Part shown: positions 1 through 64,000 of the stretch, piece by piece
Layout: each line of letters starts with the position of its first letter
How positions within the stretch are numbered: the stretch's first letter is position 1
NCBI GenBank assembly: GCA_021740785.1
Contig: JAIOZI010000001.1
Location: 186,001 to 250,000 of the forward strand
Reading direction: 5' to 3'
Source: Melioribacteraceae bacterium
GTDB lineage: Bacteria; Bacteroidota; Ignavibacteria; Ignavibacteriales; Melioribacteraceae
DNA length: 64,000 nt
The notes under the pieces: generated by a model
Database searches by the model: none
Seen by the model: the letters and a program-made list of their open reading frames with translations, nothing else
Told to the model about the DNA's origin: nothing
Position numbers and translations under genes: made by a program

Positions 1-857
1 TTCTTGAATTAAAACCGGATTTCATTATATCCCATCATTCACTGGATAGAAAAGTAGGCGCATATTTGAAGAAAAAATTAAAAAAGGAAATAATCAATAT
101 CGGTTACAGGCATAATGAAACTAAAAGCTTTCCTATAATCGGCGCATTGAAATATAATATGTATTTCGATTCTTTAATTGCGTGCAGCGGGGGAGTTGAA
201 AGAAGTTTGATAAAATCCGGAATCAAAAGAAAAAAAGTTAAGTTGATTTACAATGGAATAAATATCCCGGATAATATCAATGAGATATCCGGTGATTCCA
301 TTCGAAAGGAATTCAATCTTGAAGGTAAATATGTGTTGGGAACAACTTCATGGTTCCATAAAGAAAGGAAAGGATTTGATATTCTTTTTCATAATTTCAC
401 AAAACTTAGCTATGAGTATGTTTTGCTTTTGGCAGGTATTGTGCAGAAAGAAGAAGTTTATGATTTTGCTGCCGAATACGGTATTTCAAAAGATCGAATA
501 ATTATGCCGGGATATATTGACAATATCTGGGAATATTATAAAGCTTTCGATCTCTTCCTGCTGCCCTCGCGTTCAGAAGGTTTTCCACTTGTTCTGCTTG
601 AAGCCGCGGCTGCAAAAACTCCGATTATTGCTTCCAACATTTCGGGATCGAATGAATTTATTTCGAATATGAAAAACGGTTTACTTTTTGATTTGAATGA
701 TGATTTTGGTTTGAAAGATAAAATAACCGAGTTGATTGAGAACAGTGAATTAAAAGAAAAATTTGTAAATGCTGCATATGAAAAAGTAATGAGTAATTTC
801 ACTGTGAAGCATTACCAAAAGAACTTATCAGATTTTTTATTAAGTCTTAAAAACTAA
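1..857 (+). CDS. Glycosyltransferase family 4 (GT-B), 5' end outside window
   Basis: This is the C-terminal part of a retaining GT-B glycosyltransferase. The reading frame is open from base 3, so the gene starts upstream; a TTG at 66 is an internal codon, not a start. The stretch around 'ACSGGVERSLIKSG' followed by 'LIYNGI' is the usual interdomain part of GT4 enzymes. Near the C-terminus 'SRSEGFPLVLLEAAAA' carries the E-x7-E nucleotide-sugar-binding motif. It probably transfers a sugar from an activated donor to a surface polysaccharide or lipid carrier; donor and acceptor cannot be read from sequence. It converges on the GT9 gene at 876, 18 bases away. Confidence 0.88.
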   Translation, partial: LELKPDFIISHHSLDRKVGAYLKKKLKKEIINIGYRHNETKSFPIIGALKYNMYFDSLIACSGGVERSLIKSGIKRKKVKLIYNGINIPDNINEISGDSIRKEFNLEGKYVLGTTSWFHKERKGFDILFHNFTKLSYEYVLLLAGIVQKEEVYDFAAEYGISKDRIIMPGYIDNIWEYYKAFDLFLLPSRSEGFPLVLLEAAAAKTPIIASNISGSNEFISNMKNGLLFDLNDDFGLKDKITELIENSELKEKFVNAAYEKVMSNFTVKHYQKNLSDFLLSLKN

Positions 858-875
858 TTCATACATTTTATTCAC

Positions 876-1898
876 CTAACTCCGAAGTATTTCTCCGGCA
901 ATCTGATCAATTTTTGCGAGTATCTTTTCATTCGGCAATTCAAGCATGCATTCATGATTATAAGGACAATCAAATTTATTACACTTCAAACAATGCAATC
1001 CATTGTTGGCAACAAAATCTGAATTATCTGCATAAGGTCCGTGATAATTTCCATCGGTTGGTCCAAATATTCCAAGGGTTGGAATTCCAATAGCTGCGGC
1101 AGCGTGCATCGGACCAGAATCATTTGCAATTATCAAATCGCAATTTTTAATATATCCAGTCATTTCCTGAAATGATGTTTTCGGAATTAGTGCAGAATCA
1201 TTAGGAATATTTTCAACTATGAAATTTGCATCATCTTCATCACCGGGTCCCCACAATACAAGAACTTTGCAATTATAGTTTTTCAATAAATCATGTACAA
1301 TATCAACCCACTTTACGGCATCAACTCTTTTTGATGCCCATCCTCCGGCAGGAATAATACCAACTATTTTTTGATTGGCTCCAAATATATGTGCAATAAA
1401 TTCTTTTGCTTTTATAAAACTGATATCTTCAACTTTATAGTGAATGTTTTTAGAAATGATCGGAATTGACAATGCGTTCAATAATTCTAGGTTATGTTCT
1501 GCTGTGTGTGTTGTTCCGCGTTCTGAAGTGGCTTTTATATTATATGCATAGCTGCGTCCCCTGTATGCGTAACCAACCCTGTATTTTACTCCGGAAAAAA
1601 ATGTGATCTGAGCGGTTCGAGGATTAGACCACATATCAATTATCATATCATATTTTTCTTTCCTTACACTGCATACAGCCATAAGAAAAAATTCACTCTT
1701 TTTCATTGTTAGAACTTTATTAACCTGCGGCAGGAATTCAACTGCCGTAACAGCGTACGGTTCAGTAAGATAATCAATTAAAACATTTTGAAAATAACCC
1801 TTCAGGTTATCAAGGACAATTGTCGATAAAATCACATCACCGATACCGCGTGGTTTTATCAATAATATTTTTTTAATCTCTTCCGGTTTAAATTTCAT
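876..1898 (-). CDS. Glycosyltransferase family 9 (heptosyltransferase-like)
   Basis: A 340-residue GT-B enzyme of the ADP-heptose:LPS heptosyltransferase family. The N-terminus 'ILLIKPRGIGDVILST' is the family signature, and 'ANDSGPMHAAAAIGIPTLGIFGPTDG' (split here as ANDSGPMHAAAA and IGIPTLGIFGPTDG) is the C-terminal donor-site region. A cysteine cluster (CLKCNKFDCPYNHEC) near the end is common in GT9 proteins outside the proteobacteria. It likely adds a heptose or related sugar to the lipopolysaccharide core at the inner face of the cytoplasmic membrane. Its ATG overlaps the upstream MauE-like gene by four bases (ATGA), so the two are translationally coupled. The exact sugar is not determinable. 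Confidence 0.88.
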   Translation of the reverse strand: MKFKPEEIKKILLIKPRGIGDVILSTIVLDNLKGYFQNVLIDYLTEPYAVTAVEFLPQVNKVLTMKKSEFFLMAVCSVRKEKYDMIIDMWSNPRTAQITFFSGVKYRVGYAYRGRSYAYNIKATSERGTTHTAEHNLELLNALSIPIISKNIHYKVEDISFIKAKEFIAHIFGANQKIVGIIPAGGWASKRVDAVKWVDIVHDLLKNYNCKVLVLWGPGDEDDANFIVENIPNDSALIPKTSFQEMTGYIKNCDLIIANDSGPMHAAAAIGIPTLGIFGPTDGNYHGPYADNSDFVANNGLHCLKCNKFDCPYNHECMLELPNEKILAKIDQIAGEILRS

Positions 1899-2344
1899 TG
1901 GAGATTTTCAATTTTATATAGTTTTTGTGAATAGTATCTCATTAAAATTATCCCGGAAATTAAAAGCAGTAAATTTTCAGTGATTTTTTGGATACCGACT
2001 TTTTGATGATCGAGCGTACCGAAGCACCCGCAATCTATATCAAGTCCGCGCAGCAGAGCAACTAAAACCATAATTGTAAAAAGTAATAACATAGCATTGA
2101 CAATTAGAGCATTCTCTCTAACGTATAAACCGAAAATTAAAAGTATCCCGACGATTAACTCGAGCCACGGTAATGTAATTGCAATAATATTCACAATTTC
2201 CGTCGGAAACATCTTGTAATTAATAATGGATACTGCAAAATGTTCAGGGGAAATAATTTTTTCAATTCCTGAAAAAACAAAAACCAGTCCAATCAAATAC
2301 CTCAATACGAGATGCAGTTTATAATTAGTTAAAATATTTTTCAT
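1895..2344 (-). CDS. MauE/DoxX-like membrane protein
   Basis: A 149-residue protein with four hydrophobic segments (about residues 12-28, 48-72, 78-98 and 120-137), as in the MauE/DoxX family. The motif 'DIDCGCFG' (Cys105, Cys107), after the third segment, is typical of MauE-like members found in Bacteroidota and relatives, where a redox or electron-transfer role has been proposed. The gene overlaps the rhodanese gene upstream and the GT9 gene downstream by four bases each. Pairing with a rhodanese suggests a link to sulfur or thiol chemistry, but that is inference from context. Confidence 0.8.
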   Translation of the reverse strand: MKNILTNYKLHLVLRYLIGLVFVFSGIEKIISPEHFAVSIINYKMFPTEIVNIIAITLPWLELIVGILLIFGLYVRENALIVNAMLLLFTIMVLVALLRGLDIDCGCFGTLDHQKVGIQKITENLLLLISGIILMRYYSQKLYKIENLQ

Positions 2345-2868
2345 TGATTATCTCCAAATTCTATAGGGTATCCTGCACTTTCCCACTCATCTATGCCGCC
2401 TTCAAAGACAAGTAATCTATCGAATTTATAATTAATCAATTTTTCTGCTAGTCTTATACTTGTTCCGCAATCTGCTCCATCGCAATAAACCACATAAAGC
2501 TTAGATTTATCCAATTTATTCAGAATATCATCCTGACCTTCGAAACTATATTCGGGAATGCTAACAGCCCCCTTTATATGAAAAAATTCAAATTCATTTT
2601 CGTCACGGGCATCAATGAATAGAGCTTCATTAGATTCATAAAGTTTGAAAGCGAGTTCGATATCAATTAATTTTACTTTAGCATTTTCAGCTATGGTTTG
2701 CTCGTCTTTAGTTACAAATTGGTTTAAACTGTCCGCTGATAATGTTTCATAAACTTTTTCAATTCTTATAAAATCCATTCTTCCGCTCATCAAATTGAAA
2801 AGGATCCCGATTGCGAAAGATATGATTATTACTAAAAGAACAATTTGCCATCGAATATTTTTGAACAT
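2341..2868 (-). CDS. Membrane-anchored rhodanese-domain protein
   Basis: A 175-residue protein with an N-terminal membrane anchor (about residues 8-27) and a single rhodanese domain (about 63-172). The domain shows 'LFIDARDENEFEFFHIKGA' and the active-site loop 'YCDGADCGTS'; Cys129 is in the persulfide-carrying position and Cys134 lies five residues on. The GG-x2-EWESAGYP end is typical. Rhodanese domains carry sulfane sulfur; with a leading anchor this one probably faces the periplasm. First gene of a tight three-gene operon with the MauE-like and GT9 genes, divergent from the SDR gene at 2951. Confidence 0.88.
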   Translation of the reverse strand: MFKNIRWQIVLLVIIISFAIGILFNLMSGRMDFIRIEKVYETLSADSLNQFVTKDEQTIAENAKVKLIDIELAFKLYESNEALFIDARDENEFEFFHIKGAVSIPEYSFEGQDDILNKLDKSKLYVVYCDGADCGTSIRLAEKLINYKFDRLLVFEGGIDEWESAGYPIEFGDNQ

Positions 2869-2950
2869 ACCGGATTTTTTCTAAAGTTTATTTCAAAATA
2901 GATTTATTTGTTTTATTTTGGATCAAATTTAATAAAAAAAAGATACTAAA

Positions 2951-3772
2951 ATGAAATTACAAGGAAAAACAGCAGTTGTTACCGGTGCTGCAATGGGTAT
3001 CGGTTTTGCTACAGTAAAAAGATTGTTGAATGAAGGATGTTATATTTCAATGTGGGATATTAACGAGGATAATTTAAACAACGCATTTGAAGATTTGGGC
3101 AGTCCTGAAAACGTGCAATTATTAGTCTGTGATGTTGCTGATAATTCCCAGGTTCAAAATTGTGCTGCTGCAACGAAAAACAAATTTGGCAGTGTAGATA
3201 TTTTGATCAACAATGCGGGATTTGTAAAAGGCGGTGATCTGGATGATTTGGATAATGAAGTTTGGGAAAAAACCATTGATATTAATCTCACATCACTAAT
3301 TTATACTTGCAAAGCTTTTTTACCGGGTATGTATGAGAAAAATTTCGGACATATAGTAAATATATCCTCGGCATCAAGTGCGTTAGGAGTTCCTTCGCTA
3401 TCTGTTTACACCGCTACCAAATGGGCGGTTTGGGGATTTACGGAATCAATGCGTTTCGAATCTATAAATAAAGGAAAGAAGGGAGTTAGGTGGTCGAGTA
3501 TTCATCCAAGTTATATAAAATCCGGGATGTTTGAAGGAGCAAAATTAGGCTTCTTAGGCAACTTAATCGTACCATTATTAAATGACCACGATATAATAGC
3601 AAAAGCAATTGTGGTGGATGCTTTAATGAAAGGGAAATATTCAATAAAAAGACCAAGAACAGTTAGGCTGGCGGTTTTATTAAGAGGAATCTTACCGGAT
3701 AGAATATTTCAATATTTGATGATAATTTTAGGTGTGAATAAATCAATGAATAATTGGAAGGGGAGAAAGTAA
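2951..3772 (+). CDS. Short-chain dehydrogenase/reductase (classical SDR)
   Basis: A 273-residue NAD(P)-dependent oxidoreductase. The Rossmann motif TG-x3-GIG is at residues 11-18, NNAG at 87-90, catalytic Ser at 139-140, and YxxxK at Tyr153/Lys157. The C-terminal extension with hydrophobic stretches ('LAVLLRGILPD', 'YLMIILGV') resembles lipid- or sterol-type SDRs with membrane association. Asp37 after the second strand (MWDIN) favours NAD over NADP. No Shine-Dalgarno sequence precedes the ATG; the leader is A-rich. It stands alone, divergent from the rhodanese operon and convergent with the gene at 3787. Substrate unknown. Confidence 0.88.
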   Translation: MKLQGKTAVVTGAAMGIGFATVKRLLNEGCYISMWDINEDNLNNAFEDLGSPENVQLLVCDVADNSQVQNCAAATKNKFGSVDILINNAGFVKGGDLDDLDNEVWEKTIDINLTSLIYTCKAFLPGMYEKNFGHIVNISSASSALGVPSLSVYTATKWAVWGFTESMRFESINKGKKGVRWSSIHPSYIKSGMFEGAKLGFLGNLIVPLLNDHDIIAKAIVVDALMKGKYSIKRPRTVRLAVLLRGILPDRIFQYLMIILGVNKSMNNWKGRK

Positions 3773-3780
3773 ATCTCCCC
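3760..3780. terminator. Hairpin between convergent genes
   Basis: A perfect 7-bp stem (GGGGAGA / TCTCCCC) with a 7-nt loop sits at the end of the SDR gene, whose stop codon lies in the loop. It lies six bases from the stop of the convergent gene at 3787. There is no clear U-tract on either side, so termination is a guess based on position. Confidence 0.4.
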
Positions 3781-3786
3781 TATAAA

Positions 3787-4542
3787 TTAGTACTTAATCG
3801 CAACTATTTTTGCGCGGTAGAATAATTTACCGGCAGAGTAAATTTCCCAATTTTCCAGCAGACCATTTTTATTATAAAAGTACTTTTCCATTGTATTTCC
3901 ATTAGTGTTGACTATTTCGCGCAAAAAACCGTTGTCATCATAAATGTAATTATTTGTAGATTCATCAGGATAAGTTTTCTGTCTTAATAAGTCTTCCGAA
4001 TAAAAGGGAGTTATTTTAGTTCTTACTTTTTCATTTGGATCACAGATCAGAACTTCTTCAACTCTATCATTCTCGAATACATATTTATGAATTGCTTTTG
4101 GTTTATCTTGATCTAGCTTATACTTCTTGAATGTTAGTGTATCTTCAGAATAATTAAACAAGGCATAATCTTTTTTAACCAGATTGTCCGGGTCATCCGT
4201 GTTCAAATATTCGGTTGCTTTCTTCGTAAATCTTTTAAAACTGAATTCCGTAATTTTTGAAACGTAATCACCGGAGTATTCAAAAACATTTCTCATTGTT
4301 CCGTATTGGGGACTAAAAAAAGTTGATTCCAATAATCTTCCGGATTCATCAAAAGTATCCTGGCGGAGTGTATCAGGCGCAGTAGAATTATTAATTTCTG
4401 CCACGTATAAATATTTATGAACATCATTATCTTTTATTCTATCAATTTCTTCATTAGTTTGGAAGTGCCAGTATAACTGCGCGTTCAATTGAATCAATCC
4501 CAAAAAGAAAACAAGAAAAGTAAATTTGAAAACTCTACTCAT
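3787..4542 (-). CDS. Secreted protein with YD/RHS-like repeats
   Basis: A 251-residue protein with a signal peptide (residues 1-21, ending NAQ). The rest is beta-rich with loosely repeated units such as 'VFEYSGDYVSKITEF', 'YIYDDNGFLREIVNTNGN' and 'YFYNKNGLLENWEIYSAGK', which resemble YD/RHS or YwqK-type repeats. No catalytic motif is visible. It is probably periplasmic or outer-membrane associated. It follows the 98-residue unknown gene by 67 bases on the same strand and may belong to the same accessory cluster. Function unknown. Confidence 0.7.
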   Translation of the reverse strand: MSRVFKFTFLVFFLGLIQLNAQLYWHFQTNEEIDRIKDNDVHKYLYVAEINNSTAPDTLRQDTFDESGRLLESTFFSPQYGTMRNVFEYSGDYVSKITEFSFKRFTKKATEYLNTDDPDNLVKKDYALFNYSEDTLTFKKYKLDQDKPKAIHKYVFENDRVEEVLICDPNEKVRTKITPFYSEDLLRQKTYPDESTNNYIYDDNGFLREIVNTNGNTMEKYFYNKNGLLENWEIYSAGKLFYRAKIVAIKY

Positions 4543-4609
4543 AATTTCTCCGATTATTTAATAAAATATTTTTCATTCTTACAAATCAACAATAAATATA
4601 AGGAATGTA

Positions 4610-4906
4610 TCAATGTAGATGTTGCCTAATAGAAAATCTTTTTGATATATCTTCTGAAACTGTTTCGAATAAATTAACTGGATTGAGGTTTTCATACTTA
4701 AGTACAAAATTATCACAATCCTCAAGTGTAATTGAACAACAATAGCTTATACCATCCTTTTTTGAGTTGGTTTCATATACCGGGGGGTAAATAAATGGTG
4801 CGCGGTTCTCTCCATAATGCCACTCAATATCATAAAGCAATTCCATTAAAAATTTGTTGATTTTCTGTTGAATTGCCTCCCAATCATCAAAATCGATCTT
4901 ATTCAT
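4610..4906 (-). CDS. Small soluble protein of unknown function (98 aa)
   Basis: I do not recognise this family. The product is acidic, without signal peptide or membrane segment, and begins 'MNKIDFDDWEAIQQKINKFL' with a likely amphipathic helix. The ATG has AGG eight bases upstream. It overlaps the 97-residue gene upstream by eight bases, so the pair is translationally coupled, downstream of the WG-repeat gene. Its size and position would fit an immunity or accessory protein, but nothing in the sequence proves this. Confidence 0.65.
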   Translation of the reverse strand: MNKIDFDDWEAIQQKINKFLMELLYDIEWHYGENRAPFIYPPVYETNSKKDGISYCCSITLEDCDNFVLKYENLNPVNLFETVSEDISKRFSIRQHLH

Positions 4907-5192
4907 TTTGGGTGCCTATAATTTCTTTTTTTGAATTAATTATAATTGTTCTGCAATGAGAATACTCATACGGGGGATTATCCGGATAATATGTGAACTC
5001 CGTTTCAATAAAAATTTTATAATCAAATTTTATTTCATAATTGTCGCGAGACAAATCCTTTATTTCATATTTTTCAATTTTATAATCTACATATCCCATG
5101 TTACCGCTTCCGCCGCTTTGGTAACCGATTTTTTCATTATTTTCGATATAAGAAGAAATGATGGATAGTATTTCCGCATCGGTGAATTTCAT
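4899..5192 (-). CDS. Small soluble protein of unknown function (97 aa)
   Basis: Not recognised. The sequence starts 'MKFTDAEILSIISSYIENNE', has a Gly-rich turn (GYQSGGSGNMGY), and continues with alternating beta-strand-like segments ('YEIKFDYKIFIETEFTYY'), resembling a small cystatin/NTF2-like alpha+beta fold; this is only an impression. No signal peptide. One base separates it from the membrane protein gene upstream, and it overlaps the next gene downstream by eight bases, so it is part of a four-gene operon. Confidence 0.65.
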   Translation of the reverse strand: MKFTDAEILSIISSYIENNEKIGYQSGGSGNMGYVDYKIEKYEIKDLSRDNYEIKFDYKIFIETEFTYYPDNPPYEYSHCRTIIINSKKEIIGTQNE

Positions 5193-5193
5193 A

Positions 5194-5418
5194 TTATTTG
5201 TAATCCATTCCTGGTGCTGGAAATTTATTCTTGCGAAAGATAAAAATTAAAATAAAGATTATGTAGAATCCGAATGAAAGAAAACCATACAATAACCACA
5301 TAAACCAATTCTCAGAATGAACAATTATCATAGTAACGGAGAATAATATACCGCCAATCGACAAAGCAATCAGAACACGGTTTAAAATGTATAACGCTAT
5401 TCTTAAATTATAATGCAC
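5194..5418 (-). CDS. Small membrane protein, two transmembrane helices
   Basis: A 74-residue protein with two hydrophobic helices (about residues 13-33 and 37-61) joined by a short loop (HSENWF) and a basic tail (RKNKFPAPGMDYK). The likely start is GTG at 5418, preceded by AAGG. It lies 14 bases after the WG-repeat gene and one base before the 97-residue gene. No family recognised. Confidence 0.6.
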   Translation of the reverse strand: MHYNLRIALYILNRVLIALSIGGILFSVTMIIVHSENWFMWLLYGFLSFGFYIIFILIFIFRKNKFPAPGMDYK

Positions 5419-5432
5419 GGCGATGCCTTCAA

Positions 5433-7352
5433 CTAAAATGATACTATTTTATTAATTATTTCTTCAATGTAGAAAAATCTGCCCGAGCCCATTACATCAT
5501 AATGAATAACCGTATACTCTTTATAATTCAATCTATCTAAAGAAATATTAGCTGATTTAATCATCTGTTTTATAGTGAAGGAATTATTTATTTGTGTAAT
5601 TTGATTTATCCTGTTTCCTATTTCGGATAGAATTAACTCCTCTTTAGACGGTAAGTATTCTCTTTCCTTTGCTCCTAATATTATATTTCCCTCGTACCAT
5701 TCACCCGGATTTGTTTCTGCTAATTTTTCATATTTAATAAAGAGATTGATAAGTGGAATTAGATTATTTAAATCGGAAGAGGGAAGTTGTTCAAATTCCT
5801 CACTCAACTGAGGCATAAAATCTATAATTGTATCAGGTGTTTTCTTAGGCTGGTAATCGGTGAAAATATTTTTATCACCGGGGTAATTGATTGCTTGAGA
5901 TTCACTGCAAAAGAGCCAGTCGCTCAAACGATTTTCATATCTTTCAAATAGTAAATTTACATAACTATTTGCAGCATTGAAAAGTTCTCTCAATTTCTCT
6001 ATTGCCCCATGAAATATTTCCACACGTTTATCAATATCCGTAATAGATTTATGAATTGCCGATTTGAATAAATCTAAAAGATTTTTTTCAACGGAGAGAT
6101 AATATGTATCAATAAAAGGATTATCCGGTTTAACCCACATTCGTTTTACAGGTCCAATCTCAGGTGTAATCGTCAAATAAATCATTTTCCGGTCAGAAAG
6201 ATTTCCAATTTCATTTATGAAGCTCATATCAGATCCCGGTTCGGCAAATTCCAGGTTAATATAGTTTTGATATTCTTTTAATGAAATTACTTGAACAGTA
6301 TTTGGAAGTTCAATTGATAATTCATCTACCTCATTTTGGTTTTCCTCGAAATTAATAACCTTTTTAAATGCTTCATGAAATCGGGAAACCAATTCTTTGT
6401 CCTCATCATTATTAACTGCTGCATCCTCAGAGTATAAGATAATTGCATAGTCTGTAACGGTGAGAATATTTTGCATCATAATTGGGTCTTGTAATTCATT
6501 ACCAATTTTATATTCTCGAACATTCTGCCATGGTATAACCGTATAGTGGATTAATGACAGTCTTCTTTGCTTATCGGAAAATGTAATCTGTAAAATTCCG
6601 TGATCATAATAGTCGAGTACAAAGGATTCACGAACGGCATCCCATAAAATATTTATCCCGGTTGATTGATTTCCATACAGTTTATTCGTTAATATCATCT
6701 GATCGGCTAAAAGTTCAACCCAACCTGTAAAATCTTTCGATTCCATTTTAATAATCTCTCCGGATTTATTAATTCTCAGATCGTTCCCATCTTTTTTTAC
6801 AACAGCAACTCCGTTTACAAATGAATCTAAAACACCCTCATAAATCAAGGGGACGATAATTTCCCCGCTCTTATTGATAAATCCCCAATCTCCGTTTTCA
6901 ATGTATTGATGTTCGCCATCATTTATAATTGTGCAATTCAAACAAACCGCTGCTGCGTTATCACTAAAAGGAAATGCAAAATCGTATTGCGGTTCTATTA
7001 TCACATTACCAGATAAATCGGCAAACCCAATCTTTTTATTTTTTACAATTCTGAATAAGCCTTCGGACGGATAATCCGGACCGTTGTCAAAATTGAAAAC
7101 TTCGAACAATACGGATTCATTCTGGTCTATTGCGATTAGTTTACCTTTACTATTAAAAACAATTGCAAAATTTTTGAAGGTATCAGTAAAGCAATATTCA
7201 TACTTACCCGGCGGGATAATAAATTCATCATTCATATTTACATATCCGTATTTGTTATCCTGGATTTTTAGATAAAGAAAGTTGGTTTCCTGTGAAAGGA
7301 GATTAGAAAATGAAATAAGAAGAAGAATTATCAGTGGCGGAGAAATTTTCAT
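5433..7352 (-). CDS. Secreted WG-repeat protein with unknown C-terminal domain
   Basis: A 639-residue protein with a signal peptide (residues 1-21, 'PPLIILLLISFSNLLSQ'). Residues about 25-205 hold WG-type beta-propeller repeats: 'KYGYVNMNDEFIIPPGKYEY', 'KKIGFADLSGNVIIEPQYDF' and 'GDWGFINKSGEIIVPLIYEG'. The remaining two thirds match nothing I recognise: a middle part with mixed strands, then a helical part (about 405-639). WG repeats are usually non-catalytic and are found in exported or surface proteins. It is the first gene of a four-gene operon (7352 to 4610). Confidence 0.78.
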   Translation of the reverse strand: MKISPPLIILLLISFSNLLSQETNFLYLKIQDNKYGYVNMNDEFIIPPGKYEYCFTDTFKNFAIVFNSKGKLIAIDQNESVLFEVFNFDNGPDYPSEGLFRIVKNKKIGFADLSGNVIIEPQYDFAFPFSDNAAAVCLNCTIINDGEHQYIENGDWGFINKSGEIIVPLIYEGVLDSFVNGVAVVKKDGNDLRINKSGEIIKMESKDFTGWVELLADQMILTNKLYGNQSTGINILWDAVRESFVLDYYDHGILQITFSDKQRRLSLIHYTVIPWQNVREYKIGNELQDPIMMQNILTVTDYAIILYSEDAAVNNDEDKELVSRFHEAFKKVINFEENQNEVDELSIELPNTVQVISLKEYQNYINLEFAEPGSDMSFINEIGNLSDRKMIYLTITPEIGPVKRMWVKPDNPFIDTYYLSVEKNLLDLFKSAIHKSITDIDKRVEIFHGAIEKLRELFNAANSYVNLLFERYENRLSDWLFCSESQAINYPGDKNIFTDYQPKKTPDTIIDFMPQLSEEFEQLPSSDLNNLIPLINLFIKYEKLAETNPGEWYEGNIILGAKEREYLPSKEELILSEIGNRINQITQINNSFTIKQMIKSANISLDRLNYKEYTVIHYDVMGSGRFFYIEEIINKIVSF

Positions 7353-7453
7353 ATAAACTCTATGGTTAATGAAATGATTTCTCTTATCTATTTAATAGCT
7401 ATAAGACATAATATTGATATAGATACTTAACGAAATTCTAAAATAAATTCTAT

Positions 7454-7492
7454 AAAAAAAGTACAAAATCACACTACAGATAGGACAGTGTG
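7454..7492 (-). terminator. Probable intrinsic terminator after the NFACT gene
   Basis: On the minus strand, about 30 bases after the NFACT stop, a CACACT / AGTGTG stem with an 11-nt loop is followed by TTTT and then a run of seven T's (7460-7454). Position and polarity fit the end of the alt-glmU/NFACT operon. The stem is short, so this is moderate. Confidence 0.45.
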
Positions 7493-7520
7493 TCTGATAA
7501 AGAAACTGAACATCACTCAA

Positions 7521-9143
7521 TTATTCCTCAACAAGCACGCAATTTGTTGGAATTTCCGGTTTAACTAACAAGACTGTTTCCCGGCTTACATTTACTTTAC
7601 CGGGTTCCATGCCTTTTCGTTTTGTTACATATTTTCCAAATGTGTAAGCAACAGGAACTAATTTTGCTGTTTTGCCTTTACTGTAAAACGCAGCAATAGA
7701 AGCTGCATTTTTTAATATGTTTTTTGGTACACCGGCTTTCGGATTATCAACACGCAAAACCACATGAGAACCCGGCAGACCGCGTGCATGAAACCAAAAA
7801 TCATTTTGCTTAGTCATTTTGGTAGTCAATAAATCATTGCTTTTACTATCCTTGCCGACGTAGACATCATATTTATTGTCAACTAAATATTTGCGGTATT
7901 TAATTGTTTCGCTCTGGTATTCCATTTTCTTCTTCGGTTTAATTCGTAAATCAGATTTTATACTTTCCAAATCGTCAATGGTTTTTACATTTTCCAATTT
8001 CTCTTTTGCAATAATCAAAAGTTCATATGCATTGATAGAATTTTTATAAAGTATTTTTGATTGTTCGTAATTGATTCTTTCATCTCTCGATTTTTTGAAG
8101 TACCTATCGATATTTTCCTGCGGTGAAGATTTTTCGTCTAATTGTATTTCGACCGGTTCATTTGATAGATAATCTGTTACTTCTATTTTCTTTTGACCCT
8201 TTTTTATTTTATAAATATTCGACAATAATAAATTTCCGTAATGTTTATAAAGGTCATCGTTTGAACCAACATCCAACCGGTTCCGCAATTTATTTATCCG
8301 GTTAGAAAGAGTTTCTAATTCTTTCTGAAGATATTTCTCGATTTCATCTTTTAAATTTTTGTACCGGGAATAAAAATATCTAAGTGATATATATTTATTA
8401 ACTGCTTCGCTAACAGATGAGAATAAAAACGATTCTTCAGAGAGTGAAAACAAATTATACGAAGCCGGAGCAAAAATAAACTCGTTTATATTTTTATTAT
8501 ACTCAACCCTTATATCAGAACTGTAAATTTCATTTATAACATGGGTGATTGACATTTTTAACGATTCACTATGGCTCGAATCATTCCTAAAAACCGTTTC
8601 ATTCCAAATGTATTTATCAATTTTCGGGAACACAGATTTAATATCTTTCCATCTAGACTTATTATCAAAATCAGTACCCGGTAATTCAATATTTTTTTCA
8701 GTGACAAATATTTTATTGTCCAATTCATCTTGAAGTTTTTCAATGTTATTTTCTTTCTTAAAAAAAGTATAATCTCCGTTTTTGTTTTTGAGGGCGATAT
8801 TAGTCCCGGCACCTCTTACAAAAAAGAAAATTGATGAATCGTCAAGATTAATTTTAACGATACGGTCATCATCAGCAATTTCAAGATTGATAATCTTTGA
8901 ATTTTGTACATCCTCAAAAACATATAGCAGATTCTTTTTTGCCTTATGATGATTTCGTAGGATGAGGTAGGGGAGATTGGGATCCGCAGAAATAATTAAG
9001 TGTCTGTGCGGGAAATCCTCAGTTGTACATTCGATATAAAGTTTATTCTTTTCTTGTGTAAATATTTCACCAACTCTCGAACCGCATAAAACCTCGTTTA
9101 GCTCAATTACACATCTATTCAAATAAAAATAATTTTTTAACAT
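7521..9143 (-). CDS. rqcH: NFACT-family protein (RqcH/Rqc2-like)
   Basis: A 540-residue NFACT protein. The N-terminal NFACT-N domain begins 'RCVIELNEVLCGSRVGEIF'. The Asp-Arg pair required for tRNA-dependent tailing in RqcH appears to be kept (Asp93-Arg94, in 'IADDDRIVKINL'). A central coiled coil (about 255-400) is followed by the NFACT-R domain, with 'NDFWFHARGLPGSHVVLR' and 'KRKGMEPGKVNVSRETVLL'. In characterised bacteria RqcH binds obstructed 50S subunits and adds C-terminal alanine tails that mark stalled chains for degradation. Length is close to the usual 550-570. It lies 33 bases after alt-glmU on the same strand. The symbol is by homology. Confidence 0.82.
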   Translation of the reverse strand: MLKNYFYLNRCVIELNEVLCGSRVGEIFTQEKNKLYIECTTEDFPHRHLIISADPNLPYLILRNHHKAKKNLLYVFEDVQNSKIINLEIADDDRIVKINLDDSSIFFFVRGAGTNIALKNKNGDYTFFKKENNIEKLQDELDNKIFVTEKNIELPGTDFDNKSRWKDIKSVFPKIDKYIWNETVFRNDSSHSESLKMSITHVINEIYSSDIRVEYNKNINEFIFAPASYNLFSLSEESFLFSSVSEAVNKYISLRYFYSRYKNLKDEIEKYLQKELETLSNRINKLRNRLDVGSNDDLYKHYGNLLLSNIYKIKKGQKKIEVTDYLSNEPVEIQLDEKSSPQENIDRYFKKSRDERINYEQSKILYKNSINAYELLIIAKEKLENVKTIDDLESIKSDLRIKPKKKMEYQSETIKYRKYLVDNKYDVYVGKDSKSNDLLTTKMTKQNDFWFHARGLPGSHVVLRVDNPKAGVPKNILKNAASIAAFYSKGKTAKLVPVAYTFGKYVTKRKGMEPGKVNVSRETVLLVKPEIPTNCVLVEE

Positions 9144-9176
9144 CCGTCACCGGTAATACCTTTAATTGCATTCAAC

Positions 9177-10406
9177 TTACTTTGATAATTTGAACACTTT
9201 TCGAAATGTTTTTTTATAATTATCAGTCAATTCAACATTCCTTCTGCTCATTACTCTTTTTGCTACTTCGAGACTCTTTTCAAAATCATAGTCTGTGATA
9301 CCATCACTTCCACCCCAAGAGAAGGGGGGTATATATTTTGGAGGAAATCCTGAACCAAAAATATTTGATGATACGCCAATTACTGTTCCGGTATTTAACT
9401 GTGTACCGATCGCCGTTTTTGAGTGATCGCCGATAGTCAGCCCGACAAACTGCAGTCCGGAATCAATTTCTTTACCATTAATATTAACACGGATTGTGCT
9501 GTAATTATTTTTCAAATCACTATTATTTGTACCGGCGCCGAGATTAACCCACGACCCCAAATAAGAATGACCGATAAATCCATCATGTTGTTTGTTTGCG
9601 TAAGAATGAAAAATTGAGTTTTCAATTTCACCCCCGACCTTACAAACCTCGCCGATTGTTGTATCGTGATAAATTTTCGATCCGATTTTTATTGTTGAAT
9701 TATCTAAAACAGCGGCGGGTCCTTGGATAGTTGTGTGGGACATAATTGTTACGTTATTCCCTATGTAAATTGGTCCTGCGGATGCATCTAAATAAACAAA
9801 AGGACTAATATCACAATTCTCTCCTATGTAAATTCTCTTTTTATTTTTGAGATAAACATTTTCTGCTATTTCACTATTTATAAGATTTTTCTTTTTTGAA
9901 ATAACTTGCTGGAAATCATTAATAATTTCCTGCCCATTTTTATTGAATAAATCCCAGGGATAGTTAATCATTTCGACATCAATTTGAATTTGTTCCAAAT
10001 CGGAGAATATTTGATCGCTGAAAACATCTGCAAATTTAAAAACGAACCGCTCAAAATTTTGATGATCAAGAAATGCGGCTACTATATTTCCATTATTCAC
10101 ATAAACTTTATTTAATTCGGGATTTTTCGGCAGCTTAGATTTTTCGTTTGATAAAAACCTGCCGTTGATAAAAAGACAATTTTCAAAATCGTCCAGGTCA
10201 TTAATGTTAGAATCATACATTTCATTCGTTAATTCTCTTATATATTTTCGAGAGTGGTAAATAATGGGTGTATCGGGGTAATTTTCAACTATTTTATCAT
10301 GCAGTGATTTTAAGCCGCATTTTAAATCATAAACCGGACGAAGATAGGTTAGCGGTAATAAATTATTAACAAATTCATCTTCAAATACACATATTGCTGT
10401 AAACAT
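9177..10406 (-). CDS. Alternative GlmU-type sugar-phosphate nucleotidyl/acetyltransferase
   Basis: This matches the 'alternative bacterial GlmU' family, proposed to make UDP-GlcNAc for cell wall and LPS in this phylum. The N-terminal half has 'LTYLRPVYDLKCG'; the C-terminal half (from about residue 185) is a left-handed beta-helix of hexapeptide repeats ('PIYIGNNVTIMSHTTIQGPA', 'GAGTNNSDLKNNYSTIRV'). I chose ATG 10406 (409 residues) over an upstream GTG at 10418, because that GTG is part of the Shine-Dalgarno stretch GTGGAG, which sits six bases before the ATG. It leads the operon with the NFACT gene. About 276 bases separate it from the divergent transporter gene. Confidence 0.82.
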   Translation of the reverse strand: MFTAICVFEDEFVNNLLPLTYLRPVYDLKCGLKSLHDKIVENYPDTPIIYHSRKYIRELTNEMYDSNINDLDDFENCLFINGRFLSNEKSKLPKNPELNKVYVNNGNIVAAFLDHQNFERFVFKFADVFSDQIFSDLEQIQIDVEMINYPWDLFNKNGQEIINDFQQVISKKKNLINSEIAENVYLKNKKRIYIGENCDISPFVYLDASAGPIYIGNNVTIMSHTTIQGPAAVLDNSTIKIGSKIYHDTTIGEVCKVGGEIENSIFHSYANKQHDGFIGHSYLGSWVNLGAGTNNSDLKNNYSTIRVNINGKEIDSGLQFVGLTIGDHSKTAIGTQLNTGTVIGVSSNIFGSGFPPKYIPPFSWGGSDGITDYDFEKSLEVAKRVMSRRNVELTDNYKKTFRKVFKLSK

Positions 10407-10616
10407 TATTAACTCCACAAACAGATTTATAATTAACTTTTCAAAATAAGTTCTGAAACTCAGCTTAGCAACTACATTGTACTAATTCAGATTCTAATTA
10501 AATAGTTCAATATACTATTTGTTATTTTGCCCTTGGAATGATATTTTTCTTTTCATTTATAACATTATTGAAGAATTATAAGTATTTCGTTGAGAATCAA
10601 CTTTGTGAATAAGGAA

Positions 10617-10646
10617 TTGACAATTCATTATTTGGCAAATCATAAA
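10617..10646 (+). promoter_or_regulatory. Possible sigma-70-type promoter for the peptide transporter
   Basis: TTGACA at 10617-10622 is followed after 18 bases by CATAAA, about 36 bases before the transporter ATG. The -35 is perfect but the -10 is weak, and promoters in this phylum often differ from the E. coli consensus. The rest of the 276-base gap between the divergent genes shows no further structure. Confidence 0.28.
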
Positions 10647-10682
10647 TCAATTAGATAAATGTAATAATTAACCGGAGGTAAA

Positions 10683-12188
10683 ATGTTCAAAGGACACCCG
10701 AAAGGATTATATATACTTTTCTTTACGGAGATGTGGGAACGTTTCGGGTTCTACACGATGCTTGCTATTTTCGTTCTCTATTTACAGGAAAATTTTGGCT
10801 GGGACACCGCAACTGTCACAAATATTTACGGAATTTTTCTTGCTGCAGTTTATTTCACTCCTATTGCCGGAGGTTGGATTGCAGATAACCTTTTAGGATA
10901 CGGGAAAACAATTACACTCGGAGCAATTACCATGGGTATAGGGTATGCACTCATGGCAATACCAAGTACTGTTGAGTTACAACTTTATATGGCTCTCGGT
11001 GTTGTAGTTATTGGAAACGGACTTTTTAAGGCAAACATTTCAGTACTTGTTGGTAATCTTTATGCGCATAAAGATGGTTCACTAAAAGATGCCGGTTACA
11101 ATATTTTTTATATGGGTATTAATATAGGCGCATTTTACGCTCCGATAGCTGCATCATCAATAAAGCAATTTTTTATTGATAATTTTGGTGCAACTTTAGC
11201 CGAAGGTTATAATGCCGGATTTGCCGTTGCGGCAATTGGTATGGTTATCTCAATTATAATTTTTACTGTATTTAAGAAGCACTATAAGGATTCTGATTAT
11301 CAATCAAAGAATACGCAGAATGAGAGCAAAGATATTGTTCTTACAAAGGAACAAGAAAAATTAAGAATCGTTGCGTTAATAACAATCTTCATAATCGTTA
11401 TATTCTTTTGGATGTCGTTCCATCAGAACGGTGCTGCACTAACTTTATTTGCTCGTGATTATGTAACACCGATGGTAGGCAAATTCACTTTTCTTTTATT
11501 CGATGTGCTAGCTCTACACGGACTTTTGGCAATTCTACTTGGCGGCGCAACTGTACTGAATAAAGGTACTACAACAAAAATAAGAGGTATCGGAGGAATT
11601 TTTGCATTACTGGGTTTGATTATAGTAGCGATAAAAATAAATTCCCTGCCGGATCAAAATTCAATTGCTCCTGAGCAATTCGCTTATTTTAATCCAATGT
11701 TTATCGTGCTTATGACACCTGTTATTGTAGCATATTTCAGATTTTTAAATAAAAGGGGGAAAGAACCTTCATCACCTGCTAAAATCGGAATAGGTATGCT
11801 CTTGACGGCGCTTTCATTCATTATTATGATGTTAGCTTCTCTCGGTCTACCCGGTGTTTATACTTTAGGTGAAGGATTTTCATCTGCTGTAACGGTTTCT
11901 CCATTTTGGTTGATTTCGACCTATTTTGTAGTAACTATCGGCGAGCTTCATTTAAGTCCGATGGGATTATCATATGTCTCAAAAACTGCTCCTCCGAGAA
12001 TGAAAGGTTTAATGATGGGTCTTTGGTTCGGAGCAACTGCGGTTGGTAATTATTTATCCGGGTTTGTCGGAAGGTTCTATCAGAACTGGGAGTTATGGCA
12101 GTTTTTCTTACTGCTGGTTGTAACTTCAATTCTCGCTGCATTGATGGTAAGAATTTTCTTGAATAAACTAAAACGTGCAACTGCGTAA
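10683..12188 (+). CDS. Proton-dependent oligopeptide transporter (POT/PTR family)
   Basis: A 501-residue major-facilitator protein of the POT family, which imports di- and tripeptides with protons across the inner membrane. The start 'GHPKGLYILFFTEMWERFGFY' contains the family ExxER motif (E16-x-x-E19-R20), needed for proton coupling. 'GNGLFKANISVLVGNLY' and 'FYMGINIGAFYAPI' are the PTR2 signature regions. About fourteen hydrophobic segments are visible, with a long loop at about 200-225. A strong ribosome site (CCGGAGGT) lies four bases before the ATG. The gene is monocistronic and followed by an intrinsic terminator. Confidence 0.93.
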   Translation: MFKGHPKGLYILFFTEMWERFGFYTMLAIFVLYLQENFGWDTATVTNIYGIFLAAVYFTPIAGGWIADNLLGYGKTITLGAITMGIGYALMAIPSTVELQLYMALGVVVIGNGLFKANISVLVGNLYAHKDGSLKDAGYNIFYMGINIGAFYAPIAASSIKQFFIDNFGATLAEGYNAGFAVAAIGMVISIIIFTVFKKHYKDSDYQSKNTQNESKDIVLTKEQEKLRIVALITIFIIVIFFWMSFHQNGAALTLFARDYVTPMVGKFTFLLFDVLALHGLLAILLGGATVLNKGTTTKIRGIGGIFALLGLIIVAIKINSLPDQNSIAPEQFAYFNPMFIVLMTPVIVAYFRFLNKRGKEPSSPAKIGIGMLLTALSFIIMMLASLGLPGVYTLGEGFSSAVTVSPFWLISTYFVVTIGELHLSPMGLSYVSKTAPPRMKGLMMGLWFGATAVGNYLSGFVGRFYQNWELWQFFLLLVVTSILAALMVRIFLNKLKRATA

Positions 12189-12195
12189 AATTGAT

Positions 12196-12230
12196 TAAAA
12201 AAAGCTCATCTTTGGATGGGCTTTTTTTTA
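12196..12230 (+). terminator. Intrinsic terminator after the peptide transporter
   Basis: A-rich lead, a 7-bp stem GCTCATC / GATGGGC (one G-U pair) with a short TTTG loop, then a run of eight T's. It begins about ten bases after the transporter stop and has the standard form of a Rho-independent terminator. Confidence 0.88.
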
Positions 12231-12284
12231 ATAAGTATGTAGTATTATTGTTAAATAACACCCCTTTTTAATATATTTACACTA

Positions 12285-13019
12285 ATGAAAACTAAAATCA
12301 AAAAGATATCAATTTATTCCCTCGCCATAATAGTATTACTATTAATAATATTTTTCATTTTTAATAATTTATTTATGCCATGGTATGTTTATGCGCCGGA
12401 AGTAAAAGTTCCCAACATAGTCGGCAAACATAAATCTGAAGCGGCAAGAATTCTTGAAAATAATAAATTTATACCTGTTGAAGAAGGAGCAAAGTACGAT
12501 TCAAAATTCCCTAAAGATTATGTCATCTTTCAAAAACCGGGGGGTAATTCTATAGTTAAGGAAGGCAGGAGAGTATATTATTTTATAAGCGGCGGAAATG
12601 CTTTGGTTAAGCTTCCAAACGTAGTCGGTAAAACCTTACGCGATGCGAAAATAACTTTAGAGAGAGTAGGAATGGAAATAGGCGATACAATTAAGGTTCG
12701 TTCTGAATTCCCCGCAGATTTGGTTGTTGAACAATCACCGCGTGCAGGTATTGAAATTCCCAAAGGTACGACTATAAGTTTAAAAGTTAGTGTCGGTCCT
12801 CAAATCGGTATGATACGGGTACCTAACTTAATCGCAAAATCAGTTACAGCCGCTGAAAGAATTCTAAGAGAAAATTCCTTAAAATTAGGAAAGAAAATTT
12901 ATCAACCATCATCAAATTTGCTTCCTAATACGATAATTGATCAAATTCCGACGCAGGGAAAATTAGTTAGTGTGGGCGACAGCGTTGATGTTGTTATTAC
13001 AAAAAGTGTATCGAGATAA
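12285..13019 (+). CDS. Membrane-anchored PASTA-domain protein (three PASTA repeats)
   Basis: A 244-residue protein with a short basic N-terminus, one transmembrane helix (about 9-30) and three extracytoplasmic PASTA domains (about 38-104, 105-173 and 174-242), each with a 'VPN(I/V/L)(V/I)' start and a 'G-x-V' or 'G-D-S-V' end. PASTA domains bind peptidoglycan fragments or partners in the cell wall. Here they are not fused to a Ser/Thr kinase or a penicillin-binding protein. The rpe gene follows four bases after the stop, so the two are likely co-transcribed. Confidence 0.88.
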   Translation: MKTKIKKISIYSLAIIVLLLIIFFIFNNLFMPWYVYAPEVKVPNIVGKHKSEAARILENNKFIPVEEGAKYDSKFPKDYVIFQKPGGNSIVKEGRRVYYFISGGNALVKLPNVVGKTLRDAKITLERVGMEIGDTIKVRSEFPADLVVEQSPRAGIEIPKGTTISLKVSVGPQIGMIRVPNLIAKSVTAAERILRENSLKLGKKIYQPSSNLLPNTIIDQIPTQGKLVSVGDSVDVVITKSVSR

Positions 13020-13023
13020 AATT

Positions 13024-13677
13024 ATGAAATTACTAGCACCTTCAATACTTGCGGCTGATTTTTCTAATCTCCGTCAGCAAATCAGATATACTGAATTAGG
13101 AGGCGCAGATTGGATTCATTGTGATATAATGGATGGAAAGTTTGTACCTAATATTTCATTCGGACCGTCAATAGTTAGTGCTGTAAAGAGGATTACCGAT
13201 TTAACGATTGATGTGCATTTGATGATTGAAAATCCGGACAGTTACATTGAAGATTTCATTAATGCCGGAGCTGATATTATTACTGTTCATCAAGAAGAAG
13301 TCGTACATTTGGATCGGACTTTGAATTTAATTAAATCTCTTGGAGCCAAAGCTGCCGTTGCCGTTAACCCGGCTACTCCCTTAAATTCACTTGATGAAAT
13401 ATTAGATGATGTTGACATGATTTTGCTCATGTCTGTTAACCCTGGGTTCGGCGGACAAAATTTTATTGGTAAATCGATTAAAAAAATCGAACAACTGAGT
13501 AAGATTAAGAAAGAAAATAATAATAGGTTTTTGATTCAAGTTGATGGCGGGATAGACAAACAAAATATCTCCCAAGTGTCAAATGCAGGTTGTGATGTAT
13601 TTGTAGCAGGCTCGGCAATTTTTAAGAATGAAAATATCACAGCAGCATCAGTAGAATTGAAAAAACTAATAACATAA
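13024..13677 (+). CDS. rpe: Ribulose-phosphate 3-epimerase
   Basis: A 217-residue TIM-barrel enzyme that interconverts ribulose-5-phosphate and xylulose-5-phosphate in the pentose phosphate pathway. It starts 'MKLLAPSILAADFSNL'. Catalytic elements visible are the 'HCDIMDGKFVPN' metal-binding region, 'DVHLMIENP', 'MSVNPGFGGQ', and the phosphate-binding 'VDGGI' and 'VAGSAIF'. I chose ATG 13024 since it gives the family N-terminus; the frame stays open upstream inside the PASTA gene. It is followed after six bases by folP. Confidence 0.95.
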   Translation: MKLLAPSILAADFSNLRQQIRYTELGGADWIHCDIMDGKFVPNISFGPSIVSAVKRITDLTIDVHLMIENPDSYIEDFINAGADIITVHQEEVVHLDRTLNLIKSLGAKAAVAVNPATPLNSLDEILDDVDMILLMSVNPGFGGQNFIGKSIKKIEQLSKIKKENNNRFLIQVDGGIDKQNISQVSNAGCDVFVAGSAIFKNENITAASVELKKLIT

Positions 13678-13683
13678 CGGATT

Positions 13684-14865
13684 ATGTATTTGCAAATCAT
13701 AAATATCAATTTCGAAGATGTATTTAAGAGGTATGCAAAAATTTATAATGTATATCATCAACTTTATGAAAAAGATTTGTATGGTTTGGAATTCAGAGGG
13801 CTGACAAAAAAGCAGGCAGATCTTGTTAACAATTTAGTCCTTGCATCAAAAGAAATATGTTATAGAAAAGAAAGTACACAGATTAAAAGTTTTGATATAC
13901 TCGTACTTGGCACATTAGGAAAATTCAAAGAGATAGCAAAAGATATTATTTCTTCGGGGAATGAAGATCTTGGTATGAAAACTTCAACTGTAATAAGCAA
14001 TTATTCGGAATACGATAAAAAATATTTTCAAATTGAAGAGAATAAATATTTCTTGAATACATGTCATATTATGGGGATTGTTAATATTACTCCGGATTCA
14101 TTTTCTGACGGAGGTAAATATAATTCAACGGAAAAAGCAGTTGAACATGCGATAAATTTAATTGATGATGGAGCCGACATAATTGATATCGGAGGAGAAT
14201 CTTCAAGACCCGGCGCAGATGCGGTTGAAGCGGAAGAAGAAATCGCAAGAGTTATACCGGTTATTAAAGAAATACTAGTTCAGCGTCCCGGTACCGTCAT
14301 TTCAATCGACACATACAAATCGATAGTTGCGGAGGAAGCAATCATCAACGGAGCAAAAATTGTTAACGATATAAGCGCTTTTTCAATTGATGATAGAATT
14401 CTCAGAGTTGTTAAAAAGCATAAGGTGCCATATATAATTATGCACATGAGAGGTACACCGAAAAATATGCAGGATTCACCGCACTATAATGATGTTACGA
14501 GTGAAGTTTATGAGTATTTACGAAACCGTGTTAATATTGCCAACGATCATGGTGTAAATAATCTAATTATTGATCCGGGAATTGGTTTCGGGAAAAGGTT
14601 GAATGACAATTTTGAATTGATTAAAAGATTAGAAGAATTTAAAGGTATTGGTTACCCAATATTAATCGGACTTTCGAGAAAATCTTATCTCGGCAAGTCC
14701 TTGAATTTAGAAGTTGATGAACGAGACATACCGACGTTAATACACGAAACAATGGCTGCAATCAAGGGCGCGAGGATAATTAGAACACACAATGTAAAAA
14801 ACGCTGTTAAGATTAAGGAGTTATTCAATTATAACATGAATCCGGAAACTGTATTAAATGTTTGA
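13684..14865 (+). CDS. folP: Dihydropteroate synthase with N-terminal extension
   Basis: The enzyme joins p-aminobenzoate to 6-hydroxymethyl-dihydropterin diphosphate in folate synthesis. The catalytic TIM barrel begins at about residue 126, with the signature 'MGIVNITPDSFSDGGKY' (130-146), then 'IIDIGGESSRPGA', 'NDISAF', 'IDPGIGFGK' and 'RTHNVK'. Residues 1-125 form an additional domain, which makes the protein 393 residues against about 280 for the minimal enzyme; similar extensions, with a 'F-RGL-x-Q' stretch, occur in some other bacterial DHPS proteins. It overlaps cdaA by eight bases. Confidence 0.93.
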   Translation: MYLQIININFEDVFKRYAKIYNVYHQLYEKDLYGLEFRGLTKKQADLVNNLVLASKEICYRKESTQIKSFDILVLGTLGKFKEIAKDIISSGNEDLGMKTSTVISNYSEYDKKYFQIEENKYFLNTCHIMGIVNITPDSFSDGGKYNSTEKAVEHAINLIDDGADIIDIGGESSRPGADAVEAEEEIARVIPVIKEILVQRPGTVISIDTYKSIVAEEAIINGAKIVNDISAFSIDDRILRVVKKHKVPYIIMHMRGTPKNMQDSPHYNDVTSEVYEYLRNRVNIANDHGVNNLIIDPGIGFGKRLNDNFELIKRLEEFKGIGYPILIGLSRKSYLGKSLNLEVDERDIPTLIHETMAAIKGARIIRTHNVKNAVKIKELFNYNMNPETVLNV

Positions 14866-15676
14866 TCTCTTCAAAATAGGATTCTTGACCGTATCATTTC
14901 TTGACGTAATTGATATTTTCATAGTATCATTTGTTATCTATAAGTTTTATACCTTCATTAAAGGTACAATTGCAGCCCAAATATTTATCGGACTAATTTT
15001 AGTACTTGCCCTTTCATTTGTTGCTCAAGCTGCAAATCTCAAAGCAATCGGTTTCCTTTTAAAGTTGATTTCGGATATTTGGGTAATTGCCTTTATTATT
15101 GTTTTCCAGCCGGAGATTCGCCGAATGCTTGTTATGCTTGGAAGAAATCCGATTCTAAGAATATTTAATCGGGAAGATGTAAAAAACGTTGCAGATATTA
15201 TTACTGACGCAGCATTTGAAATGGCGCAGCATCAACACGGCGCACTTATCGTATTGGTAAAATCAGCAGGTATTAGAGGAGTGGTTGAAACCGGTGAAAT
15301 AATTAATTCTAAAGTTAATAAGAATTTACTGCGATCAATATTTTTCCCCCGATCACCGCTTCATGACGGGGCAGTAATAGTAAAAGGAGATTCGATTGAA
15401 GCAGCTCGCTGTACTTTACCGCTTTCAACTACAACAATGGTTGATGGAGAGACCCTGGGGATGAGACATAGAGCCGGACTCGGAATAACCGAACAGGCTG
15501 ATGTAATAAGCGTCATCGTATCCGAGGAAACCGGTGGAATTTCAGTTGCCGAAAACGGCGATATAACAAGAGGATTATCTAAGGAATCTCTCAGAAATAG
15601 ATTGGCATCTAGTTTAAGCATATCAAAAGAACGTGGTCTCAAAGGTATCTTTGAACAATTCTATAAACAAAAATAA
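14858..15676 (+). CDS. cdaA: Diadenylate cyclase CdaA
   Basis: A membrane-bound enzyme that makes cyclic di-AMP from two ATP. About three N-terminal transmembrane helices (residues 10-33, 38-58 and 65-83) precede the DAC domain (about 100-260). Both signature motifs are intact: DGA at 170-172 and RHR at 203-205. The gene overlaps folP by eight bases; this folP-cdaA pairing is known in Bacteroidota. No cdaR-like regulator follows, unlike in Firmicutes. c-di-AMP usually regulates potassium and osmolyte handling and wall stress. Confidence 0.95.
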   Translation: MFDLFKIGFLTVSFLDVIDIFIVSFVIYKFYTFIKGTIAAQIFIGLILVLALSFVAQAANLKAIGFLLKLISDIWVIAFIIVFQPEIRRMLVMLGRNPILRIFNREDVKNVADIITDAAFEMAQHQHGALIVLVKSAGIRGVVETGEIINSKVNKNLLRSIFFPRSPLHDGAVIVKGDSIEAARCTLPLSTTTMVDGETLGMRHRAGLGITEQADVISVIVSEETGGISVAENGDITRGLSKESLRNRLASSLSISKERGLKGIFEQFYKQK

Positions 15677-16334
15677 AATTGCGGCAGTAGTTCCATTCTA
15701 TAACGAAGCTGAAACAATTACTCAACTTGTTCATAATCTGAAAAGTTATGTTGATATTATTATCGCTGTTGATGATGGATCAACAGATAACTATTCATTA
15801 AATGAACAGGAATATGAAAAGTTACTGCTTATTAAAAACACTCGGAATAAGGGGAAAGGCAGTGCCCTTAATTTGGGTTTCCGGAAAAGTATTGAATTAA
15901 ATTCTGAAGTTACCTTTACCGTCGATGCAGATTTACAACATGATCCCAAATTTATACCACAATTTATATCCAAAATGATTGACAATGATATTTTGATTGG
16001 TAACAGGTTAACTGATATTCGCTCAATGCCTTTACAAAGAAGATTGAGCAATTATATTACATCAAAACTCTTAAGTATAAAGACCGGTCAGAATATTATC
16101 GATTCACAATGCGGGTACAGGTGTTATAGAACAAATATTCTTGATGAGATTCTTCCGAAATCAAATGGATTTGAAGCCGAAACAGAAATACTTATTAATG
16201 CTTCAGCCAATAATTACAAGATTGAGTTTACAAAAATATCAACGATCTACAACAGACGGAAAAGTAAGATGAAAGCCTTACCTGCGATTTACGGTTTTCT
16301 AAGAGTATTATTCACTGCAAATATGTCAAGTTGA
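15651..16334 (+). CDS. Glycosyltransferase family 2 (dolichyl-phosphate mannosyltransferase-like)
   Basis: A 227-residue GT-A enzyme with 'VVPFYNEAETI', 'AVDDGSTD' and a DxD-like 'DADLQHDP'. The later 'DSQCGYRCYR' and 'GFEAETEILI' are characteristic of polyprenyl-phosphate sugar transferases. I chose TTG 15651, because AAAGG sits about five bases upstream; a GTG at 15633 is in frame but has no ribosome site. The start lies inside the end of cdaA, so the genes are coupled. It lacks C-terminal membrane helices, and probably acts at the cytoplasmic face. Sugar unknown. Confidence 0.85.
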   Translation: MNNSINKNKIAAVVPFYNEAETITQLVHNLKSYVDIIIAVDDGSTDNYSLNEQEYEKLLLIKNTRNKGKGSALNLGFRKSIELNSEVTFTVDADLQHDPKFIPQFISKMIDNDILIGNRLTDIRSMPLQRRLSNYITSKLLSIKTGQNIIDSQCGYRCYRTNILDEILPKSNGFEAETEILINASANNYKIEFTKISTIYNRRKSKMKALPAIYGFLRVLFTANMSS

Positions 16335-16430
16335 ATTTTACGAAAATGATTACTATTTAATAAAGAATATAAATTAGGAAATCGTTAAATTCGTTTTATA
16401 TGTTCTGAAACAAAGGGAGGAGAATAGAAA

Positions 16431-17108
16431 ATGAAATTACGTTATTTCTCTCATTCGTCATTTCAAATAACGACAAATAACGGAAAAGTTATTTTAATCG
16501 ATCCATTTCTTGATAACAATCCGACATCGCCGGTAAAATCCAAGGACGTAAAAGCTGATTATATTATTTTAACCCATGCTCATGGTGATCATCTTGGAGA
16601 TTCTTTCAAGATAGCAGACAAAGAAAATACTCTGATAATTGCAGTTAATGAACTTGCAGATTATTTCCTGGGAAAAGGTTACAAAGCTCATAACATGCAT
16701 ATCGGAGGCAGTTATAATTTTGAATTCGGAAATGTGAAATTTACAATTGCACATCATGGTTCAAAAACACCAGACGGTGAGTACGGCGGTGAACCTGCCG
16801 GAGTAATTATCACTATTGACGGAAAGACTATTTATCACACGGGTGATACCGGTCTGTTTTATGATATGAAACTAATCGGTGAGATGAACAAAATTGATTG
16901 GATGTTGTTACCCATCGGCGATAATTTTACAATGGGTATTACGGATGCCGTAAAAGCTGTAGAATTAACAAACCCGGGAACTGCCGTACCGATGCATTAT
17001 AATACATTCCCGGTAATAAATGTGGATCCGTTTGAATTTAAAAACAAAGTTGAATCGATTAATAAAAAATGTAAAGTGATGGAATTCGGAGAAGAAATTG
17101 AAATTTAA
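16431..17108 (+). CDS. UPF0173 metal-dependent hydrolase (MBL fold)
   Basis: A 225-residue metallo-beta-lactamase-fold protein. The metal motif HxHxDH is at residues 49-54 (THAHGDHLGD), with later ligands in 'AHHGS' and 'YHTGDTG' and the C-terminal 'MHYNTFP'. This arrangement matches UPF0173 (YtkL/UlaG-like) hydrolases, whose physiological substrate is generally unknown. A strong ribosome site (GGGAGGAG) lies eight bases before the ATG. The gene stands between the GT2 and parA with about 70-100 bases on each side and is probably its own unit. Confidence 0.9.
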   Translation: MKLRYFSHSSFQITTNNGKVILIDPFLDNNPTSPVKSKDVKADYIILTHAHGDHLGDSFKIADKENTLIIAVNELADYFLGKGYKAHNMHIGGSYNFEFGNVKFTIAHHGSKTPDGEYGGEPAGVIITIDGKTIYHTGDTGLFYDMKLIGEMNKIDWMLLPIGDNFTMGITDAVKAVELTNPGTAVPMHYNTFPVINVDPFEFKNKVESINKKCKVMEFGEEIEI

Positions 17109-17180
17109 TTATTCCCCGGAATCTTTTATTCATTATTTTGCAACTTTTGAAAAATGAATCCTCTTAGGTAGGTTCTTCAT

Positions 17181-17972
17181 ATGGGTAAAATTATTGCTAT
17201 TGCAAATCAGAAGGGCGGGGTAGGTAAAACCACCACTTCGATAAATCTTTCTGCTTCGGTCGCTGCAGCCGAAAAAAAAACGCTCTTGATTGATATCGAT
17301 CCACAGGCAAATTCGACCTCCGGGATTGGAATTGAGAAAGGAAACAATTCCGTGTATGAAGTGATAATCGGTATTGAGCAGATCGAGAACTGTGTACTAA
17401 GTTCTTTTATGCCGTTTCTAGATATTCTGCCGTCTAATATTAATCTTGTCGGAGCAGAAGTTGAAATGGTAGCGATGGCAGCAAGAGAAACATTGCTTAA
17501 GCAGCATCTCAATTCGATAGTTAATAATTATGATTACATTTTTATTGATTGTCCACCTTCACTTGGTCTGCTTACACTAAATGCACTTACTGCTGCAGAC
17601 TCTGTAATTATACCTGTTCAGTGTGAATATTTTGCTCTCGAAGGACTTGGACAACTTCTAAATACAATCAATATTGTAAAAAAACATTATAATAAAGATT
17701 TAGCTATCGAGGGCGTTTTACTAACAATGTTTGATCAGCGGCTGAGGCTTTCAAATCAAGTTGTGGAAGAGGTTAAAAAATATTTCGGTGAAAAAGTGTT
17801 TAAGACTATTGTTCACCGGAATGTTCGGATTTCGGAATCACCTAGTTTTGCAAAACCAGTTATTCTTTACGATGCTATCTCAACTGGCGCGCAGAATTAT
17901 ATGGCTTTAGCAGCGGAACTTTTACAAAAAAACAAACCGGAAAAAATAACATCAAATGACGAACAAAAATAA
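17181..17972 (+). CDS. parA: Chromosome partitioning ATPase ParA (Soj)
   Basis: A 263-residue deviant-Walker ATPase of the ParA/MinD superfamily. The deviant P-loop KGGVGKTT is at residues 11-18, with Walker A' '[11 protein letters not shown]' and '[11 protein letters not shown]'. It lacks the N-terminal helix-turn-helix of plasmid ParA, as is usual for chromosomal Soj. With ParB it drives origin segregation through ATP-dependent DNA binding on the nucleoid. TAGGTAGG precedes the ATG. It overlaps parB by 17 bases. Confidence 0.95.
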
Positions 17973-18912
17973 ACACGGATTAGGTAGGGGACTTGATGCG
18001 CTAATCAATCCCAACTATCGACAGAGTGAAGAAAATTCTGTACAAATTGAATCTAATAAGATTACAAACGATGACGGTAAATCTATTGATATTCTTGTAA
18101 AAATTTCTACCGAAAATATTAAGCCAAATCCGTATCAACCACGAACTAATTTTGATCAAGGTGCACTCGATGAATTAAAGAAATCGATTCTTGAAAATGG
18201 ACTGATCCAACCAATAACCGTAAGAAGAGCTAAAGATGATAGTTATGAATTAATTTCCGGTGAGAGAAGATTAAGAGCCTGTAGAGAAATCGGATTTAAA
18301 GAAATACCCGCTTACATAGTACAGGTTGATTCTGCTGAAAGTATGCTCGCTCTATCTTTAATAGAAAATATTCAGCGAGAAGAGTTGAATGCTATTGAAA
18401 TAGCCTTTGCATACAAGAGATTAATGGAAGAGTGCAGTTTAAGTCAAGAAGAAATTGCTAAACGAGTAGGTAAAGATAGATCAACAATTACAAATTCAAT
18501 CCGGCTTTTAAAATTACCTTCAGCCGTACAACAAAGCCTGGTTAAAAATGAAATATCCGCCGGGCATGCCAGGGCTTTAATTAACTTGCCTACAGAGAAT
18601 CTACAACTTGCGATATTAGGACAAATACTCAAAAAGAATTTATCGGTAAGGAAAGTTGAGAGTCTGGTTAAACAGTATGCTGAGAATAAAGAAAGTCAGA
18701 CGGATCAAAGCGAACAAAAGTCAGAAAAAAACAAACGTGAAGATATATCCAGAAACGATATTGAAGGGAAATTGCGTTCTGTATTCGGCACTAAAGTTAT
18801 GTGCAAACAAAAGAAAGACGGCGCCGGAGAAATTGTGATAGAATTTTACTCAAATGATGAATTAGAAAGATTATTCGAATTATTTGAGATAATTGAGAGA
18901 GGGAATTATTAA
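17956..18912 (+). CDS. parB: Chromosome partitioning protein ParB (Spo0J)
   Basis: A 318-residue parS-binding CTPase. The CTP-binding N-domain has '[13 protein letters not shown]' and the GERR box in '[15 protein letters not shown]'; the helix-turn-helix follows ('[20 protein letters not shown]'), then a charged linker and a C-terminal dimerisation part. The N-terminus '[12 protein letters not shown]' is the conserved ParA-stimulating segment. No good parS site (TGTTTCACGTGAAACA) was found in the window by eye. The frame overlaps parA and the downstream DUF5683 gene, forming one operon. Confidence 0.95.
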
Positions 18913-19396
18913 ATACTTTTTACTTTTGGTTATTTTAATTACTTCTGTTCAATTTGCTCAAACGGAACAAGATTCACTGCAAAGCGTCAAACCAAGTGAC
19001 TCTCTATTTATAATGCAGAAATCACCTTGGGGAGCTGTATTGAGAAGTGCGATTTTTCCTGGGTGGGGACAATTTTATAATGAATCTTATATTAAAATCC
19101 CGGTTGTCTGGGGATTTTTAGGTTTCTTTGTATACGGCTGGCTTTATTATGATAACCTATATACTGATTACCAAACATTATATGCAGAGAGTCTAAAGTT
19201 AGATTCGAAAAATCCGAACTATCTTGAAAAACGGGAATTTTATAGGGATGAACGTGATCTTTTTGCAGTCTATATAGGATTAGCATACTTTCTGAATTTG
19301 GTGGATGCATATGTTGATGCGCATTTATTCGATTTCGATGTTTCACGGAATCCTTATACTAATTCACCACAATTTAATTTCAGAATACCGTTTTAA
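18893..19396 (+). CDS. DUF5683-family membrane protein
   Basis: A 167-residue protein with an N-terminal signal sequence ending near 'SVQFAQ' and the DUF5683 core: 'KSPWGAVLRSAIFPGWGQFYN' region (shown here split as KSPWGAVLRSAIFPGWG, then QFYN), two hydrophobic helices and 'NLVDAYVDAHLFDFDV'. The likely start is TTG 18893, with GAG five to seven bases upstream. DUF5683 genes directly after parAB are a recurring arrangement in Bacteroidota and relatives. Role unknown; an envelope-associated function is inferred. It overlaps parB by 20 bases. Confidence 0.8.
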   Translation: MREGIIKYFLLLVILITSVQFAQTEQDSLQSVKPSDSLFIMQKSPWGAVLRSAIFPGWGQFYNESYIKIPVVWGFLGFFVYGWLYYDNLYTDYQTLYAESLKLDSKNPNYLEKREFYRDERDLFAVYIGLAYFLNLVDAYVDAHLFDFDVSRNPYTNSPQFNFRIPF

Positions 19397-19407
19397 GTGG
19401 GGACTGA

Positions 19408-20112
19408 ATGAGAAATTCGCAAACATGCGAAAATTGTAAAACTGAGAATCATTTCTATCAATTGACTTGTACGAATTGCGGCTCCTATTTACGTTCAAGA
19501 GTTGTTAACATTGATCTCTGGAGAGGAATTTGGAGAATTTTTGATTCGCCTTCACAAACATTTACTGAAATCATTTATGCCGAACATAAAAATTTTGTAA
19601 TATTTCTGACAATTATATTTTCTTTAAGTTTTTTCGCTCAATCGATTTTACTCAAACACGCACTTAATATTAATTCAGCTTCTTCAAATTATCTATTAAT
19701 TAATCTATTGATTTCAGCAGCAGCATTTGCATTGTACTTGGTGCTATTTTCACTTTTATTAAAACTGCTCACAAAATTATTTAAGGTACAGACCCGGTTC
19801 AAAGACAATTTTTCAATCTTTCTTTTTTCATTAACGCCGGCACTGCTTACCCTTATTTTTTTAACTCCAATTGAATATGCAATTTTCGGGAAACATTGGT
19901 TCGTATATAATCCTTCACCTTTTATGATCAAGGAAAATGCTGCTTATGTTTTAATTGGAATTGAAGGAATAATGGCAATTTGGAGATTGGTGCTTTCAAT
20001 TATTGCGGTTTTTGTTCAAACAAAAAATCTTGTATTCAGTCTAGTCGTGGGAACTCTATTTTTCGGATTATACAATGCGCTGCTGTTATTTACACCTTTT
20101 CTGCCCTTTTAA
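19408..20112 (+). CDS. Zinc-ribbon plus Yip1-like membrane protein
   Basis: A 234-residue protein. Residues 7-24 form a zinc ribbon (CENC-x10-CTNC); the remainder is a polytopic membrane region with about five helices, in the pattern of Yip1/YIP family membrane proteins ('WRGIWRIFDSPSQTFTEI' precedes the first). It follows the DUF5683 gene by 11 bases and its stop overlaps that of the opposing ppx gene by four bases. No known substrate; membrane organisation is a guess. Confidence 0.7.
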   Translation: MRNSQTCENCKTENHFYQLTCTNCGSYLRSRVVNIDLWRGIWRIFDSPSQTFTEIIYAEHKNFVIFLTIIFSLSFFAQSILLKHALNINSASSNYLLINLLISAAAFALYLVLFSLLLKLLTKLFKVQTRFKDNFSIFLFSLTPALLTLIFLTPIEYAIFGKHWFVYNPSPFMIKENAAYVLIGIEGIMAIWRLVLSIIAVFVQTKNLVFSLVVGTLFFGLYNALLLFTPFLPF

Positions 20113-21029
20113 ATATTATTCATAAAATTAATTACTGCCCCGTACCGTATTCCTTTTCCGCTGACAGTCACCCGGTTAGTCTTAAGCAAGTTTGCTATCT
20201 CTTTGAGTAATATAGCTCCCGAAGTGATCACATCTTCTCGACCTTTCACTACTTCTTTATGATCATTAAGAATCTGTTTGGATGATTTACTCTTCAAAAG
20301 ATTGCTTAAATCAGAAAGATCATCACTCGAAAGAACATGTCCCTCAACCTTGCTTTCGACAAAGGTTGTTAATTTTTGTTGAATGCAGCTCAAACTTGTA
20401 GGAGTTCCTGCTACGGCAATTGCGAAAAGATTATCATAGACTTGCCGGGTTAATTCCTTAAACGTATCCTTTATGTAATTTTCAATCTGATTAATTTCAC
20501 TTTCAACCGGGGGATCATTCTTAATAAATTGTTCGGTTAAACTAACCGCACCGTCAGGAAATGATTTCTTAAAAATAATTTCTTTTCCTTGTCCAATTAT
20601 TATTTCCGTACTTCCGCCGCCGATATCAATAACAGCATTTAATTGATTCTCCTTAGATAAACTCGAAGCGCCCAAATATGAGTAAACTGCTTCATCCTGT
20701 CCCTCAATTACATCAATATTTATATCGAACTTTTTTTTCACTTTATTAATAATTTCATTTGCATTTTTTGCAATGCGAAAAGCATTTGTAGCAGTCGCAA
20801 TAACTTTGCCGCATTTGTATTTTTCAATTTCGGATTTATAAAAATTTAGGATCTTATAAAGCGAGTAGATTTTTTCATCGGAGATTCTACCGCTCGATTT
20901 TAATCCCTTTGCAAGTCTGGGCATCTCATAATAGTTTTTTATCGTTGATAAATGCTTCGTTTGTAAATCAACTTCAGCTATTAGCATTAGTACAGTATTT
21001 GAACCAATATCAATTGACGCAATATTCAT
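20109..21029 (-). CDS. Ppx/GppA-family exopolyphosphatase or pppGpp phosphohydrolase
   Basis: A 306-residue ASKHA-fold phosphatase. 'ASIDIGSNTVLMLIAEV' is the phosphate-1 motif and 'AVIDIGGGSTEIIIGQG' the phosphate-2 motif, with 'ATATNAFR' and 'EGQDEAVYSYLGA' between. It lacks the C-terminal HD and helical domains of E. coli Ppx (513 residues), so it is the short two-domain form. It hydrolyses polyphosphate ends or the gamma phosphate of pppGpp; which cannot be told. It is the only minus-strand gene between 10683 and 30853. Confidence 0.88.
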   Translation of the reverse strand: MNIASIDIGSNTVLMLIAEVDLQTKHLSTIKNYYEMPRLAKGLKSSGRISDEKIYSLYKILNFYKSEIEKYKCGKVIATATNAFRIAKNANEIINKVKKKFDINIDVIEGQDEAVYSYLGASSLSKENQLNAVIDIGGGSTEIIIGQGKEIIFKKSFPDGAVSLTEQFIKNDPPVESEINQIENYIKDTFKELTRQVYDNLFAIAVAGTPTSLSCIQQKLTTFVESKVEGHVLSSDDLSDLSNLLKSKSSKQILNDHKEVVKGREDVITSGAILLKEIANLLKTNRVTVSGKGIRYGAVINFMNNI

Positions 21030-21079
21030 CTTTTTTTCTTAAATTTAATTTCTATTTTTATCACTCAAACTTACCGGAA

Positions 21080-21352
21080 ATGAAGATAAAAGAAAAAGAA
21101 TTTGAAACAATAATGCAGGACCTTAAGTCCTTAGCAACTCAGATGGGTGCAAAGGTAAGATTTGAAAGGGGAGACTTTAAGGGCGGTTATTGTGTATTGA
21201 AAGAAAACAAAGTGATTGTAATAAATAAATTGTCAAATTTACAACGGAAGGTGATAACACTTGCAGCCGCTTTAAAAGAGTTGGGAGTTGATGACATTTA
21301 TCTACCGCCGAAGCTTCGTGAAATTATTGAAGAAATGGATGAAACAAAATGA
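21080..21352 (+). CDS. Small conserved-looking protein of unknown function (90 aa)
   Basis: The start ATG 21080 is preceded by CCGGAA; the frame stays open upstream, but that part is the shadow of ppx. The product begins with a helix ('EKEFETIMQDLKSLATQMGA'), then strands ('KVRFERGDFKGGYCVLKENK', 'VIVINKLSN') and ends 'IYLPPKLREIIEEM'. Its stop overlaps the aroQ start (ATGA), so it is coupled to aroQ. I cannot name the family; the GG-x-C-x-x-K pattern looks conserved rather than random. Confidence 0.72.
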   Translation: MKIKEKEFETIMQDLKSLATQMGAKVRFERGDFKGGYCVLKENKVIVINKLSNLQRKVITLAAALKELGVDDIYLPPKLREIIEEMDETK

Positions 21353-21780
21353 AAATACTAGTTATAAACGGACCAAATTTAAATATGCTTGGTTCACGAG
21401 ATCCGAATCAATACGGAAATGCAACCTTAAATTCAATTGAGATGTCCTTGATTGAAGCATTTTCAGATATAAAATTTGAATTTATTCAGAGCAATTCAGA
21501 AGGCGAAATTATCAATAAAATCCAATCTGCCCCATCATATTTCGACGGTTTAATAATTAATCCCGGCGGTTATGCGCACACTTCAGTTGCAATTCGTGAC
21601 GCTTTAGAATTATGCAAAATACCCAAAGTGGAAGTTCATCTATCAAATCTTTCAGCTAGAGAATCATTCAGGCAAAATCTCATAACTGCTTCCGCGTGTG
21701 ATGGTTACATATCAGGCTTCAAAGAACTTGGATATTCAGCTGCAGTATACCTGATTCAGGGAATTGTCAAAAATCGGTAA
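21349..21780 (+). CDS. aroQ: Type II 3-dehydroquinate dehydratase
   Basis: A 143-residue enzyme of the shikimate pathway that dehydrates 3-dehydroquinate. The type II signature is clear: 'ILVINGPNLNMLGSRDPNQYG', with the catalytic Tyr at residue 22, 'INPGGYAHTSVAIRDAL' with the catalytic His, and 'VEVHLSNLSARESFR'. Length matches the family (about 145). Four-base overlap with the small gene upstream. A weak hairpin (TATCCG/CGGATA) about ten bases after the stop might end transcription. Confidence 0.95.
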   Translation: MKILVINGPNLNMLGSRDPNQYGNATLNSIEMSLIEAFSDIKFEFIQSNSEGEIINKIQSAPSYFDGLIINPGGYAHTSVAIRDALELCKIPKVEVHLSNLSARESFRQNLITASACDGYISGFKELGYSAAVYLIQGIVKNR

Positions 21781-21956
21781 AGTTAAATTATCCGTTTATA
21801 AAATCGGATATTATAAATCAATTGCATCATTTTGCAATTCGTGTTCAACTAATAACTTAAGGATATCACTTAAATATAGTTATTAATTATAACTTATTAC
21901 TTGCCACTTTTTAAGGAAATAATTATTTTCATATCATAATTATTATTAGAGGCGAG

Positions 21957-22340
21957 ATGAAAGATTTCGGGTTAAAAAAGCTCTATTATTCAATTAGCGA
22001 GGTAAGTAAATTAACTGATCTTGAACAGTACATTCTTCGTTATTGGGAAACAGAATTTGAGCAGTTGAAACCTCAGAAAAATAGAGCCGGAAACAGAATC
22101 TACACTAATAAAGATATTAAACTGATATTGCAAATAAAAAAATTGCTCCGGGAGGAAAAATATACAATTGAAGGAGCAAAAAATATTTTAGCATCGGGTG
22201 TGAAAATTGAATCACCAGCTCTTCCTAAAAAAGTTATTCCGCAAAATAATGTTCAGCCAAAAACAGAAAAAATTCCATCAATCAAAAAAGACCTTGAAGA
22301 ATTAAAGATATTTTTGCTAGATTTGAAGTCTCAATTATAG
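21957..22340 (+). CDS. MerR-family transcriptional regulator
   Basis: A 127-residue protein with an N-terminal MerR-type winged helix (about residues 9-77): 'LYYSISEVSKLTDLEQYILR', 'YWETEFEQLKPQKNRAGNR' and 'YTNKDIKLILQIKKLL'. The effector-binding part is short and polar with a C-terminal helix (KKDLEELKIFLLDL), as in the small HTH proteins next to core genes in Bacteroidota. Ligand unknown. GAGG lies just before the ATG. The tRNA gene begins three bases after the stop. Confidence 0.85.
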   Translation: MKDFGLKKLYYSISEVSKLTDLEQYILRYWETEFEQLKPQKNRAGNRIYTNKDIKLILQIKKLLREEKYTIEGAKNILASGVKIESPALPKKVIPQNNVQPKTEKIPSIKKDLEELKIFLLDLKSQL

Positions 22341-22343
22341 AAT

Positions 22344-22418
22344 CGGAACGTGGCGCAGCCCGGCTAGCGTGCTTGAATGGGGTTCAAGAGGTCGCGGGTT
22401 CAAATCCCGCCGTTCCGA
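22344..22418 (+). tRNA. tRNA-Pro (anticodon GGG)
   Basis: The acceptor stem CGGAACG pairs with CGTTCCG, followed by discriminator A (22418). The anticodon stem CTTGA / TCAAG encloses the loop ATGGGGT, giving anticodon GGG. The T arm is GCGGG-TTCAAAT-CCCGC. CCA is not encoded. It lies directly after merR and before purF on the same strand, so processing from a longer transcript is possible. Confidence 0.95.
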
Positions 22419-22465
22419 CTATTTAGTTCTTCATTTTTTCTTCAATAATAATAGATAACATTCCA

Positions 22466-23944
22466 TTGAAAATTGATAAACCAGTTTGTCACTGCGGAGT
22501 GGTTGGCGTTTACGGTCATGAGTTTAATGCCTCACTCAAAGTTTACTTTGCATTACATGCTTTACAACACAGAGGTCAGGAAGCGGCAGGAATTGTAACA
22601 TCAACCAAGAATGAAAAGAATAAATCGACGTTCAACATTCACAAAGGTTTTGGCCTGGTCTCCGATGTATTTAATGATGATAAAATGTTCAGTACATCAT
22701 TGACTGGAAAAGCGGCAATCGGTCATAATAGATATTCAACTACCGGATCATCGGATTCTAAGAAAAACATTCAACCATTTCTTGTACAGTATCGGATGGG
22801 AAATTTGGCAGTTGCACACAACGGCAATCTTACAAATGCCATGGAAATTCGTGAAAAATTGGTGAATGACGGCTCTATCTTTCAGACTTCCAGCGACACA
22901 GAGGTAATTCTTCATCTTATCGCAAGATCACAACTTGATAACCAAATCGATCAGATTCAATCGGCATTATCCGAACTTGAGGGAGCATACTGCGTTACAA
23001 TTATGACTGATGACAAAATTGTCGCCGCTCGTGATCCTTATGGTTTCAGACCCCTCTCAATCGGGAAAACTAAGGATTCGTACATTGTTGCTTCGGAGAC
23101 ATGCGCTTTTGACATGCTTTCGGCTGAATATATAAGAGATGTTGAACCCGGTGAAATAATAGTTATTGATGAAGAAACTTTAAAAACCGGTGAGATCAAA
23201 TCTTATTCGGTTAAGAACCGGAATGGAATTAAAAAGCATTGTGTTTTTGAATATATTTATTTTTCACGTCCCGACAGTAGAATTTTTGGGAGCAATGTTG
23301 ATAAAATTAGACGTAAACTAGGGAAAGTTTTAGCGAAAAATCATCCGGTTGTTGATAAAGATGGTGAAAAAGTGATTGTTATCAGTGTGCCGGATAGTTC
23401 AAATACGGCTGCGATTGGTTATCAAAATCAATTGGAAAAAGATGGTATACCTTCTAAATTAGAAATTGGTCTCATTCGAAGTCACTATATCGGCAGGACA
23501 TTCATTTTGCCTGAACAGTTAAAAAGGGAATTGGGTGTAAGAATCAAATTTAATACGGTAAAAGGAGTACTCGAAGGAAGAACGGTTGTAATTGTTGATG
23601 ATTCAATCGTTAGGGGAACTACTTCAAAACAGCTTGTAAATTTAATTAAGGAAGCGGGACCGAAAGAAATTCATCTTAGAATATCATCACCCCCGATTTT
23701 GAATCCTTGTTATTATGGTATGGATTTTCCATCGAGGAATGAATTAATAGCTCATAAATTGAATAGAGATATTAAAAAAATTGGAGATTATCTACATGTA
23801 GATTCAATTGAATACATGACAATTGATGAGATGTTAGAATCTATGGTAGATCATGCTCCCGATGAATTCTGTACCGCATGCTTCTCAGGTATTTATCCAA
23901 CTGCTATTAAAAAGGATGCAAATAAAGAAGTATTCGATGATTAG
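22466..23944 (+). CDS. purF: Amidophosphoribosyltransferase
   Basis: This enzyme makes 5-phosphoribosylamine from PRPP and glutamine, the first step of purine synthesis. The N-terminal Ntn domain has its nucleophile at Cys10 (CGVVGVYG), so a nine-residue propeptide must be removed. 'ALQHRGQEAAGI' and 'VDDSIVRGTTSKQLV' (PRPP loop) are intact. Four cysteines of the B. subtilis-type iron-sulfur cluster appear to be present ('KKHCVFEY', 'NPCYYG', 'EFCTACFSG'). The start is TTG 22466 with no obvious ribosome site. The stop overlaps the start of the subtilase gene. Confidence 0.94.
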   Translation: MKIDKPVCHCGVVGVYGHEFNASLKVYFALHALQHRGQEAAGIVTSTKNEKNKSTFNIHKGFGLVSDVFNDDKMFSTSLTGKAAIGHNRYSTTGSSDSKKNIQPFLVQYRMGNLAVAHNGNLTNAMEIREKLVNDGSIFQTSSDTEVILHLIARSQLDNQIDQIQSALSELEGAYCVTIMTDDKIVAARDPYGFRPLSIGKTKDSYIVASETCAFDMLSAEYIRDVEPGEIIVIDEETLKTGEIKSYSVKNRNGIKKHCVFEYIYFSRPDSRIFGSNVDKIRRKLGKVLAKNHPVVDKDGEKVIVISVPDSSNTAAIGYQNQLEKDGIPSKLEIGLIRSHYIGRTFILPEQLKRELGVRIKFNTVKGVLEGRTVVIVDDSIVRGTTSKQLVNLIKEAGPKEIHLRISSPPILNPCYYGMDFPSRNELIAHKLNRDIKKIGDYLHVDSIEYMTIDEMLESMVDHAPDEFCTACFSGIYPTAIKKDANKEVFDD

Positions 23945-26900
23945 CCGAACCATATATTTGTTGTTATTTTTAATAACTGTACCAACTTATTCCCAAAATT
24001 CTTTGATAATTAAATTGAAAGATGATGTTTTATCATTTCAAAATGCGGAAGAATTAATAAAAGAAACCATAGAAACAACTTCAGGTAACACATCATATCA
24101 TATTAATTATAAACAAGTAAAGTTAAGTCCTCTTACATCAAATATAGCTTTTAGCAATTATTTGGTTCTTTCATCAATACAAGAAGATTTTCCGTTCGAA
24201 AGTGTAAAAAATAATCTGCCTAATTCCGATCTTATTGAGCATGTTGATTATAACAACATTTACAAAATTGATTCCGTACCAAACGATAGTTTATATTCGG
24301 AGCAATGGTACATCTCAACTGTTCAAGCAGATAAGGCTTTTGAAATTAGTAGTGGGAGCACGGACAATGTAATCGGAGTAATCGATACAGGAATTGACTA
24401 TTTTCACCCGGATTTAATTAATTCATTATATATAAATTATGGTGAGACCGGACTGGATTCCAATGGTGTTGATAAATCTTTCAATGGAATTGATGATGAC
24501 AAAAACGGATATATTGATGATTACCGCGGTGGTGATTTCGTTGACAAATCATGGAATATGATTGATTCAACTGATGGAGATTATTTTGATTGGGACAATG
24601 ATCCATTCGATGAGAATGGTCACGGGACAAATATTGCCGGTATAATTGGCGCCGAACAAGATAATTTGATTGGGATTGCAGGAATTGCTCCCGGCTGTAA
24701 AATCCTCAACTTGCGTGCTTTCGATAAGAATGGTTATGGTGAGGAAGACGATGCAGCTGCAGCAATAATTTATGCGGTTGATATCGGAGTAAAAATCATA
24801 AATATGAGTTTTGGAGATGCTGTTTACTCACATCTGCTAGAGGATGTGATTGATTATGCGCACCAAAATGGAGTTGTTTTAATTGGAAGCGCAGGTAACT
24901 CATCAACAGATATTCCACATTATCCCTCCGGTTTTTCTCAGGTTATTTCAGTCAATTCAACGGATGCAAATGACAACATTGCAAGTTTTTCGAATTTCGG
25001 TAACAGCATCGATCTTTCTGCTCCCGGCGCAGATATTATTACTACAAATATTAATAATAGTTATAAAAATGTAAGTGGGACGTCAATTTCAGCGCCGTTT
25101 GTAAGTGCCGCCGCAGCATTATTACTTTCTCAAAAAAATTACACTTCAGCAGAAATTAAGCAAATACTAAAAAGCACTTCTGAAGATATTGTTAATCCCG
25201 GTTATGATTATTATTCAGGAGCAGGGCGTTTGAATTTGTACAGAGCATTGTTGTCTCAATCCCGTGAAATTATTGAAATACATGCTCCCCAAAATGATTA
25301 TCACACAGCCTCTGATTCAATAATGCTTAATGTTTCTGTGCTGTCTTCTGAGTTTTCTCATTTTAAGCTGGATTATGGAATAGGTGATAATCCGATAAAT
25401 TATTCTGACTTGGTCTCAATAGAAAATTATCAATTACTTGAAAAAGATATTTATCATTGGGATGTTAGATCATTGGCGGATACGGTTTTCACTTTGAGAT
25501 TATCTGTCACAAAAAATAATGGGACGGTAACAAGAGAATTTTCAAGATTTCAAATCGACAGGTCTGCTCCCAAAATTCAATTATTAGGAATCGGACCGGT
25601 CTATGAAGGTTTAAATTCTTCATTTTTTACGATGATTGGCACCGATGATCCATCGATTGCTTTCATGCACTATAGAAAAACCGGTGATTCGGATTTTAAA
25701 AAAGCTTCAATGGATGGACTGCAGAATAACATATATTTGACGAAAAATATTCATTATTGCACAATTTCAGAAGTTTTAGAAAACAACACAATATATGAAG
25801 TTTTCTTTACCGCTGAAAATAAATCCGGACGCTCTTCAACTTTGATTGATAATGGCGGTAATTATTTTCGAATAAAAACAGCTCGTGCTCCTCAAATCAT
25901 TCAAAATTATAGGCAAACTTATTCTCTACCGCTGGGTACTTTATACGAGCAGAAAATATCATTTTTTGATGGTGGCACGAATCAAATATTACTTAATACG
26001 CTGGAAGATCCGCGTACATTAAAAATGTATAATTTTGATGGGAAATTTACGGAAGTTTCCAGTTTAATGAACCGAAGGATCCCAAAAGCAATCACAGATA
26101 TTAATAATAATTTTAGAAATGAGCTTATATCATATTTATATCCAATAAGTTATATCGATGAACAAGAAGTAAATTATAGTAGTAATATTCTGAATATTTA
26201 TAAAGATTCAACAAATAACAGGGTATTGATTGATGCTCTCGATTATAATCAAGATGGTCAAACTGAAATTTTCTTTAATGAACAAGATTCAACATTAGTT
26301 AGCTATCAAATCAGAGAAGATTTCACAATGGTTGAGCTCGATCGGTTTGAAAATAATAATGGGAGCATGCAACAATTAGTCGATCATGGAAATATAATTA
26401 ATATTACTGATTTGTATTGCATTCAGAATTCAGACGGAACTGGGAAAATCTATTTCTCTGATTATGAAGGGGATATCATAATTATTGATTTTGATAAATC
26501 GGGAGCATTTACAAATAATCAAATTATTCGAACTTTTTTGAGTGGAGCTGATTGCAAATTTTCGTCATTAAAATATAACGATCAAAACTTAGTGGCTGTA
26601 TTATTACATACTCCAAATTCCGATCAAATTCAGCAACTGAACCTTCTATATATTTTTGATCCTGAAATATCTTTTATCGAACCTATTGAAATAATAGCAT
26701 TCAATGATCCAATTCAATCTGAAAATTTACTTCCGACTAAAGCTAAAAATAATTTGAGTGCTGCGGACTTAAACGGCGACGGAATTGAAGAATTGATTAT
26801 TTCCATATTTCCTAATACTTATTTTTTAGATTTTTCAGATGTCGAACCAGTTGTCACTTCCTATTTTAGTAACGGGAATTTAAAAGCTAATGAGGCATTT

Positions 26901-28157
26901 CCCACTACTTTTATCGGTGACCTAAATTCAAACGGAGTGTTGGAAATCAGTATTCCGGAGAACGATTCGATATATTTTTATGAGTTCGATCAAGCGAAAG
27001 CGCCGAGTGTTCCAATAATTTTTGAGGCTTATTCATATGACACAATTAAAGTATTACTAAACTGGTTAGGCGATTTTGATAAAAGTCTAATCTATAAAAA
27101 AACAGATGAAAGTGAATATGAACTCTTCGATTCAACAATTGCAAATGAATATATTGATAGCAATACTATTCTTGGTTCGCAATATTCTTATTATATAGTT
27201 GGTTATAATAATTTATTTGAACAGAAATATTCGGTACCCAGTAGGATTATTAATATCACTCCGCATATTCCAATCGTTCTTGAAAATATTGATATTGTAT
27301 CCGGTAACTCATTAAAATTATCTTTCTCAGGAAAAATTGATAGGGAGCTGCCGGTTTCAAATTCAATTTTGATCAATGGTAAATCTGCAAACTCAGTAGG
27401 TTTGAGTTCAGAAAAAGAATATTTTGCTGCTTTCTCAGATGATTTTAAAGTAGGAAAAAATTTGCTCGAACTTCTAAATTTAATTGATTACTTCGGATCA
27501 CCAATTCAAGATGACTCGACTAGTTTCATATATACAAATGTAAATGACGAAAATAATTTTTACATTTCCCGTTTCCAAATTTTGAATGAAAATGAATTGA
27601 CAATTGAGTTTAATCAAAATGTTGATTCATTATCAGTTGTAAATAAATCAAACTATTCTTTTAATCCATCTAATTTTATCAGTTCAATTAGAATTGACAC
27701 TCAAGTAAGAAATAAAATTTTTCTGCAAACAGAATACCCGATAAAATCGATTGGAAAACAATATCAACTTACCCTGACGAATATTTATTCAGACGATGCA
27801 TCGGGAAACAGAATAATCAGAGAGGGGAGCGGCAGTACGATTGTATTGAATTCATTTGCAGAAAATTTAGCGGATGTTTTTGTATATCCCAATCCGGTTA
27901 AAGTAAACAACACGAATTCAGGTAAAATAATATTTGCCAATCTAACGGAAAATGCTGAAATTATTATTTTTGATATTAATGGTAATAAGATAAGCACTTT
28001 GAGTGAAAGTGATGGAAACGGAGGAGTCGAGTGGGATCTCAAAAATGATTTTGATCATATAGTCGGCAGTGGAATATATATATATATTGTAAGAGCATTA
28101 AATGAAGAAGGTAGTGAAATTGATAGATTTTTAGGTAAATTTGCCGTGTTAAAATGA
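23937..28157 (+). CDS. Secreted subtilisin-like protease (S8) with type IX secretion tail
   Basis: A 1406-residue exported protease. Signal peptide residues 1-20 (ending YSQ), a prodomain-like stretch to about 120, then the S8 domain with Asp150 (VIDTGIDYFHPD), His229 (NGHGTN), Asn321 and Ser383 (SGTSISAP). The long middle part includes FG-GAP/VCBS-like calcium motifs ('DYNQDGQTEI', 'DLNGDGIEEL', 'DLNSNGVLEI') and Fn3/Ig-like units. The last ~80 residues ('VFVYPNPVKVNN' to the end) form a Por/type IX sorting domain. I chose ATG 23937, which gives a clean signal peptide. It overlaps purF by eight bases and pgsA by four. Confidence 0.93.
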   Translation: MISRTIYLLLFLITVPTYSQNSLIIKLKDDVLSFQNAEELIKETIETTSGNTSYHINYKQVKLSPLTSNIAFSNYLVLSSIQEDFPFESVKNNLPNSDLIEHVDYNNIYKIDSVPNDSLYSEQWYISTVQADKAFEISSGSTDNVIGVIDTGIDYFHPDLINSLYINYGETGLDSNGVDKSFNGIDDDKNGYIDDYRGGDFVDKSWNMIDSTDGDYFDWDNDPFDENGHGTNIAGIIGAEQDNLIGIAGIAPGCKILNLRAFDKNGYGEEDDAAAAIIYAVDIGVKIINMSFGDAVYSHLLEDVIDYAHQNGVVLIGSAGNSSTDIPHYPSGFSQVISVNSTDANDNIASFSNFGNSIDLSAPGADIITTNINNSYKNVSGTSISAPFVSAAAALLLSQKNYTSAEIKQILKSTSEDIVNPGYDYYSGAGRLNLYRALLSQSREIIEIHAPQNDYHTASDSIMLNVSVLSSEFSHFKLDYGIGDNPINYSDLVSIENYQLLEKDIYHWDVRSLADTVFTLRLSVTKNNGTVTREFSRFQIDRSAPKIQLLGIGPVYEGLNSSFFTMIGTDDPSIAFMHYRKTGDSDFKKASMDGLQNNIYLTKNIHYCTISEVLENNTIYEVFFTAENKSGRSSTLIDNGGNYFRIKTARAPQIIQNYRQTYSLPLGTLYEQKISFFDGGTNQILLNTLEDPRTLKMYNFDGKFTEVSSLMNRRIPKAITDINNNFRNELISYLYPISYIDEQEVNYSSNILNIYKDSTNNRVLIDALDYNQDGQTEIFFNEQDSTLVSYQIREDFTMVELDRFENNNGSMQQLVDHGNIINITDLYCIQNSDGTGKIYFSDYEGDIIIIDFDKSGAFTNNQIIRTFLSGADCKFSSLKYNDQNLVAVLLHTPNSDQIQQLNLLYIFDPEISFIEPIEIIAFNDPIQSENLLPTKAKNNLSAADLNGDGIEELIISIFPNTYFLDFSDVEPVVTSYFSNGNLKANEAFPTTFIGDLNSNGVLEISIPENDSIYFYEFDQAKAPSVPIIFEAYSYDTIKVLLNWLGDFDKSLIYKKTDESEYELFDSTIANEYIDSNTILGSQYSYYIVGYNNLFEQKYSVPSRIINITPHIPIVLENIDIVSGNSLKLSFSGKIDRELPVSNSILINGKSANSVGLSSEKEYFAAFSDDFKVGKNLLELLNLIDYFGSPIQDDSTSFIYTNVNDENNFYISRFQILNENELTIEFNQNVDSLSVVNKSNYSFNPSNFISSIRIDTQVRNKIFLQTEYPIKSIGKQYQLTLTNIYSDDASGNRIIREGSGSTIVLNSFAENLADVFVYPNPVKVNNTNSGKIIFANLTENAEIIIFDINGNKISTLSESDGNGGVEWDLKNDFDHIVGSGIYIYIVRALNEEGSEIDRFLGKFAVLK

Positions 28158-28729
28158 AAATAAAATTCGCAGAAATAAATACGGTTTCCAATTATATCAG
28201 CTTATTAAGGGTGCTGCTCTTTTTCCCGATTTATTATTTTCTGGAAATAATGCACCAAGGATATGAATACAGAATTATTTTAGTAAGTCTTTTCTTATTT
28301 GGATTTATAACTGATATTTTGGATGGATTCCTAGCAAGAAAATTAAACCAGGTTTCCGAAGCCGGGAAAATTATTGATCCTTTTGCAGATAAATTATTAA
28401 TAGGGATGATCGTAATCAAACTTTATTTATTAGGTGAAGTTCCCGGAATATTTTTCTGGACGATTATTCTAAGAGATGTATTAATTTTCCTTGCCGGAAT
28501 TTATGTTAGTAAAAAAATAGGGAAAGTTTTACCTTCCAACCTTCTCGGAAAAATCACTGTTTTTTTAATTGGAAATTTTCTCATTGCAATTGTACTCAAT
28601 GTAAAAGTAATACCCTGGTTATTTGATACGCTGCTCTATCTTTGTATTTTTATGAGTTTTATGTCACTCCTGGGATATGGTTTAAGAGCGTATGAAAATA
28701 TAAAATGGAAACAAAATGAAACTATTTAA
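28154..28729 (+). CDS. pgsA: CDP-diacylglycerol-glycerol-3-phosphate 3-phosphatidyltransferase
   Basis: A 191-residue integral membrane enzyme of the CDP-alcohol phosphatidyltransferase family, giving phosphatidylglycerol-phosphate. The active-site motif D-x2-DG-x2-AR-x8-G-x3-D-x3-D is complete, with Asp54, Asp57, Asp75 and Asp79. About five to six helices are visible. Assignment as PgsA over phosphatidylserine or cardiolipin-type relatives rests on length and similarity ('NYISLLRVLLFFPIYYFL'). It overlaps the subtilase by four bases and ftsY by 14. Confidence 0.86.
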   Translation: MKIKFAEINTVSNYISLLRVLLFFPIYYFLEIMHQGYEYRIILVSLFLFGFITDILDGFLARKLNQVSEAGKIIDPFADKLLIGMIVIKLYLLGEVPGIFFWTIILRDVLIFLAGIYVSKKIGKVLPSNLLGKITVFLIGNFLIAIVLNVKVIPWLFDTLLYLCIFMSFMSLLGYGLRAYENIKWKQNETI

Positions 28730-29654
28730 GAACCTAAATTTTGATAAACTAAAATCGGGATTAAACAAGACCCGCGAAAAATTAGTAGATAGAATATCTG
28801 AAACAGTAAGCGGTAAAGCTAAAATAGATGATGCAACTCTCGACGATCTTGAGGAAATTCTTATCACCAGTGATATCGGTCTCGATACTGCTGAAGATAT
28901 TATTGAACGGACAAGAAAATCATTAAGGAATGAACCTGAAAGAAACTCTGAAACAGTTTTACGGATCATAAAGCAGGAACTCATTAATGTTCTAAAAGAA
29001 CACAGTTTTGAAACAGAATACGAAAAATTAGAAAAATATCAACCGTTTGTTATCTTGATTGTTGGTGTAAATGGAGCAGGGAAGACGACTACAATCGGGA
29101 AATTAGCTCATAATTACAAGCGAGCCGGTTTAAAAGTAGTGATCGGTTCAGCGGATACATTCAGAGCTGCGGCTAATGAACAATTGGAAGTTTGGGCAAA
29201 CCGCGCCGGAGTTGAGTTAATTCAAAGAGAATCGGGAGCAGATCCTTCATCCGTTGCATTCGATACACTTTCATCTGCTAAAGAGACAAATGCCGATATT
29301 GTACTGATTGATACAGCCGGAAGATTGCATACAAAACATAACCTGATGGAAGAATTAAAAAAAATAAAGCGTGTTATGTCAAAAGTATTGGACTATGCTC
29401 CCAATGAAATATTTTTGGTTTTGGATGGAAATACAGGACAAAACGCACTTTTACAAGCAAAAGAATTTACAAAATATACAGAGATTTCGGGTTTGATTAT
29501 CACCAAACTAGACGGGACTGCCAAAGGCGGAGTCATTTTCCAGGCATGCTCCGAGCAAAATGTGCCGGTAAGATATATTGGGGTCGGTGAGGGAATTGAA
29601 GATCTCCAATCATTTGAGCCTGACAAATTTGTAGATGCATTATTCACAAAATAG
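28716..29654 (+). CDS. ftsY: Signal recognition particle receptor FtsY
   Basis: A 312-residue SRP GTPase that docks ribosome-SRP complexes at the membrane for co-translational insertion. The N-domain helices lead to the G domain, with P-loop GVNGAGKT at 117-124, 'SADTFRAAANEQLE', 'DTAGR' and 'TKLDGTAKGG'. There is no long acidic A domain, as is common outside enterobacteria. It overlaps the end of pgsA, so the operon purF-subtilase-pgsA-ftsY is continuous. Confidence 0.96.
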   Translation: MKLFKNLNFDKLKSGLNKTREKLVDRISETVSGKAKIDDATLDDLEEILITSDIGLDTAEDIIERTRKSLRNEPERNSETVLRIIKQELINVLKEHSFETEYEKLEKYQPFVILIVGVNGAGKTTTIGKLAHNYKRAGLKVVIGSADTFRAAANEQLEVWANRAGVELIQRESGADPSSVAFDTLSSAKETNADIVLIDTAGRLHTKHNLMEELKKIKRVMSKVLDYAPNEIFLVLDGNTGQNALLQAKEFTKYTEISGLIITKLDGTAKGGVIFQACSEQNVPVRYIGVGEGIEDLQSFEPDKFVDALFTK

Positions 29655-29729
29655 ATAATGGTTGATGTATATTTATCTATTAGATTATTAATTAACAGTT
29701 TACAACCACTTATATCATGTTGAATATAA

Positions 29730-30647
29730 TTGAAAAAAATATATTTTATTGTAAACCCTAAAGCCGGTAAGGGAAAGGGAGAATCCACTTATGAAATTAT
29801 TAAAAATGAATTAAATGAGTGTGATCCCAATAGATTTATTCTTTATCGTACTGAGAATCCTCATCATGCCACAACTATAACTAAAAATATTGATGACAAT
29901 TCTATTGTTTTTGCAGTTGGCGGCGACGGAACAGTAAACGAGGTTCTTAATGGCATTGATTTAAATAAAGATATAGTTTTTGGCGTGCTCCCGATTGGTT
30001 CCGGTAATGATTTTGCTAAGAATGTAAAAACATCAACTAGTATAAAAGATTTAGTTAATAAAATAAAAATGGATTCGTATAACATCCGGCAAGTTGATCT
30101 TGGAAATGCCTTAATTTCTGAGGAGGGAAGTGATGCTGAGATCCATACAAAATTTATTAACGCCTTGGGAATTGGTTTCGATGCATATGTAGCATTCCTT
30201 AATCAAAATTCAAAAGTATTTAATGGATTAATCTCATATATATTCGCTGTTTTTAAAGCCGTTTCAAAAGTTAAATTCGTAGATGCCGAATTTGAAATTG
30301 AGAATGAGACGATTTCAGGTGAAAAACTAATTGTAACTTTAGGTAATGGTCATTGCTCCGGCGGTGGGTTTTATCTAAATCCCGGCGCTGTGATTGATGA
30401 CGGGATTTTGAATCTTACAACTATTGAAAAAATTGGAAAACTGCGAATATTAAAAGAACTGCCTAAAGCTCTTTTTAATAAACTGGAAACTATAGATATA
30501 GCAAAAATGTATAAATTCGAGCAGATTGATATTCGTCTGAAATCCGGTAATTTTGTTCACACAGATGGTGAAGTTGTAACCGCTAATGCAACCAGGATTA
30601 AAGTAAATATTATTAAATCCGGGATTAAGATTATAAACTTATTATGA
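29730..30647 (+). CDS. Diacylglycerol-kinase-family lipid kinase
   Basis: A 305-residue member of the YegS/BmrU/DagK group. 'FIVNPKAGKGKGE' and the nucleotide-binding GGDGT at residues 64-68 ('VGGDGTVNEVLNG'), followed by 'LPIGSGNDFAK', are diagnostic. It phosphorylates a lipid such as diacylglycerol or a related substrate; undecaprenol is less likely from sequence. The start is TTG 29730 without a strong ribosome site. The small basic membrane peptide gene overlaps its stop by four bases. Confidence 0.88.
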   Translation: MKKIYFIVNPKAGKGKGESTYEIIKNELNECDPNRFILYRTENPHHATTITKNIDDNSIVFAVGGDGTVNEVLNGIDLNKDIVFGVLPIGSGNDFAKNVKTSTSIKDLVNKIKMDSYNIRQVDLGNALISEEGSDAEIHTKFINALGIGFDAYVAFLNQNSKVFNGLISYIFAVFKAVSKVKFVDAEFEIENETISGEKLIVTLGNGHCSGGGFYLNPGAVIDDGILNLTTIEKIGKLRILKELPKALFNKLETIDIAKMYKFEQIDIRLKSGNFVHTDGEVVTANATRIKVNIIKSGIKIINLL

Positions 30648-30853
30648 TTACAAAGCGACCAAGACATAGAGTTTTTGATTTCACACCTCAGCATTATGAT
30701 CCTGAGAAGGATCCCGACAACCGTGAAAAAAGAAAAAAACGTCTTCGACTTAGATATCAACGCAAGCATGCCAGAGGTAAGAAACTCCCGATATTTTACA
30801 TTATTCTTTTTATAATAATTTTATTTCTTTACTTAAAATTTAGCGGTAATTGA
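30644..30853 (+). CDS. Small basic single-pass membrane protein (69 aa)
   Basis: Not recognised as a named family. Residues 1-47 are strongly basic ('KRKKRLRLRYQRKHARGKK'), and 48-66 form one hydrophobic helix. This would place a positively charged tail in the cytoplasm next to the membrane. Its ATG overlaps the stop of the lipid kinase gene (ATGA), suggesting coupled translation and a link to membrane lipid or nucleic acid handling; that link is inference. Confidence 0.62.
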   Translation: MITKRPRHRVFDFTPQHYDPEKDPDNREKRKKRLRLRYQRKHARGKKLPIFYIILFIIILFLYLKFSGN

Positions 30854-30861
30854 TATAATTA

Positions 30862-31062
30862 ACTCACGTTACGCAAACTCATATTTAAATTTGCCACGAC
30901 CTTTGGACGCTCGCTTAAAAGCCCAGCCAAAATAGGCTAGATTCAAACTTAGCGAGATGAATCTTGCCTGCCTCGGCGGCAGACGGGCTCTACAATTAAC
31001 ATTTTCACACAAGCTCTAACTGTCGGGGGGGTCATTTAATACAATCTCTACGTAACGTGAGT
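30862..31062. mobile_element. MITE-like non-coding element (201 bp)
   Basis: The element is bounded by perfect 12-bp terminal inverted repeats, ACTCACGTTACG (30862-30873) and CGTAACGTGAGT (31051-31062). The 5-bp direct repeat AATTA lies immediately outside both ends (30857-30861 and 31063-31067), as expected of a target-site duplication. The inside has no open reading frame but a GC-rich hairpin (CTGCC-TCGGC-GGCAG, about 30970-30985) that stands out from its AT-rich surroundings. It lies between two convergent genes. It is most simply a miniature inverted-repeat transposable element mobilised by a transposase elsewhere. Confidence 0.72.
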
Positions 31063-31133
31063 AATTAAGTAGAGTAAAGAGGATTTTGTGTAAATACACT
31101 AGTTTACATAATATATATTATGCGACATTTTTG

Positions 31134-33215
31134 TTACAGCTCATTCATCGTTTCAATGTTTTCATCAGTCCCAAATATTACCAGCCAATCATCTTTTGCA
31201 ATTATATATTTCGGGTCCGGTACTATCAAGTTCGTTTCGTCATTTTCATTCATCAAAGAATTTATCTGTTTCTTAATCATCAATACTTCTAGTCCATATT
31301 TATTTCGAAGTTTTAATTCAGATAATGTTTTACCGACAAATTCATCCGGCACCATTCGTTCAACAATTGAATATCCTTCAGCAATTTTTGAAGCCTTTTT
31401 CCTGTTAATCGTTTTGATTTCATGAACAAAGTTATCAGCTAAATTATATTTGAAGCTCTCTTTATTATATGCTTTTATTACGTCTTGCTTGGATATTATT
31501 CCTAAAATTTCACCAGATATTTCTGAACTTCGAACTAATAATTCATCCAAATCTTCTTTACCGAAGATTTTCATAACTTTCTCTAAATCATCACTGGTCT
31601 CTACACTAATTACCTGATTACTTGCAATATCACCGGCAACCAGCATATCACGTACCTGTTCATATTCAGAAATTATCGGTCGTAACTCGTTTTGCGTAAT
31701 TATTCCATTTATATCACCTGAATCATTCGTTGTGTAGAATGTGCTGAACGGACTCTCCATGAGCATACTGATAAGTTTTGTTAAACTTAAATCATATGGC
31801 ACTATTTGAATTTCTTTCTTCATTACATCTTCTACTGTAAGCTGCCTTAAAATATTTGATTCCCTTCCTTGAGAAATATTGTATCCTTCTCTCTCAAGAT
31901 GCTTCACGTGAATTGACCCTTTTAATACAATCTGGACTAAAGTTGTACTCAGAACCACGGCAAGCATTAAAGGCAGAATAAATGTATAATCCTGTGTCAT
32001 TTCGAAAATAATTAAAATTGCAGAGATGGGAATCGAATTAATACCTCCAAGAACAGCACCCATTGAAACAAGAATATATGTAGTCGGATCAGTATTTAAA
32101 CCGAAGAAATAATTTATCCCATGAGAAAATAAAAACCCAAAGCATGCTCCCATAAATAATGACGGAGCAAATAGACCTCCGAATCCACCGGAATTTAATA
32201 TCAAAGGAACCAGAAGAAATTTTATTATTAGTAAAATCAGCGCCACGTCCCATAATGTTTTTGAAGCTAATAAATGATTTATTCCATCATAACCGATACC
32301 GAAAATATCTTTGTAAAAAAATCCGGCTGTACCCATAACCAAACCGATACTTACCATCAACACCATTTGAGGTACGCGGGTTAAGACTTTCTTTTTGAAA
32401 AATCTTTCGACCGAGCTTGAGTATCTTATGAATAAAATGGAAAGTAAACCTGCTCCCAAACCTAAAATTATATACAAGTAAAAGTATTGATAACTTCCAA
32501 TCTCAGGTGAAGTAAATTGGAATATAGATACATTTCCTAAAAATATTCTCGATATTGCACTTGCCGTAACCGATGCAAGGATCAGTGCGGAAAATGTTGG
32601 CGTTTGAAAATCATTGAGTAAAATAATTTCGAGTGCGAAGAATATTCCACCGAGCGGAGTGTTAAATATTGCAGCTATTGCAGCGCCTGCACCTGCAGCG
32701 GTAAACATTCTGCGGCGGTTATCTGAAAGACCCAGCAAATTTCCCAATTTACTGGCTACTCCGCCTCCTATTTGAGCCGCCGGTCCTTCAGGTCCAACCG
32801 TATTACCTGAACCAATTGAAATAACCGGGGCAATAAAATGAAATATTGTTTCTCTAAACGGTATGTATCCGCCGCGTAATGCAACGGATTTAATTACTTC
32901 AGATACTCCCCTCTTTGATGCAATTTTAGGTTTGATTTTAATCATGATGCTTTGAATCAGCATACCCAAAGCAGGTAAAACTATAACAGCGGCAGTACCG
33001 AGAAAAAAGAGCCCGTCGATTGTTTGTTCAAAAAAAAGGGAGTTGAAAAATTCTATTGAATTGTGAAATATTACTGCAGAGATTCCTGCTACTGCCCCTG
33101 TAATAATAGCGAAGAAACTAAAAACAGCATATTCAGGAAATGTTACTTTCCTGAATAGCTGTTGAAATTTATTTCCGAAATTATTTTCAAAATATTTTTT
33201 CGCTAATTTAATCAC
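31134..33215 (-). CDS. ClC-family chloride channel/antiporter with CBS and TrkA-C domains
   Basis: A 693-residue membrane protein. The ClC core (about residues 25-440) shows 'GVSEVIKSVALRGG', 'GSGNTVGPEGPAAQIG' with the gating Glu143, and 'GGFGGLFAPSLFMG'. A CBS pair follows (about 455-575, 'LTVEDVMKKEIQIVPYDLS'), then a C-terminal TrkA-C-like domain (about 610-693). The kept gating Glu suggests proton-coupled exchange, but the subtype is open. The start is GTG 33215 without a clear ribosome site. It follows hbd by 22 bases. Confidence 0.9.
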   Translation of the reverse strand: MIKLAKKYFENNFGNKFQQLFRKVTFPEYAVFSFFAIITGAVAGISAVIFHNSIEFFNSLFFEQTIDGLFFLGTAAVIVLPALGMLIQSIMIKIKPKIASKRGVSEVIKSVALRGGYIPFRETIFHFIAPVISIGSGNTVGPEGPAAQIGGGVASKLGNLLGLSDNRRRMFTAAGAGAAIAAIFNTPLGGIFFALEIILLNDFQTPTFSALILASVTASAISRIFLGNVSIFQFTSPEIGSYQYFYLYIILGLGAGLLSILFIRYSSSVERFFKKKVLTRVPQMVLMVSIGLVMGTAGFFYKDIFGIGYDGINHLLASKTLWDVALILLIIKFLLVPLILNSGGFGGLFAPSLFMGACFGFLFSHGINYFFGLNTDPTTYILVSMGAVLGGINSIPISAILIIFEMTQDYTFILPLMLAVVLSTTLVQIVLKGSIHVKHLEREGYNISQGRESNILRQLTVEDVMKKEIQIVPYDLSLTKLISMLMESPFSTFYTTNDSGDINGIITQNELRPIISEYEQVRDMLVAGDIASNQVISVETSDDLEKVMKIFGKEDLDELLVRSSEISGEILGIISKQDVIKAYNKESFKYNLADNFVHEIKTINRKKASKIAEGYSIVERMVPDEFVGKTLSELKLRNKYGLEVLMIKKQINSLMNENDETNLIVPDPKYIIAKDDWLVIFGTDENIETMNEL

Positions 33216-33237
33216 CGCAGTACAGGTACCAACCTAT

Positions 33238-34089
33238 CTAATCATACTTATAAAAGCCTTCGCCGTTCTTTCTGCCTAATTTATTAGCAGCTACCATTTT
33301 CTTCAGAAGCGGACAAGGTCTGTATTTAGGATCATTGAATCCTTCATATAAGACTTCCATGATTGCCAAACATATGTCCAACCCGATAAAATCCGCAAGT
33401 GTAAGCGGACCCATAGGATGGTTCATACCTAGTTTCATCACTGTATCAATCGCTTCCGGAGCGGCAACACCTTCATATAAAGCAAATATAGCTTCGTTAA
33501 TCATAGGCATTAGAATTCTGTTCGAAATAAATCCAGGGTAATCATGCACTTCTACAGGTGTTTTACCTAATTTTTCCGAAGTCTCTTTAATTAGCTTATA
33601 TGTTTCATCACTTGTTGAATAACCGCGGATAATTTCTACCAATTTCATTACCGGAACCGGATTCATGAAATGCATACCTATAAACTTATCGGGACGAACA
33701 TTTGCAGCAAGTTCCGTTATTGAAATCGATGAAGTATTCGATGCGAATATTGCTTCCGGTTTAACTTTATTTTGGAGTATGTTGAAAACCTTCATTTTGG
33801 CATCCCGGTTTTCAAGAATTGCTTCAACTACCAACTCAACATCAGCATCAACATTTTCAACACCTAAAACAGGTTTGATATTCGAGATAGTTTTTTCTTT
33901 TTCTTCGGCGCTAATGAATTCTTTTTTTACCTGCCTATCCAAATTTTTGTTGATAGTCTGCATTGCCCTGTCAATAAAAGCTTGTTCAACTTCTACTAAT
34001 TGCACTTTGAAATCATGTTGCGCAAAAACGTGAGCGATTCCATTACCCATCGTACCGCCGCCGATTACAGCCACTTTATTGATACTCAT
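33238..34089 (-). CDS. hbd: 3-hydroxybutyryl-CoA dehydrogenase
   Basis: A 283-residue NAD(P)-dependent enzyme that oxidises or reduces 3-hydroxyacyl-CoA. The Rossmann motif 'AVIGGGTMGNGIAHVFA' starts at residue 7. 'GMHFMNPVPVMKLVEII' holds the catalytic His, and 'PGFISNRILMPMINEA' and 'GMNHPMGPLTLADFIG' are family signatures. Length is standard for Hbd/PaaH. It lies between thiolase (12 bases upstream) and the ClC gene. The pair could work in butyrate-type metabolism or fatty acid oxidation; direction is not given by sequence. Confidence 0.95.
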   Translation of the reverse strand: MSINKVAVIGGGTMGNGIAHVFAQHDFKVQLVEVEQAFIDRAMQTINKNLDRQVKKEFISAEEKEKTISNIKPVLGVENVDADVELVVEAILENRDAKMKVFNILQNKVKPEAIFASNTSSISITELAANVRPDKFIGMHFMNPVPVMKLVEIIRGYSTSDETYKLIKETSEKLGKTPVEVHDYPGFISNRILMPMINEAIFALYEGVAAPEAIDTVMKLGMNHPMGPLTLADFIGLDICLAIMEVLYEGFNDPKYRPCPLLKKMVAANKLGRKNGEGFYKYD

Positions 34090-34101
34090 AATTCACCTCA
34101 A

Positions 34102-35274
34102 TTATTGTTTTACAATAACCGCTGATGCTTCCCCGCCGCCGATACAGAGAGAAGCCAAGCCATATTTTGATTTTCTTCTTTTCATTTCATAAAGCAAGGT
34201 AACTAATATTCTTGCACCACTAGCACCAATCGGATGCCCCAGTGCAATTGCGCCGCCGTTCACATTAATATTTGATCCGTCAAGACCCAATATTTGATTG
34301 ACGGCAAGTGATACAACTGCAAATGCTTCGTTTATTTCAAACAGATCAATATCTTCTTTCCCGAGATTGGCTTTTAATAATGCTTTTGTTATTGCATCTG
34401 CAGGAGCAGTCGTAAATTCGATTGGAGCTTTCGCAGCAGAAGCCTGGCTAACTAGTTCTACAATAGGGGTCAGTCCCAGTTCTTTTGCCTTCTCTTCAGC
34501 CATTACCAATAAAGCAGCGGCTCCATCATTTATAGAAGAAGCGTTTGCAGCGGTAACTACACCGTTCTTATCGAATGCAGGGCGAAGACTTGAAACTTTA
34601 TCAAAACGTACTTTCTGCGGTTCTTCATCATCGGAAACTATATCTTCCCCTTTCCTGGTTTTTATCGTCACCGGGATAATCTCATCACTAAAGGTCTTAT
34701 TTTCTTGAGCCGCTTGTGCTTTCTTATAAGAATTAACTGCAAATTCATCTAATTGTTCGCGGGTAAATTTAAAGTCACGTGCACATGATTCAGCGCAGTT
34801 TCCCATGTGGATATCATTATAGACATCCCAGAGACCGTCTTTAACCATAGAGTCTTCGATTGATCCATGTCCCAATCTATAACCTGATCTTGCTTTAGGT
34901 AATAAATAAGGTGCATTAGACATACTCTCCATACCGCCGGCAATAATAATATCGGCATCACCGGTTTGGATTGCCTGTTGAGCCAGCATAACTGCTTTCA
35001 ACCCGCTTCCGCACATTTTATTAATCGTTAAGCACTCAGTTTTATCCGGTAGACCGGCATACAGAGCGGCTTGTCTAGCAGGCGCTTGACCAACGCCGGC
35101 TGGCAGTACGTTGCCCATAATCACTTCATCAATTAAATTTTTGTCGATGCCTGTATCATTCAATACAGCTTCAATTGCAATTTTTCCAAGTTCAGTAACT
35201 TTCAATGAAGATAAAGTTCCTTGGAAAGCTCCAATAGGTGTTCGTTTTGCCGAGACAATTACAGCTTTTCTCAT
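34102..35274 (-). CDS. Acetyl-CoA C-acetyltransferase (thiolase)
   Basis: A 390-residue type II thiolase. The acyl-accepting Cys88 lies in 'TINKMCGSGLKAVMLA'; the other catalytic parts are 'NVNGGAIALGHPIGASGARI' with its His and 'ASLCIGGGEASAVIV' with the second Cys. It condenses two acetyl-CoA or cleaves acetoacetyl-CoA. It is followed after 12 bases by hbd. It starts 80 bases downstream of the ricT stop, with a terminator between, so it heads its own operon. Confidence 0.95.
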   Translation of the reverse strand: MRKAVIVSAKRTPIGAFQGTLSSLKVTELGKIAIEAVLNDTGIDKNLIDEVIMGNVLPAGVGQAPARQAALYAGLPDKTECLTINKMCGSGLKAVMLAQQAIQTGDADIIIAGGMESMSNAPYLLPKARSGYRLGHGSIEDSMVKDGLWDVYNDIHMGNCAESCARDFKFTREQLDEFAVNSYKKAQAAQENKTFSDEIIPVTIKTRKGEDIVSDDEEPQKVRFDKVSSLRPAFDKNGVVTAANASSINDGAAALLVMAEEKAKELGLTPIVELVSQASAAKAPIEFTTAPADAITKALLKANLGKEDIDLFEINEAFAVVSLAVNQILGLDGSNINVNGGAIALGHPIGASGARILVTLLYEMKRRKSKYGLASLCIGGGEASAVIVKQ

Positions 35275-35310
35275 ACAAACCTCTTAGATTTATAATGGAA
35301 TAATGTTATG

Positions 35311-35363
35311 AAAAATAAAAAGAATCCCAACCAGAAAAAACCGGAAATTTACAACTAGGATTC
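35311..35363 (-). terminator. Intrinsic terminator of the ricT operon
   Basis: On the minus strand, a 12-bp stem (35363-35352 with 35333-35322, several G-U pairs) is followed at once by TTTTTATTTTT (35321-35311). The 5' arm overlaps the ricT stop codon. It separates the ricT unit from the thiolase operon. Confidence 0.75.
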
Positions 35364-36197
35364 CTCTTGAACATCAAATGAGAGACAACATTTTAACTTA
35401 CCGCAAGGTCCGCTAAGTTTTGCCATATTTGTTGATAAGTTCTGATCAGTCGCTAATTGAGTGGAAATTCTTTTAAAAGTATTTAAAAATGTAGCGCAAC
35501 AATACTCTCTGCCGCAAGTACCTAAGCCGCCAATTCTCTTAGCTTCATCACGCACACCAATTTGCCGCAATTCAATTCGGGTCTTAAATTCTGAAGCAAG
35601 GTTTTTAGCTAATTCTCTAAAATCCACTCTTCCATCTGCTGTATAAAAAAAGAATAATTTTTTCCGATCGAATTGAAAGTGTATGTCAACCAATTTCATT
35701 TCTAGAGAAAGTTTCTTCGCTAAATTTCTAAAAATAGGATATGCTCTTATTTCATCACTAATATTTTGATCATATTTCTTTAAATCTTCATCACGGATTT
35801 TTCTAATTACTTTTGGAAGTACACAATTATCTTCTTCTTCATGCAATCGGAACCAGCAAACAATATTTCCAACTTCCTTGATTTCTGAAATTTCTTGATT
35901 ACCTTCATGTTCAACAATGACAATATCACCCTTGTCAAGTTTGATATTATTTATATTTTCAACTTTGCAGTAGTGTTCACCCAGCAGACCTTTACAGTTT
36001 GCCAGAATAATATCTTTGTTATTTATATTCCTGCTCTCAAAAATAAAATCCACATTAACTTCTGCCTCTTGTTCTTCACAGTGGATGCAGTTCTTAACTA
36101 TAAAGTCTTTGTAGATATTATTATATTTTAGCTCGAATGATTTCGGATCACATTCTACAATGGATCCCTTTAGGAAGGATAAATCTATATTATACAT
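35355..36197 (-). CDS. ricT: PSP1-domain protein (RicT/YaaT-like)
   Basis: A 280-residue protein with the PSP1 C-terminal domain. The family cysteines are present in 'GTCGREYCCATFL' and 'SGPCGKLKCCLSFD'. In B. subtilis, YaaT (RicT) belongs to the iron-sulfur RicA-RicF-RicT complex that affects RNase Y-dependent mRNA maturation; the partners are not in this window. In many bacteria it lies next to holB, as here (six bases away). The first ~130 residues are more variable, with extra CxxC ('KNCIHCEEQEAE'). Confidence 0.87.
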   Translation of the reverse strand: MYNIDLSFLKGSIVECDPKSFELKYNNIYKDFIVKNCIHCEEQEAEVNVDFIFESRNINNKDIILANCKGLLGEHYCKVENINNIKLDKGDIVIVEHEGNQEISEIKEVGNIVCWFRLHEEEDNCVLPKVIRKIRDEDLKKYDQNISDEIRAYPIFRNLAKKLSLEMKLVDIHFQFDRKKLFFFYTADGRVDFRELAKNLASEFKTRIELRQIGVRDEAKRIGGLGTCGREYCCATFLNTFKRISTQLATDQNLSTNMAKLSGPCGKLKCCLSFDVQEES

Positions 36198-36203
36198 TAC
36201 TAA

Positions 36204-37304
36204 TTACCTTGAATCAATAATTGCTATATGAAATATAGCACTCAATGCTATCATATTCAAGTTGATATTCCGATCTGATAAACCGATTAAATTATTAACT
36301 TTTTGAAACACTTGTCTAGCTTTAACATTAGCGAATTTTTTATTAAACTTAATCATAGTGTCTTTATTATTATAAAAATAATAGCGATCATAATTGTATT
36401 TATTTCTATTTGTATCAACAAGCCAGAATGAAATTAATTTCAATAATTGATCGAATAATTTGGAATCATTCAGTTCGATAATTTCTGCAAATTCTTCGAA
36501 TGCAGAATTATACCATCTTGCCATCGAAAATCTGAGTATATTCAGCGCTTTTATCATTAATTTTTCATAATCCCATTCAATAAGATTAACCGCATTACTG
36601 ATAGAACCTTCTGAAATAATCGAGACATCCCTAGCCTTTTCGTTATTTATTTCAAAAAAATCAGTGAGAATTTTTTCTATTTGTGTTTCGCTTAACGGAT
36701 TAAATTTTACATTCCAGCAACGGGATTGAATTGTGGGCAGGAGATACTCAATTTTATGTGTAGTTAATATAAATAATACGCCATCCGGGGGTTCTTCTAA
36801 ACTCTTTAGTAAAGCATTTTGTGACTCTTGATTCATTAGATGAGCATCTTCAATAATAATAATTCTATATTGGAGATCGGTAAAATTTAATGATAAGAAT
36901 CTTTTAATTTCCCTAATGCTGCTTATCTTGATATTATTTGCTTTTTCCAAACCAATTTTAATATAAGGATTTGCCGCTTTCTTTTTTAATTCAACTTGGA
37001 GTAGGTCAATAGTGTTTTTATCAAGTTTATCGAGTGGATTATCATCAGCGGTTTCACCTTTTCCTCTTGGAAGCGGATGAATATACTTTATATAAGGTTC
37101 TGATAAACTCGTAATTTTTTCAATCACCTTGGGTGTTGATTTTTGATTCACAAATTTAGAGAATTCAAGCGCGACATTGAATTTACCAACGCCTGATGAC
37201 CCATGAAATAATAAGGCATGGGGAATTTTATCTGCTTCATAAAGTTTTTTCAGGTAGGTAACAACTTCATCTTGCCCGTGAACGTTATTGAAGAAAGTAT
37301 TCAT
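36204..37304 (-). CDS. holB: DNA polymerase III delta'-like clamp-loader subunit
   Basis: A 366-residue AAA+ protein. 'KIPHALLFHGSSGVGKFNVA' is the P-loop region, in which the Thr/Ser after the Lys is Phe; 'RIIIIEDAHLMNQESQNALL' and 'SLEEPPDGVLFIL' are the Walker B and following segments, and 'IQSRCWNVKF' gives the SRC motif. Delta' acts in the clamp loader and need not bind ATP. The usual zinc-binding cysteines are absent and an insertion rich in Gly/Lys (about 76-90) is present. It pairs with ricT. Confidence 0.85.
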   Translation of the reverse strand: MNTFFNNVHGQDEVVTYLKKLYEADKIPHALLFHGSSGVGKFNVALEFSKFVNQKSTPKVIEKITSLSEPYIKYIHPLPRGKGETADDNPLDKLDKNTIDLLQVELKKKAANPYIKIGLEKANNIKISSIREIKRFLSLNFTDLQYRIIIIEDAHLMNQESQNALLKSLEEPPDGVLFILTTHKIEYLLPTIQSRCWNVKFNPLSETQIEKILTDFFEINNEKARDVSIISEGSISNAVNLIEWDYEKLMIKALNILRFSMARWYNSAFEEFAEIIELNDSKLFDQLLKLISFWLVDTNRNKYNYDRYYFYNNKDTMIKFNKKFANVKARQVFQKVNNLIGLSDRNINLNMIALSAIFHIAIIDSR

Positions 37305-37325
37305 TCAAACGTCCACGGACAAAAA

Positions 37326-37553
37326 TCAGTTAAAATCATCATCGTCTGAATAGAAGAATTCATCATCACTTGGAAAATCAGGCCATATATCTTCAATTGA
37401 TTCATAAATTTCTTCAGTGTCTTCCAGTTCTTGAAGGTTTTCAATCACTTCATATGGAGCGCCAATTCTGTCAGCATAATCAATTAGCTCATCTCTTGTC
37501 GCCGGCCATGGAGCGTCATCAAGGTAAGAAGCCAATTCAACAGTCCAAATCAT
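37326..37553 (-). CDS. DUF2795 small acidic protein
   Basis: A 75-residue protein matching DUF2795: 'VELASYLDDAPWPATRDELI' and 'DYADRIGAPYEVIENLQEL', followed by a very acidic tail ('DDEFFYSDDDDFN'). No membrane segment. Such proteins recur in many phyla without a known function. It lies 21 bases upstream of holB and is probably in its operon. Confidence 0.82.
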   Translation of the reverse strand: MIWTVELASYLDDAPWPATRDELIDYADRIGAPYEVIENLQELEDTEEIYESIEDIWPDFPSDDEFFYSDDDDFN

Positions 37554-37575
37554 ACAATTAACTCCTTAATAGGGT

Positions 37576-38505
37576 TTACTCCTCTGAGATAATTTCAAAA
37601 AGATTTACATCATCGTAAATAAAATTGCGAGGATTTAATGCAATTCCATTATGTCTAATTTCATAATGCAAATGTGGTCCTGTAGATAACTTGCCTGAAC
37701 TACCAGTATGTGCAATCAGATCACCTCGAGTAACCTTTTGCCCTTTTTTAACTATAATCTTGGACAAATGCGCATAAAGAGTTTTGTAACCAAAACCATG
37801 ATCGATCTCCAAAGTCCAACCATAGCCACCGCGTCGACCGGCAAATTCAACTTTCCCACCACCTGGTGCATAAATCGGAGTTCCAACATTCGCAATAAGG
37901 TCAACTCCGTTGTGCATTCTTCTAACTTTTAGAATGGGATGAAGTCTCATTCCGAATCTATCGCCATATGTGCCGTTTGTAGGAACGATAGCAGGAATAG
38001 CTTCATAAAGTTTTTTATTAAGTTCCAGCGTTTTTGAAATTTCATTATAATTGTTTTTTTCAAAATTTAATTTGGCAGATACCCTCTCTACATAGGCATC
38101 AATATTATTAATAAGATTTTCAACATCTGCCGATGACGTTGGTGTAATGTCATTAAAAATCTTACCACCCATACCGACTTTTTTATCCTCGTCGTCAATG
38201 GGATCAAGATTAACGGCTAATCTCAAATCGTTATTAACATTAGATAGTTCATTAAGATTTTGATCAAACTCCTTGTAGGTATAAAGGAGATCGTCTAATT
38301 TTTCACTAAGCTGCCGGTTTTCGGCGAGCAGTGATTCGACTTCAGCGTCAGGGTTTATGATTTCCTTAACCATAAAATATACGCTGAAAATGAAAAAGGA
38401 AGAAATTACTGCAAAAAATCCAATTAAAAAGATGAATTTTTTGTAGAAATCCTTAATCTCAACGAACTTTAGTTTCTTTTTAGAAAAATAGTAAAAATGT
38501 TTCAT
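37576..38505 (-). CDS. M23-family peptidoglycan metallopeptidase
   Basis: A 309-residue protein with a cytoplasmic basic N-terminus, one transmembrane helix (about 24-46), a coiled coil (about 55-170) and a C-terminal LytM/M23 domain. Zinc ligands are His198 and Asp202 ('MHNGVDL') and His280 in 'GPHLHYE' (with His278). All look intact, so it should be an active endopeptidase cutting peptide cross-links, unlike EnvC/NlpD-type degenerate factors. It acts in the periplasm. Confidence 0.9.
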   Translation of the reverse strand: MKHFYYFSKKKLKFVEIKDFYKKFIFLIGFFAVISSFFIFSVYFMVKEIINPDAEVESLLAENRQLSEKLDDLLYTYKEFDQNLNELSNVNNDLRLAVNLDPIDDEDKKVGMGGKIFNDITPTSSADVENLINNIDAYVERVSAKLNFEKNNYNEISKTLELNKKLYEAIPAIVPTNGTYGDRFGMRLHPILKVRRMHNGVDLIANVGTPIYAPGGGKVEFAGRRGGYGWTLEIDHGFGYKTLYAHLSKIIVKKGQKVTRGDLIAHTGSSGKLSTGPHLHYEIRHNGIALNPRNFIYDDVNLFEIISEE

Positions 38506-38577
38506 ATAGAATCGGTGCGAAGTTACTAAATGGACTAATCTTAGTCAAGAAGAATAATTGTTTATTGAAATAAATTA

Positions 38578-39591
38578 TTATTCAAAATCGTGCTCAAAAT
38601 AATCTATCACTCTGTCAACTTCCGACCTTTTAGCCTTTAATTTTGTTGTAAGTTTATTTTGAAAAATCTTTGCAGCATCATACCCATAATGTTTAAGCAG
38701 GTAATTTAATGCGATTACTTCAGAAATTACTGTTATATTTTTTCCGGGAATAATAGGGAGTTTAATATACGGAATTTCAACACCAAGTATTGTTATTGTA
38801 GAATCATCCAAACCGGTTCTAGTATATTCTGATGTATCATCCCAAATTTCTAATTCAATTACAACTTCCAGTCTTTTTTGAAATCGTATAGCACGTATAC
38901 CAAACATACTACGCACGTCAATAATTCCAATTCCCCTTATTTCCATGAAATGTTTAACGAGTTCAGTGCCCGAACCCATTAAAATTCCCTCACCTTTTTT
39001 TGTAAAAATCACAACATCATCTGCAACCAGCCTGTGTCCCCTTTCAACTAAGTCAAGAGCCACTTCGCTTTTACCAATTCCGGAGTTGCCGACAAACAAC
39101 ATTCCGGCGCCATAAACATCAACAAACGAACCGTGAATTGATGCACGCGGTGCAAATTGGTCGTCAAGAAAATCACTAATTAAATAAGAAAGCTTGGTAG
39201 TCGAGTGAGTTGAACCAAAAATGGGAATCTTATATTTTTCCGACATTTCCAATATTTCGTCATAAGGTTTATTATTATTCGTAATTAATACACAAGGAAT
39301 ATTGTATGCGAATAATTTCGAAAGTATTTCTGCTCTTTTAGCAATAGTTAATTGACTTAAATACTTCATTTCCGTATTACCAAAAATCTGTACGCGGTCA
39401 TGGGAAAATAATTCAAAAAACCCGGCTAAAGCTAAGCCGGGTCTATGTAAATTCTGATCATGAATTTCCTTTTCGAAGCCAACTTCTTTGGATAAAAGCT
39501 CTAACTTAAATCTCTCTTTTGCATTTGCATAAAGAAATTTTACAGTTATACTTTCCTTCCTAGAAATATTTTTGCTGCTTATCTTAATCAT
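38578..39591 (-). CDS. hprK: HPr kinase/phosphorylase
   Basis: A 337-residue protein that in Firmicutes phosphorylates Ser46 of HPr. The P-loop GNSGIGKS is at residues 168-175, and the family signature 'MEIRGIGIIDVRSMFG' follows. The N-terminal domain (1-135) is also typical. No HPr or PTS gene is visible in the window, and in this phylum such kinases are often found without a sugar PTS. It overlaps hpf by four bases, so the two are coupled. Confidence 0.92.
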   Translation of the reverse strand: MIKISSKNISRKESITVKFLYANAKERFKLELLSKEVGFEKEIHDQNLHRPGLALAGFFELFSHDRVQIFGNTEMKYLSQLTIAKRAEILSKLFAYNIPCVLITNNNKPYDEILEMSEKYKIPIFGSTHSTTKLSYLISDFLDDQFAPRASIHGSFVDVYGAGMLFVGNSGIGKSEVALDLVERGHRLVADDVVIFTKKGEGILMGSGTELVKHFMEIRGIGIIDVRSMFGIRAIRFQKRLEVVIELEIWDDTSEYTRTGLDDSTITILGVEIPYIKLPIIPGKNITVISEVIALNYLLKHYGYDAAKIFQNKLTTKLKAKRSEVDRVIDYFEHDFE

Positions 39592-39896
39592 TTAACTTTT
39601 TTCCTTGAGATTCGCTTTGCTTTAACTTTTTTGAGTTGGCGTTCGAGTTTACCGATAGCAGAACCAATTGATTTTTCAAAATTTTCCGTGGTTTCTGTAA
39701 CGGTTAATATTTTACCCGGTATTTTTAGATTAATTTCAGCCGTTTTAATACTATCCTTCAGATGTGTAAAGCTGAGGACAACATCAGCATCAAGAATATT
39801 ATCATGGAATTTCTGTAACGAAAGCAGTTCGCCTTGAATATAATCTTTTAATGTGTCTTTTGCACGAAACTTCCTTGATGTGATTTGAATATTCAT
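39588..39896 (-). CDS. hpf: Ribosome hibernation-promoting factor (short HPF/YfiA)
   Basis: A 102-residue protein with the S30Ae fold, beginning 'MNIQITSRKFRAKDTLKDYI' and ending with a basic tail 'KLERQLKKVKAKRISRKK'. It lacks the C-terminal dimerisation domain of long HPF, so it is the short form. It should bind the 30S subunit in starvation and inactivate ribosomes. It lies between the xer gene (10 bases) and hprK (overlap). Confidence 0.9.
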   Translation of the reverse strand: MNIQITSRKFRAKDTLKDYIQGELLSLQKFHDNILDADVVLSFTHLKDSIKTAEINLKIPGKILTVTETTENFEKSIGSAIGKLERQLKKVKAKRISRKKVK

Positions 39897-39906
39897 AACA
39901 ACTCCT

Positions 39907-40803
39907 TTATGATTTTGGGTGGGCTGATTTATGTGTTTTTTTGAGTCGCTCTACACTTACATGTGTATAAATTTGGGTAGTAGAAAGATTGGAATGCCCA
40001 AGTATTTCCTTTACCGCCATTAAATCTGCACCTTTATCCAACATGTGTGTTGCGGCTGCATGCCGCAAAATGTGAGGACTCTTTTTCTCAATATCACAAA
40101 CTTGATTTAAATATTTTTCTACTACTCTTTGAACATATTTCGGATAAATTTGTTTCCCGGATGGGGTTATTAATAAAAATTCATTTTGCTTGAATTCGCC
40201 TCTTTTATCCAGATATGCCTTGATTGCTTTTATCGCCTCCTTTCCTAGTGGAACTATTCTATATTTTGAACCTTTGCCTAGTATTTTAACAGATGCATTA
40301 TTAATATCAATATCCCTTATTTTTATTCCGCATAATTCAGATACTCGTAATGCCGATCCGTACAATACTTCAAAAATTGTTGTGATCAATAATCTTTTAG
40401 TTTCATTCTCTTCTTCAAGTAATAATCTAATAATTTCTAAAAAAGAGTCAAGATTAATCGTCTCCGGAAGTTTTCTTTTAATTTTTGGATTCGGAATATT
40501 TGCAAGTGGATTTGTATCGATAAATACTTCGCGAACAGCAAAATCGAAGAGATTCCTAACTGCAGATAACTTCCTCGATATTGATGCTGTTGAAAGAGAT
40601 TGTTCATTAAGATGAATGACAAACAAACGAATAAACCGTTCGGTGATTTGTTCTATTCGATTTTTATTTTTCGAATCGCAGTACTGAATAAATTGATTGA
40701 TATCTCTTGAGTAAGCAGAGATTGTATTCTTTGCCGAATTCTTAGTCCCCTTTAGCTCATCAAGAAATTCATCGAAAACGTCTATTAGATCTTTGCTTTT
40801 CAT
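39907..40803 (-). CDS. Tyrosine recombinase XerC/XerD
   Basis: A 298-residue site-specific recombinase with a SAM-like N-terminal domain (1-90) and catalytic domain. The catalytic residues are all visible: Arg153 (GSALRVSEL), Lys in 'GKGSK' (177/180), His244 and Arg247 (HILRHAAATHML), His270 (LGHSNLSTT) and nucleophile Tyr279. Length matches XerC/XerD dimer resolvases. It lies between topA and hpf with 20 and 10 bases, so it is a chromosomal housekeeping gene, not an integrase of a mobile element. Confidence 0.92.
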   Translation of the reverse strand: MKSKDLIDVFDEFLDELKGTKNSAKNTISAYSRDINQFIQYCDSKNKNRIEQITERFIRLFVIHLNEQSLSTASISRKLSAVRNLFDFAVREVFIDTNPLANIPNPKIKRKLPETINLDSFLEIIRLLLEEENETKRLLITTIFEVLYGSALRVSELCGIKIRDIDINNASVKILGKGSKYRIVPLGKEAIKAIKAYLDKRGEFKQNEFLLITPSGKQIYPKYVQRVVEKYLNQVCDIEKKSPHILRHAAATHMLDKGADLMAVKEILGHSNLSTTQIYTHVSVERLKKTHKSAHPKS

Positions 40804-40823
40804 TAAACGAACTTTACTTGTAA

Positions 40824-43028
40824 TTAGTTATCTTCTTCTGCCTCTGCCTTTGGTTTAGTCCAACTGGCAAAATCACAATCAGGATATCGATTACAACCAT
40901 AGAAAAAACGACCACGTTTTGTACGTTTTGTTACTATTTCTCCTTCTTTACATTTAGGACATTTTAAACCGAGAGTTATTTGCTTCGTGTAATTACAGTC
41001 AGGATATTTCTCGCAGCCAATAAACCTTCCGAATTTCCCATGTCTAAAAATTGTTTTCGATCCGCACTCCGGACATTTTTCACCGGTGTACTCGGGCTCA
41101 TCATTCTCTTGAGACATCTCCTTTAATGATTTTATATTCTTACATTCAGGATAGTTTGTGCATGCTAAAAATTTGCCGAACCGACCAATTTTTATATCCA
41201 TATCCGAACCGCATTTTTCGCATTTTATTTTCTCGATATTCTTTTCAACATGTTCAAGAGCTATTGCAAATGGTCCGTAAAAATCATTCAATACTTTTTC
41301 ATATTCAATTTCACCATTTGCTATTAAATCTAATTCACCCTCCATTTGAGCCGTAAACGAAACCTCGAATATTTCAGGAAAGTTTTTTACCAAAATATTA
41401 TTTACTTTTTTCCCCAAATTTGTCGGCGCTAAGTTTCTTCCGACGGTATCAACATATTGCCGGTCGAGTATAGTGCTCATAATGCCGGCATAGGTGGAGG
41501 GTCTTCCGACACCATTCGCTTCCAGAGCTTTTATTAAAGTGCTCTCTGAGAATCTTGCCGGTGGTTTTGTAAAATGCTGCTTTTTATCGGTATTGATATG
41601 TTTGAGATCTTGATCTACTTTCAATCCAGCCGGTAATAATAATTCTCCGTTTTCATCATTGTTTGTATCTTCTTTATACTCATCGTACAATGACAGAAAT
41701 CCGTTGAATTTAATAACCGTACCGCTTGATTTAAATATGAATTCATCGGCGCTTATCTCAACAGTAGTTGTTTCAGTTATTGCGGGCTGCATTTGTGATG
41801 CGATAAATCTCTTCCAAATTAATTCATATAAATTATACTGTTCTTTCGAAAGATGAGGTTTAACTCGCTCCGGTGTATACACTACTGATGTAGGTCTTAT
41901 TGCTTCGTGAGCATCCTGAACATTCTTCTTTTTACCCTCGAATGTTTTCGGCTCGTTTGCACTGAATTCCTTTCCGAATTTATTTTCAATATAATTTAAA
42001 GCATCATATAGAATTTCTTTGTTTAACCTGGTTGAATCGGTTCTCATATATGTAATCAAACCGACATAACCTTCATCTTTTCCTAAATCCACACCTTCAT
42101 AAAGACTTTGTGCAACCTGCATCGTCTTCCGCGGTCTGAACTTTAATTGTTTCGATGCTTCTGCTTGAAGTGAACTCGTAATAAAGGGCGGATAAGGATT
42201 TCGCTTAACTTCTTTCCTAGAAATATCAGAGATCACAAATTTTTCTTTTGATTTGATTCTCTCAAAAATTTCTTTCGCCAGATCAGCATTATTGATCGCA
42301 AAATTTCCTTTTAGAAATTCATCCCAATCTTCCTTAGTCATTTCGGGTTTCGGTTGAATTTTTAACTGCCTGCCTTCTACCGAGTAGAGCTTTGCTTTTA
42401 TCGTTTCTCCTTTATCGGTTTCAAGAATTGCGTAGAGCGACCAATATTCGGTTTGAATGAATGCATCAATTTCGGCTTCACGTTCACATATTAATCTCAG
42501 GGCAATAGACTGCACACGTCCGGCAGATAATGAATTTCCGGATTCCTCGATTAATGCCCGCCAAAGAAAGGGACTGATCTTATACCCGATTATTCTATCC
42601 ATCACTCTTCTTGCACGCTGAGAAATGACGAGATTGGTATTTACTTTTTCTGTTGACTGCATCGAATTCTTAACAGCAGTTTTTGTGATCTCATTAAATA
42701 GAACACGATATACATTTGCATCGGTTTTATTATCAAGAATATCAATTACATCTTGTGCAATCGCCTCGCCTTCGCGGTCGGGGTCAGTTGCGATATATAT
42801 ATTTGAAGCTTTTGAAGCAAGCTTTCTGATTTTTTTTATCAGATCACCCTTCCCTCTTATATTTAAGAGATTGGGTTTAAAGCCGTCCTCAATATCAATG
42901 CCTAATTTTGTTTTAGGAAGATTCCGCAAATGACCAACCGTTGACTCAACTTGGTAGGATCGACCTAAATATTTATTAATTGTTTTGGCTTTGGAGGGAG
43001 ACTCCACAAGCACCAAATTCTTTGCCAT
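40824..43028 (-). CDS. topA: DNA topoisomerase I
   Basis: A 734-residue type IA topoisomerase that relaxes negative supercoils. It has the Toprim domain ('LVLVESPSKAKTINKYLG', 'ATDPDREGEAIA'), the active-site Tyr in 'GLITYMRTDSTR', and three C-terminal zinc fingers of the CxxC...C-x4/5-C type (about 600-730; each ends 'YP(E/D)C'). Residues 'VGRPSTYAGIMSTIL' are family-typical. Followed upstream by smg/DUF494 and ybeY on the same strand. Confidence 0.96.
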   Translation of the reverse strand: MAKNLVLVESPSKAKTINKYLGRSYQVESTVGHLRNLPKTKLGIDIEDGFKPNLLNIRGKGDLIKKIRKLASKASNIYIATDPDREGEAIAQDVIDILDNKTDANVYRVLFNEITKTAVKNSMQSTEKVNTNLVISQRARRVMDRIIGYKISPFLWRALIEESGNSLSAGRVQSIALRLICEREAEIDAFIQTEYWSLYAILETDKGETIKAKLYSVEGRQLKIQPKPEMTKEDWDEFLKGNFAINNADLAKEIFERIKSKEKFVISDISRKEVKRNPYPPFITSSLQAEASKQLKFRPRKTMQVAQSLYEGVDLGKDEGYVGLITYMRTDSTRLNKEILYDALNYIENKFGKEFSANEPKTFEGKKKNVQDAHEAIRPTSVVYTPERVKPHLSKEQYNLYELIWKRFIASQMQPAITETTTVEISADEFIFKSSGTVIKFNGFLSLYDEYKEDTNNDENGELLLPAGLKVDQDLKHINTDKKQHFTKPPARFSESTLIKALEANGVGRPSTYAGIMSTILDRQYVDTVGRNLAPTNLGKKVNNILVKNFPEIFEVSFTAQMEGELDLIANGEIEYEKVLNDFYGPFAIALEHVEKNIEKIKCEKCGSDMDIKIGRFGKFLACTNYPECKNIKSLKEMSQENDEPEYTGEKCPECGSKTIFRHGKFGRFIGCEKYPDCNYTKQITLGLKCPKCKEGEIVTKRTKRGRFFYGCNRYPDCDFASWTKPKAEAEEDN

Positions 43029-43040
43029 TTAATTAACCTC

Positions 43041-43499
43041 TTAGTTTATCGTATCGGAAGAGTAAAGAAGAACCCTGCTACCCGGAAGGATTTCAGCAGA
43101 AAGATCAACAAGTGAAATTAGTATTATCCAATTAATATCATCCTTTGTTATAGTATCGTCTGGAAACATTAATAATTGTTCCAGAGCCATTTCAAAATCA
43201 ATTGAATCCAGTAACCCGATGTTATTTAATCTAATTAGATAATTGTAATTTTCTAAACCAATAATTTCTTTTTCGTCATCAGTAAGAATTCTGAATGTTC
43301 TTTTTTTCTCAAGATCTCGTCGTTTTTTTGAGAGTTTACTGCTTAATACTTTGTCGTAAACAAGACTAAAAGCAGCGCTTACAGTTTGTTTATCGAAATC
43401 TTTTTTGGTACTAATATATTTATTTACTTCATCCAGTGTATAATTTTTGTTTAAGGCTTCTAAAATCTCAGCCAGAACTTCAACTATTTTTGCTGTCAT
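43041..43499 (-). CDS. smg: DUF494 (Smg-family) protein
   Basis: A 152-residue protein in the position and with the look of the Smg family: 'KIVEVLAEILEALNKNYTLDE' (as two overlapping helices), 'RILTDDEKEIIGLENYNYLI' and 'DINWIILISLVD'. In E. coli smg sits near topA-related genes too. Its function is unknown. It overlaps ybeY by four bases and lies 12 bases before topA. Sequence identity to other Smg proteins is not high by eye, so context carries weight. Confidence 0.72.
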   Translation of the reverse strand: MTAKIVEVLAEILEALNKNYTLDEVNKYISTKKDFDKQTVSAAFSLVYDKVLSSKLSKKRRDLEKKRTFRILTDDEKEIIGLENYNYLIRLNNIGLLDSIDFEMALEQLLMFPDDTITKDDINWIILISLVDLSAEILPGSRVLLYSSDTIN

Positions 43500-43942
43500 T
43501 TCACTTCCGGTTTTAAATCGTAATGAGAGAATAATTTAACAAGTTCGTCTTCTTTCCTTTTCATAATTGCTTTTTTCTTTTGATCAGTATCATCATAACC
43601 CAATAAGTGAAGAATACCGTGTATAATTAACCGTATAATTTCACTATTAAAAGAACAATTGTACTTATTTGCATTTTCTTGAGCATCAATATAAGAAATA
43701 AAAATTTCGGCGTCCAAGTTATTATTTTTACCCGAATAATTAAAGGTAATTATGTCGGTTGTGTAAAAATGACTTAAATACTCAGAATTAATCTCAAATA
43801 TTTTTTCCTGTGATACAAAATTGATAACCAATGTATCAATTCTAAATGAAAGATGTTTTATAAGAGCTGAAATTAATGAATGGATACGAATTCTATTGAG
43901 TGTAAATCTTTTATCTACAGATGTGTATACATTTTTAATCAA
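43496..43942 (-). CDS. ybeY: Endoribonuclease YbeY
   Basis: A 148-residue metallo-RNase involved in 16S rRNA 3'-end maturation and ribosome quality control. The family metal motif H-G-x-L-H-L-x-G-Y-D-H is 'HGILHLLGYDD' here: His108, His112 and Asp118 replace the usual His-His-His; the Asp variant is common in Bacteroidota-type enzymes. It overlaps the Smg gene by four bases and follows the MBL hydrolase gene by 18 bases. Confidence 0.88.
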   Translation of the reverse strand: MIKNVYTSVDKRFTLNRIRIHSLISALIKHLSFRIDTLVINFVSQEKIFEINSEYLSHFYTTDIITFNYSGKNNNLDAEIFISYIDAQENANKYNCSFNSEIIRLIIHGILHLLGYDDTDQKKKAIMKRKEDELVKLFSHYDLKPEVK

Positions 43943-43960
43943 AATATTCCCAGTGAGAAT

Positions 43961-44833
43961 TTATAACTCTAATTGCATTCCTTCTGATGAAGCTATACAA
44001 TCAATATTGGTATCTAATTCTCGCAGCTTTTTTGTTGTTGATTCGAGTAACGCATCAATATCAGAATCACAATAATCCGGATCATAATGGAATAGAACAA
44101 GATTTTTAATGTTGGCTAACTTACTAAAATATGCTAATGCAATATTGTTTGAATGCCCCCAACCAATTTTAGTACGGAAATCATTGAAAGAATACATCGA
44201 ATCATGAATCAAATAATCGGCACCGCTGCAAAATTCAATAAGGGATTCATTCATATCAAATATTCTTTTGAGATTGGGTTCATGATCCTCATCTGCATTG
44301 TAAAATATCTCGTTATCAGTCATATATACAAATGTCTTACCATTTTCCTTGGCTTTGAAAGACAATGTTCCCTCTGAATGGTGAACTTTGCATGTGCTGA
44401 GTTCAAGTTCCCCAAATTGAAGTTTAGACTGATCATTAATTTTATTGTATTTAATATTAGCAGGAAACACCTCTTTACCAACCGGGAAAAAATTGGGATT
44501 CATTTGGGCATCAAGAATATTGTCCACATGCATATATCCGTTAGTAAAAGAATAAATATTAGCCTTGAAATCTTCCCTAAAAAATGGTCCGAAAAATGGA
44601 AGACCTTGAATATGATCCCAGTGAGAGTGTGAGATGAAGAGGTGCATTTCTTCTAAAGGGTTTGATTTAATCAATTCTTTTCCAAACTCACGTATGCCGG
44701 TTCCGGCATCTAGTATGATTAGATCGTTGTTTCCCGACCGGATTTCAATACATGGTGTATTACCACCATATTTTAATGTTTTTTCTCCCGGTACAGGAAT
44801 TGATCCCCTAGTTCCCCAAAATTTTAATTTCAT
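43961..44833 (-). CDS. MBL-fold metallo-hydrolase
   Basis: A 290-residue metallo-beta-lactamase-fold protein. 'FWGTRGSIPVPGEKTLKYGG' and 'ILDAGTGIREFG' are typical of the RNase Z/PhnP-like hydrolases. HxHxDH is at residues 69-74 (SHSHWDHIQG), with more ligands in 'KVHHSEG', 'DYLIHDSMYS' and 'LVLFHYDPDY'. Substrate unknown. It overlaps the gamma carbonic anhydrase gene by four bases. Confidence 0.86.
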   Translation of the reverse strand: MKLKFWGTRGSIPVPGEKTLKYGGNTPCIEIRSGNNDLIILDAGTGIREFGKELIKSNPLEEMHLFISHSHWDHIQGLPFFGPFFREDFKANIYSFTNGYMHVDNILDAQMNPNFFPVGKEVFPANIKYNKINDQSKLQFGELELSTCKVHHSEGTLSFKAKENGKTFVYMTDNEIFYNADEDHEPNLKRIFDMNESLIEFCSGADYLIHDSMYSFNDFRTKIGWGHSNNIALAYFSKLANIKNLVLFHYDPDYCDSDIDALLESTTKKLRELDTNIDCIASSEGMQLEL

Positions 44834-45402
44834 TCAGCCGTATCATTAAAGTTGGTTAATGAATTTACAGTTATTTTTGAATAATTTCTATATCTTTCTG
44901 CGGAATTTTCAAAATCCGATATTTCATCTTGCGTTAAATCTCTCATGATTTTTGCCGGTACACCAGCAGCAAGCTTACCGGTTGGAACAATAAATCCAGG
45001 TTTAACAACTGCCCCGGCAGCAACCATTGAATTCTTTTTAATAACTGCTCCGTCCAAAACTATCGCTCCGATTCCTATGAAACAAAGGTCATCAACCGTA
45101 CAGCCATGAAGTTTTACCGAATGCCCTATTGTAACCTTATCACCAATGTTCAACGGAAATTTACCGTTTGTAACATGAAGCATACATAAATCCTGGATGT
45201 TCGTCATTCTTCCGATTCTAACATAATGAACATCACCGCGTATAACTGAATTATACCAAACGCTGGAATCTTCCCCGATCTCAACATCACCGACTATTTT
45301 TGAACCTGATGCTAAAAATACAGAAGGATGAATATTCGGAAAGGTATTTTTATAAGGGAATAATTTAGTTTCGTTATCTATTTGAATTCCGGTGGATTCC
45401 AA
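44830..45402 (-). CDS. Gamma-class carbonic anhydrase-family protein
   Basis: A left-handed beta-helix protein of about 190 residues, with hexapeptide repeats ('GSKIVGDVEIGEDSSVW', 'NSVIRGDVHYVRIG'). The metal-binding His residues are present in 'CMLHVT' and 'IGHSVKLHGCTV', as in the YrdA/PaaY/CaiE group. Activity as a carbonic anhydrase is uncertain for this group. I prefer TTG 45402, nine bases after GGAG, over TTG 45417, which has no ribosome site. It overlaps the DUF3108 gene by 25 bases. Confidence 0.86.
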   Translation of the reverse strand: MESTGIQIDNETKLFPYKNTFPNIHPSVFLASGSKIVGDVEIGEDSSVWYNSVIRGDVHYVRIGRMTNIQDLCMLHVTNGKFPLNIGDKVTIGHSVKLHGCTVDDLCFIGIGAIVLDGAVIKKNSMVAAGAVVKPGFIVPTGKLAAGVPAKIMRDLTQDEISDFENSAERYRNYSKITVNSLTNFNDTAE

Positions 45403-46187
45403 TCTTTTTTTCTCCAACTTATTAATTCAGCGGTAATTTCACCGATTAAAACATTTAATTTTGCTTGTACCGGAATTTTTTGATAATCACTCGTGAACCA
45501 CCCAACAAAATCACCGTTTAAACCAAAAATTCCTTTGAAATTTGTATTCCCGTCAACCCTAACAGTTGATATCGGATAACTCACTGCATCAATTTGAATC
45601 TTTTCTACTTCGCTGTAAAAATTTACATTCGTTAATTCTTTTTGCTCCTTAATAAAAACCGGGACTGTTGTTTTAAGTTGTTTACCTGAAGAAGCTCTTG
45701 CAAAGAAAAATAGCGATAATCCATCTTGAAATTTTTGATTTATATCACAGGTCGAATCTGTCCATACGGTATATGGCGTTAACTTTCCCTTCTTTACTTT
45801 AACAAAATTCTCATCATATATAAAATCATAATTTGTGAAATAAGTATTATCTTTAGAGATATGCAAATATCTTAGAGCATGACTAAAGAACGTTGTATCC
45901 AGCTTAGTTTGATATATTTCGTGCAGATCTACAAAAGGCAGTCCTTTATAAGAATCGACAAACACCTTGGCATTATAAAAAGTTTTTCCGTTTTCCTTTT
46001 TCTTATTCAATACCTGGAATTTTAATTCACCTATACTTATGAAGAGATACTTTACTTCATAAACTAATTCTTCTCCTACTTCAAGTTCAAATTCAGTTTT
46101 AAATTCACCTTGACCATCGTTATTGATTTGTGCAATCAATCCCGGTATTGAAAAAAGAAAATAGGATGCAATTATTAACAAATACAT
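45378..46187 (-). CDS. DUF3108-family exported protein
   Basis: A 269-residue protein with a signal peptide (1-19, ending IAQ) and the DUF3108 fold: 'FELEVGEELVYEVKYLFISI' start, 'GKTFYNAKVFVDSYKGLPF' and 'FQDGLSLFFFARA'. It is a beta-rich periplasmic or outer-membrane-associated protein. Its start overlaps the ctpA stop by one base (TAATG). Function unknown. Confidence 0.83.
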   Translation of the reverse strand: MYLLIIASYFLFSIPGLIAQINNDGQGEFKTEFELEVGEELVYEVKYLFISIGELKFQVLNKKKENGKTFYNAKVFVDSYKGLPFVDLHEIYQTKLDTTFFSHALRYLHISKDNTYFTNYDFIYDENFVKVKKGKLTPYTVWTDSTCDINQKFQDGLSLFFFARASSGKQLKTTVPVFIKEQKELTNVNFYSEVEKIQIDAVSYPISTVRVDGNTNFKGIFGLNGDFVGWFTSDYQKIPVQAKLNVLIGEITAELISWRKKDWNPPEFK

Positions 46188-47794
46188 TAATTTAGACCTG
46201 TTAATTTTTCCGTCTCGGGAAAAATATCTATTGCCTTTAGAAACGGTTTATCTTCTTTTAAAAGTACTGAATACCAGCCCTCATTTTTCCAAAATTCTCT
46301 TGCAATAAAAGCTTTCAGTCTTGTTCTGATATATGATTCATCTTCATTAAACTCTTTCTCAATATATTCGATTTCATTTTTCTCAGCAAATTTTATAAAA
46401 TCCTTAATCTCAGTTTCATCAAATACAAAATCATTCATGAACTTATTCAAATCGTCTCCGAAAATAATTTTGATTTTCCCGGAATTATTATCCAAATAAG
46501 TCCTAATAAATTGATAAAATATATTCGCTCTCTGCAGATTGGCTGAATAATCGGAAAGACGATCTGATTTTACAATATAATCGGGTGTAATACCTCCGCC
46601 GCCGAAAACTTCTCTTCCGGAATTTGTGTGAAATACCGGTCTCGTCGTATCACTCTTTTCAATATTATGATTTAGATTTTCTCCTTCGTCCTCATCTCTT
46701 TTCATCAAATCAGAATAATAATCTTCTTTGTCTTTATAATCTCTTTGAATTTCTCTTCCTGAAGGAGTGAAATATTTTGAAACAGTTATCCTTACAGCCG
46801 AATTATCCGACAAAATAAAAGGACGCTGCACCAAACCTTTCCCGAATGTGGTTTCACCTATTATCAATCCTCTGTCCCAATCCTGAATTGCTCCCGCAAC
46901 AATTTCACTTGCCGACGCACTGCCGCGATTAACTAAAACAATTAAAGGTATGTTTTCGGATGCATAAGTTTTCACCGCTCTAAATTCTTCATCGAATTCT
47001 TCTCTTCTTCCTTTTGTATAAACAATCAGTTTATCGCCGTCAAGAAATAAATCCGCTACTTGAAATGCCTGAGAAAGAAGTCCGCCGGGGTTATTCCTTA
47101 AATCCAATACGAGTTTTTTCATACCGCGATTTTGCAATTTTGTAAGAGCTTGTTTCAATTCCGTAGTTGTAGTCTCAGCAAATTTGGAGAGACTTACATA
47201 ACCAATTTTGTCATCAACCATTATAGAAGATTCAACCGAATAGAGCGGAATTTCATCTCTGATGATTACAAAATCATACTGCTTATTATTCGTGGGACGA
47301 AAAACTTTTAACTTTACTTCACTTCCCTTCTCTCCTCTCAAATTTTCAATCACTTCATCATTCGTAAAGCCGATGCAGCTCTCATCATTAATTTCGATTA
47401 TCCTATCACCGGATTGAATACCGACTGCTTCACTGGGACCGCCGGTAATCGGCGAAACAACCGTGATTGTGTCCTTAACTACCTGGAATTCGACTCCAAT
47501 TCCCTCAAAGTTTCCCCGGAATTCTTCCTCCGCAATCTCCTGCTGCCTCGGTGGTATATAAACAGTGTGCGGATCTAAATTTGAGAGCATTCCTTCAATT
47601 GCATCATCAACTAGTTTTTGTGAATCAACATCCTCGATATAATATTTCTGTGTGAAAGTTAATACATCATTAAATTTTTTTATACTCTCTCGTAAGTTAT
47701 CGCTTGGGAAAATATTATTGTATTGAATTCCCAAATAAATACCGATAATTAATCCAAGTGCAATAAGTGGAATTTTATTTTTTGAGTTGAACAT
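46187..47794 (-). CDS. ctpA: S41-family C-terminal processing peptidase
   Basis: A 535-residue periplasmic serine protease with an N-terminal membrane anchor (8-23), a PDZ domain (about 95-175, 'GIGVEFQVVKDTITVVSPIT') and the S41 core. The catalytic pair is Ser294 ('RGSASASEIVAG') and Lys319 ('ETTFGKGLVQ'). It degrades or trims proteins at their C-termini, possibly regulating peptidoglycan hydrolases. It precedes the DUF3108 gene and follows the Wzi-like gene by 12 bases. Confidence 0.94.
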   Translation of the reverse strand: MFNSKNKIPLIALGLIIGIYLGIQYNNIFPSDNLRESIKKFNDVLTFTQKYYIEDVDSQKLVDDAIEGMLSNLDPHTVYIPPRQQEIAEEEFRGNFEGIGVEFQVVKDTITVVSPITGGPSEAVGIQSGDRIIEINDESCIGFTNDEVIENLRGEKGSEVKLKVFRPTNNKQYDFVIIRDEIPLYSVESSIMVDDKIGYVSLSKFAETTTTELKQALTKLQNRGMKKLVLDLRNNPGGLLSQAFQVADLFLDGDKLIVYTKGRREEFDEEFRAVKTYASENIPLIVLVNRGSASASEIVAGAIQDWDRGLIIGETTFGKGLVQRPFILSDNSAVRITVSKYFTPSGREIQRDYKDKEDYYSDLMKRDEDEGENLNHNIEKSDTTRPVFHTNSGREVFGGGGITPDYIVKSDRLSDYSANLQRANIFYQFIRTYLDNNSGKIKIIFGDDLNKFMNDFVFDETEIKDFIKFAEKNEIEYIEKEFNEDESYIRTRLKAFIAREFWKNEGWYSVLLKEDKPFLKAIDIFPETEKLTGLN

Positions 47795-47806
47795 TGTTAC
47801 TCCAGA

Positions 47807-49471
47807 TCAGATCTTTATTTTAAATGAAAGACTTCCGAAAATATTTTTTGTATCGCCATGGTAAAATGTATTATTCTTTGTATACTCCGATGTCAGCACC
47901 AAATGATAATTATTGATTGGTTCGTAAATAAGCTGCACTCCAATGATGGTTTTATACTCGAGCATACCATCAAGAAAGTTGACTTGTTGTTCATCCCCGA
48001 CACGGTAACCGACTTGAATATCTCCGCCGTAATTAGTGTTTACGGAACCATCGTTATTTAATTTGTTTGCTCCATGAATAGTGTAATCGAAATATGAATA
48101 AACCGAAAGTCGATGAGTGAATCGGTAATCGATACCAAAATGATAAATCTCGCTATTTGGTTGTATATCGGAGGCTAAATTAAAACTTTGTGTTGTGAAA
48201 TTATTGTTGTTAATCCTATGTGAATAAACATATGGCTCAATTCGCATATATTGAAAATCAAACTCAATCGGTACAGTGGAATAGAATGGAATAGCTGTTA
48301 AACCGATATCAAATAATGTTTGATTACCATACCATTTCTTACCGATTTTACTGAAATCAATATCATCGATTAAAAGGGCAGCATAGAATTTGAAACCACG
48401 TATTGAGTTATTTTTAACATCGAAAAACAACATAGAATTATCTCTGTCTTGATTCGAATGTTCAACACTCTTGTAGAATGCAAACGGATTTAGATATGCT
48501 AAGTCCATTGATCTGCGTGAATAAATTATCATTTCACCAAAACCGATTGAGAGATGTTTTGAAAAATCAAATGCTACTCTATGATATGCAATATACTTTT
48601 CGGTCACTTCTCTAGTAGAACCTTCAATTGGATCTTGAACAATATTCATATTACCTAATAACTTCCCGTGAAAATAAGAGAAATGAAAAAACTTATACCC
48701 AAAATTGAAAAGAGCGTAATCAAAAACCGGTGAATTGTTTCCCAATAATGATTTATTAAATCCGTACCCGGCATTTATTCTATCTCTTCCGATCTTTATT
48801 TTTACATGATCAAACTCACCTAACAAATAACCTTCCGTTTCATCAAAATAATCATTGCCGATTCCTGCATTTTCTAAATTAAACTTATAGTTGTATGCCA
48901 GTGTAGTTCGCTTTAATGCGAGTGTTCTATTCCCAAAAAATGTTCCATTCATTCCCTTTAAGTAAAAACCGATTTTACCATAAAATGATCCTTTCAATAT
49001 TCCGCCGAACCTAATCAATTCAGTATTTTCATTAAAAGAAGGCTCTATATTTTTCTGAGTTAAATAAGTGCCTTCACCAACAAAGTTTGCAAAAAAGTTA
49101 AACGTAGAATCGTTGTAATAGTAGAGATATTTTTCTTTTTCGGATAGTAAAGATTCAATTGAAATATCACTAGATAAACTTGATGATTTTTCCGTAGTGC
49201 CGAAAAGTTCCAATTCAAATTCAGTTAAATAATCAGTTAGTATTTTCAGATCAATTGCATCTAATTCACTTTTCTTATCGATAATAATCTTTAAGAATTT
49301 CGAAATTTCATTTCGTGTTTTGGGAATCTCAAAGGAATTATAATTTTCTATTATTCCGAGATTCTCCATTCTGTTTAGAAATCGATAAACCGTATTATCG
49401 GATTCTACATAACCGACCTGTGCGAATATGAATCCGCTTAAAAAGAAATAAATCAACAAATATTTTTTCAC
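47807..49471 (-). CDS. Outer-membrane beta-barrel protein, Wzi-like
   Basis: A 554-residue protein with a signal peptide ('KKYLLIYFFLSGFIFAQ') and long amphipathic beta-strands, ending in Lys-Ile after 'GSLSFKIKI'. The content ('IKIGRDRINAGYGFNKSLLG', 'LSIGFGEMIIYSRRSMDLAY') is typical of capsule-assembly Wzi-family barrels. I chose GTG 49471, whose G overlaps the stop TAG of the preceding GT2 gene (TAGTG) and which gives a clean signal peptide; an ATG at 49489 adds six polar residues. Wzi-type proteins tether surface polysaccharide. Confidence 0.76.
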   Translation of the reverse strand: MKKYLLIYFFLSGFIFAQVGYVESDNTVYRFLNRMENLGIIENYNSFEIPKTRNEISKFLKIIIDKKSELDAIDLKILTDYLTEFELELFGTTEKSSSLSSDISIESLLSEKEKYLYYYNDSTFNFFANFVGEGTYLTQKNIEPSFNENTELIRFGGILKGSFYGKIGFYLKGMNGTFFGNRTLALKRTTLAYNYKFNLENAGIGNDYFDETEGYLLGEFDHVKIKIGRDRINAGYGFNKSLLGNNSPVFDYALFNFGYKFFHFSYFHGKLLGNMNIVQDPIEGSTREVTEKYIAYHRVAFDFSKHLSIGFGEMIIYSRRSMDLAYLNPFAFYKSVEHSNQDRDNSMLFFDVKNNSIRGFKFYAALLIDDIDFSKIGKKWYGNQTLFDIGLTAIPFYSTVPIEFDFQYMRIEPYVYSHRINNNNFTTQSFNLASDIQPNSEIYHFGIDYRFTHRLSVYSYFDYTIHGANKLNNDGSVNTNYGGDIQVGYRVGDEQQVNFLDGMLEYKTIIGVQLIYEPINNYHLVLTSEYTKNNTFYHGDTKNIFGSLSFKIKI

Positions 49472-50199
49472 TAGCGAATTTCTTCCCATGTTTTTGATAA
49501 TGATTTATGTTTGAGCATAACAAAAATACTATTTAGCAGCCACGTGAAAAATATTTTTACATGACCGTGTTTCCGGTATCTTCGGGGTGATTCATATATT
49601 ACGATTTCTCTTGAGAATAATATTTTACCGTTTCTCCTGATTCGTTTGAACAAATCAAAATCTTCTCCGGCAGCTAAGTTATTATTATAACCATTATTTT
49701 CATCAAAAACTTTTCTTTTAATGATATGACACTCGCCTCTGCCCATCCCCACGCCGATAATATTCAGTACATGAAAATAGTTATTATAAAATGATAAAAA
49801 TATTTTATCGACTAACTTGGATTCCTCCGGGAAAATTGATACACAGCATGTCATAGCCGAATAATTTGAATCAGCAAATGAATTGCTAATTAATTCAAAA
49901 AACTTTTCAGGAGATGAAATTAAAATATCACCGTTAAGAAAAATCAAAATATCTCCTTCAGCCATATCGGCGCCGAGATTTCTTCCCTCACCAATATTTT
50001 GATTTCGATTTTCCGTATGCTCAATAAATTTATCGGAATGATTAAGTGCATATTCTCTCGTACCATCCGTACTCCCGCCATCTGAAATGATTATTTCATA
50101 ATCATAATTTTTTCTAAGAGTCACATCATTTAATTGATCAAGTAGATTTGGCAACAGTTTTATTTCGTTAAGCGTAGGAATTATAATACTAAATTTCAA
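49471..50199 (-). CDS. Glycosyltransferase family 2
   Basis: A 242-residue GT-A enzyme: 'SIIIPTLNEIKLLPNLLDQL', 'IIISDGGSTDGTREYAL', and the acceptor-loop 'GMGRGECHIIKR'. The DxD position is Gly-Asp ('FLNGDILI'). A hydrophobic C-terminal segment ('VKIFFTWLLNSIFVMLKH') suggests membrane association. It overlaps the Wzi-like gene and follows the DUF2279 gene by 17 bases, so it may build the polysaccharide handled by the barrel; this is inference from position. Confidence 0.86.
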   Translation of the reverse strand: MKFSIIIPTLNEIKLLPNLLDQLNDVTLRKNYDYEIIISDGGSTDGTREYALNHSDKFIEHTENRNQNIGEGRNLGADMAEGDILIFLNGDILISSPEKFFELISNSFADSNYSAMTCCVSIFPEESKLVDKIFLSFYNNYFHVLNIIGVGMGRGECHIIKRKVFDENNGYNNNLAAGEDFDLFKRIRRNGKILFSREIVIYESPRRYRKHGHVKIFFTWLLNSIFVMLKHKSLSKTWEEIR

Positions 50200-50216
50200 A
50201 ATCAGCTCTATCTCTA

Positions 50217-51161
50217 TTAATAAGCAAAAACTAAAAATGCCGTATTGGGGGAAATCCTAATTCCCGGCAACGGAAAATGTAAATAATTCAATGTGTTTTT
50301 TATGAACTGCCATACGGGACCATGAAGAGGTAATTCCTCTGCATCAAGATCGAAACCAATAAAAAAATTCTTAGTTCCTCCTCCCCTTCCATCCAAATCT
50401 TGAACCCCGTAACCAATCGAAAGCATTAAAAATGAAGGCCAATGTTCAGAAAGATTTTCAGGTAAAAGATTTTTCATTCTGAATGAAAGCCACAACTTCT
50501 GTCCTTGATAATCATCGGCAACATTTAAATCTTCTTTCTCTCCATTAAGATATTGATCCGATGGATAATAACTTACTCTTGGTTGAAAATTCTTCAAGAA
50601 CGGATAATAATATTGCATAACCGAATAAGTTGCTCCGAGAAAATCAAACGTAACATCGCCGGGACTGAATCCCCACTTAGGACCGTAGCCGTCTTCAATT
50701 TCCAGGTATGTCTGCATCGCCAATGCTCCTGCAGCAGCCAGCCAATATGATGTTTCCGCTTGTACTCCGCCTGCTTCTAAGCCGGCTGAGAAAAAATGAC
50801 TGATTGTATAAGTGCCGTAGAAATGACCGAGTTTATCGATCCATAATGCATATTTCCAATCATGCGTAATTTTAAATTCAGTCTTCTGATCTTTCCACCA
50901 AGTATTTGCATAATAATTATTGATTGCAAATATTATCCCAGAATAAGCTACACCTACCCCGGCTAATACAGGATAATTCAATTTACTTTTTAACGGATCA
51001 AATGTAAGTGCGCTAGTACCATCAAGTTCATTCAAGTTATTGGGAACCGAATACTTAAAAGTATTATAAGAAATAGCTTTCCGAGTCGAATCCTGAGAGA
51101 AACTCGACCCGTAAAAAACTAACGATAATATTAACGATATAATTATCAGCCGGAATTTCAT
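50217..51161 (-). CDS. DUF2279 (YfiM-like) exported protein
   Basis: A 314-residue protein with a signal peptide (1-22, ending SFSQ). It matches DUF2279 in 'DKLGHFYGTYTISHFFSAGL' and 'EIEDGYGPKWGFSPGDVTF'. The C-terminal half has beta-strands and ends in an aromatic residue ('TAFLVFAY'), suggesting outer-membrane location. Function unknown; YfiM of E. coli is a lipoprotein, but no lipobox Cys is visible here. Confidence 0.78.
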   Translation of the reverse strand: MKFRLIIISLILSLVFYGSSFSQDSTRKAISYNTFKYSVPNNLNELDGTSALTFDPLKSKLNYPVLAGVGVAYSGIIFAINNYYANTWWKDQKTEFKITHDWKYALWIDKLGHFYGTYTISHFFSAGLEAGGVQAETSYWLAAAGALAMQTYLEIEDGYGPKWGFSPGDVTFDFLGATYSVMQYYYPFLKNFQPRVSYYPSDQYLNGEKEDLNVADDYQGQKLWLSFRMKNLLPENLSEHWPSFLMLSIGYGVQDLDGRGGGTKNFFIGFDLDAEELPLHGPVWQFIKNTLNYLHFPLPGIRISPNTAFLVFAY

Positions 51162-51205
51162 TTTAGTTCATTTCCAAATATATGATCAGCAGATTAAAAA
51201 GTAAG

Positions 51206-52714
51206 TCACTTTTCCGGTTTCATTTGCGGAAATAGTATCACGTCTCGAATAGAAGATTGATTTGTTAACAACATAACCAATCTATCGATACCGATTCCAA
51301 GTCCGGCTGTCGGCGGCATTCCATATTCAAGTGATCTGACGAAATCATTATCAATCTGATGAGCTTCTTCATCACCTTCTTCACGCATTACCGATTGACC
51401 TTGAAACCGTTCTTTCTGATCAACCGGATCATTCAATTCACTAAATGCATTGCATAATTCTCTACCGACTACAAATCCTTCAAAACGTTCAACCATTCCC
51501 TCTTTCTCTCTGTGCTTCTTTGCGAGAGGAGATATTTCAAGAGGATAATCAATAACAAATGTAGGCTGAATTAAATTTGGTTGAACGGTAACTTCAAACA
51601 ACTCGTCAATTAATTTTCCTTTCGATTCGTCACCTTTAACATCAGCGCCATGAGATTCTGCAGCTTTATATATTTCAGAACGTGAAGCGGTAAGAACATC
51701 AATTCCCGTAATTTTTCTAATTTCTTCAACCATTGAAACTCTAGCCCATGAGCCTTCAAATTTTACAGCATGACCTTCAATTTCAAATTCAGTTTTATTG
51801 AATACTTTTTTGCACAAATGATTAACCATATTTTCAACTAATTCCATCATCCATATATAATCTTTGTAGGCAACATATAATTCCATCATCGTGAATTCAG
51901 GATTGTGTGTGCGATCCATTCCCTCATTTCTGAAATCTTTTGAAATTTCATACACGCCGTCAAATCCTCCGACAATCAATCTTTTGAGATAAAGCTCATC
52001 GGCAATTCTCAAATAATAATTTAAATCCAACGTGTTATGATGAGTCACGAACGGTCGTGCTGCAGCGCCTCCGTATAACGGTTGAAGTATAGGGGTTTCA
52101 ACTTCGAGATAACCTGCATTATCTAAATAAGCCCGCATCTCAGAAACAATTCTCGATCTTTTTATAAATACATCTTTAACTTCAGGATTTACAATAAGAT
52201 CAACGTATCGCTGCCGGTACCTTAGTTCTTTATCCGTGAATTGATCGTAAACAACTTTGTTTCCCTCTTCATCAATTACTTCTTTCGCAATTGGAATCGG
52301 TCTTAATGATTTAGTTAATAGAGTCATCGATTTAACATGCACGGATGTTTCGCCGGTTCTAGTTTTAAATACAAAACCGGATACCCCGATAATATCACCA
52401 ATATCAAGTAGTTTAAAAGCAGTATAACTTTCACCGATTTCATCTTTCCTTAAATATATTTGTATCCTTCCCTGTTGATCTTGTATATGCGCAAAAGAAG
52501 CTTTTCCCATTCTTCTTATTGCCATAATTCTGCCGGCAATACTAACATCTTTGCTTTCGTATTTCTCAAAATCATTTTTAATTTCCTGCGAATAATTTGA
52601 TACATCGTAACTATATGCGAAAGGCTCGAAGTTATTACTTCTTAACTCATTCAATTCCTCAATTCTTCTCTTCATTAAATCATTTATATCCGGCTGTAGT
52701 CCATTCTGATCCAA
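51206..52714 (-). CDS. lysS: Lysine--tRNA ligase (class II)
   Basis: A 502-residue class II aminoacyl-tRNA synthetase. The OB-fold anticodon domain (about 60-160, '[20 protein letters not shown]') is followed by the catalytic domain with motif 2 ('[20 protein letters not shown]') and motif 3 ('[20 protein letters not shown]'). Length is standard. dacB follows upstream by 12 bases. Confidence 0.96.
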
Positions 52715-52726
52715 TTTACTTCCTCC

Positions 52727-54241
52727 TTATTTTCTTGAAAAATTTGCTAAACGCTGACAAATCGAATCATGAATATAGTTTGCTAAACTTGAAGGTACAA
52801 GAAAATTATTCAGCAAAATGGCAAATACCAACGGTTCATTATCAGCGGTACGTAAATATCCGGCTAGTGCTCTAACGTTATTTGAATATCCCGGTTTTGC
52901 TCTTACATTATTTGTAGCCGCAGATTTTTTCATTCGAAGCGCGAGACTGCCGTCAACTCCGGCAATCGGCAGTGAATTATAAAACTCTTCAAATTGATCG
53001 CTTTTATAAATGTAAGTAAGCGCATTAACAATTTGTTTTGGTGTGATTAAATTCAGTTTTGAAAGTCCCGAACCATCTGCAATAACAAGATTTTCCGCGT
53101 TAATACCCATAAGGTAAAACAAATCCTTACAAGCATTAACTCCATTTTCAACACTGCCGTAGTTATATAATTCCAATCCCAGGGTTTTAATTAATTGTTC
53201 AGCGTAAAAGTTATTGCTGTTTTTATTAATATCTTTAATTATCTCGATCAACATCACGGATTTATGATTGAAAATAGGTATTGTGTTTTCATAATTTATC
53301 TCTCCGGTTACATTATCCAAATCATAAGAAGTTCCAACTACTTCGATTCCGTTTTCAATTAATACTTCTTTTAAGATCGAGACTGTATACTCAGTAGGAT
53401 CTTTCACCGTAACATAGGTCTGAAACATTTCATCCGTATTTGAGATATTACCCTGCAGACTAATTATGTTTGTTCCCCGTTTTCTGAAAGCTTCTATTTC
53501 TGATTTATTATCCGTTGATGTAAGTACTTTATTAACAATATTGAAACCTCCGACTGCCGGTTCTGCCGTAACTTTTGCAGGCATATTCGGTTCAGTTGGT
53601 TTAACAGTGATACTGATTAAATTATCATTAAACGATAAAGCGCTAGCTGGAGCCATATACCAATAACTTTCCAAATCCCATGACCAGCCTCTTGCCAATC
53701 CTAAATCGTCGAATGCATTATCATCACCGATAATATCACCGTCAATTTTACGAATGCCGTGCATTTTTAGTGAATCCGCCCATCTTTCAAAAACCGATGT
53801 TAAACTTCCGCCATAAAACCTGTTCGAAATCGTAGGATCCCCGCTTCCCCTTACGATGAGATTCCCTTTTAGAATTCCGTTTTTAATTTTCCCTTCTGTG
53901 AGTAATGTGGTTTTATATTGGAAATCGGGACCAAGTAAAAGCAGTGCTGCCGATGTTGTAAATATTTTTATTGTTGAGGCAGGAATAAAAAGTTTATCCG
54001 AATTTACTTTATATAACACTTCCCCGGTTTTCAGTGACTTTATGTAAACACCCCAAAATGCATTTGCAAAATTCGGATCATTGATTGTGTCATCCAACTG
54101 ATTGCGTAGTTCAATTAAATTTGAGACCGGTAAATCTTGCTCATTTTTTAGTTGAGATGTATCTTTAATTTGTGCTGAGGAAGTTGAAATAAAAAAAAAG
54201 ATTAGTGCAATATGAATTATGAAACTACGCATACGTTTCAT
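52727..54241 (-). CDS. dacB: D-alanyl-D-alanine carboxypeptidase/endopeptidase (PBP4 family)
   Basis: A 504-residue serine peptidase (S13) with a signal peptide (ending SSAQ). SxxK is at Ser89/Lys92 (ASTIKIF), with a long insertion as in PBP4, and SxN lies in 'NKNSNNFYAEQ'. The KTG box is KPG here (Lys449-Pro450-Gly451 in 'VRAKPGYSNNVRALAG'). It should cut peptidoglycan cross-links in the periplasm, but the changed box leaves activity open. It lies between lysS and the pseudouridine synthase gene, overlapping the latter by 17 bases. Confidence 0.92.
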   Translation of the reverse strand: MKRMRSFIIHIALIFFFISTSSAQIKDTSQLKNEQDLPVSNLIELRNQLDDTINDPNFANAFWGVYIKSLKTGEVLYKVNSDKLFIPASTIKIFTTSAALLLLGPDFQYKTTLLTEGKIKNGILKGNLIVRGSGDPTISNRFYGGSLTSVFERWADSLKMHGIRKIDGDIIGDDNAFDDLGLARGWSWDLESYWYMAPASALSFNDNLISITVKPTEPNMPAKVTAEPAVGGFNIVNKVLTSTDNKSEIEAFRKRGTNIISLQGNISNTDEMFQTYVTVKDPTEYTVSILKEVLIENGIEVVGTSYDLDNVTGEINYENTIPIFNHKSVMLIEIIKDINKNSNNFYAEQLIKTLGLELYNYGSVENGVNACKDLFYLMGINAENLVIADGSGLSKLNLITPKQIVNALTYIYKSDQFEEFYNSLPIAGVDGSLALRMKKSAATNNVRAKPGYSNNVRALAGYLRTADNEPLVFAILLNNFLVPSSLANYIHDSICQRLANFSRK

Positions 54242-54941
54242 AAAACTTTTTCAATTCATCTTTAGTGATTTTTCTGTATTCACCATATTTAAGATTATCA
54301 ACAGTAAATCCATCGAATTTTTCTCTTTCCAATTCAAGCACATTGTATCCCAGAGCTTGAAACATGTTCTTAACAAAATGATTTCTTCCCTCCATAGCTG
54401 TTACCCGGAGCCAGACATGATTAGATTCTTTAATGAATTCAATACTCTCAAATTTACTTTTCTTTCTATCAAGAGTTAATCCGCTCATCATTTTGGACCG
54501 GTGTTCTTCTGAAATCGGTCTGTCAATTTTCACTTTATAAATTCTAGGAACTTTATTGCTTGGATGAGTAATTAAATTTGAGAATTCACCGTCATTAGTA
54601 AGCAGCAAGACTCCGGTTGTATTAAAATCCAATCTCCCGACAGGAAATATTTTTTTATTAGTTTTTATTAACTCAATTACCGTTAGTCTCTTTTTGTCAT
54701 CCTTTGTTGTAGTTACAAAACCTTTTGGTTTATTCAACAAAAAATAAACTTTATTCTCGATTCGTAAAGATTGACCATCTACAATAATATTATCGACAGA
54801 AGGATTGATTTTCATACCCATTTCTCTGACGGTTTTACCATTTACAACTACTCTGCCTTGTTCAATCAATTCATCCGCTTTTCTTCTTGAAGCAATACCG
54901 CACTCCGATATATATTTATTCAGCCGAATCTGATTCATCAC
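54225..54941 (-). CDS. RsuA/RluB-family pseudouridine synthase
   Basis: A 238-residue enzyme with an N-terminal S4 RNA-binding domain ('IRLNKYISECGIASRRKADE') and the RsuA-type catalytic domain. The catalytic Asp is in 'VGRLDFNTTGVLLLTNDGE'. 'YKVKIDRPISEEH' and 'AMEGRNHFVKNMFQALGY' are family-typical. The RluB-like 23S assignment (around U2605) is likely but not certain. It overlaps scpB by 26 bases. Confidence 0.9.
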   Translation of the reverse strand: MMNQIRLNKYISECGIASRRKADELIEQGRVVVNGKTVREMGMKINPSVDNIIVDGQSLRIENKVYFLLNKPKGFVTTTKDDKKRLTVIELIKTNKKIFPVGRLDFNTTGVLLLTNDGEFSNLITHPSNKVPRIYKVKIDRPISEEHRSKMMSGLTLDRKKSKFESIEFIKESNHVWLRVTAMEGRNHFVKNMFQALGYNVLELEREKFDGFTVDNLKYGEYRKITKDELKKFYETYA

Positions 54942-55575
54942 TCTCCTCTGTCATATTCGTATCATTTTCTAATTCTTCTTCAATTTCATTCATCATCAAT
55001 TTTCTTTTCTGCTCTTGGAAATCAGCATCCTGCATAATTTCTTCTATTTCTCTCGGTTTCGGTAAATCATTTATTTTATTCAATCCGAAATATTTCAAAA
55101 ATTCATCCGTGGTTCCGTAGAGCAGTGGTCTGCCGATAGTTTCCGCTCTTCCCTTAATTGTTACTAAATTTTTTTCAAGTAATGTATTCAGCATGTAATC
55201 CGAGTTGACACCCCGAATAGATTCAATTTCCGGTTTTGTAACAGGTTGTTTATATGCAATAATTGCTAATGTTTCAAGTGCGGCTTGGCTCAACCGGCGT
55301 TTGTTTTTTTCTGTTGATAAATACCCAACATACTTAGCATACTCAGGTTTTGTAGCGAATGCATATCCGTTTGCAATTTTTACAATGCGATAAGAAACTT
55401 CATTATTAACATAAAAGTTATTCAGTTCTTCAACTGCCGATTCAATATCCTGCGGTTTCATTTCGGTATCATCACCGTCGATTTCCTGAATAACATGAAT
55501 TATTTCATTAATGGAAATCGGGTCATCCGAAGCAAATATTAATGACTCAATTATCGAGTTGTATGTCTTGTCCAT
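54916..55575 (-). CDS. scpB: Segregation and condensation protein B
   Basis: A 219-residue winged-helix protein, the dimeric kite subunit of the SMC-ScpAB condensin. 'ESLIFASDDPISINEI', 'RLSQAALETLAIIAYKQPVT' and 'KPEIESIRGVNSDYMLNTLL' match the family. The acidic C-terminal tail (from about 190) is usual. It overlaps scpA by 29 bases and the pseudouridine synthase gene by 26, an operon seen widely. Confidence 0.95.
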   Translation of the reverse strand: MDKTYNSIIESLIFASDDPISINEIIHVIQEIDGDDTEMKPQDIESAVEELNNFYVNNEVSYRIVKIANGYAFATKPEYAKYVGYLSTEKNKRRLSQAALETLAIIAYKQPVTKPEIESIRGVNSDYMLNTLLEKNLVTIKGRAETIGRPLLYGTTDEFLKYFGLNKINDLPKPREIEEIMQDADFQEQKRKLMMNEIEEELENDTNMTEESDESDSAE

Positions 55576-56287
55576 TTTCTATTCCGTATACAATAAAGTC
55601 GTTAAAGTCCGGGGATTCTTTCAATCCTATTTTCCCCATTTTAACTAATTCCAGCATTGCAATAAATGTAACAATAATTCTAATTTTTTCTTTCATTCCG
55701 CCTATCAAGGGGATAAAACTCATCTCTTTTCCGTTTTCAACTTTCCCGAGTATATAATTAATTTGTTCATCTATGGAAACGTTTAATCGTCTAATTTGGT
55801 GAGTTGCTTCTTTCGGTCTTTGTTCAATCGCTCTTTTAAATGCTTTAATCAAATCATAAAGAGTGATATTTTTAAGCAAGGTATTCAATTCTTCAGGTGA
55901 TTCTCTTTCATCGAAATTGTAATTGCCGCGAAATGTCTGCTTCCGTTGGTCGGATTCAAAAATTGATAACTCTTCAGACATTTCTTTATATTGTTTATAT
56001 TCGATCAATGCTTTAACCAGGTCCGCGCGCGGATCAATCTCTTCACCCTTTTCATCAACTTCACGCGGCAGCAGCATTCTCACTTTAATCTGCATTAGAG
56101 TAGCCGCCATAAGAATAAAATCACCGGCAACTTCAAGATCCAATTTTTCCATCAAACGAAGATAATCCATAAAATCTTTTGTGATTTTGGAAATGGGAAT
56201 ATCGTAGATATCCAGTTCATCTCTTTTAATGAAAAATAGCAGGAGATCCAGCGCTCCTTCAAAGTGTGGTAGTTTTATTCTGTACAT
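55547..56287 (-). CDS. scpA: Segregation and condensation protein A
   Basis: A 246-residue kleisin, bridging the SMC heads and binding ScpB. 'KLPHFEGALDLLLFFIKRDE' (the N-terminal helix), 'DIYDIPISKITKDFMDYL' and the C-terminal winged helix ('IVTFIAMLELVKMGKIGLKE') are the family segments. It follows trpS by one base and overlaps scpB by 29. Confidence 0.95.
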   Translation of the reverse strand: MYRIKLPHFEGALDLLLFFIKRDELDIYDIPISKITKDFMDYLRLMEKLDLEVAGDFILMAATLMQIKVRMLLPREVDEKGEEIDPRADLVKALIEYKQYKEMSEELSIFESDQRKQTFRGNYNFDERESPEELNTLLKNITLYDLIKAFKRAIEQRPKEATHQIRRLNVSIDEQINYILGKVENGKEMSFIPLIGGMKEKIRIIVTFIAMLELVKMGKIGLKESPDFNDFIVYGIENGQDIQLDN

Positions 56288-56288
56288 A

Positions 56289-57269
56289 CTATCCCAAGTT
56301 CATTTTTTGATGAACTTCATTCATCGTATCTTCTGCAACAGCTTTAGCTCTTTGCTCGCCGTCGGTAAGAATATCTTTTACTTCATCTAAATTATTTTCA
56401 TAATAATTTCTCTTTTCACGCATCGGTTCGAGAAACAAATTAAGTTTGGAGACACAATTCATTTTACAATCAACGCAGCCGAGAGCGCCTGAACGGCATC
56501 CCGTCTCAATTTCCGGCACTTCTGCCTCATTAAATCTTTTATGATATGTAAATATCAAACAAACCTCCGGTCTGCCTGGATCATTACGTCTTATCTTTTG
56601 TGGATCTGTTACAGCTTTTTTTATTTTTTTGGTTATCACTTCTTCAGAATCCGAAAGCAATACGGTGTTGTTTAACGATTTACTCATTTTAGCATTTCCG
56701 TCTAACCCTGGAAGCCGTGCAAACTTAGTCAATAGCGGTTCCGGTTCAGGGAAAACCGCTCCGTATTGATTGTTGAATTTACGAGCAATTTCACGTGTGA
56801 TTTCAACATGAGGTACCTGATCTTCACCGACAGGAACCGCTTCGCCTTTATATAGCAATATGTCCGCGGACTGCAATACAGGATACCCTAAATGACCATA
56901 AATAACATTTTCGATATTAAGATCACGTACTTGTTCTTTAAGGGTTGGATTTCTTTCCAGCCGGGCTGAAGTGATGAGCATTGAATAAATCAAAAACAAT
57001 TCCGCATGTTCTTTGATTTGTGATTGCCTGAACATCGGCGATATTTTCGGATCTAATCCGCTCGCCAGCCAATCAATCAACATTTCGATTGTATTGTCAT
57101 AAATTTCACTCGTATTCAAATTAGTTGTTAATACGTGATAATCTGCAATTAAGTGAAAACTTTCATATTCATGCTGTAGATTAACCCAGTTTTCAAGTGC
57201 TCCAACATAATGACCAATATGGAGTTTGCCGGTAGGACGCATTCCGCTTAGAATTCTTTTTTTTGCCAT
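56289..57269 (-). CDS. trpS: Tryptophan--tRNA ligase
   Basis: A 326-residue class I synthetase. 'SGMRPTGKLHIGHYVGALEN' has the HIGH motif (18-21), and KMSKS lies in 'GNAKMSKSLNNTVL'. 'DILLYKGEAVPVGEDQVPH' is also family-typical. Near the C-terminus there is a Cys-rich 'ETGCRSGALGCVDCKMNC', as in some bacterial TrpRS with a metal or iron-sulfur site. It starts after a 312-base gap and is followed by scpA after one base. Confidence 0.95.
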   Translation of the reverse strand: MAKKRILSGMRPTGKLHIGHYVGALENWVNLQHEYESFHLIADYHVLTTNLNTSEIYDNTIEMLIDWLASGLDPKISPMFRQSQIKEHAELFLIYSMLITSARLERNPTLKEQVRDLNIENVIYGHLGYPVLQSADILLYKGEAVPVGEDQVPHVEITREIARKFNNQYGAVFPEPEPLLTKFARLPGLDGNAKMSKSLNNTVLLSDSEEVITKKIKKAVTDPQKIRRNDPGRPEVCLIFTYHKRFNEAEVPEIETGCRSGALGCVDCKMNCVSKLNLFLEPMREKRNYYENNLDEVKDILTDGEQRAKAVAEDTMNEVHQKMNLG

Positions 57270-57369
57270 AAATCAACATCCGGATTTTTTTTAGTGAAAA
57301 ATTGAACAAGTTAAAAGATAATGAATTTTTATGTTTTTTGGATGCTTTTTTGATAAGTAAGATTAAACC

Positions 57370-57392
57370 CAGATTTTCCATTGGAAAATCTG
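57370..57392. repeat. Perfect palindrome with 11-bp arms
   Basis: CAGATTTTCCA and its reverse complement TGGAAAATCTG flank one T. It is directly followed by the GC hairpin GCCC-TCC-GGGC (57392-57402). Confidence 0.85.
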
Positions 57393-57404
57393 CCCTCCGG
57401 GCGT

Positions 57405-57494
57405 ACAATTTGTAAGTTGAGAAATGTCAAATACTTAGCCATATAGAAATTTTGGAATTCGTTATTTGAGTAAAATATTTTAATTACAAATTGT
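57405..57494. repeat. 11-bp inverted repeat pair spaced by 68 bases
   Basis: ACAATTTGTAA (57405-57415) and TTACAAATTGT (57484-57494) are exact reverse complements. The enclosed 68 bases are AT-rich and non-coding. The pair could be ends of a small element, but no target duplication is evident. Confidence 0.7.
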
Positions 57495-57505
57495 CGGGGT
57501 TAATC

Positions 57506-57544
57506 CCGCTCATAAAATGTTTTAATAAAACATTTTATGAGCGG
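57506..57544. repeat. Long perfect hairpin, 18-bp arms, 3-nt loop
   Basis: CCGCTCATAAAATGTTTT at 57506-57523 is exactly complementary to 57527-57544, with AAT as loop. It lies about 37 bases after the stop of the HNH gene on the minus strand. No U-run follows the stem, so it is not a standard terminator; mRNA 3'-end protection or a repeat element are alternatives. Confidence 0.88.
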
Positions 57545-57581
57545 CAATGGCAAAAAATTTATTTCCAATGAATTTTTTGGG

Positions 57582-58085
57582 TTAAACCTGGTAGAGAAAT
57601 TGGCGCCAATTTTCATCAATTCTTTGTACCGTGTTCAGGAGAAACATAATGTAATTCGGTTTATATGGTTTTATCCTCAACGGCATATCGGCTTCAGCGG
57701 GTGTTCTATCACCTTTTTTATTATTACATCTCAAACATGCGGCGGTTAGGTTTTCCCAAATGTCTTCTCCACCTCGAGATTTCGGAATAATATGATCGAC
57801 AGTTAAAGGCAAATCTCCCCTTCCGCAATAGGCACATTTAAATTTATCGCGCTTAATTATATTTTTTCTCGACAAAATTATTTTCTTTTGTGGAATTCTT
57901 ATGTATGAATTTAACCTGATAACACTCGGCCAGGGGAAAGTTCTTTTTACAGAATGAATCTTTTTTGAAGTATTATCATTTACAAGTTCTGCCTTCCCGA
58001 GAAAAATCAAAAGTATTGCCTTCTTTACATTGCATATGGAAAGTGGTTCATAACTTTGATTCAGTAAAAGTACTTTTGAATTCAG
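57582..58085 (-). CDS. HNH endonuclease-family protein, start codon unclear
   Basis: The HNH core is clear: 'KFKCAYCGRGDLPLTVDHII', 'PKSRGGEDIWENLTAACLRC' and 'NNKKGDRTPAEA', with two CxxC zinc pairs. The closest TTG (58010) would drop the conserved N-terminus; the frame upstream encodes 'SKVLLLNQSYEPLSICNVKK', which fits the family well. No ATG, GTG or TTG occurs between that part and an upstream in-frame stop (TGA, about 58170). I give CTG 58085 as the best initiator. A GGAGG lies further up (58128-58124), followed by ATC after three bases. An out-of-frame ATG-GTG-CGC-TGA overlaps the same place, so a one-base error or frameshift is possible. Function of these stand-alone HNH proteins is unknown. 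Confidence 0.75.
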   Translation of the reverse strand: MNSKVLLLNQSYEPLSICNVKKAILLIFLGKAELVNDNTSKKIHSVKRTFPWPSVIRLNSYIRIPQKKIILSRKNIIKRDKFKCAYCGRGDLPLTVDHIIPKSRGGEDIWENLTAACLRCNNKKGDRTPAEADMPLRIKPYKPNYIMFLLNTVQRIDENWRQFLYQV

Positions 58086-58210
58086 CGCACCATTTGTACG
58101 ATAACGATGTTCGAAGATTTTCCTCCAACAATAAAACCTTTTGTGAATAATTAGTAAAGATAGGTTTTTTCAGTAAAAAAATAAATCCAAATCTTTAAAC
58201 TAACGGAAGA

Positions 58211-59311
58211 TTATTGCGGCTTAGAAATAACTCCACCAACTAAAACATATCCGTTATCGTCATATAAAACAACCGACTGACCCGGTGTTATTGCGTTTTT
58301 TGGTTCAAGAAATTTTATTTTGAATGAACTTCCGGTACATTCAATTACAGTTGCGGTAGACCCTTTATCTGAATATCGAATTTTTGCATTCACTATTTCA
58401 CCGGAATTTAATTCACCGGTACTCACAAAATTTACATCTTCTGCTTCAAGATCATATTCCAATATATCTTCCTTATCCCCAATTTCGATTACATTGTTTT
58501 CATAATCAATCTTTTTAACATAGACAGGTTTTCCCAAAGCTACGTTTAAACCTCTTCTTTGCCCGATTGTATAAAATGGAATCCCACGATGCTCTCCAAT
58601 TTTTTTACCTTTGTAAATCAAATCTCCTTTTTCAATGTTCTTCATTAAATTAGGAACTCTCTCATTCAGAAATCTTTCATAATTATTATCCGCAACAAAA
58701 CAAATTTCCTGACTGTCGGGTTTACCTGCTGTTTTTAATCCGAATTTTTCTGCAATTGATCTCACTTCCCTTTTATCATATTTTCCTAATGGGAAAAGTG
58801 TACGGCTTAAACTCACCTGGGTTAAACCCCATAATGCATACGATTGATCTTTTGGATTATTAGCAGAATTCCGGAGCATATAACGGTCAATATCAGAATT
58901 GTATTCAACATTTGCGTAATGACCTGTTGCAACGTATTTCGCATCAAGTGCATCAGCTTTTTTTAGAAGTTCTTCCCATTTAATTTTACGATTACATAAA
59001 ACACACGGATTTGGGGTTCTGCCGTGCAAATATTCATCAACAAAATTATCAATTACTTCACTTTCAAATGCGGATGTAAAATCGACAGTATAGTGAGGAA
59101 CACCAAAAGAATTCGCAACATTTTTTGCATCATAAATTGCATCGAGTGAGCAGCAGCCGGATTCATGCTTCGGCGCACCACCTACTTCCATAAATCCCCA
59201 GGTTTTCATTGTAATACCGATAACCTCAAAACCTTGATCATGCAGTAAGGCAGCGGCAACCGATGAATCAACTCCCCCGCTCATTGCAACAATCACTCTC
59301 TTTTCATTCAT
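58211..59311 (-). CDS. mnmA: tRNA-specific 2-thiouridylase MnmA
   Basis: A 366-residue enzyme that thiolates U34 of tRNA-Lys, Glu and Gln. The PP-loop 'SGGVDSSVAAALL' starts at residue 11. The catalytic cysteines are Cys103 ('PNPCVLCNRKIKW') and Cys204 ('SQEICFVAD'). 'GHYANVEY' and 'YTIGQRRGLNVA' are family motifs. Length is normal. It stands alone: 110 bases separate it from acpS. Confidence 0.96.
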   Translation of the reverse strand: MNEKRVIVAMSGGVDSSVAAALLHDQGFEVIGITMKTWGFMEVGGAPKHESGCCSLDAIYDAKNVANSFGVPHYTVDFTSAFESEVIDNFVDEYLHGRTPNPCVLCNRKIKWEELLKKADALDAKYVATGHYANVEYNSDIDRYMLRNSANNPKDQSYALWGLTQVSLSRTLFPLGKYDKREVRSIAEKFGLKTAGKPDSQEICFVADNNYERFLNERVPNLMKNIEKGDLIYKGKKIGEHRGIPFYTIGQRRGLNVALGKPVYVKKIDYENNVIEIGDKEDILEYDLEAEDVNFVSTGELNSGEIVNAKIRYSDKGSTATVIECTGSSFKIKFLEPKNAITPGQSVVLYDDNGYVLVGGVISKPQ

Positions 59312-59421
59312 AATTTTACTTTCTATTTAGATAATCACTCTTTTTATAGTAATATGAACACCAAATATAACTAATTAGTTTATCGAATAAAAAGAATTGA
59401 AATTAGAAGAAGATTTGCAAT

Positions 59422-59817
59422 TTATTTTTGAGAATTTCCGTTATTGTCGGCATAAAGAATTGCGAAGCATGCCACATAATTTTCAGAATGACTCATTGTA
59501 ATTTTAAGTGATTTGTCAGTCCCAAGAAATTTTTGAAGTGCTCCGTACAAAGTTACTTTCGGCAATCCGTTCAACTCATTGATTATTTCAATATCTTTCC
59601 AGCGAAATCCCTTGCTCCAGCCGGTGGCAAGAGCTTTAGCAATCGCTTCTTTAGCTGCAAATCGTGCGGCTAAATGTTGATATTTATTTTTTTTAGATAG
59701 ACAATACTCGATCTCACTTTCCGTAAATAGTTTATTTAGAAAGAGTTCCTCGAATTTATCTACACTTTTTTTTATACGCTCAATTTCGATTATATCGATT
59801 CCTACTCCAAAAACCAT
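59422..59817 (-). CDS. acpS: Holo-[acyl-carrier-protein] synthase
   Basis: A 131-residue phosphopantetheinyl transferase that activates ACP with CoA. 'GVGIDIIEIERIKKSVDKF' holds the metal-binding Asp8, and 'RFAAKEAIAKALATGW' the Glu/Lys pair. 'ITMSHSENYVACFAIL' completes the signature. It follows ggt by one base, so it is translated from the same transcript as ggt and the MCE gene. Confidence 0.94.
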   Translation of the reverse strand: MVFGVGIDIIEIERIKKSVDKFEELFLNKLFTESEIEYCLSKKNKYQHLAARFAAKEAIAKALATGWSKGFRWKDIEIINELNGLPKVTLYGALQKFLGTDKSLKITMSHSENYVACFAILYADNNGNSQK

Positions 59818-59818
59818 A

Positions 59819-61501
59819 TTAATATCCTATCGCTTTTCCAAATCCACGCGGATCCGATGCTCCGACGTAAATATTTTTTTTATTATTATACATTATCGCT
59901 TGAATTCTACCTAAAACTGTTTCACTGCCTATAAAATGACCTTTTTGAATTAATTCTGTTTTTACATCTTCCGGTAAACCAAATTCTTCAGAATACAAAC
60001 TATCCGGAAGCCATTGGTGATGAATTCTAGGTAAGTTAACGGCAGTTTGCAAATTCATTTTAAAATCAATTACATTTAGAACAACCTGGAGCACGGAAGT
60101 AATAATTTTCGAACCGCCGGGTGATCCTAAAATTAAGAATATTTCATCATTCTTTTTAATTATTACGGGTGTGATGGAACTCAGCATTCTTTTTCCCGGC
60201 GCAATTGAATTTGCTTCCGAACCAATTAATCCGAACTGATTTGGAGTACCGGGTTTTGCAGAAAAATCATCCATCTCATTATTCATTAAAAATCCGGCTC
60301 CGTCAACTACAATTTTATTGCCATAAGATGAATTTAGTGTTACAGTAGCACTTACTGCATTACCCCATCTATCAACAACAGAATAATGAGTAGTCTCTTC
60401 ACTTTCATCAATTAGAATTTGTGATGGACTAATTTCAGAAGAACGAACAGCATGCTCCCCTATTTTTTGTGAAATTTCATTGGCATATTCTTTGGAAATC
60501 AAATAATCAGTTGGAACGTTATAATAATCAGGATCACCAATATGTTTCGATCTGTCTGCATAAACATATTTAAGCGCTTCAATCAAATGATGAATATAAT
60601 CGCTGCTTCCCCATTCCTCTTTGGAGAAATTAAAATTTTCGAGAATATTAAGAGATTGAACAAGGCAAATACCACCCGAAGAAGGAGGCGGCATTGAAAC
60701 GATTTCAAAACCCCGATAGTTTCCACGGACAGGTTCACGAAAAACTGATTCGTAATTTTCAAAATCTTCTTTCGTAAAATATCCGCCGTTCTTTTGGGAT
60801 TGCAAAACCATTAATTCTGCGACTCTGCCAGAATAAAATCCTTCTCGCCCATTTTGTTGAATCAGTTTTAGAGTTTTTGCGAGATCAGTTTGAATAAATA
60901 AATCACCAATCTTAAACTCACCGGTTTCTTTTGTGAAAATTAATTTTGCAGCATCATTTTTAAAAAACTCATCACGATTTGAATTAAAAGATTCAGCTTG
61001 CCAAAATGGAAGATTAAAGCCTTTGGCAGCAAGATCAATTGCAGGTTGTATTAATTCATTGAAAGGAAGTTTACCATAGCGATTGTGGAGTTTTACCAAT
61101 CCATCAACAGTTCCGGGAACTCCACTTGCAGTCCAGCCGCTTAAACTAAGATCACTATTAAAACTGCCATCTTCATCAAGATACATTTCCTTAAAAGCAT
61201 TTAGAGGAGCGCGTTCTCGAAAATCCAGCGAAACATCTGTACCGTCAGCAAGGTGAATAACCATAAATCCACCGCCGCCCAAATTACCTGCTGTTGGATA
61301 AGTTACAGCTAATGCAAACCCGACAGCAACCGCAGCATCAATTGCGTTACCGTCTTTTTTAAGGATTTCAATTCCAACTTGAGATGCAATAGGTTCGGGA
61401 GCAACAACCATTCCATTTTTTGCATATTCCTGTGCTCCGGTTTGAACAGGGAAATAAATGAAAATTATGATAAATAGTAGAAGCCTAGAAAATGCTCGCA
61501 T
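59819..61501 (-). CDS. ggt: Gamma-glutamyltransferase
   Basis: A 560-residue Ntn-hydrolase exported to the periplasm (signal peptide ending TGAQ), which cleaves glutathione and transfers its gamma-glutamyl group. Autoprocessing should occur before Thr370 in 'SEETTHYSVVDRWGNAVSAT'. 'NLGGGGFMVIH' and 'LDFRERAP' hold the substrate-binding Arg, and 'GSPGGSKIITSVLQ' the oxyanion Gly pair. It overlaps the MCE gene by 17 bases and precedes acpS by one. Confidence 0.94.
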   Translation of the reverse strand: MRAFSRLLLFIIIFIYFPVQTGAQEYAKNGMVVAPEPIASQVGIEILKKDGNAIDAAVAVGFALAVTYPTAGNLGGGGFMVIHLADGTDVSLDFRERAPLNAFKEMYLDEDGSFNSDLSLSGWTASGVPGTVDGLVKLHNRYGKLPFNELIQPAIDLAAKGFNLPFWQAESFNSNRDEFFKNDAAKLIFTKETGEFKIGDLFIQTDLAKTLKLIQQNGREGFYSGRVAELMVLQSQKNGGYFTKEDFENYESVFREPVRGNYRGFEIVSMPPPSSGGICLVQSLNILENFNFSKEEWGSSDYIHHLIEALKYVYADRSKHIGDPDYYNVPTDYLISKEYANEISQKIGEHAVRSSEISPSQILIDESEETTHYSVVDRWGNAVSATVTLNSSYGNKIVVDGAGFLMNNEMDDFSAKPGTPNQFGLIGSEANSIAPGKRMLSSITPVIIKKNDEIFLILGSPGGSKIITSVLQVVLNVIDFKMNLQTAVNLPRIHHQWLPDSLYSEEFGLPEDVKTELIQKGHFIGSETVLGRIQAIMYNNKKNIYVGASDPRGFGKAIGY

Positions 61502-62393
61502 CTACATTTACTCCTTCACCTTCTAATTGATCTATCAAAATTTTCATCATTTTATTTACGGTTTCCAGGGTCGTGCTTAGCTCATTAAATAGTTCATCAT
61601 TGTAGAGAGCTTTCCCAAGATTATTCTTTTGAGATTTCGTTTCATCAAAGAGGAGGTTTACTTTATTTATTAATTCATTTGAATTTGCAACCGCTTTATT
61701 AACCTGAACTAATAAATCATTTACTGCGGTTTTGTTTGTATCGAGAATGCTATTTAGGTTACTGGTTAATCTATTGCTTTCAGTAATTAATGAATTGATA
61801 CCGGATTTATTTTCATCAATTACAGAATTTAATTTTATCATAAGATTATTCATGTTTGCGACACTGGATTTCAACTGAAAAATAAATTTATCATCAGACA
61901 ATATTTCATTCATACCTTTCAGAGTTGATGAGGCATCCTTTATTACAGTTACTAAATCATTTTGGACCGAACTTAACATTGCCATCGCAGTAGAAATATC
62001 ACCAACAAACTCACCATGATGTATCGCAGAAAAATCGATTTCTGTTTGATGATCCCCCGGATTAATTTCAATTTTTTTCCCGCCCATTAAATCGAGCATC
62101 ATAATTGAAAAAGTCGCATCCGAACGTAAATCCGTATCCTGATCAACTACAGCTTCAACAATTGCACTGTTTTTATCAACATATATTTTATCAACGTAAC
62201 CCTTTTTTACACCGTTGATCGTAACAGCGTCTCCCGAGTAAAGACCGGCAACATTATCGAACCTAAGTTGTAATATTTTCTTATCTCCGCCAAGATCAAT
62301 ATTCTTAGCCCATCCAAAAACCCAAAGAAAAATTATTAAACCGATGAATACGGTTACACCGACTTTAATTTCCGCCTTTTTGCGATTGTCCAT
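61485..62393 (-). CDS. MCE-domain (MlaD-like) lipid transport protein
   Basis: A 302-residue protein with an N-terminal transmembrane helix (10-27) and one MCE domain (about 37-115: 'ILQLRFDNVAGLYSGDAVTI', 'NGVKKGYVDKIYVD'), followed by a long helical tail (about 140-295). It is the substrate-binding subunit of an Mla-type transporter; the permease and ATPase are not in this window. It overlaps the small membrane protein upstream and ggt downstream. Confidence 0.9.
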   Translation of the reverse strand: MDNRKKAEIKVGVTVFIGLIIFLWVFGWAKNIDLGGDKKILQLRFDNVAGLYSGDAVTINGVKKGYVDKIYVDKNSAIVEAVVDQDTDLRSDATFSIMMLDLMGGKKIEINPGDHQTEIDFSAIHHGEFVGDISTAMAMLSSVQNDLVTVIKDASSTLKGMNEILSDDKFIFQLKSSVANMNNLMIKLNSVIDENKSGINSLITESNRLTSNLNSILDTNKTAVNDLLVQVNKAVANSNELINKVNLLFDETKSQKNNLGKALYNDELFNELSTTLETVNKMMKILIDQLEGEGVNVDASIF

Positions 62394-62757
62394 AATTTAT
62401 AATCTTCTTCTTAATTTGCTGATATTCCAATGAATCGATTGTATTCTCATCAATATTTGATTTCAACTTTTTAAGATAATTATTTATTTCATCATATCCT
62501 TTTTCAAGCGTTTGATCTTTTGCATCTTTTAAATAATTCTGCATAAAAATATTTAGAGAATCCTGATACTTTTGAGTTGCTGTTGCAACTTCATCTTCAA
62601 ATGTTTCTTTAACCGTTTCAACTATTTTCTTTTTACTATCCTCCCAAAATTGCATACCGTATTTCTGCACAATGTAATAACCGGTACCGATAAGCAAAAT
62701 AAGAAGGAAAATAATTTTAAAAACACATCCTTTAAATGGCTTAAATAATAACGTTAT
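62365..62757 (-). CDS. Small membrane-anchored coiled-coil protein, probable AUA start
   Basis: I do not recognise the family. The product has a transmembrane helix, then a helical region with repeats of Lys/Glu ('KKKIVETVKETFEDEVATAT') and a second helical segment ('EINNYLKKLKSNIDENT'). TTG 62697 would start in the middle of the helix and has no ribosome site. ATA 62757 lies exactly five bases after GAGGAG, in frame, overlaps the CorC stop (ATAA), and restores a full helix ('FKGCVFKIIFLLILLLIGTG'). An in-frame TGA lies four codons further up. It overlaps the MCE gene by 29 bases. Confidence 0.6.
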   Translation of the reverse strand: MTLLFKPFKGCVFKIIFLLILLIGTGYYIVQKYGMQFWEDSKKKIVETVKETFEDEVATATQKYQDSLNIFMQNYLKDAKDQTLEKGYDEINNYLKKLKSNIDENTIDSLEYQQIKKKIINYGQSQKGGN

Positions 62758-64000
62758 TTTATCTCCTCAATTAGAACTTTATTAATCCTCTTATTTTCTA
62801 CTTCTTTTACGGTGAACAAGAATCTATTAAACTCAACTTGAAAACCTTCTTTTGGTATTTGACCGGCATGATTAAATATAAATCCGCCTATCGTGTCGTA
62901 GTCATCATTCTCGGATGAAAAATCAGCCTCAAATAAATTATTTATTTCATCAATCGGTACTTTACCCAACACAATATAACTATTCTCTCCAACAGGTGTG
63001 ATTTCTGCTTCCTCTTTATCATATTCATCACGAATTTCACCGACAATTTCTTCAAGGATATCCTCAAGCGAAATTAATCCTGCAGTACCGCCGTATTCAT
63101 CAACAACAATTCCAAGATGCATGTTTTTCTCCTGGAATTCTTTCATCAAATCACTAATGAATTTATTTTCAGGAACGAACATTGCTTTCCGGGCAATTTT
63201 CCTTAAGTTAAATTCGTTTTGACTTTCATCTTTTCCCAAATATTTTAAAAGATCCTTCGCATAAATTATTCCGATAACATTATCGAGGCTGCCTTCGTAC
63301 AGCGGAATTCTACTGTGCCCCGAATTCGTAATAGTTGTCATAACAGTTTCGAATGTTGAATCAACGGAAACGGAAATAACATCAACTCGCGGAGTCATAA
63401 TTTCATGAGCAGATATTTTTTTAAATCCCACCAAACCGTGAATCAAGTCTTGCTCTTCCTCTTCTATGGTACCCGCTTCTGCGCCGAGATCTGCTAGCTC
63501 AGTTAATTCCTCGGCAGATATAGCGGTTTTATTATGCTTGAACTTTACGCTGATAAGTTTTATGATATCAGTTACTGTTTTGGTAACGGGATAAATTAAA
63601 ACGCTCGTCCAGTATAATGGTATTGCAACGAGTTTGGCAAATTTTAGCGGTTGTTTAGAAGCCCATATTTTGGGAGTTAATTCAGCAATCAGAATGATCA
63701 AAATAGTAAGGATAATAATCTCAATAGTAAGCGCAAGTTCGACTGATATATTTAAAATAGGCGCAAGTTTTAATGCAATCAGCACACCGATAATCGATGC
63801 ACCAACATTAATTACAGTATTGCCGAGCAAAATAGTAACAAGCAGTCTTCTTGGAAACTCAAGTAAATTGGTGATATACTGAGCCAGAATACCTTTTTCC
63901 TTTTTAAGGATTTTAATTTTCTTCTTATCTAAAGAAAAAAGAGCAACTTCAGAACCGGAAAAAAAGCCAGAAAGTATTAATAAGGCAGCTAAACCAAATA
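62754..64000 (-). CDS. CNNM/CorC-family (hemolysin C-like) transporter, 5' end outside window
   Basis: The C-terminal 414 residues of a DUF21-CBS-CorC protein. The frame is open to the right edge ('LLILSGFFSGSEVALFSLDK' there is the first DUF21 helix). Three to four helices are followed by a CBS pair (about 190-310, 'IMTPRVDVISVSVDSTFE', 'DEYGGTAGLISLEDILEEIV') and a CorC_HlyC domain. Such proteins affect magnesium or other metal ion homeostasis; a cation transporter role is most likely. The ATG-like TTG at 63830 is internal. Confidence 0.9.
   Translation of the reverse strand, partial: FGLAALLILSGFFSGSEVALFSLDKKKIKILKKEKGILAQYITNLLEFPRRLLVTILLGNTVINVGASIIGVLIALKLAPILNISVELALTIEIIILTILIILIAELTPKIWASKQPLKFAKLVAIPLYWTSVLIYPVTKTVTDIIKLISVKFKHNKTAISAEELTELADLGAEAGTIEEEEQDLIHGLVGFKKISAHEIMTPRVDVISVSVDSTFETVMTTITNSGHSRIPLYEGSLDNVIGIIYAKDLLKYLGKDESQNEFNLRKIARKAMFVPENKFISDLMKEFQEKNMHLGIVVDEYGGTAGLISLEDILEEIVGEIRDEYDKEEAEITPVGENSYIVLGKVPIDEINNLFEADFSSENDDYDTIGGFIFNHAGQIPKEGFQVEFNRFLFTVKEVENKRINKVLIEEIK

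Follow-up and report, generated by a model that had tools for sequence, protein, structure and literature searches.

A probable ISAba11-group MITE in a Melioribacteraceae genome with a decayed IS1182-type MITE in its interior

How did a short, gene-less segment with perfect inverted ends come to stand between two convergent genes of a Melioribacteraceae bacterium, and of what is it made? The window considered here is the whole 64,000-nucleotide stretch of contig JAIOZI010000001.1 (positions 186,001 to 250,000), and the segment covers 201 bp of it, from 30862 to 31062. Its left terminal inverted repeat, ACTCACGTTACG, occupies 30862-30873 on the plus strand, and the exact reverse complement lies at 31051-31062, where the right terminal inverted repeat, CGTAACGTGAGT (minus strand), matches the left end exactly. 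This terminal pair is the sole exact inverted repeat of at least 12 bp among those listed for 30700-31300. The bases AATTA flank the segment on both sides, at 30857-30861 and 31063-31067 (neither with a strand). A sequence-only reading had described these ends and flanks as those of a MITE-like element with a target-site duplication, and its coordinates for both are exact. It had also stated that nothing coding lies inside, that a GC-rich hairpin stands out and that the neighbouring genes converge. These statements hold as well: no ORF of at least 60 aa (ATG, GTG or TTG starts) overlaps 30862-31062, the GC-rich stretch is GCCTGCCTCGGCGGCAGACGGGC at 30966-30988, and the flanking stops end at 30853 for a small ORF and at 31134 for a ClC gene. 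When folded, the segment beats 200 of 200 dinucleotide shuffles on each strand (z -5.0 and -6.6), and a strong fold of both strands is as expected of a palindromic element.

The site is occupied in this genome and appears to be narrower in others. The small ORF to the left encodes 69 aa and is conserved in 38 of 58 genomes, the window's own included, and among 14 other loci examined, five have the ClC gene next to it in the same arrangement. The gap in those five relatives has no end motif and measures about 79-148 bp to the last aligned ClC residue; the gap in the window is 280 bp, or 74 bp if the element and a single duplication are left out. Because the five relatives belong to other genera, this comparison falls short of a base-by-base empty site. 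The 69-aa product (window 30644-30853) is basic at the head and hydrophobic at the tail.

A mobile element should have copies, and this one does. Against the 4.85-Mb genome, a BLAST search with the 201 bp gave 63 matches (E<=10), with the window copy as the only full-length match. A second full copy of the outer element (hereafter family A) spans C99:20983-21378; it is 396 bp long, with perfect ends and a duplication of its own, TAATA, so the segment is not a single-copy sequence with no duplication elsewhere, the finding that would have spoken against the MITE reading. Positions 1-50 of the window element, which include the left arm of the outer MITE, are 96% identical to C99:20983-21032, and positions 111-201 are 90% identical to C99:21291-21378. 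These two are the only full outer copies in the genome. Partial ones occur on four further contigs: C21 and C98 each retain one outer end and have lost the other at an inner-module end, C38 appears to hold a decayed left arm, and C69 holds a decayed right arm. As DNA, the 201 bp are found at E<=0.001 in four of 76 family genomes, namely the window's own and, as short stretches, G034, G071 and G075. The ends are more widespread. Their commonest longer form is ACTCACGTTACGCA, and 31 of 146 genomes, the window's own among them, contain exact matches to the 14-base end (two for the reversed control); two genomes have as many as 47 and 50. Several relatives carry their own short MITEs with family A ends. 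The smallest, at L078:1324-1386 (G107:C64), has perfect ends and a 5-bp duplication; at 63 bp it is very short for a transposable unit.

The identification rests on the long arms because the 12-mer itself is not over-represented: at one mismatch or fewer, ACTCACGTTACG has 12 matches genome-wide against 18 for a reversed control, and at two or fewer it has three matches in the window against 1.6 expected. The evidence base is therefore the exact ends, the long arms, the duplications and the copies, and leaves out fuzzy 12-mer counts. Six of the one-mismatch matches, those besides C21:50978, were rejected when no family arm was recognised in 170 bases at each, and an end-pair scan of their loci found no end pairs.

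The duplications are a family trait. Among 48 outer end pairs from the window's genome and from the relatives' loci, 30 have an exact 5-bp duplication and 18 do not, with the consensus TANTA. When flanks were re-paired at random, a control that preserves base composition but not the kinship of copies, 5-bp matches averaged 4.0 and reached at most 10 in 2000 shuffles. The count is confined to pairs whose flanks lie within the locus and are not repeated and which have no further end between them. Only one pair matches at 4 bases and three match at 6; the 27 that match at 2 bases reflect the TANTA make-up.

What enzyme might have moved such an element? The sequence-only reading had proposed a search for a transposase between matching ends, and one relative (G084) supplies it. 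At locus L073 a pair of ACTCACGTTACGCA ends delimits an element of 1183 bp that contains a 357-aa gene and is flanked by the duplication TAAGT; the left end of the window element belongs to the same type. The product scores 338.6 bits against NCBIfam NF049921 (IS701_2), above the cut-off of 250, and its top Pfam match is DDE_5. Against the core IS701 model, NF033540, it reaches 96 bits, below the cut-off of 150. Core IS701 elements make a 4-bp YTAR duplication, and membership in that core family was rejected on the model score together with the 5-bp duplications and the single 4-base match in 48 pairs. A sequence search of solved structures with this transposase returned none at E<=1. Its best plasmid relative (53.7% identity), from a Cyanobacterium, is annotated as a 'group ISAba11 transposase' and has ends TAACTGATGTTACGCA and no duplication; in a relative on a Piscirickettsia plasmid the ends are ACTCACCTTACGCAC and TCATA is duplicated. 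Named relatives also include Bacterium BMS3Abin04 and several Ignavibacteria MAGs. Thirty of 74 named transposase loci were examined for the end motif within 250 bp, with up to 5 mismatches in 14 allowed. It was present at 19, six of which have an exact 5-bp duplication, and none was seen at the other 11, six of them from Hymenobacter.

ISAba11-type transposases occur at E<=1e-10 in 10 of 97 genomes. The window's genome is not among them; the best match there has an E value of 0.14, so the earlier statement that the parent is not in the window extends to the entire genome. The element thus has the ends, the 5-bp duplication, the small size, the lack of genes and the multiple copies of a MITE of the ISAba11 group (NF049921), whose full-length members share the ACTCACGTTACGCA-type ends and the 5-bp duplication and encode a DDE transposase of about 350 aa; it differs from them in being gene-less, in its length of 201 bp and in carrying a second MITE. 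A transposase in the same genome is absent from this set of traits, but is not a strict requirement for a MITE. In G101, six ISAba11-type MITEs of 124-418 bp lie within 14.5 kb (L074, G101:C3:6000-20500), five of them with exact 5-bp duplications; that genome has no matching ISAba11-type transposase at E<=1e-10.

The MITE reading is therefore correct as far as the outside of the element is concerned, with copies, duplications and a transposase-bearing parent in a relative, but it overlooked a second, truncated MITE in the interior. This inner element, a deleted copy from a family with IS1182-family ends (family B), takes up about 111 of the 201 bp. Each arm of the outer MITE borders it with half a hairpin: the left arm (30862-30905, plus strand) terminates in a left half, GCCACGACC TTTG, and the right arm (31017-31062, plus strand) opens with a right half from a second hairpin, TAAC TGTCGGGG. 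Between the arms, at 30906-31016 (no strand), lies the inner remnant, delimited by alignment with complete B copies. Its right arm is complete and ends at 31001-31016 with two mismatches to the family B end; about 30 bp of the left arm are missing. A hairpin module at 30934-30969, AGGCTAGATTCA/TGAATCTTGCCT (no strand), is common to B copies in the same genome. Positions 50-156 of the element match sequences on C46, C81, C35 and C48 of that genome, all outside outer MITEs, and these matched sequences lie in complete small B elements with ends GAGGCTGTGTGAAAAT.

Family B also has its full-length counterparts. At one mismatch or fewer, 35 of 97 genomes, the window's own among them, have the B end pattern, and four have its reversed control. 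At two loci, L151 and L152, B end pairs delimit elements of 1704 and 1566 bp whose genes score 352.6 and 351.3 bits against the IS1182 model NF033551 (cut-off 270). A search of the window's genome for an IS1182 transposase, run with no positive control, gave no match at E<=1. The window has two matches to the B end against 0.6 expected, a number that 16 of 100 shuffles reach, and the candidate at 25297, inside a long subtilase-like ORF, was rejected as a chance match.

Taken together, the window element is very probably a non-autonomous MITE of the ISAba11 group (IS701_2) that holds a decayed IS1182-type MITE. The DDE transposase of a full-length relative would recognise the 12-14 bp ends in trans, and cut-and-paste insertion at AT-rich, TANTA-like sites would produce the 5-bp duplication. 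Since no such transposase turned up in the window's genome, movement in trans is our inference; the ends, copies and duplications, and a parent in relatives, were observed directly. An IS1182-type MITE probably entered the hairpin-bearing centre of the outer MITE before the latter spread in this genome, the composite then moved as one unit by its outer ends, and the window copy later lost about 30 bp from the left arm of the inner MITE. We see no need for a host function. Most likely the element is a fossil, or could become mobile only if an ISAba11-type transposase returned.

Where family B inserts can be read from its flanks. Many B copies lie between two hairpin arms with a 4-base loop on each side, as in CCGTTTAC TTTA/B/TTTA GTAAACGG. 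In a set of 58 pairs, the same 4 bases stand on both sides of B in 35, compared with 9.6 for re-paired flanks (maximum 18 in 2000), and flanks that match at 2, 3 and 5 bases are found in 7, 3 and 1 pairs. Flanking arms that pair at 6 or more of 8 positions, with one base of slip, are found in 31 (re-paired, 8.5; maximum 18), and loop duplication and pairing arms coincide in 21 (re-paired, 1.5; maximum 6). With no slip allowed, 27 of the 58 pair at offset 4, against two at offsets 12-20. Stem sequences at the insertion points vary widely; what these points have in common is the hairpin shape and a T/A-rich loop. Figures are weaker in the window's genome alone, where four of 12 complete B copies have a 4-bp duplication and four of 12 have good hairpin arms, a weakness that we put down to recombination between B copies. 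A looser set of 72 pairs gives 38 direct duplications (re-paired, 10.5) and 30 with arms pairing at 6 or more of 8 (re-paired, 5.5). It includes apparent false pairs of 51 bp in G092, and the stricter set was used for this reason; both counts are restricted to pairs with unrepeated flanks that lie within the locus.

The junction between the two elements can be compared with relatives that have only the outer one. In G034 and G071 the outer MITE resembles the window element in its left arm (86% identity over 42 bases and 83% over 40) and holds no B, and both have an intact hairpin, GCCACGACC-TTCA-GGTCGTGG, at the place of B's left flank. A second hairpin, GCCCCGACA-TAAA-TGTCGGGGC, is intact in G034 and imperfect in G071. 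In the window's genome B lies between the left half of the first hairpin and the right half of the second. The C99 copy has both B ends in place, and because it and the window copy hold B at the same position and carry different 5-bp duplications, we infer that the composite moved after B had entered.

It is conceivable, though unlikely, that B never inserted at all and that recombination between unrelated hairpins brought the A and B halves together. The flanks of B in the window's genome, as halves of two different outer-MITE hairpins, would fit such an event, as would several B copies with unmatched flanks. In G072, however, a complete B sits in one hairpin inside an outer MITE with the loop on both sides, CTCCACCG TTTA/B/TTTA CGGTGGAG (L065). 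The same composite is present a second time in that genome, on the opposite strand, where it reads CTCCACCG TAAA/B/TAAA CGGTGGAG (L082), and the two copies have different 5-bp duplications, TAGTC at L065 and TATTT at L082. The two-hairpin junction in the window's genome is then either the product of two insertions that recombined or of replacement of the stretch between the hairpins, and insertion of B combined with one or the other accounts for both patterns.

As regards outer ends and duplications, a MITE made simply by internal deletion of an ISAba11-type element, with nothing else inserted in it, would look identical, and short MITEs of relatives, down to the 63-bp one, do lack a B or E end in their interior (E being a further family described below). 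For the window element this origin is very improbable, since positions 50-156 match complete B elements with ends of their own and since the sister copy on C99 retains both B ends. Least credible is that the segment is a REP, REPIN or BIME repeat spread by a RAYT, or a structured RNA or bidirectional terminator under selection: the hairpins, the convergent intergenic position and the strong fold would suit it, but the ends are exact, the duplications are 5 bp long, a parent with the same ends encodes a DDE transposase, Rfam families give no match over 30600-31300, and the gap has no ends in five relatives of the same gene order, whereas REP/REPIN sequences are associated with the RAYT tyrosine transposase and make no target duplication.

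Returning to the reading of an IS1182-type MITE inside an ISAba11-group MITE, the arrangement is not confined to the window. A B or E end lies inside eight of 44 outer pairs of 50-900 bp. Two are in the window's genome (the window copy, with the right B end only, and C99, with B and E); G121 (left end only), G127 and G039 have one each, the G039 locus having been obtained through a search for B; G072 has the two that represent one composite; and one in G092 is doubtful, with a right end only and 4 mismatches. Family E, with ends CAATGCTGTCAACTTA, comprises 16 pairs, of which seven have a 9-bp duplication (one mismatch or fewer), seven hold B and three lie inside B. Its ends occur 43 times in the window's genome at one mismatch or fewer (reversed control, 2), and no parent of this family was found. 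Because many loci were reached through B, these nesting shares are not rates. On balance, we lean slightly toward a broader proposal for Ignavibacteria and their relatives: IS1182-type elements and their MITEs would read the shape of a hairpin, cut on either side of its 4-base loop and duplicate precisely this loop. Since these MITEs and two other MITE families are rich in hairpins, each insertion would make new targets, giving rise to self-feeding nests (B in A and E in that B, or B in E) that move by their outermost ends and swap halves through recombination, and the window element would be a decayed product of this process.

Several known systems resemble parts of this picture. As reported in PMC4923244 and PMC5678879, IS1272, of the IS1182 family, targets hairpins with blunt cuts and deletes part of the hairpin, leaving no duplication, and a review cited in the former has some IS1182 members targeting palindromes. 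The inner MITE shares IS1182-family ends and hairpin-arm flanks with IS1272/TnSha1 as portrayed there; it differs from IS1272 in that its family has the loop on both sides in 35 of 58 copies. An IS1272-type mode of insertion was rejected on that count and on inverted 4-base flanks, a possible trace of loop-deleting insertion, which occur in four of the 72 pairs of the looser set and lend no support because re-pairing leads one to expect 8.4. IS1397, ISKpn1, IS621 and ISPpu9 insert into REP palindromes, and five IS families are REP-specific, according to PMC1525189; they are alike in having a palindrome as target, but are bound there to particular REP sequences, whereas the stems around the inner MITE vary widely. 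MITEAba12 is likewise described as non-autonomous and IS-derived (PMC6382973), and differs in host and name. Our search for MITE, IS1182 and hairpin together, which left most subscription papers outside its reach, found no paper, and the words nested, hairpin, IS1182, ISAba11 and IS701 are absent from a 2024 review of prokaryotic MITEs (PMC10969869). One paper naming ISAba11 contains no terms for duplications or repeats.

The window element is thus a decayed nested composite of known kinds, and loop duplication and recurrent nesting are its less expected part. Taken alone, the 201-bp element adds a new MITE to a known insertion-sequence group, and its inside is of more interest than its outside. 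The interior suggests a testable rule, that an IS1182-type transposase would pick hairpins by shape and duplicate the loop, where IS1272 is reported to delete it. The growth of mosaic palindromic repeats in intergenic DNA could be explained simply in this way.

Further arrangements of these families were seen in the window's genome. E lies inside B inside A at L004:1792-1996 (G000:C98, one A end lost) and at L003:1315-1500 (G000:C99), and the 9-bp duplications of these E copies are CTCGGCTGC and CTCGGTGTC. The reverse nesting, with B in the hairpin loop of an E element, occurs at L018:1351-1659 (G000:C14) as CCGTTACC TTTA/B/TTTA GGCAACGG. At L004, L016 and L110 (G000:C98, C21 and C69), B stands between outer-MITE sequence and an unrelated hairpin half, and the right flank on C98 is nearly identical to the left flank on C69, as if B copies had recombined.
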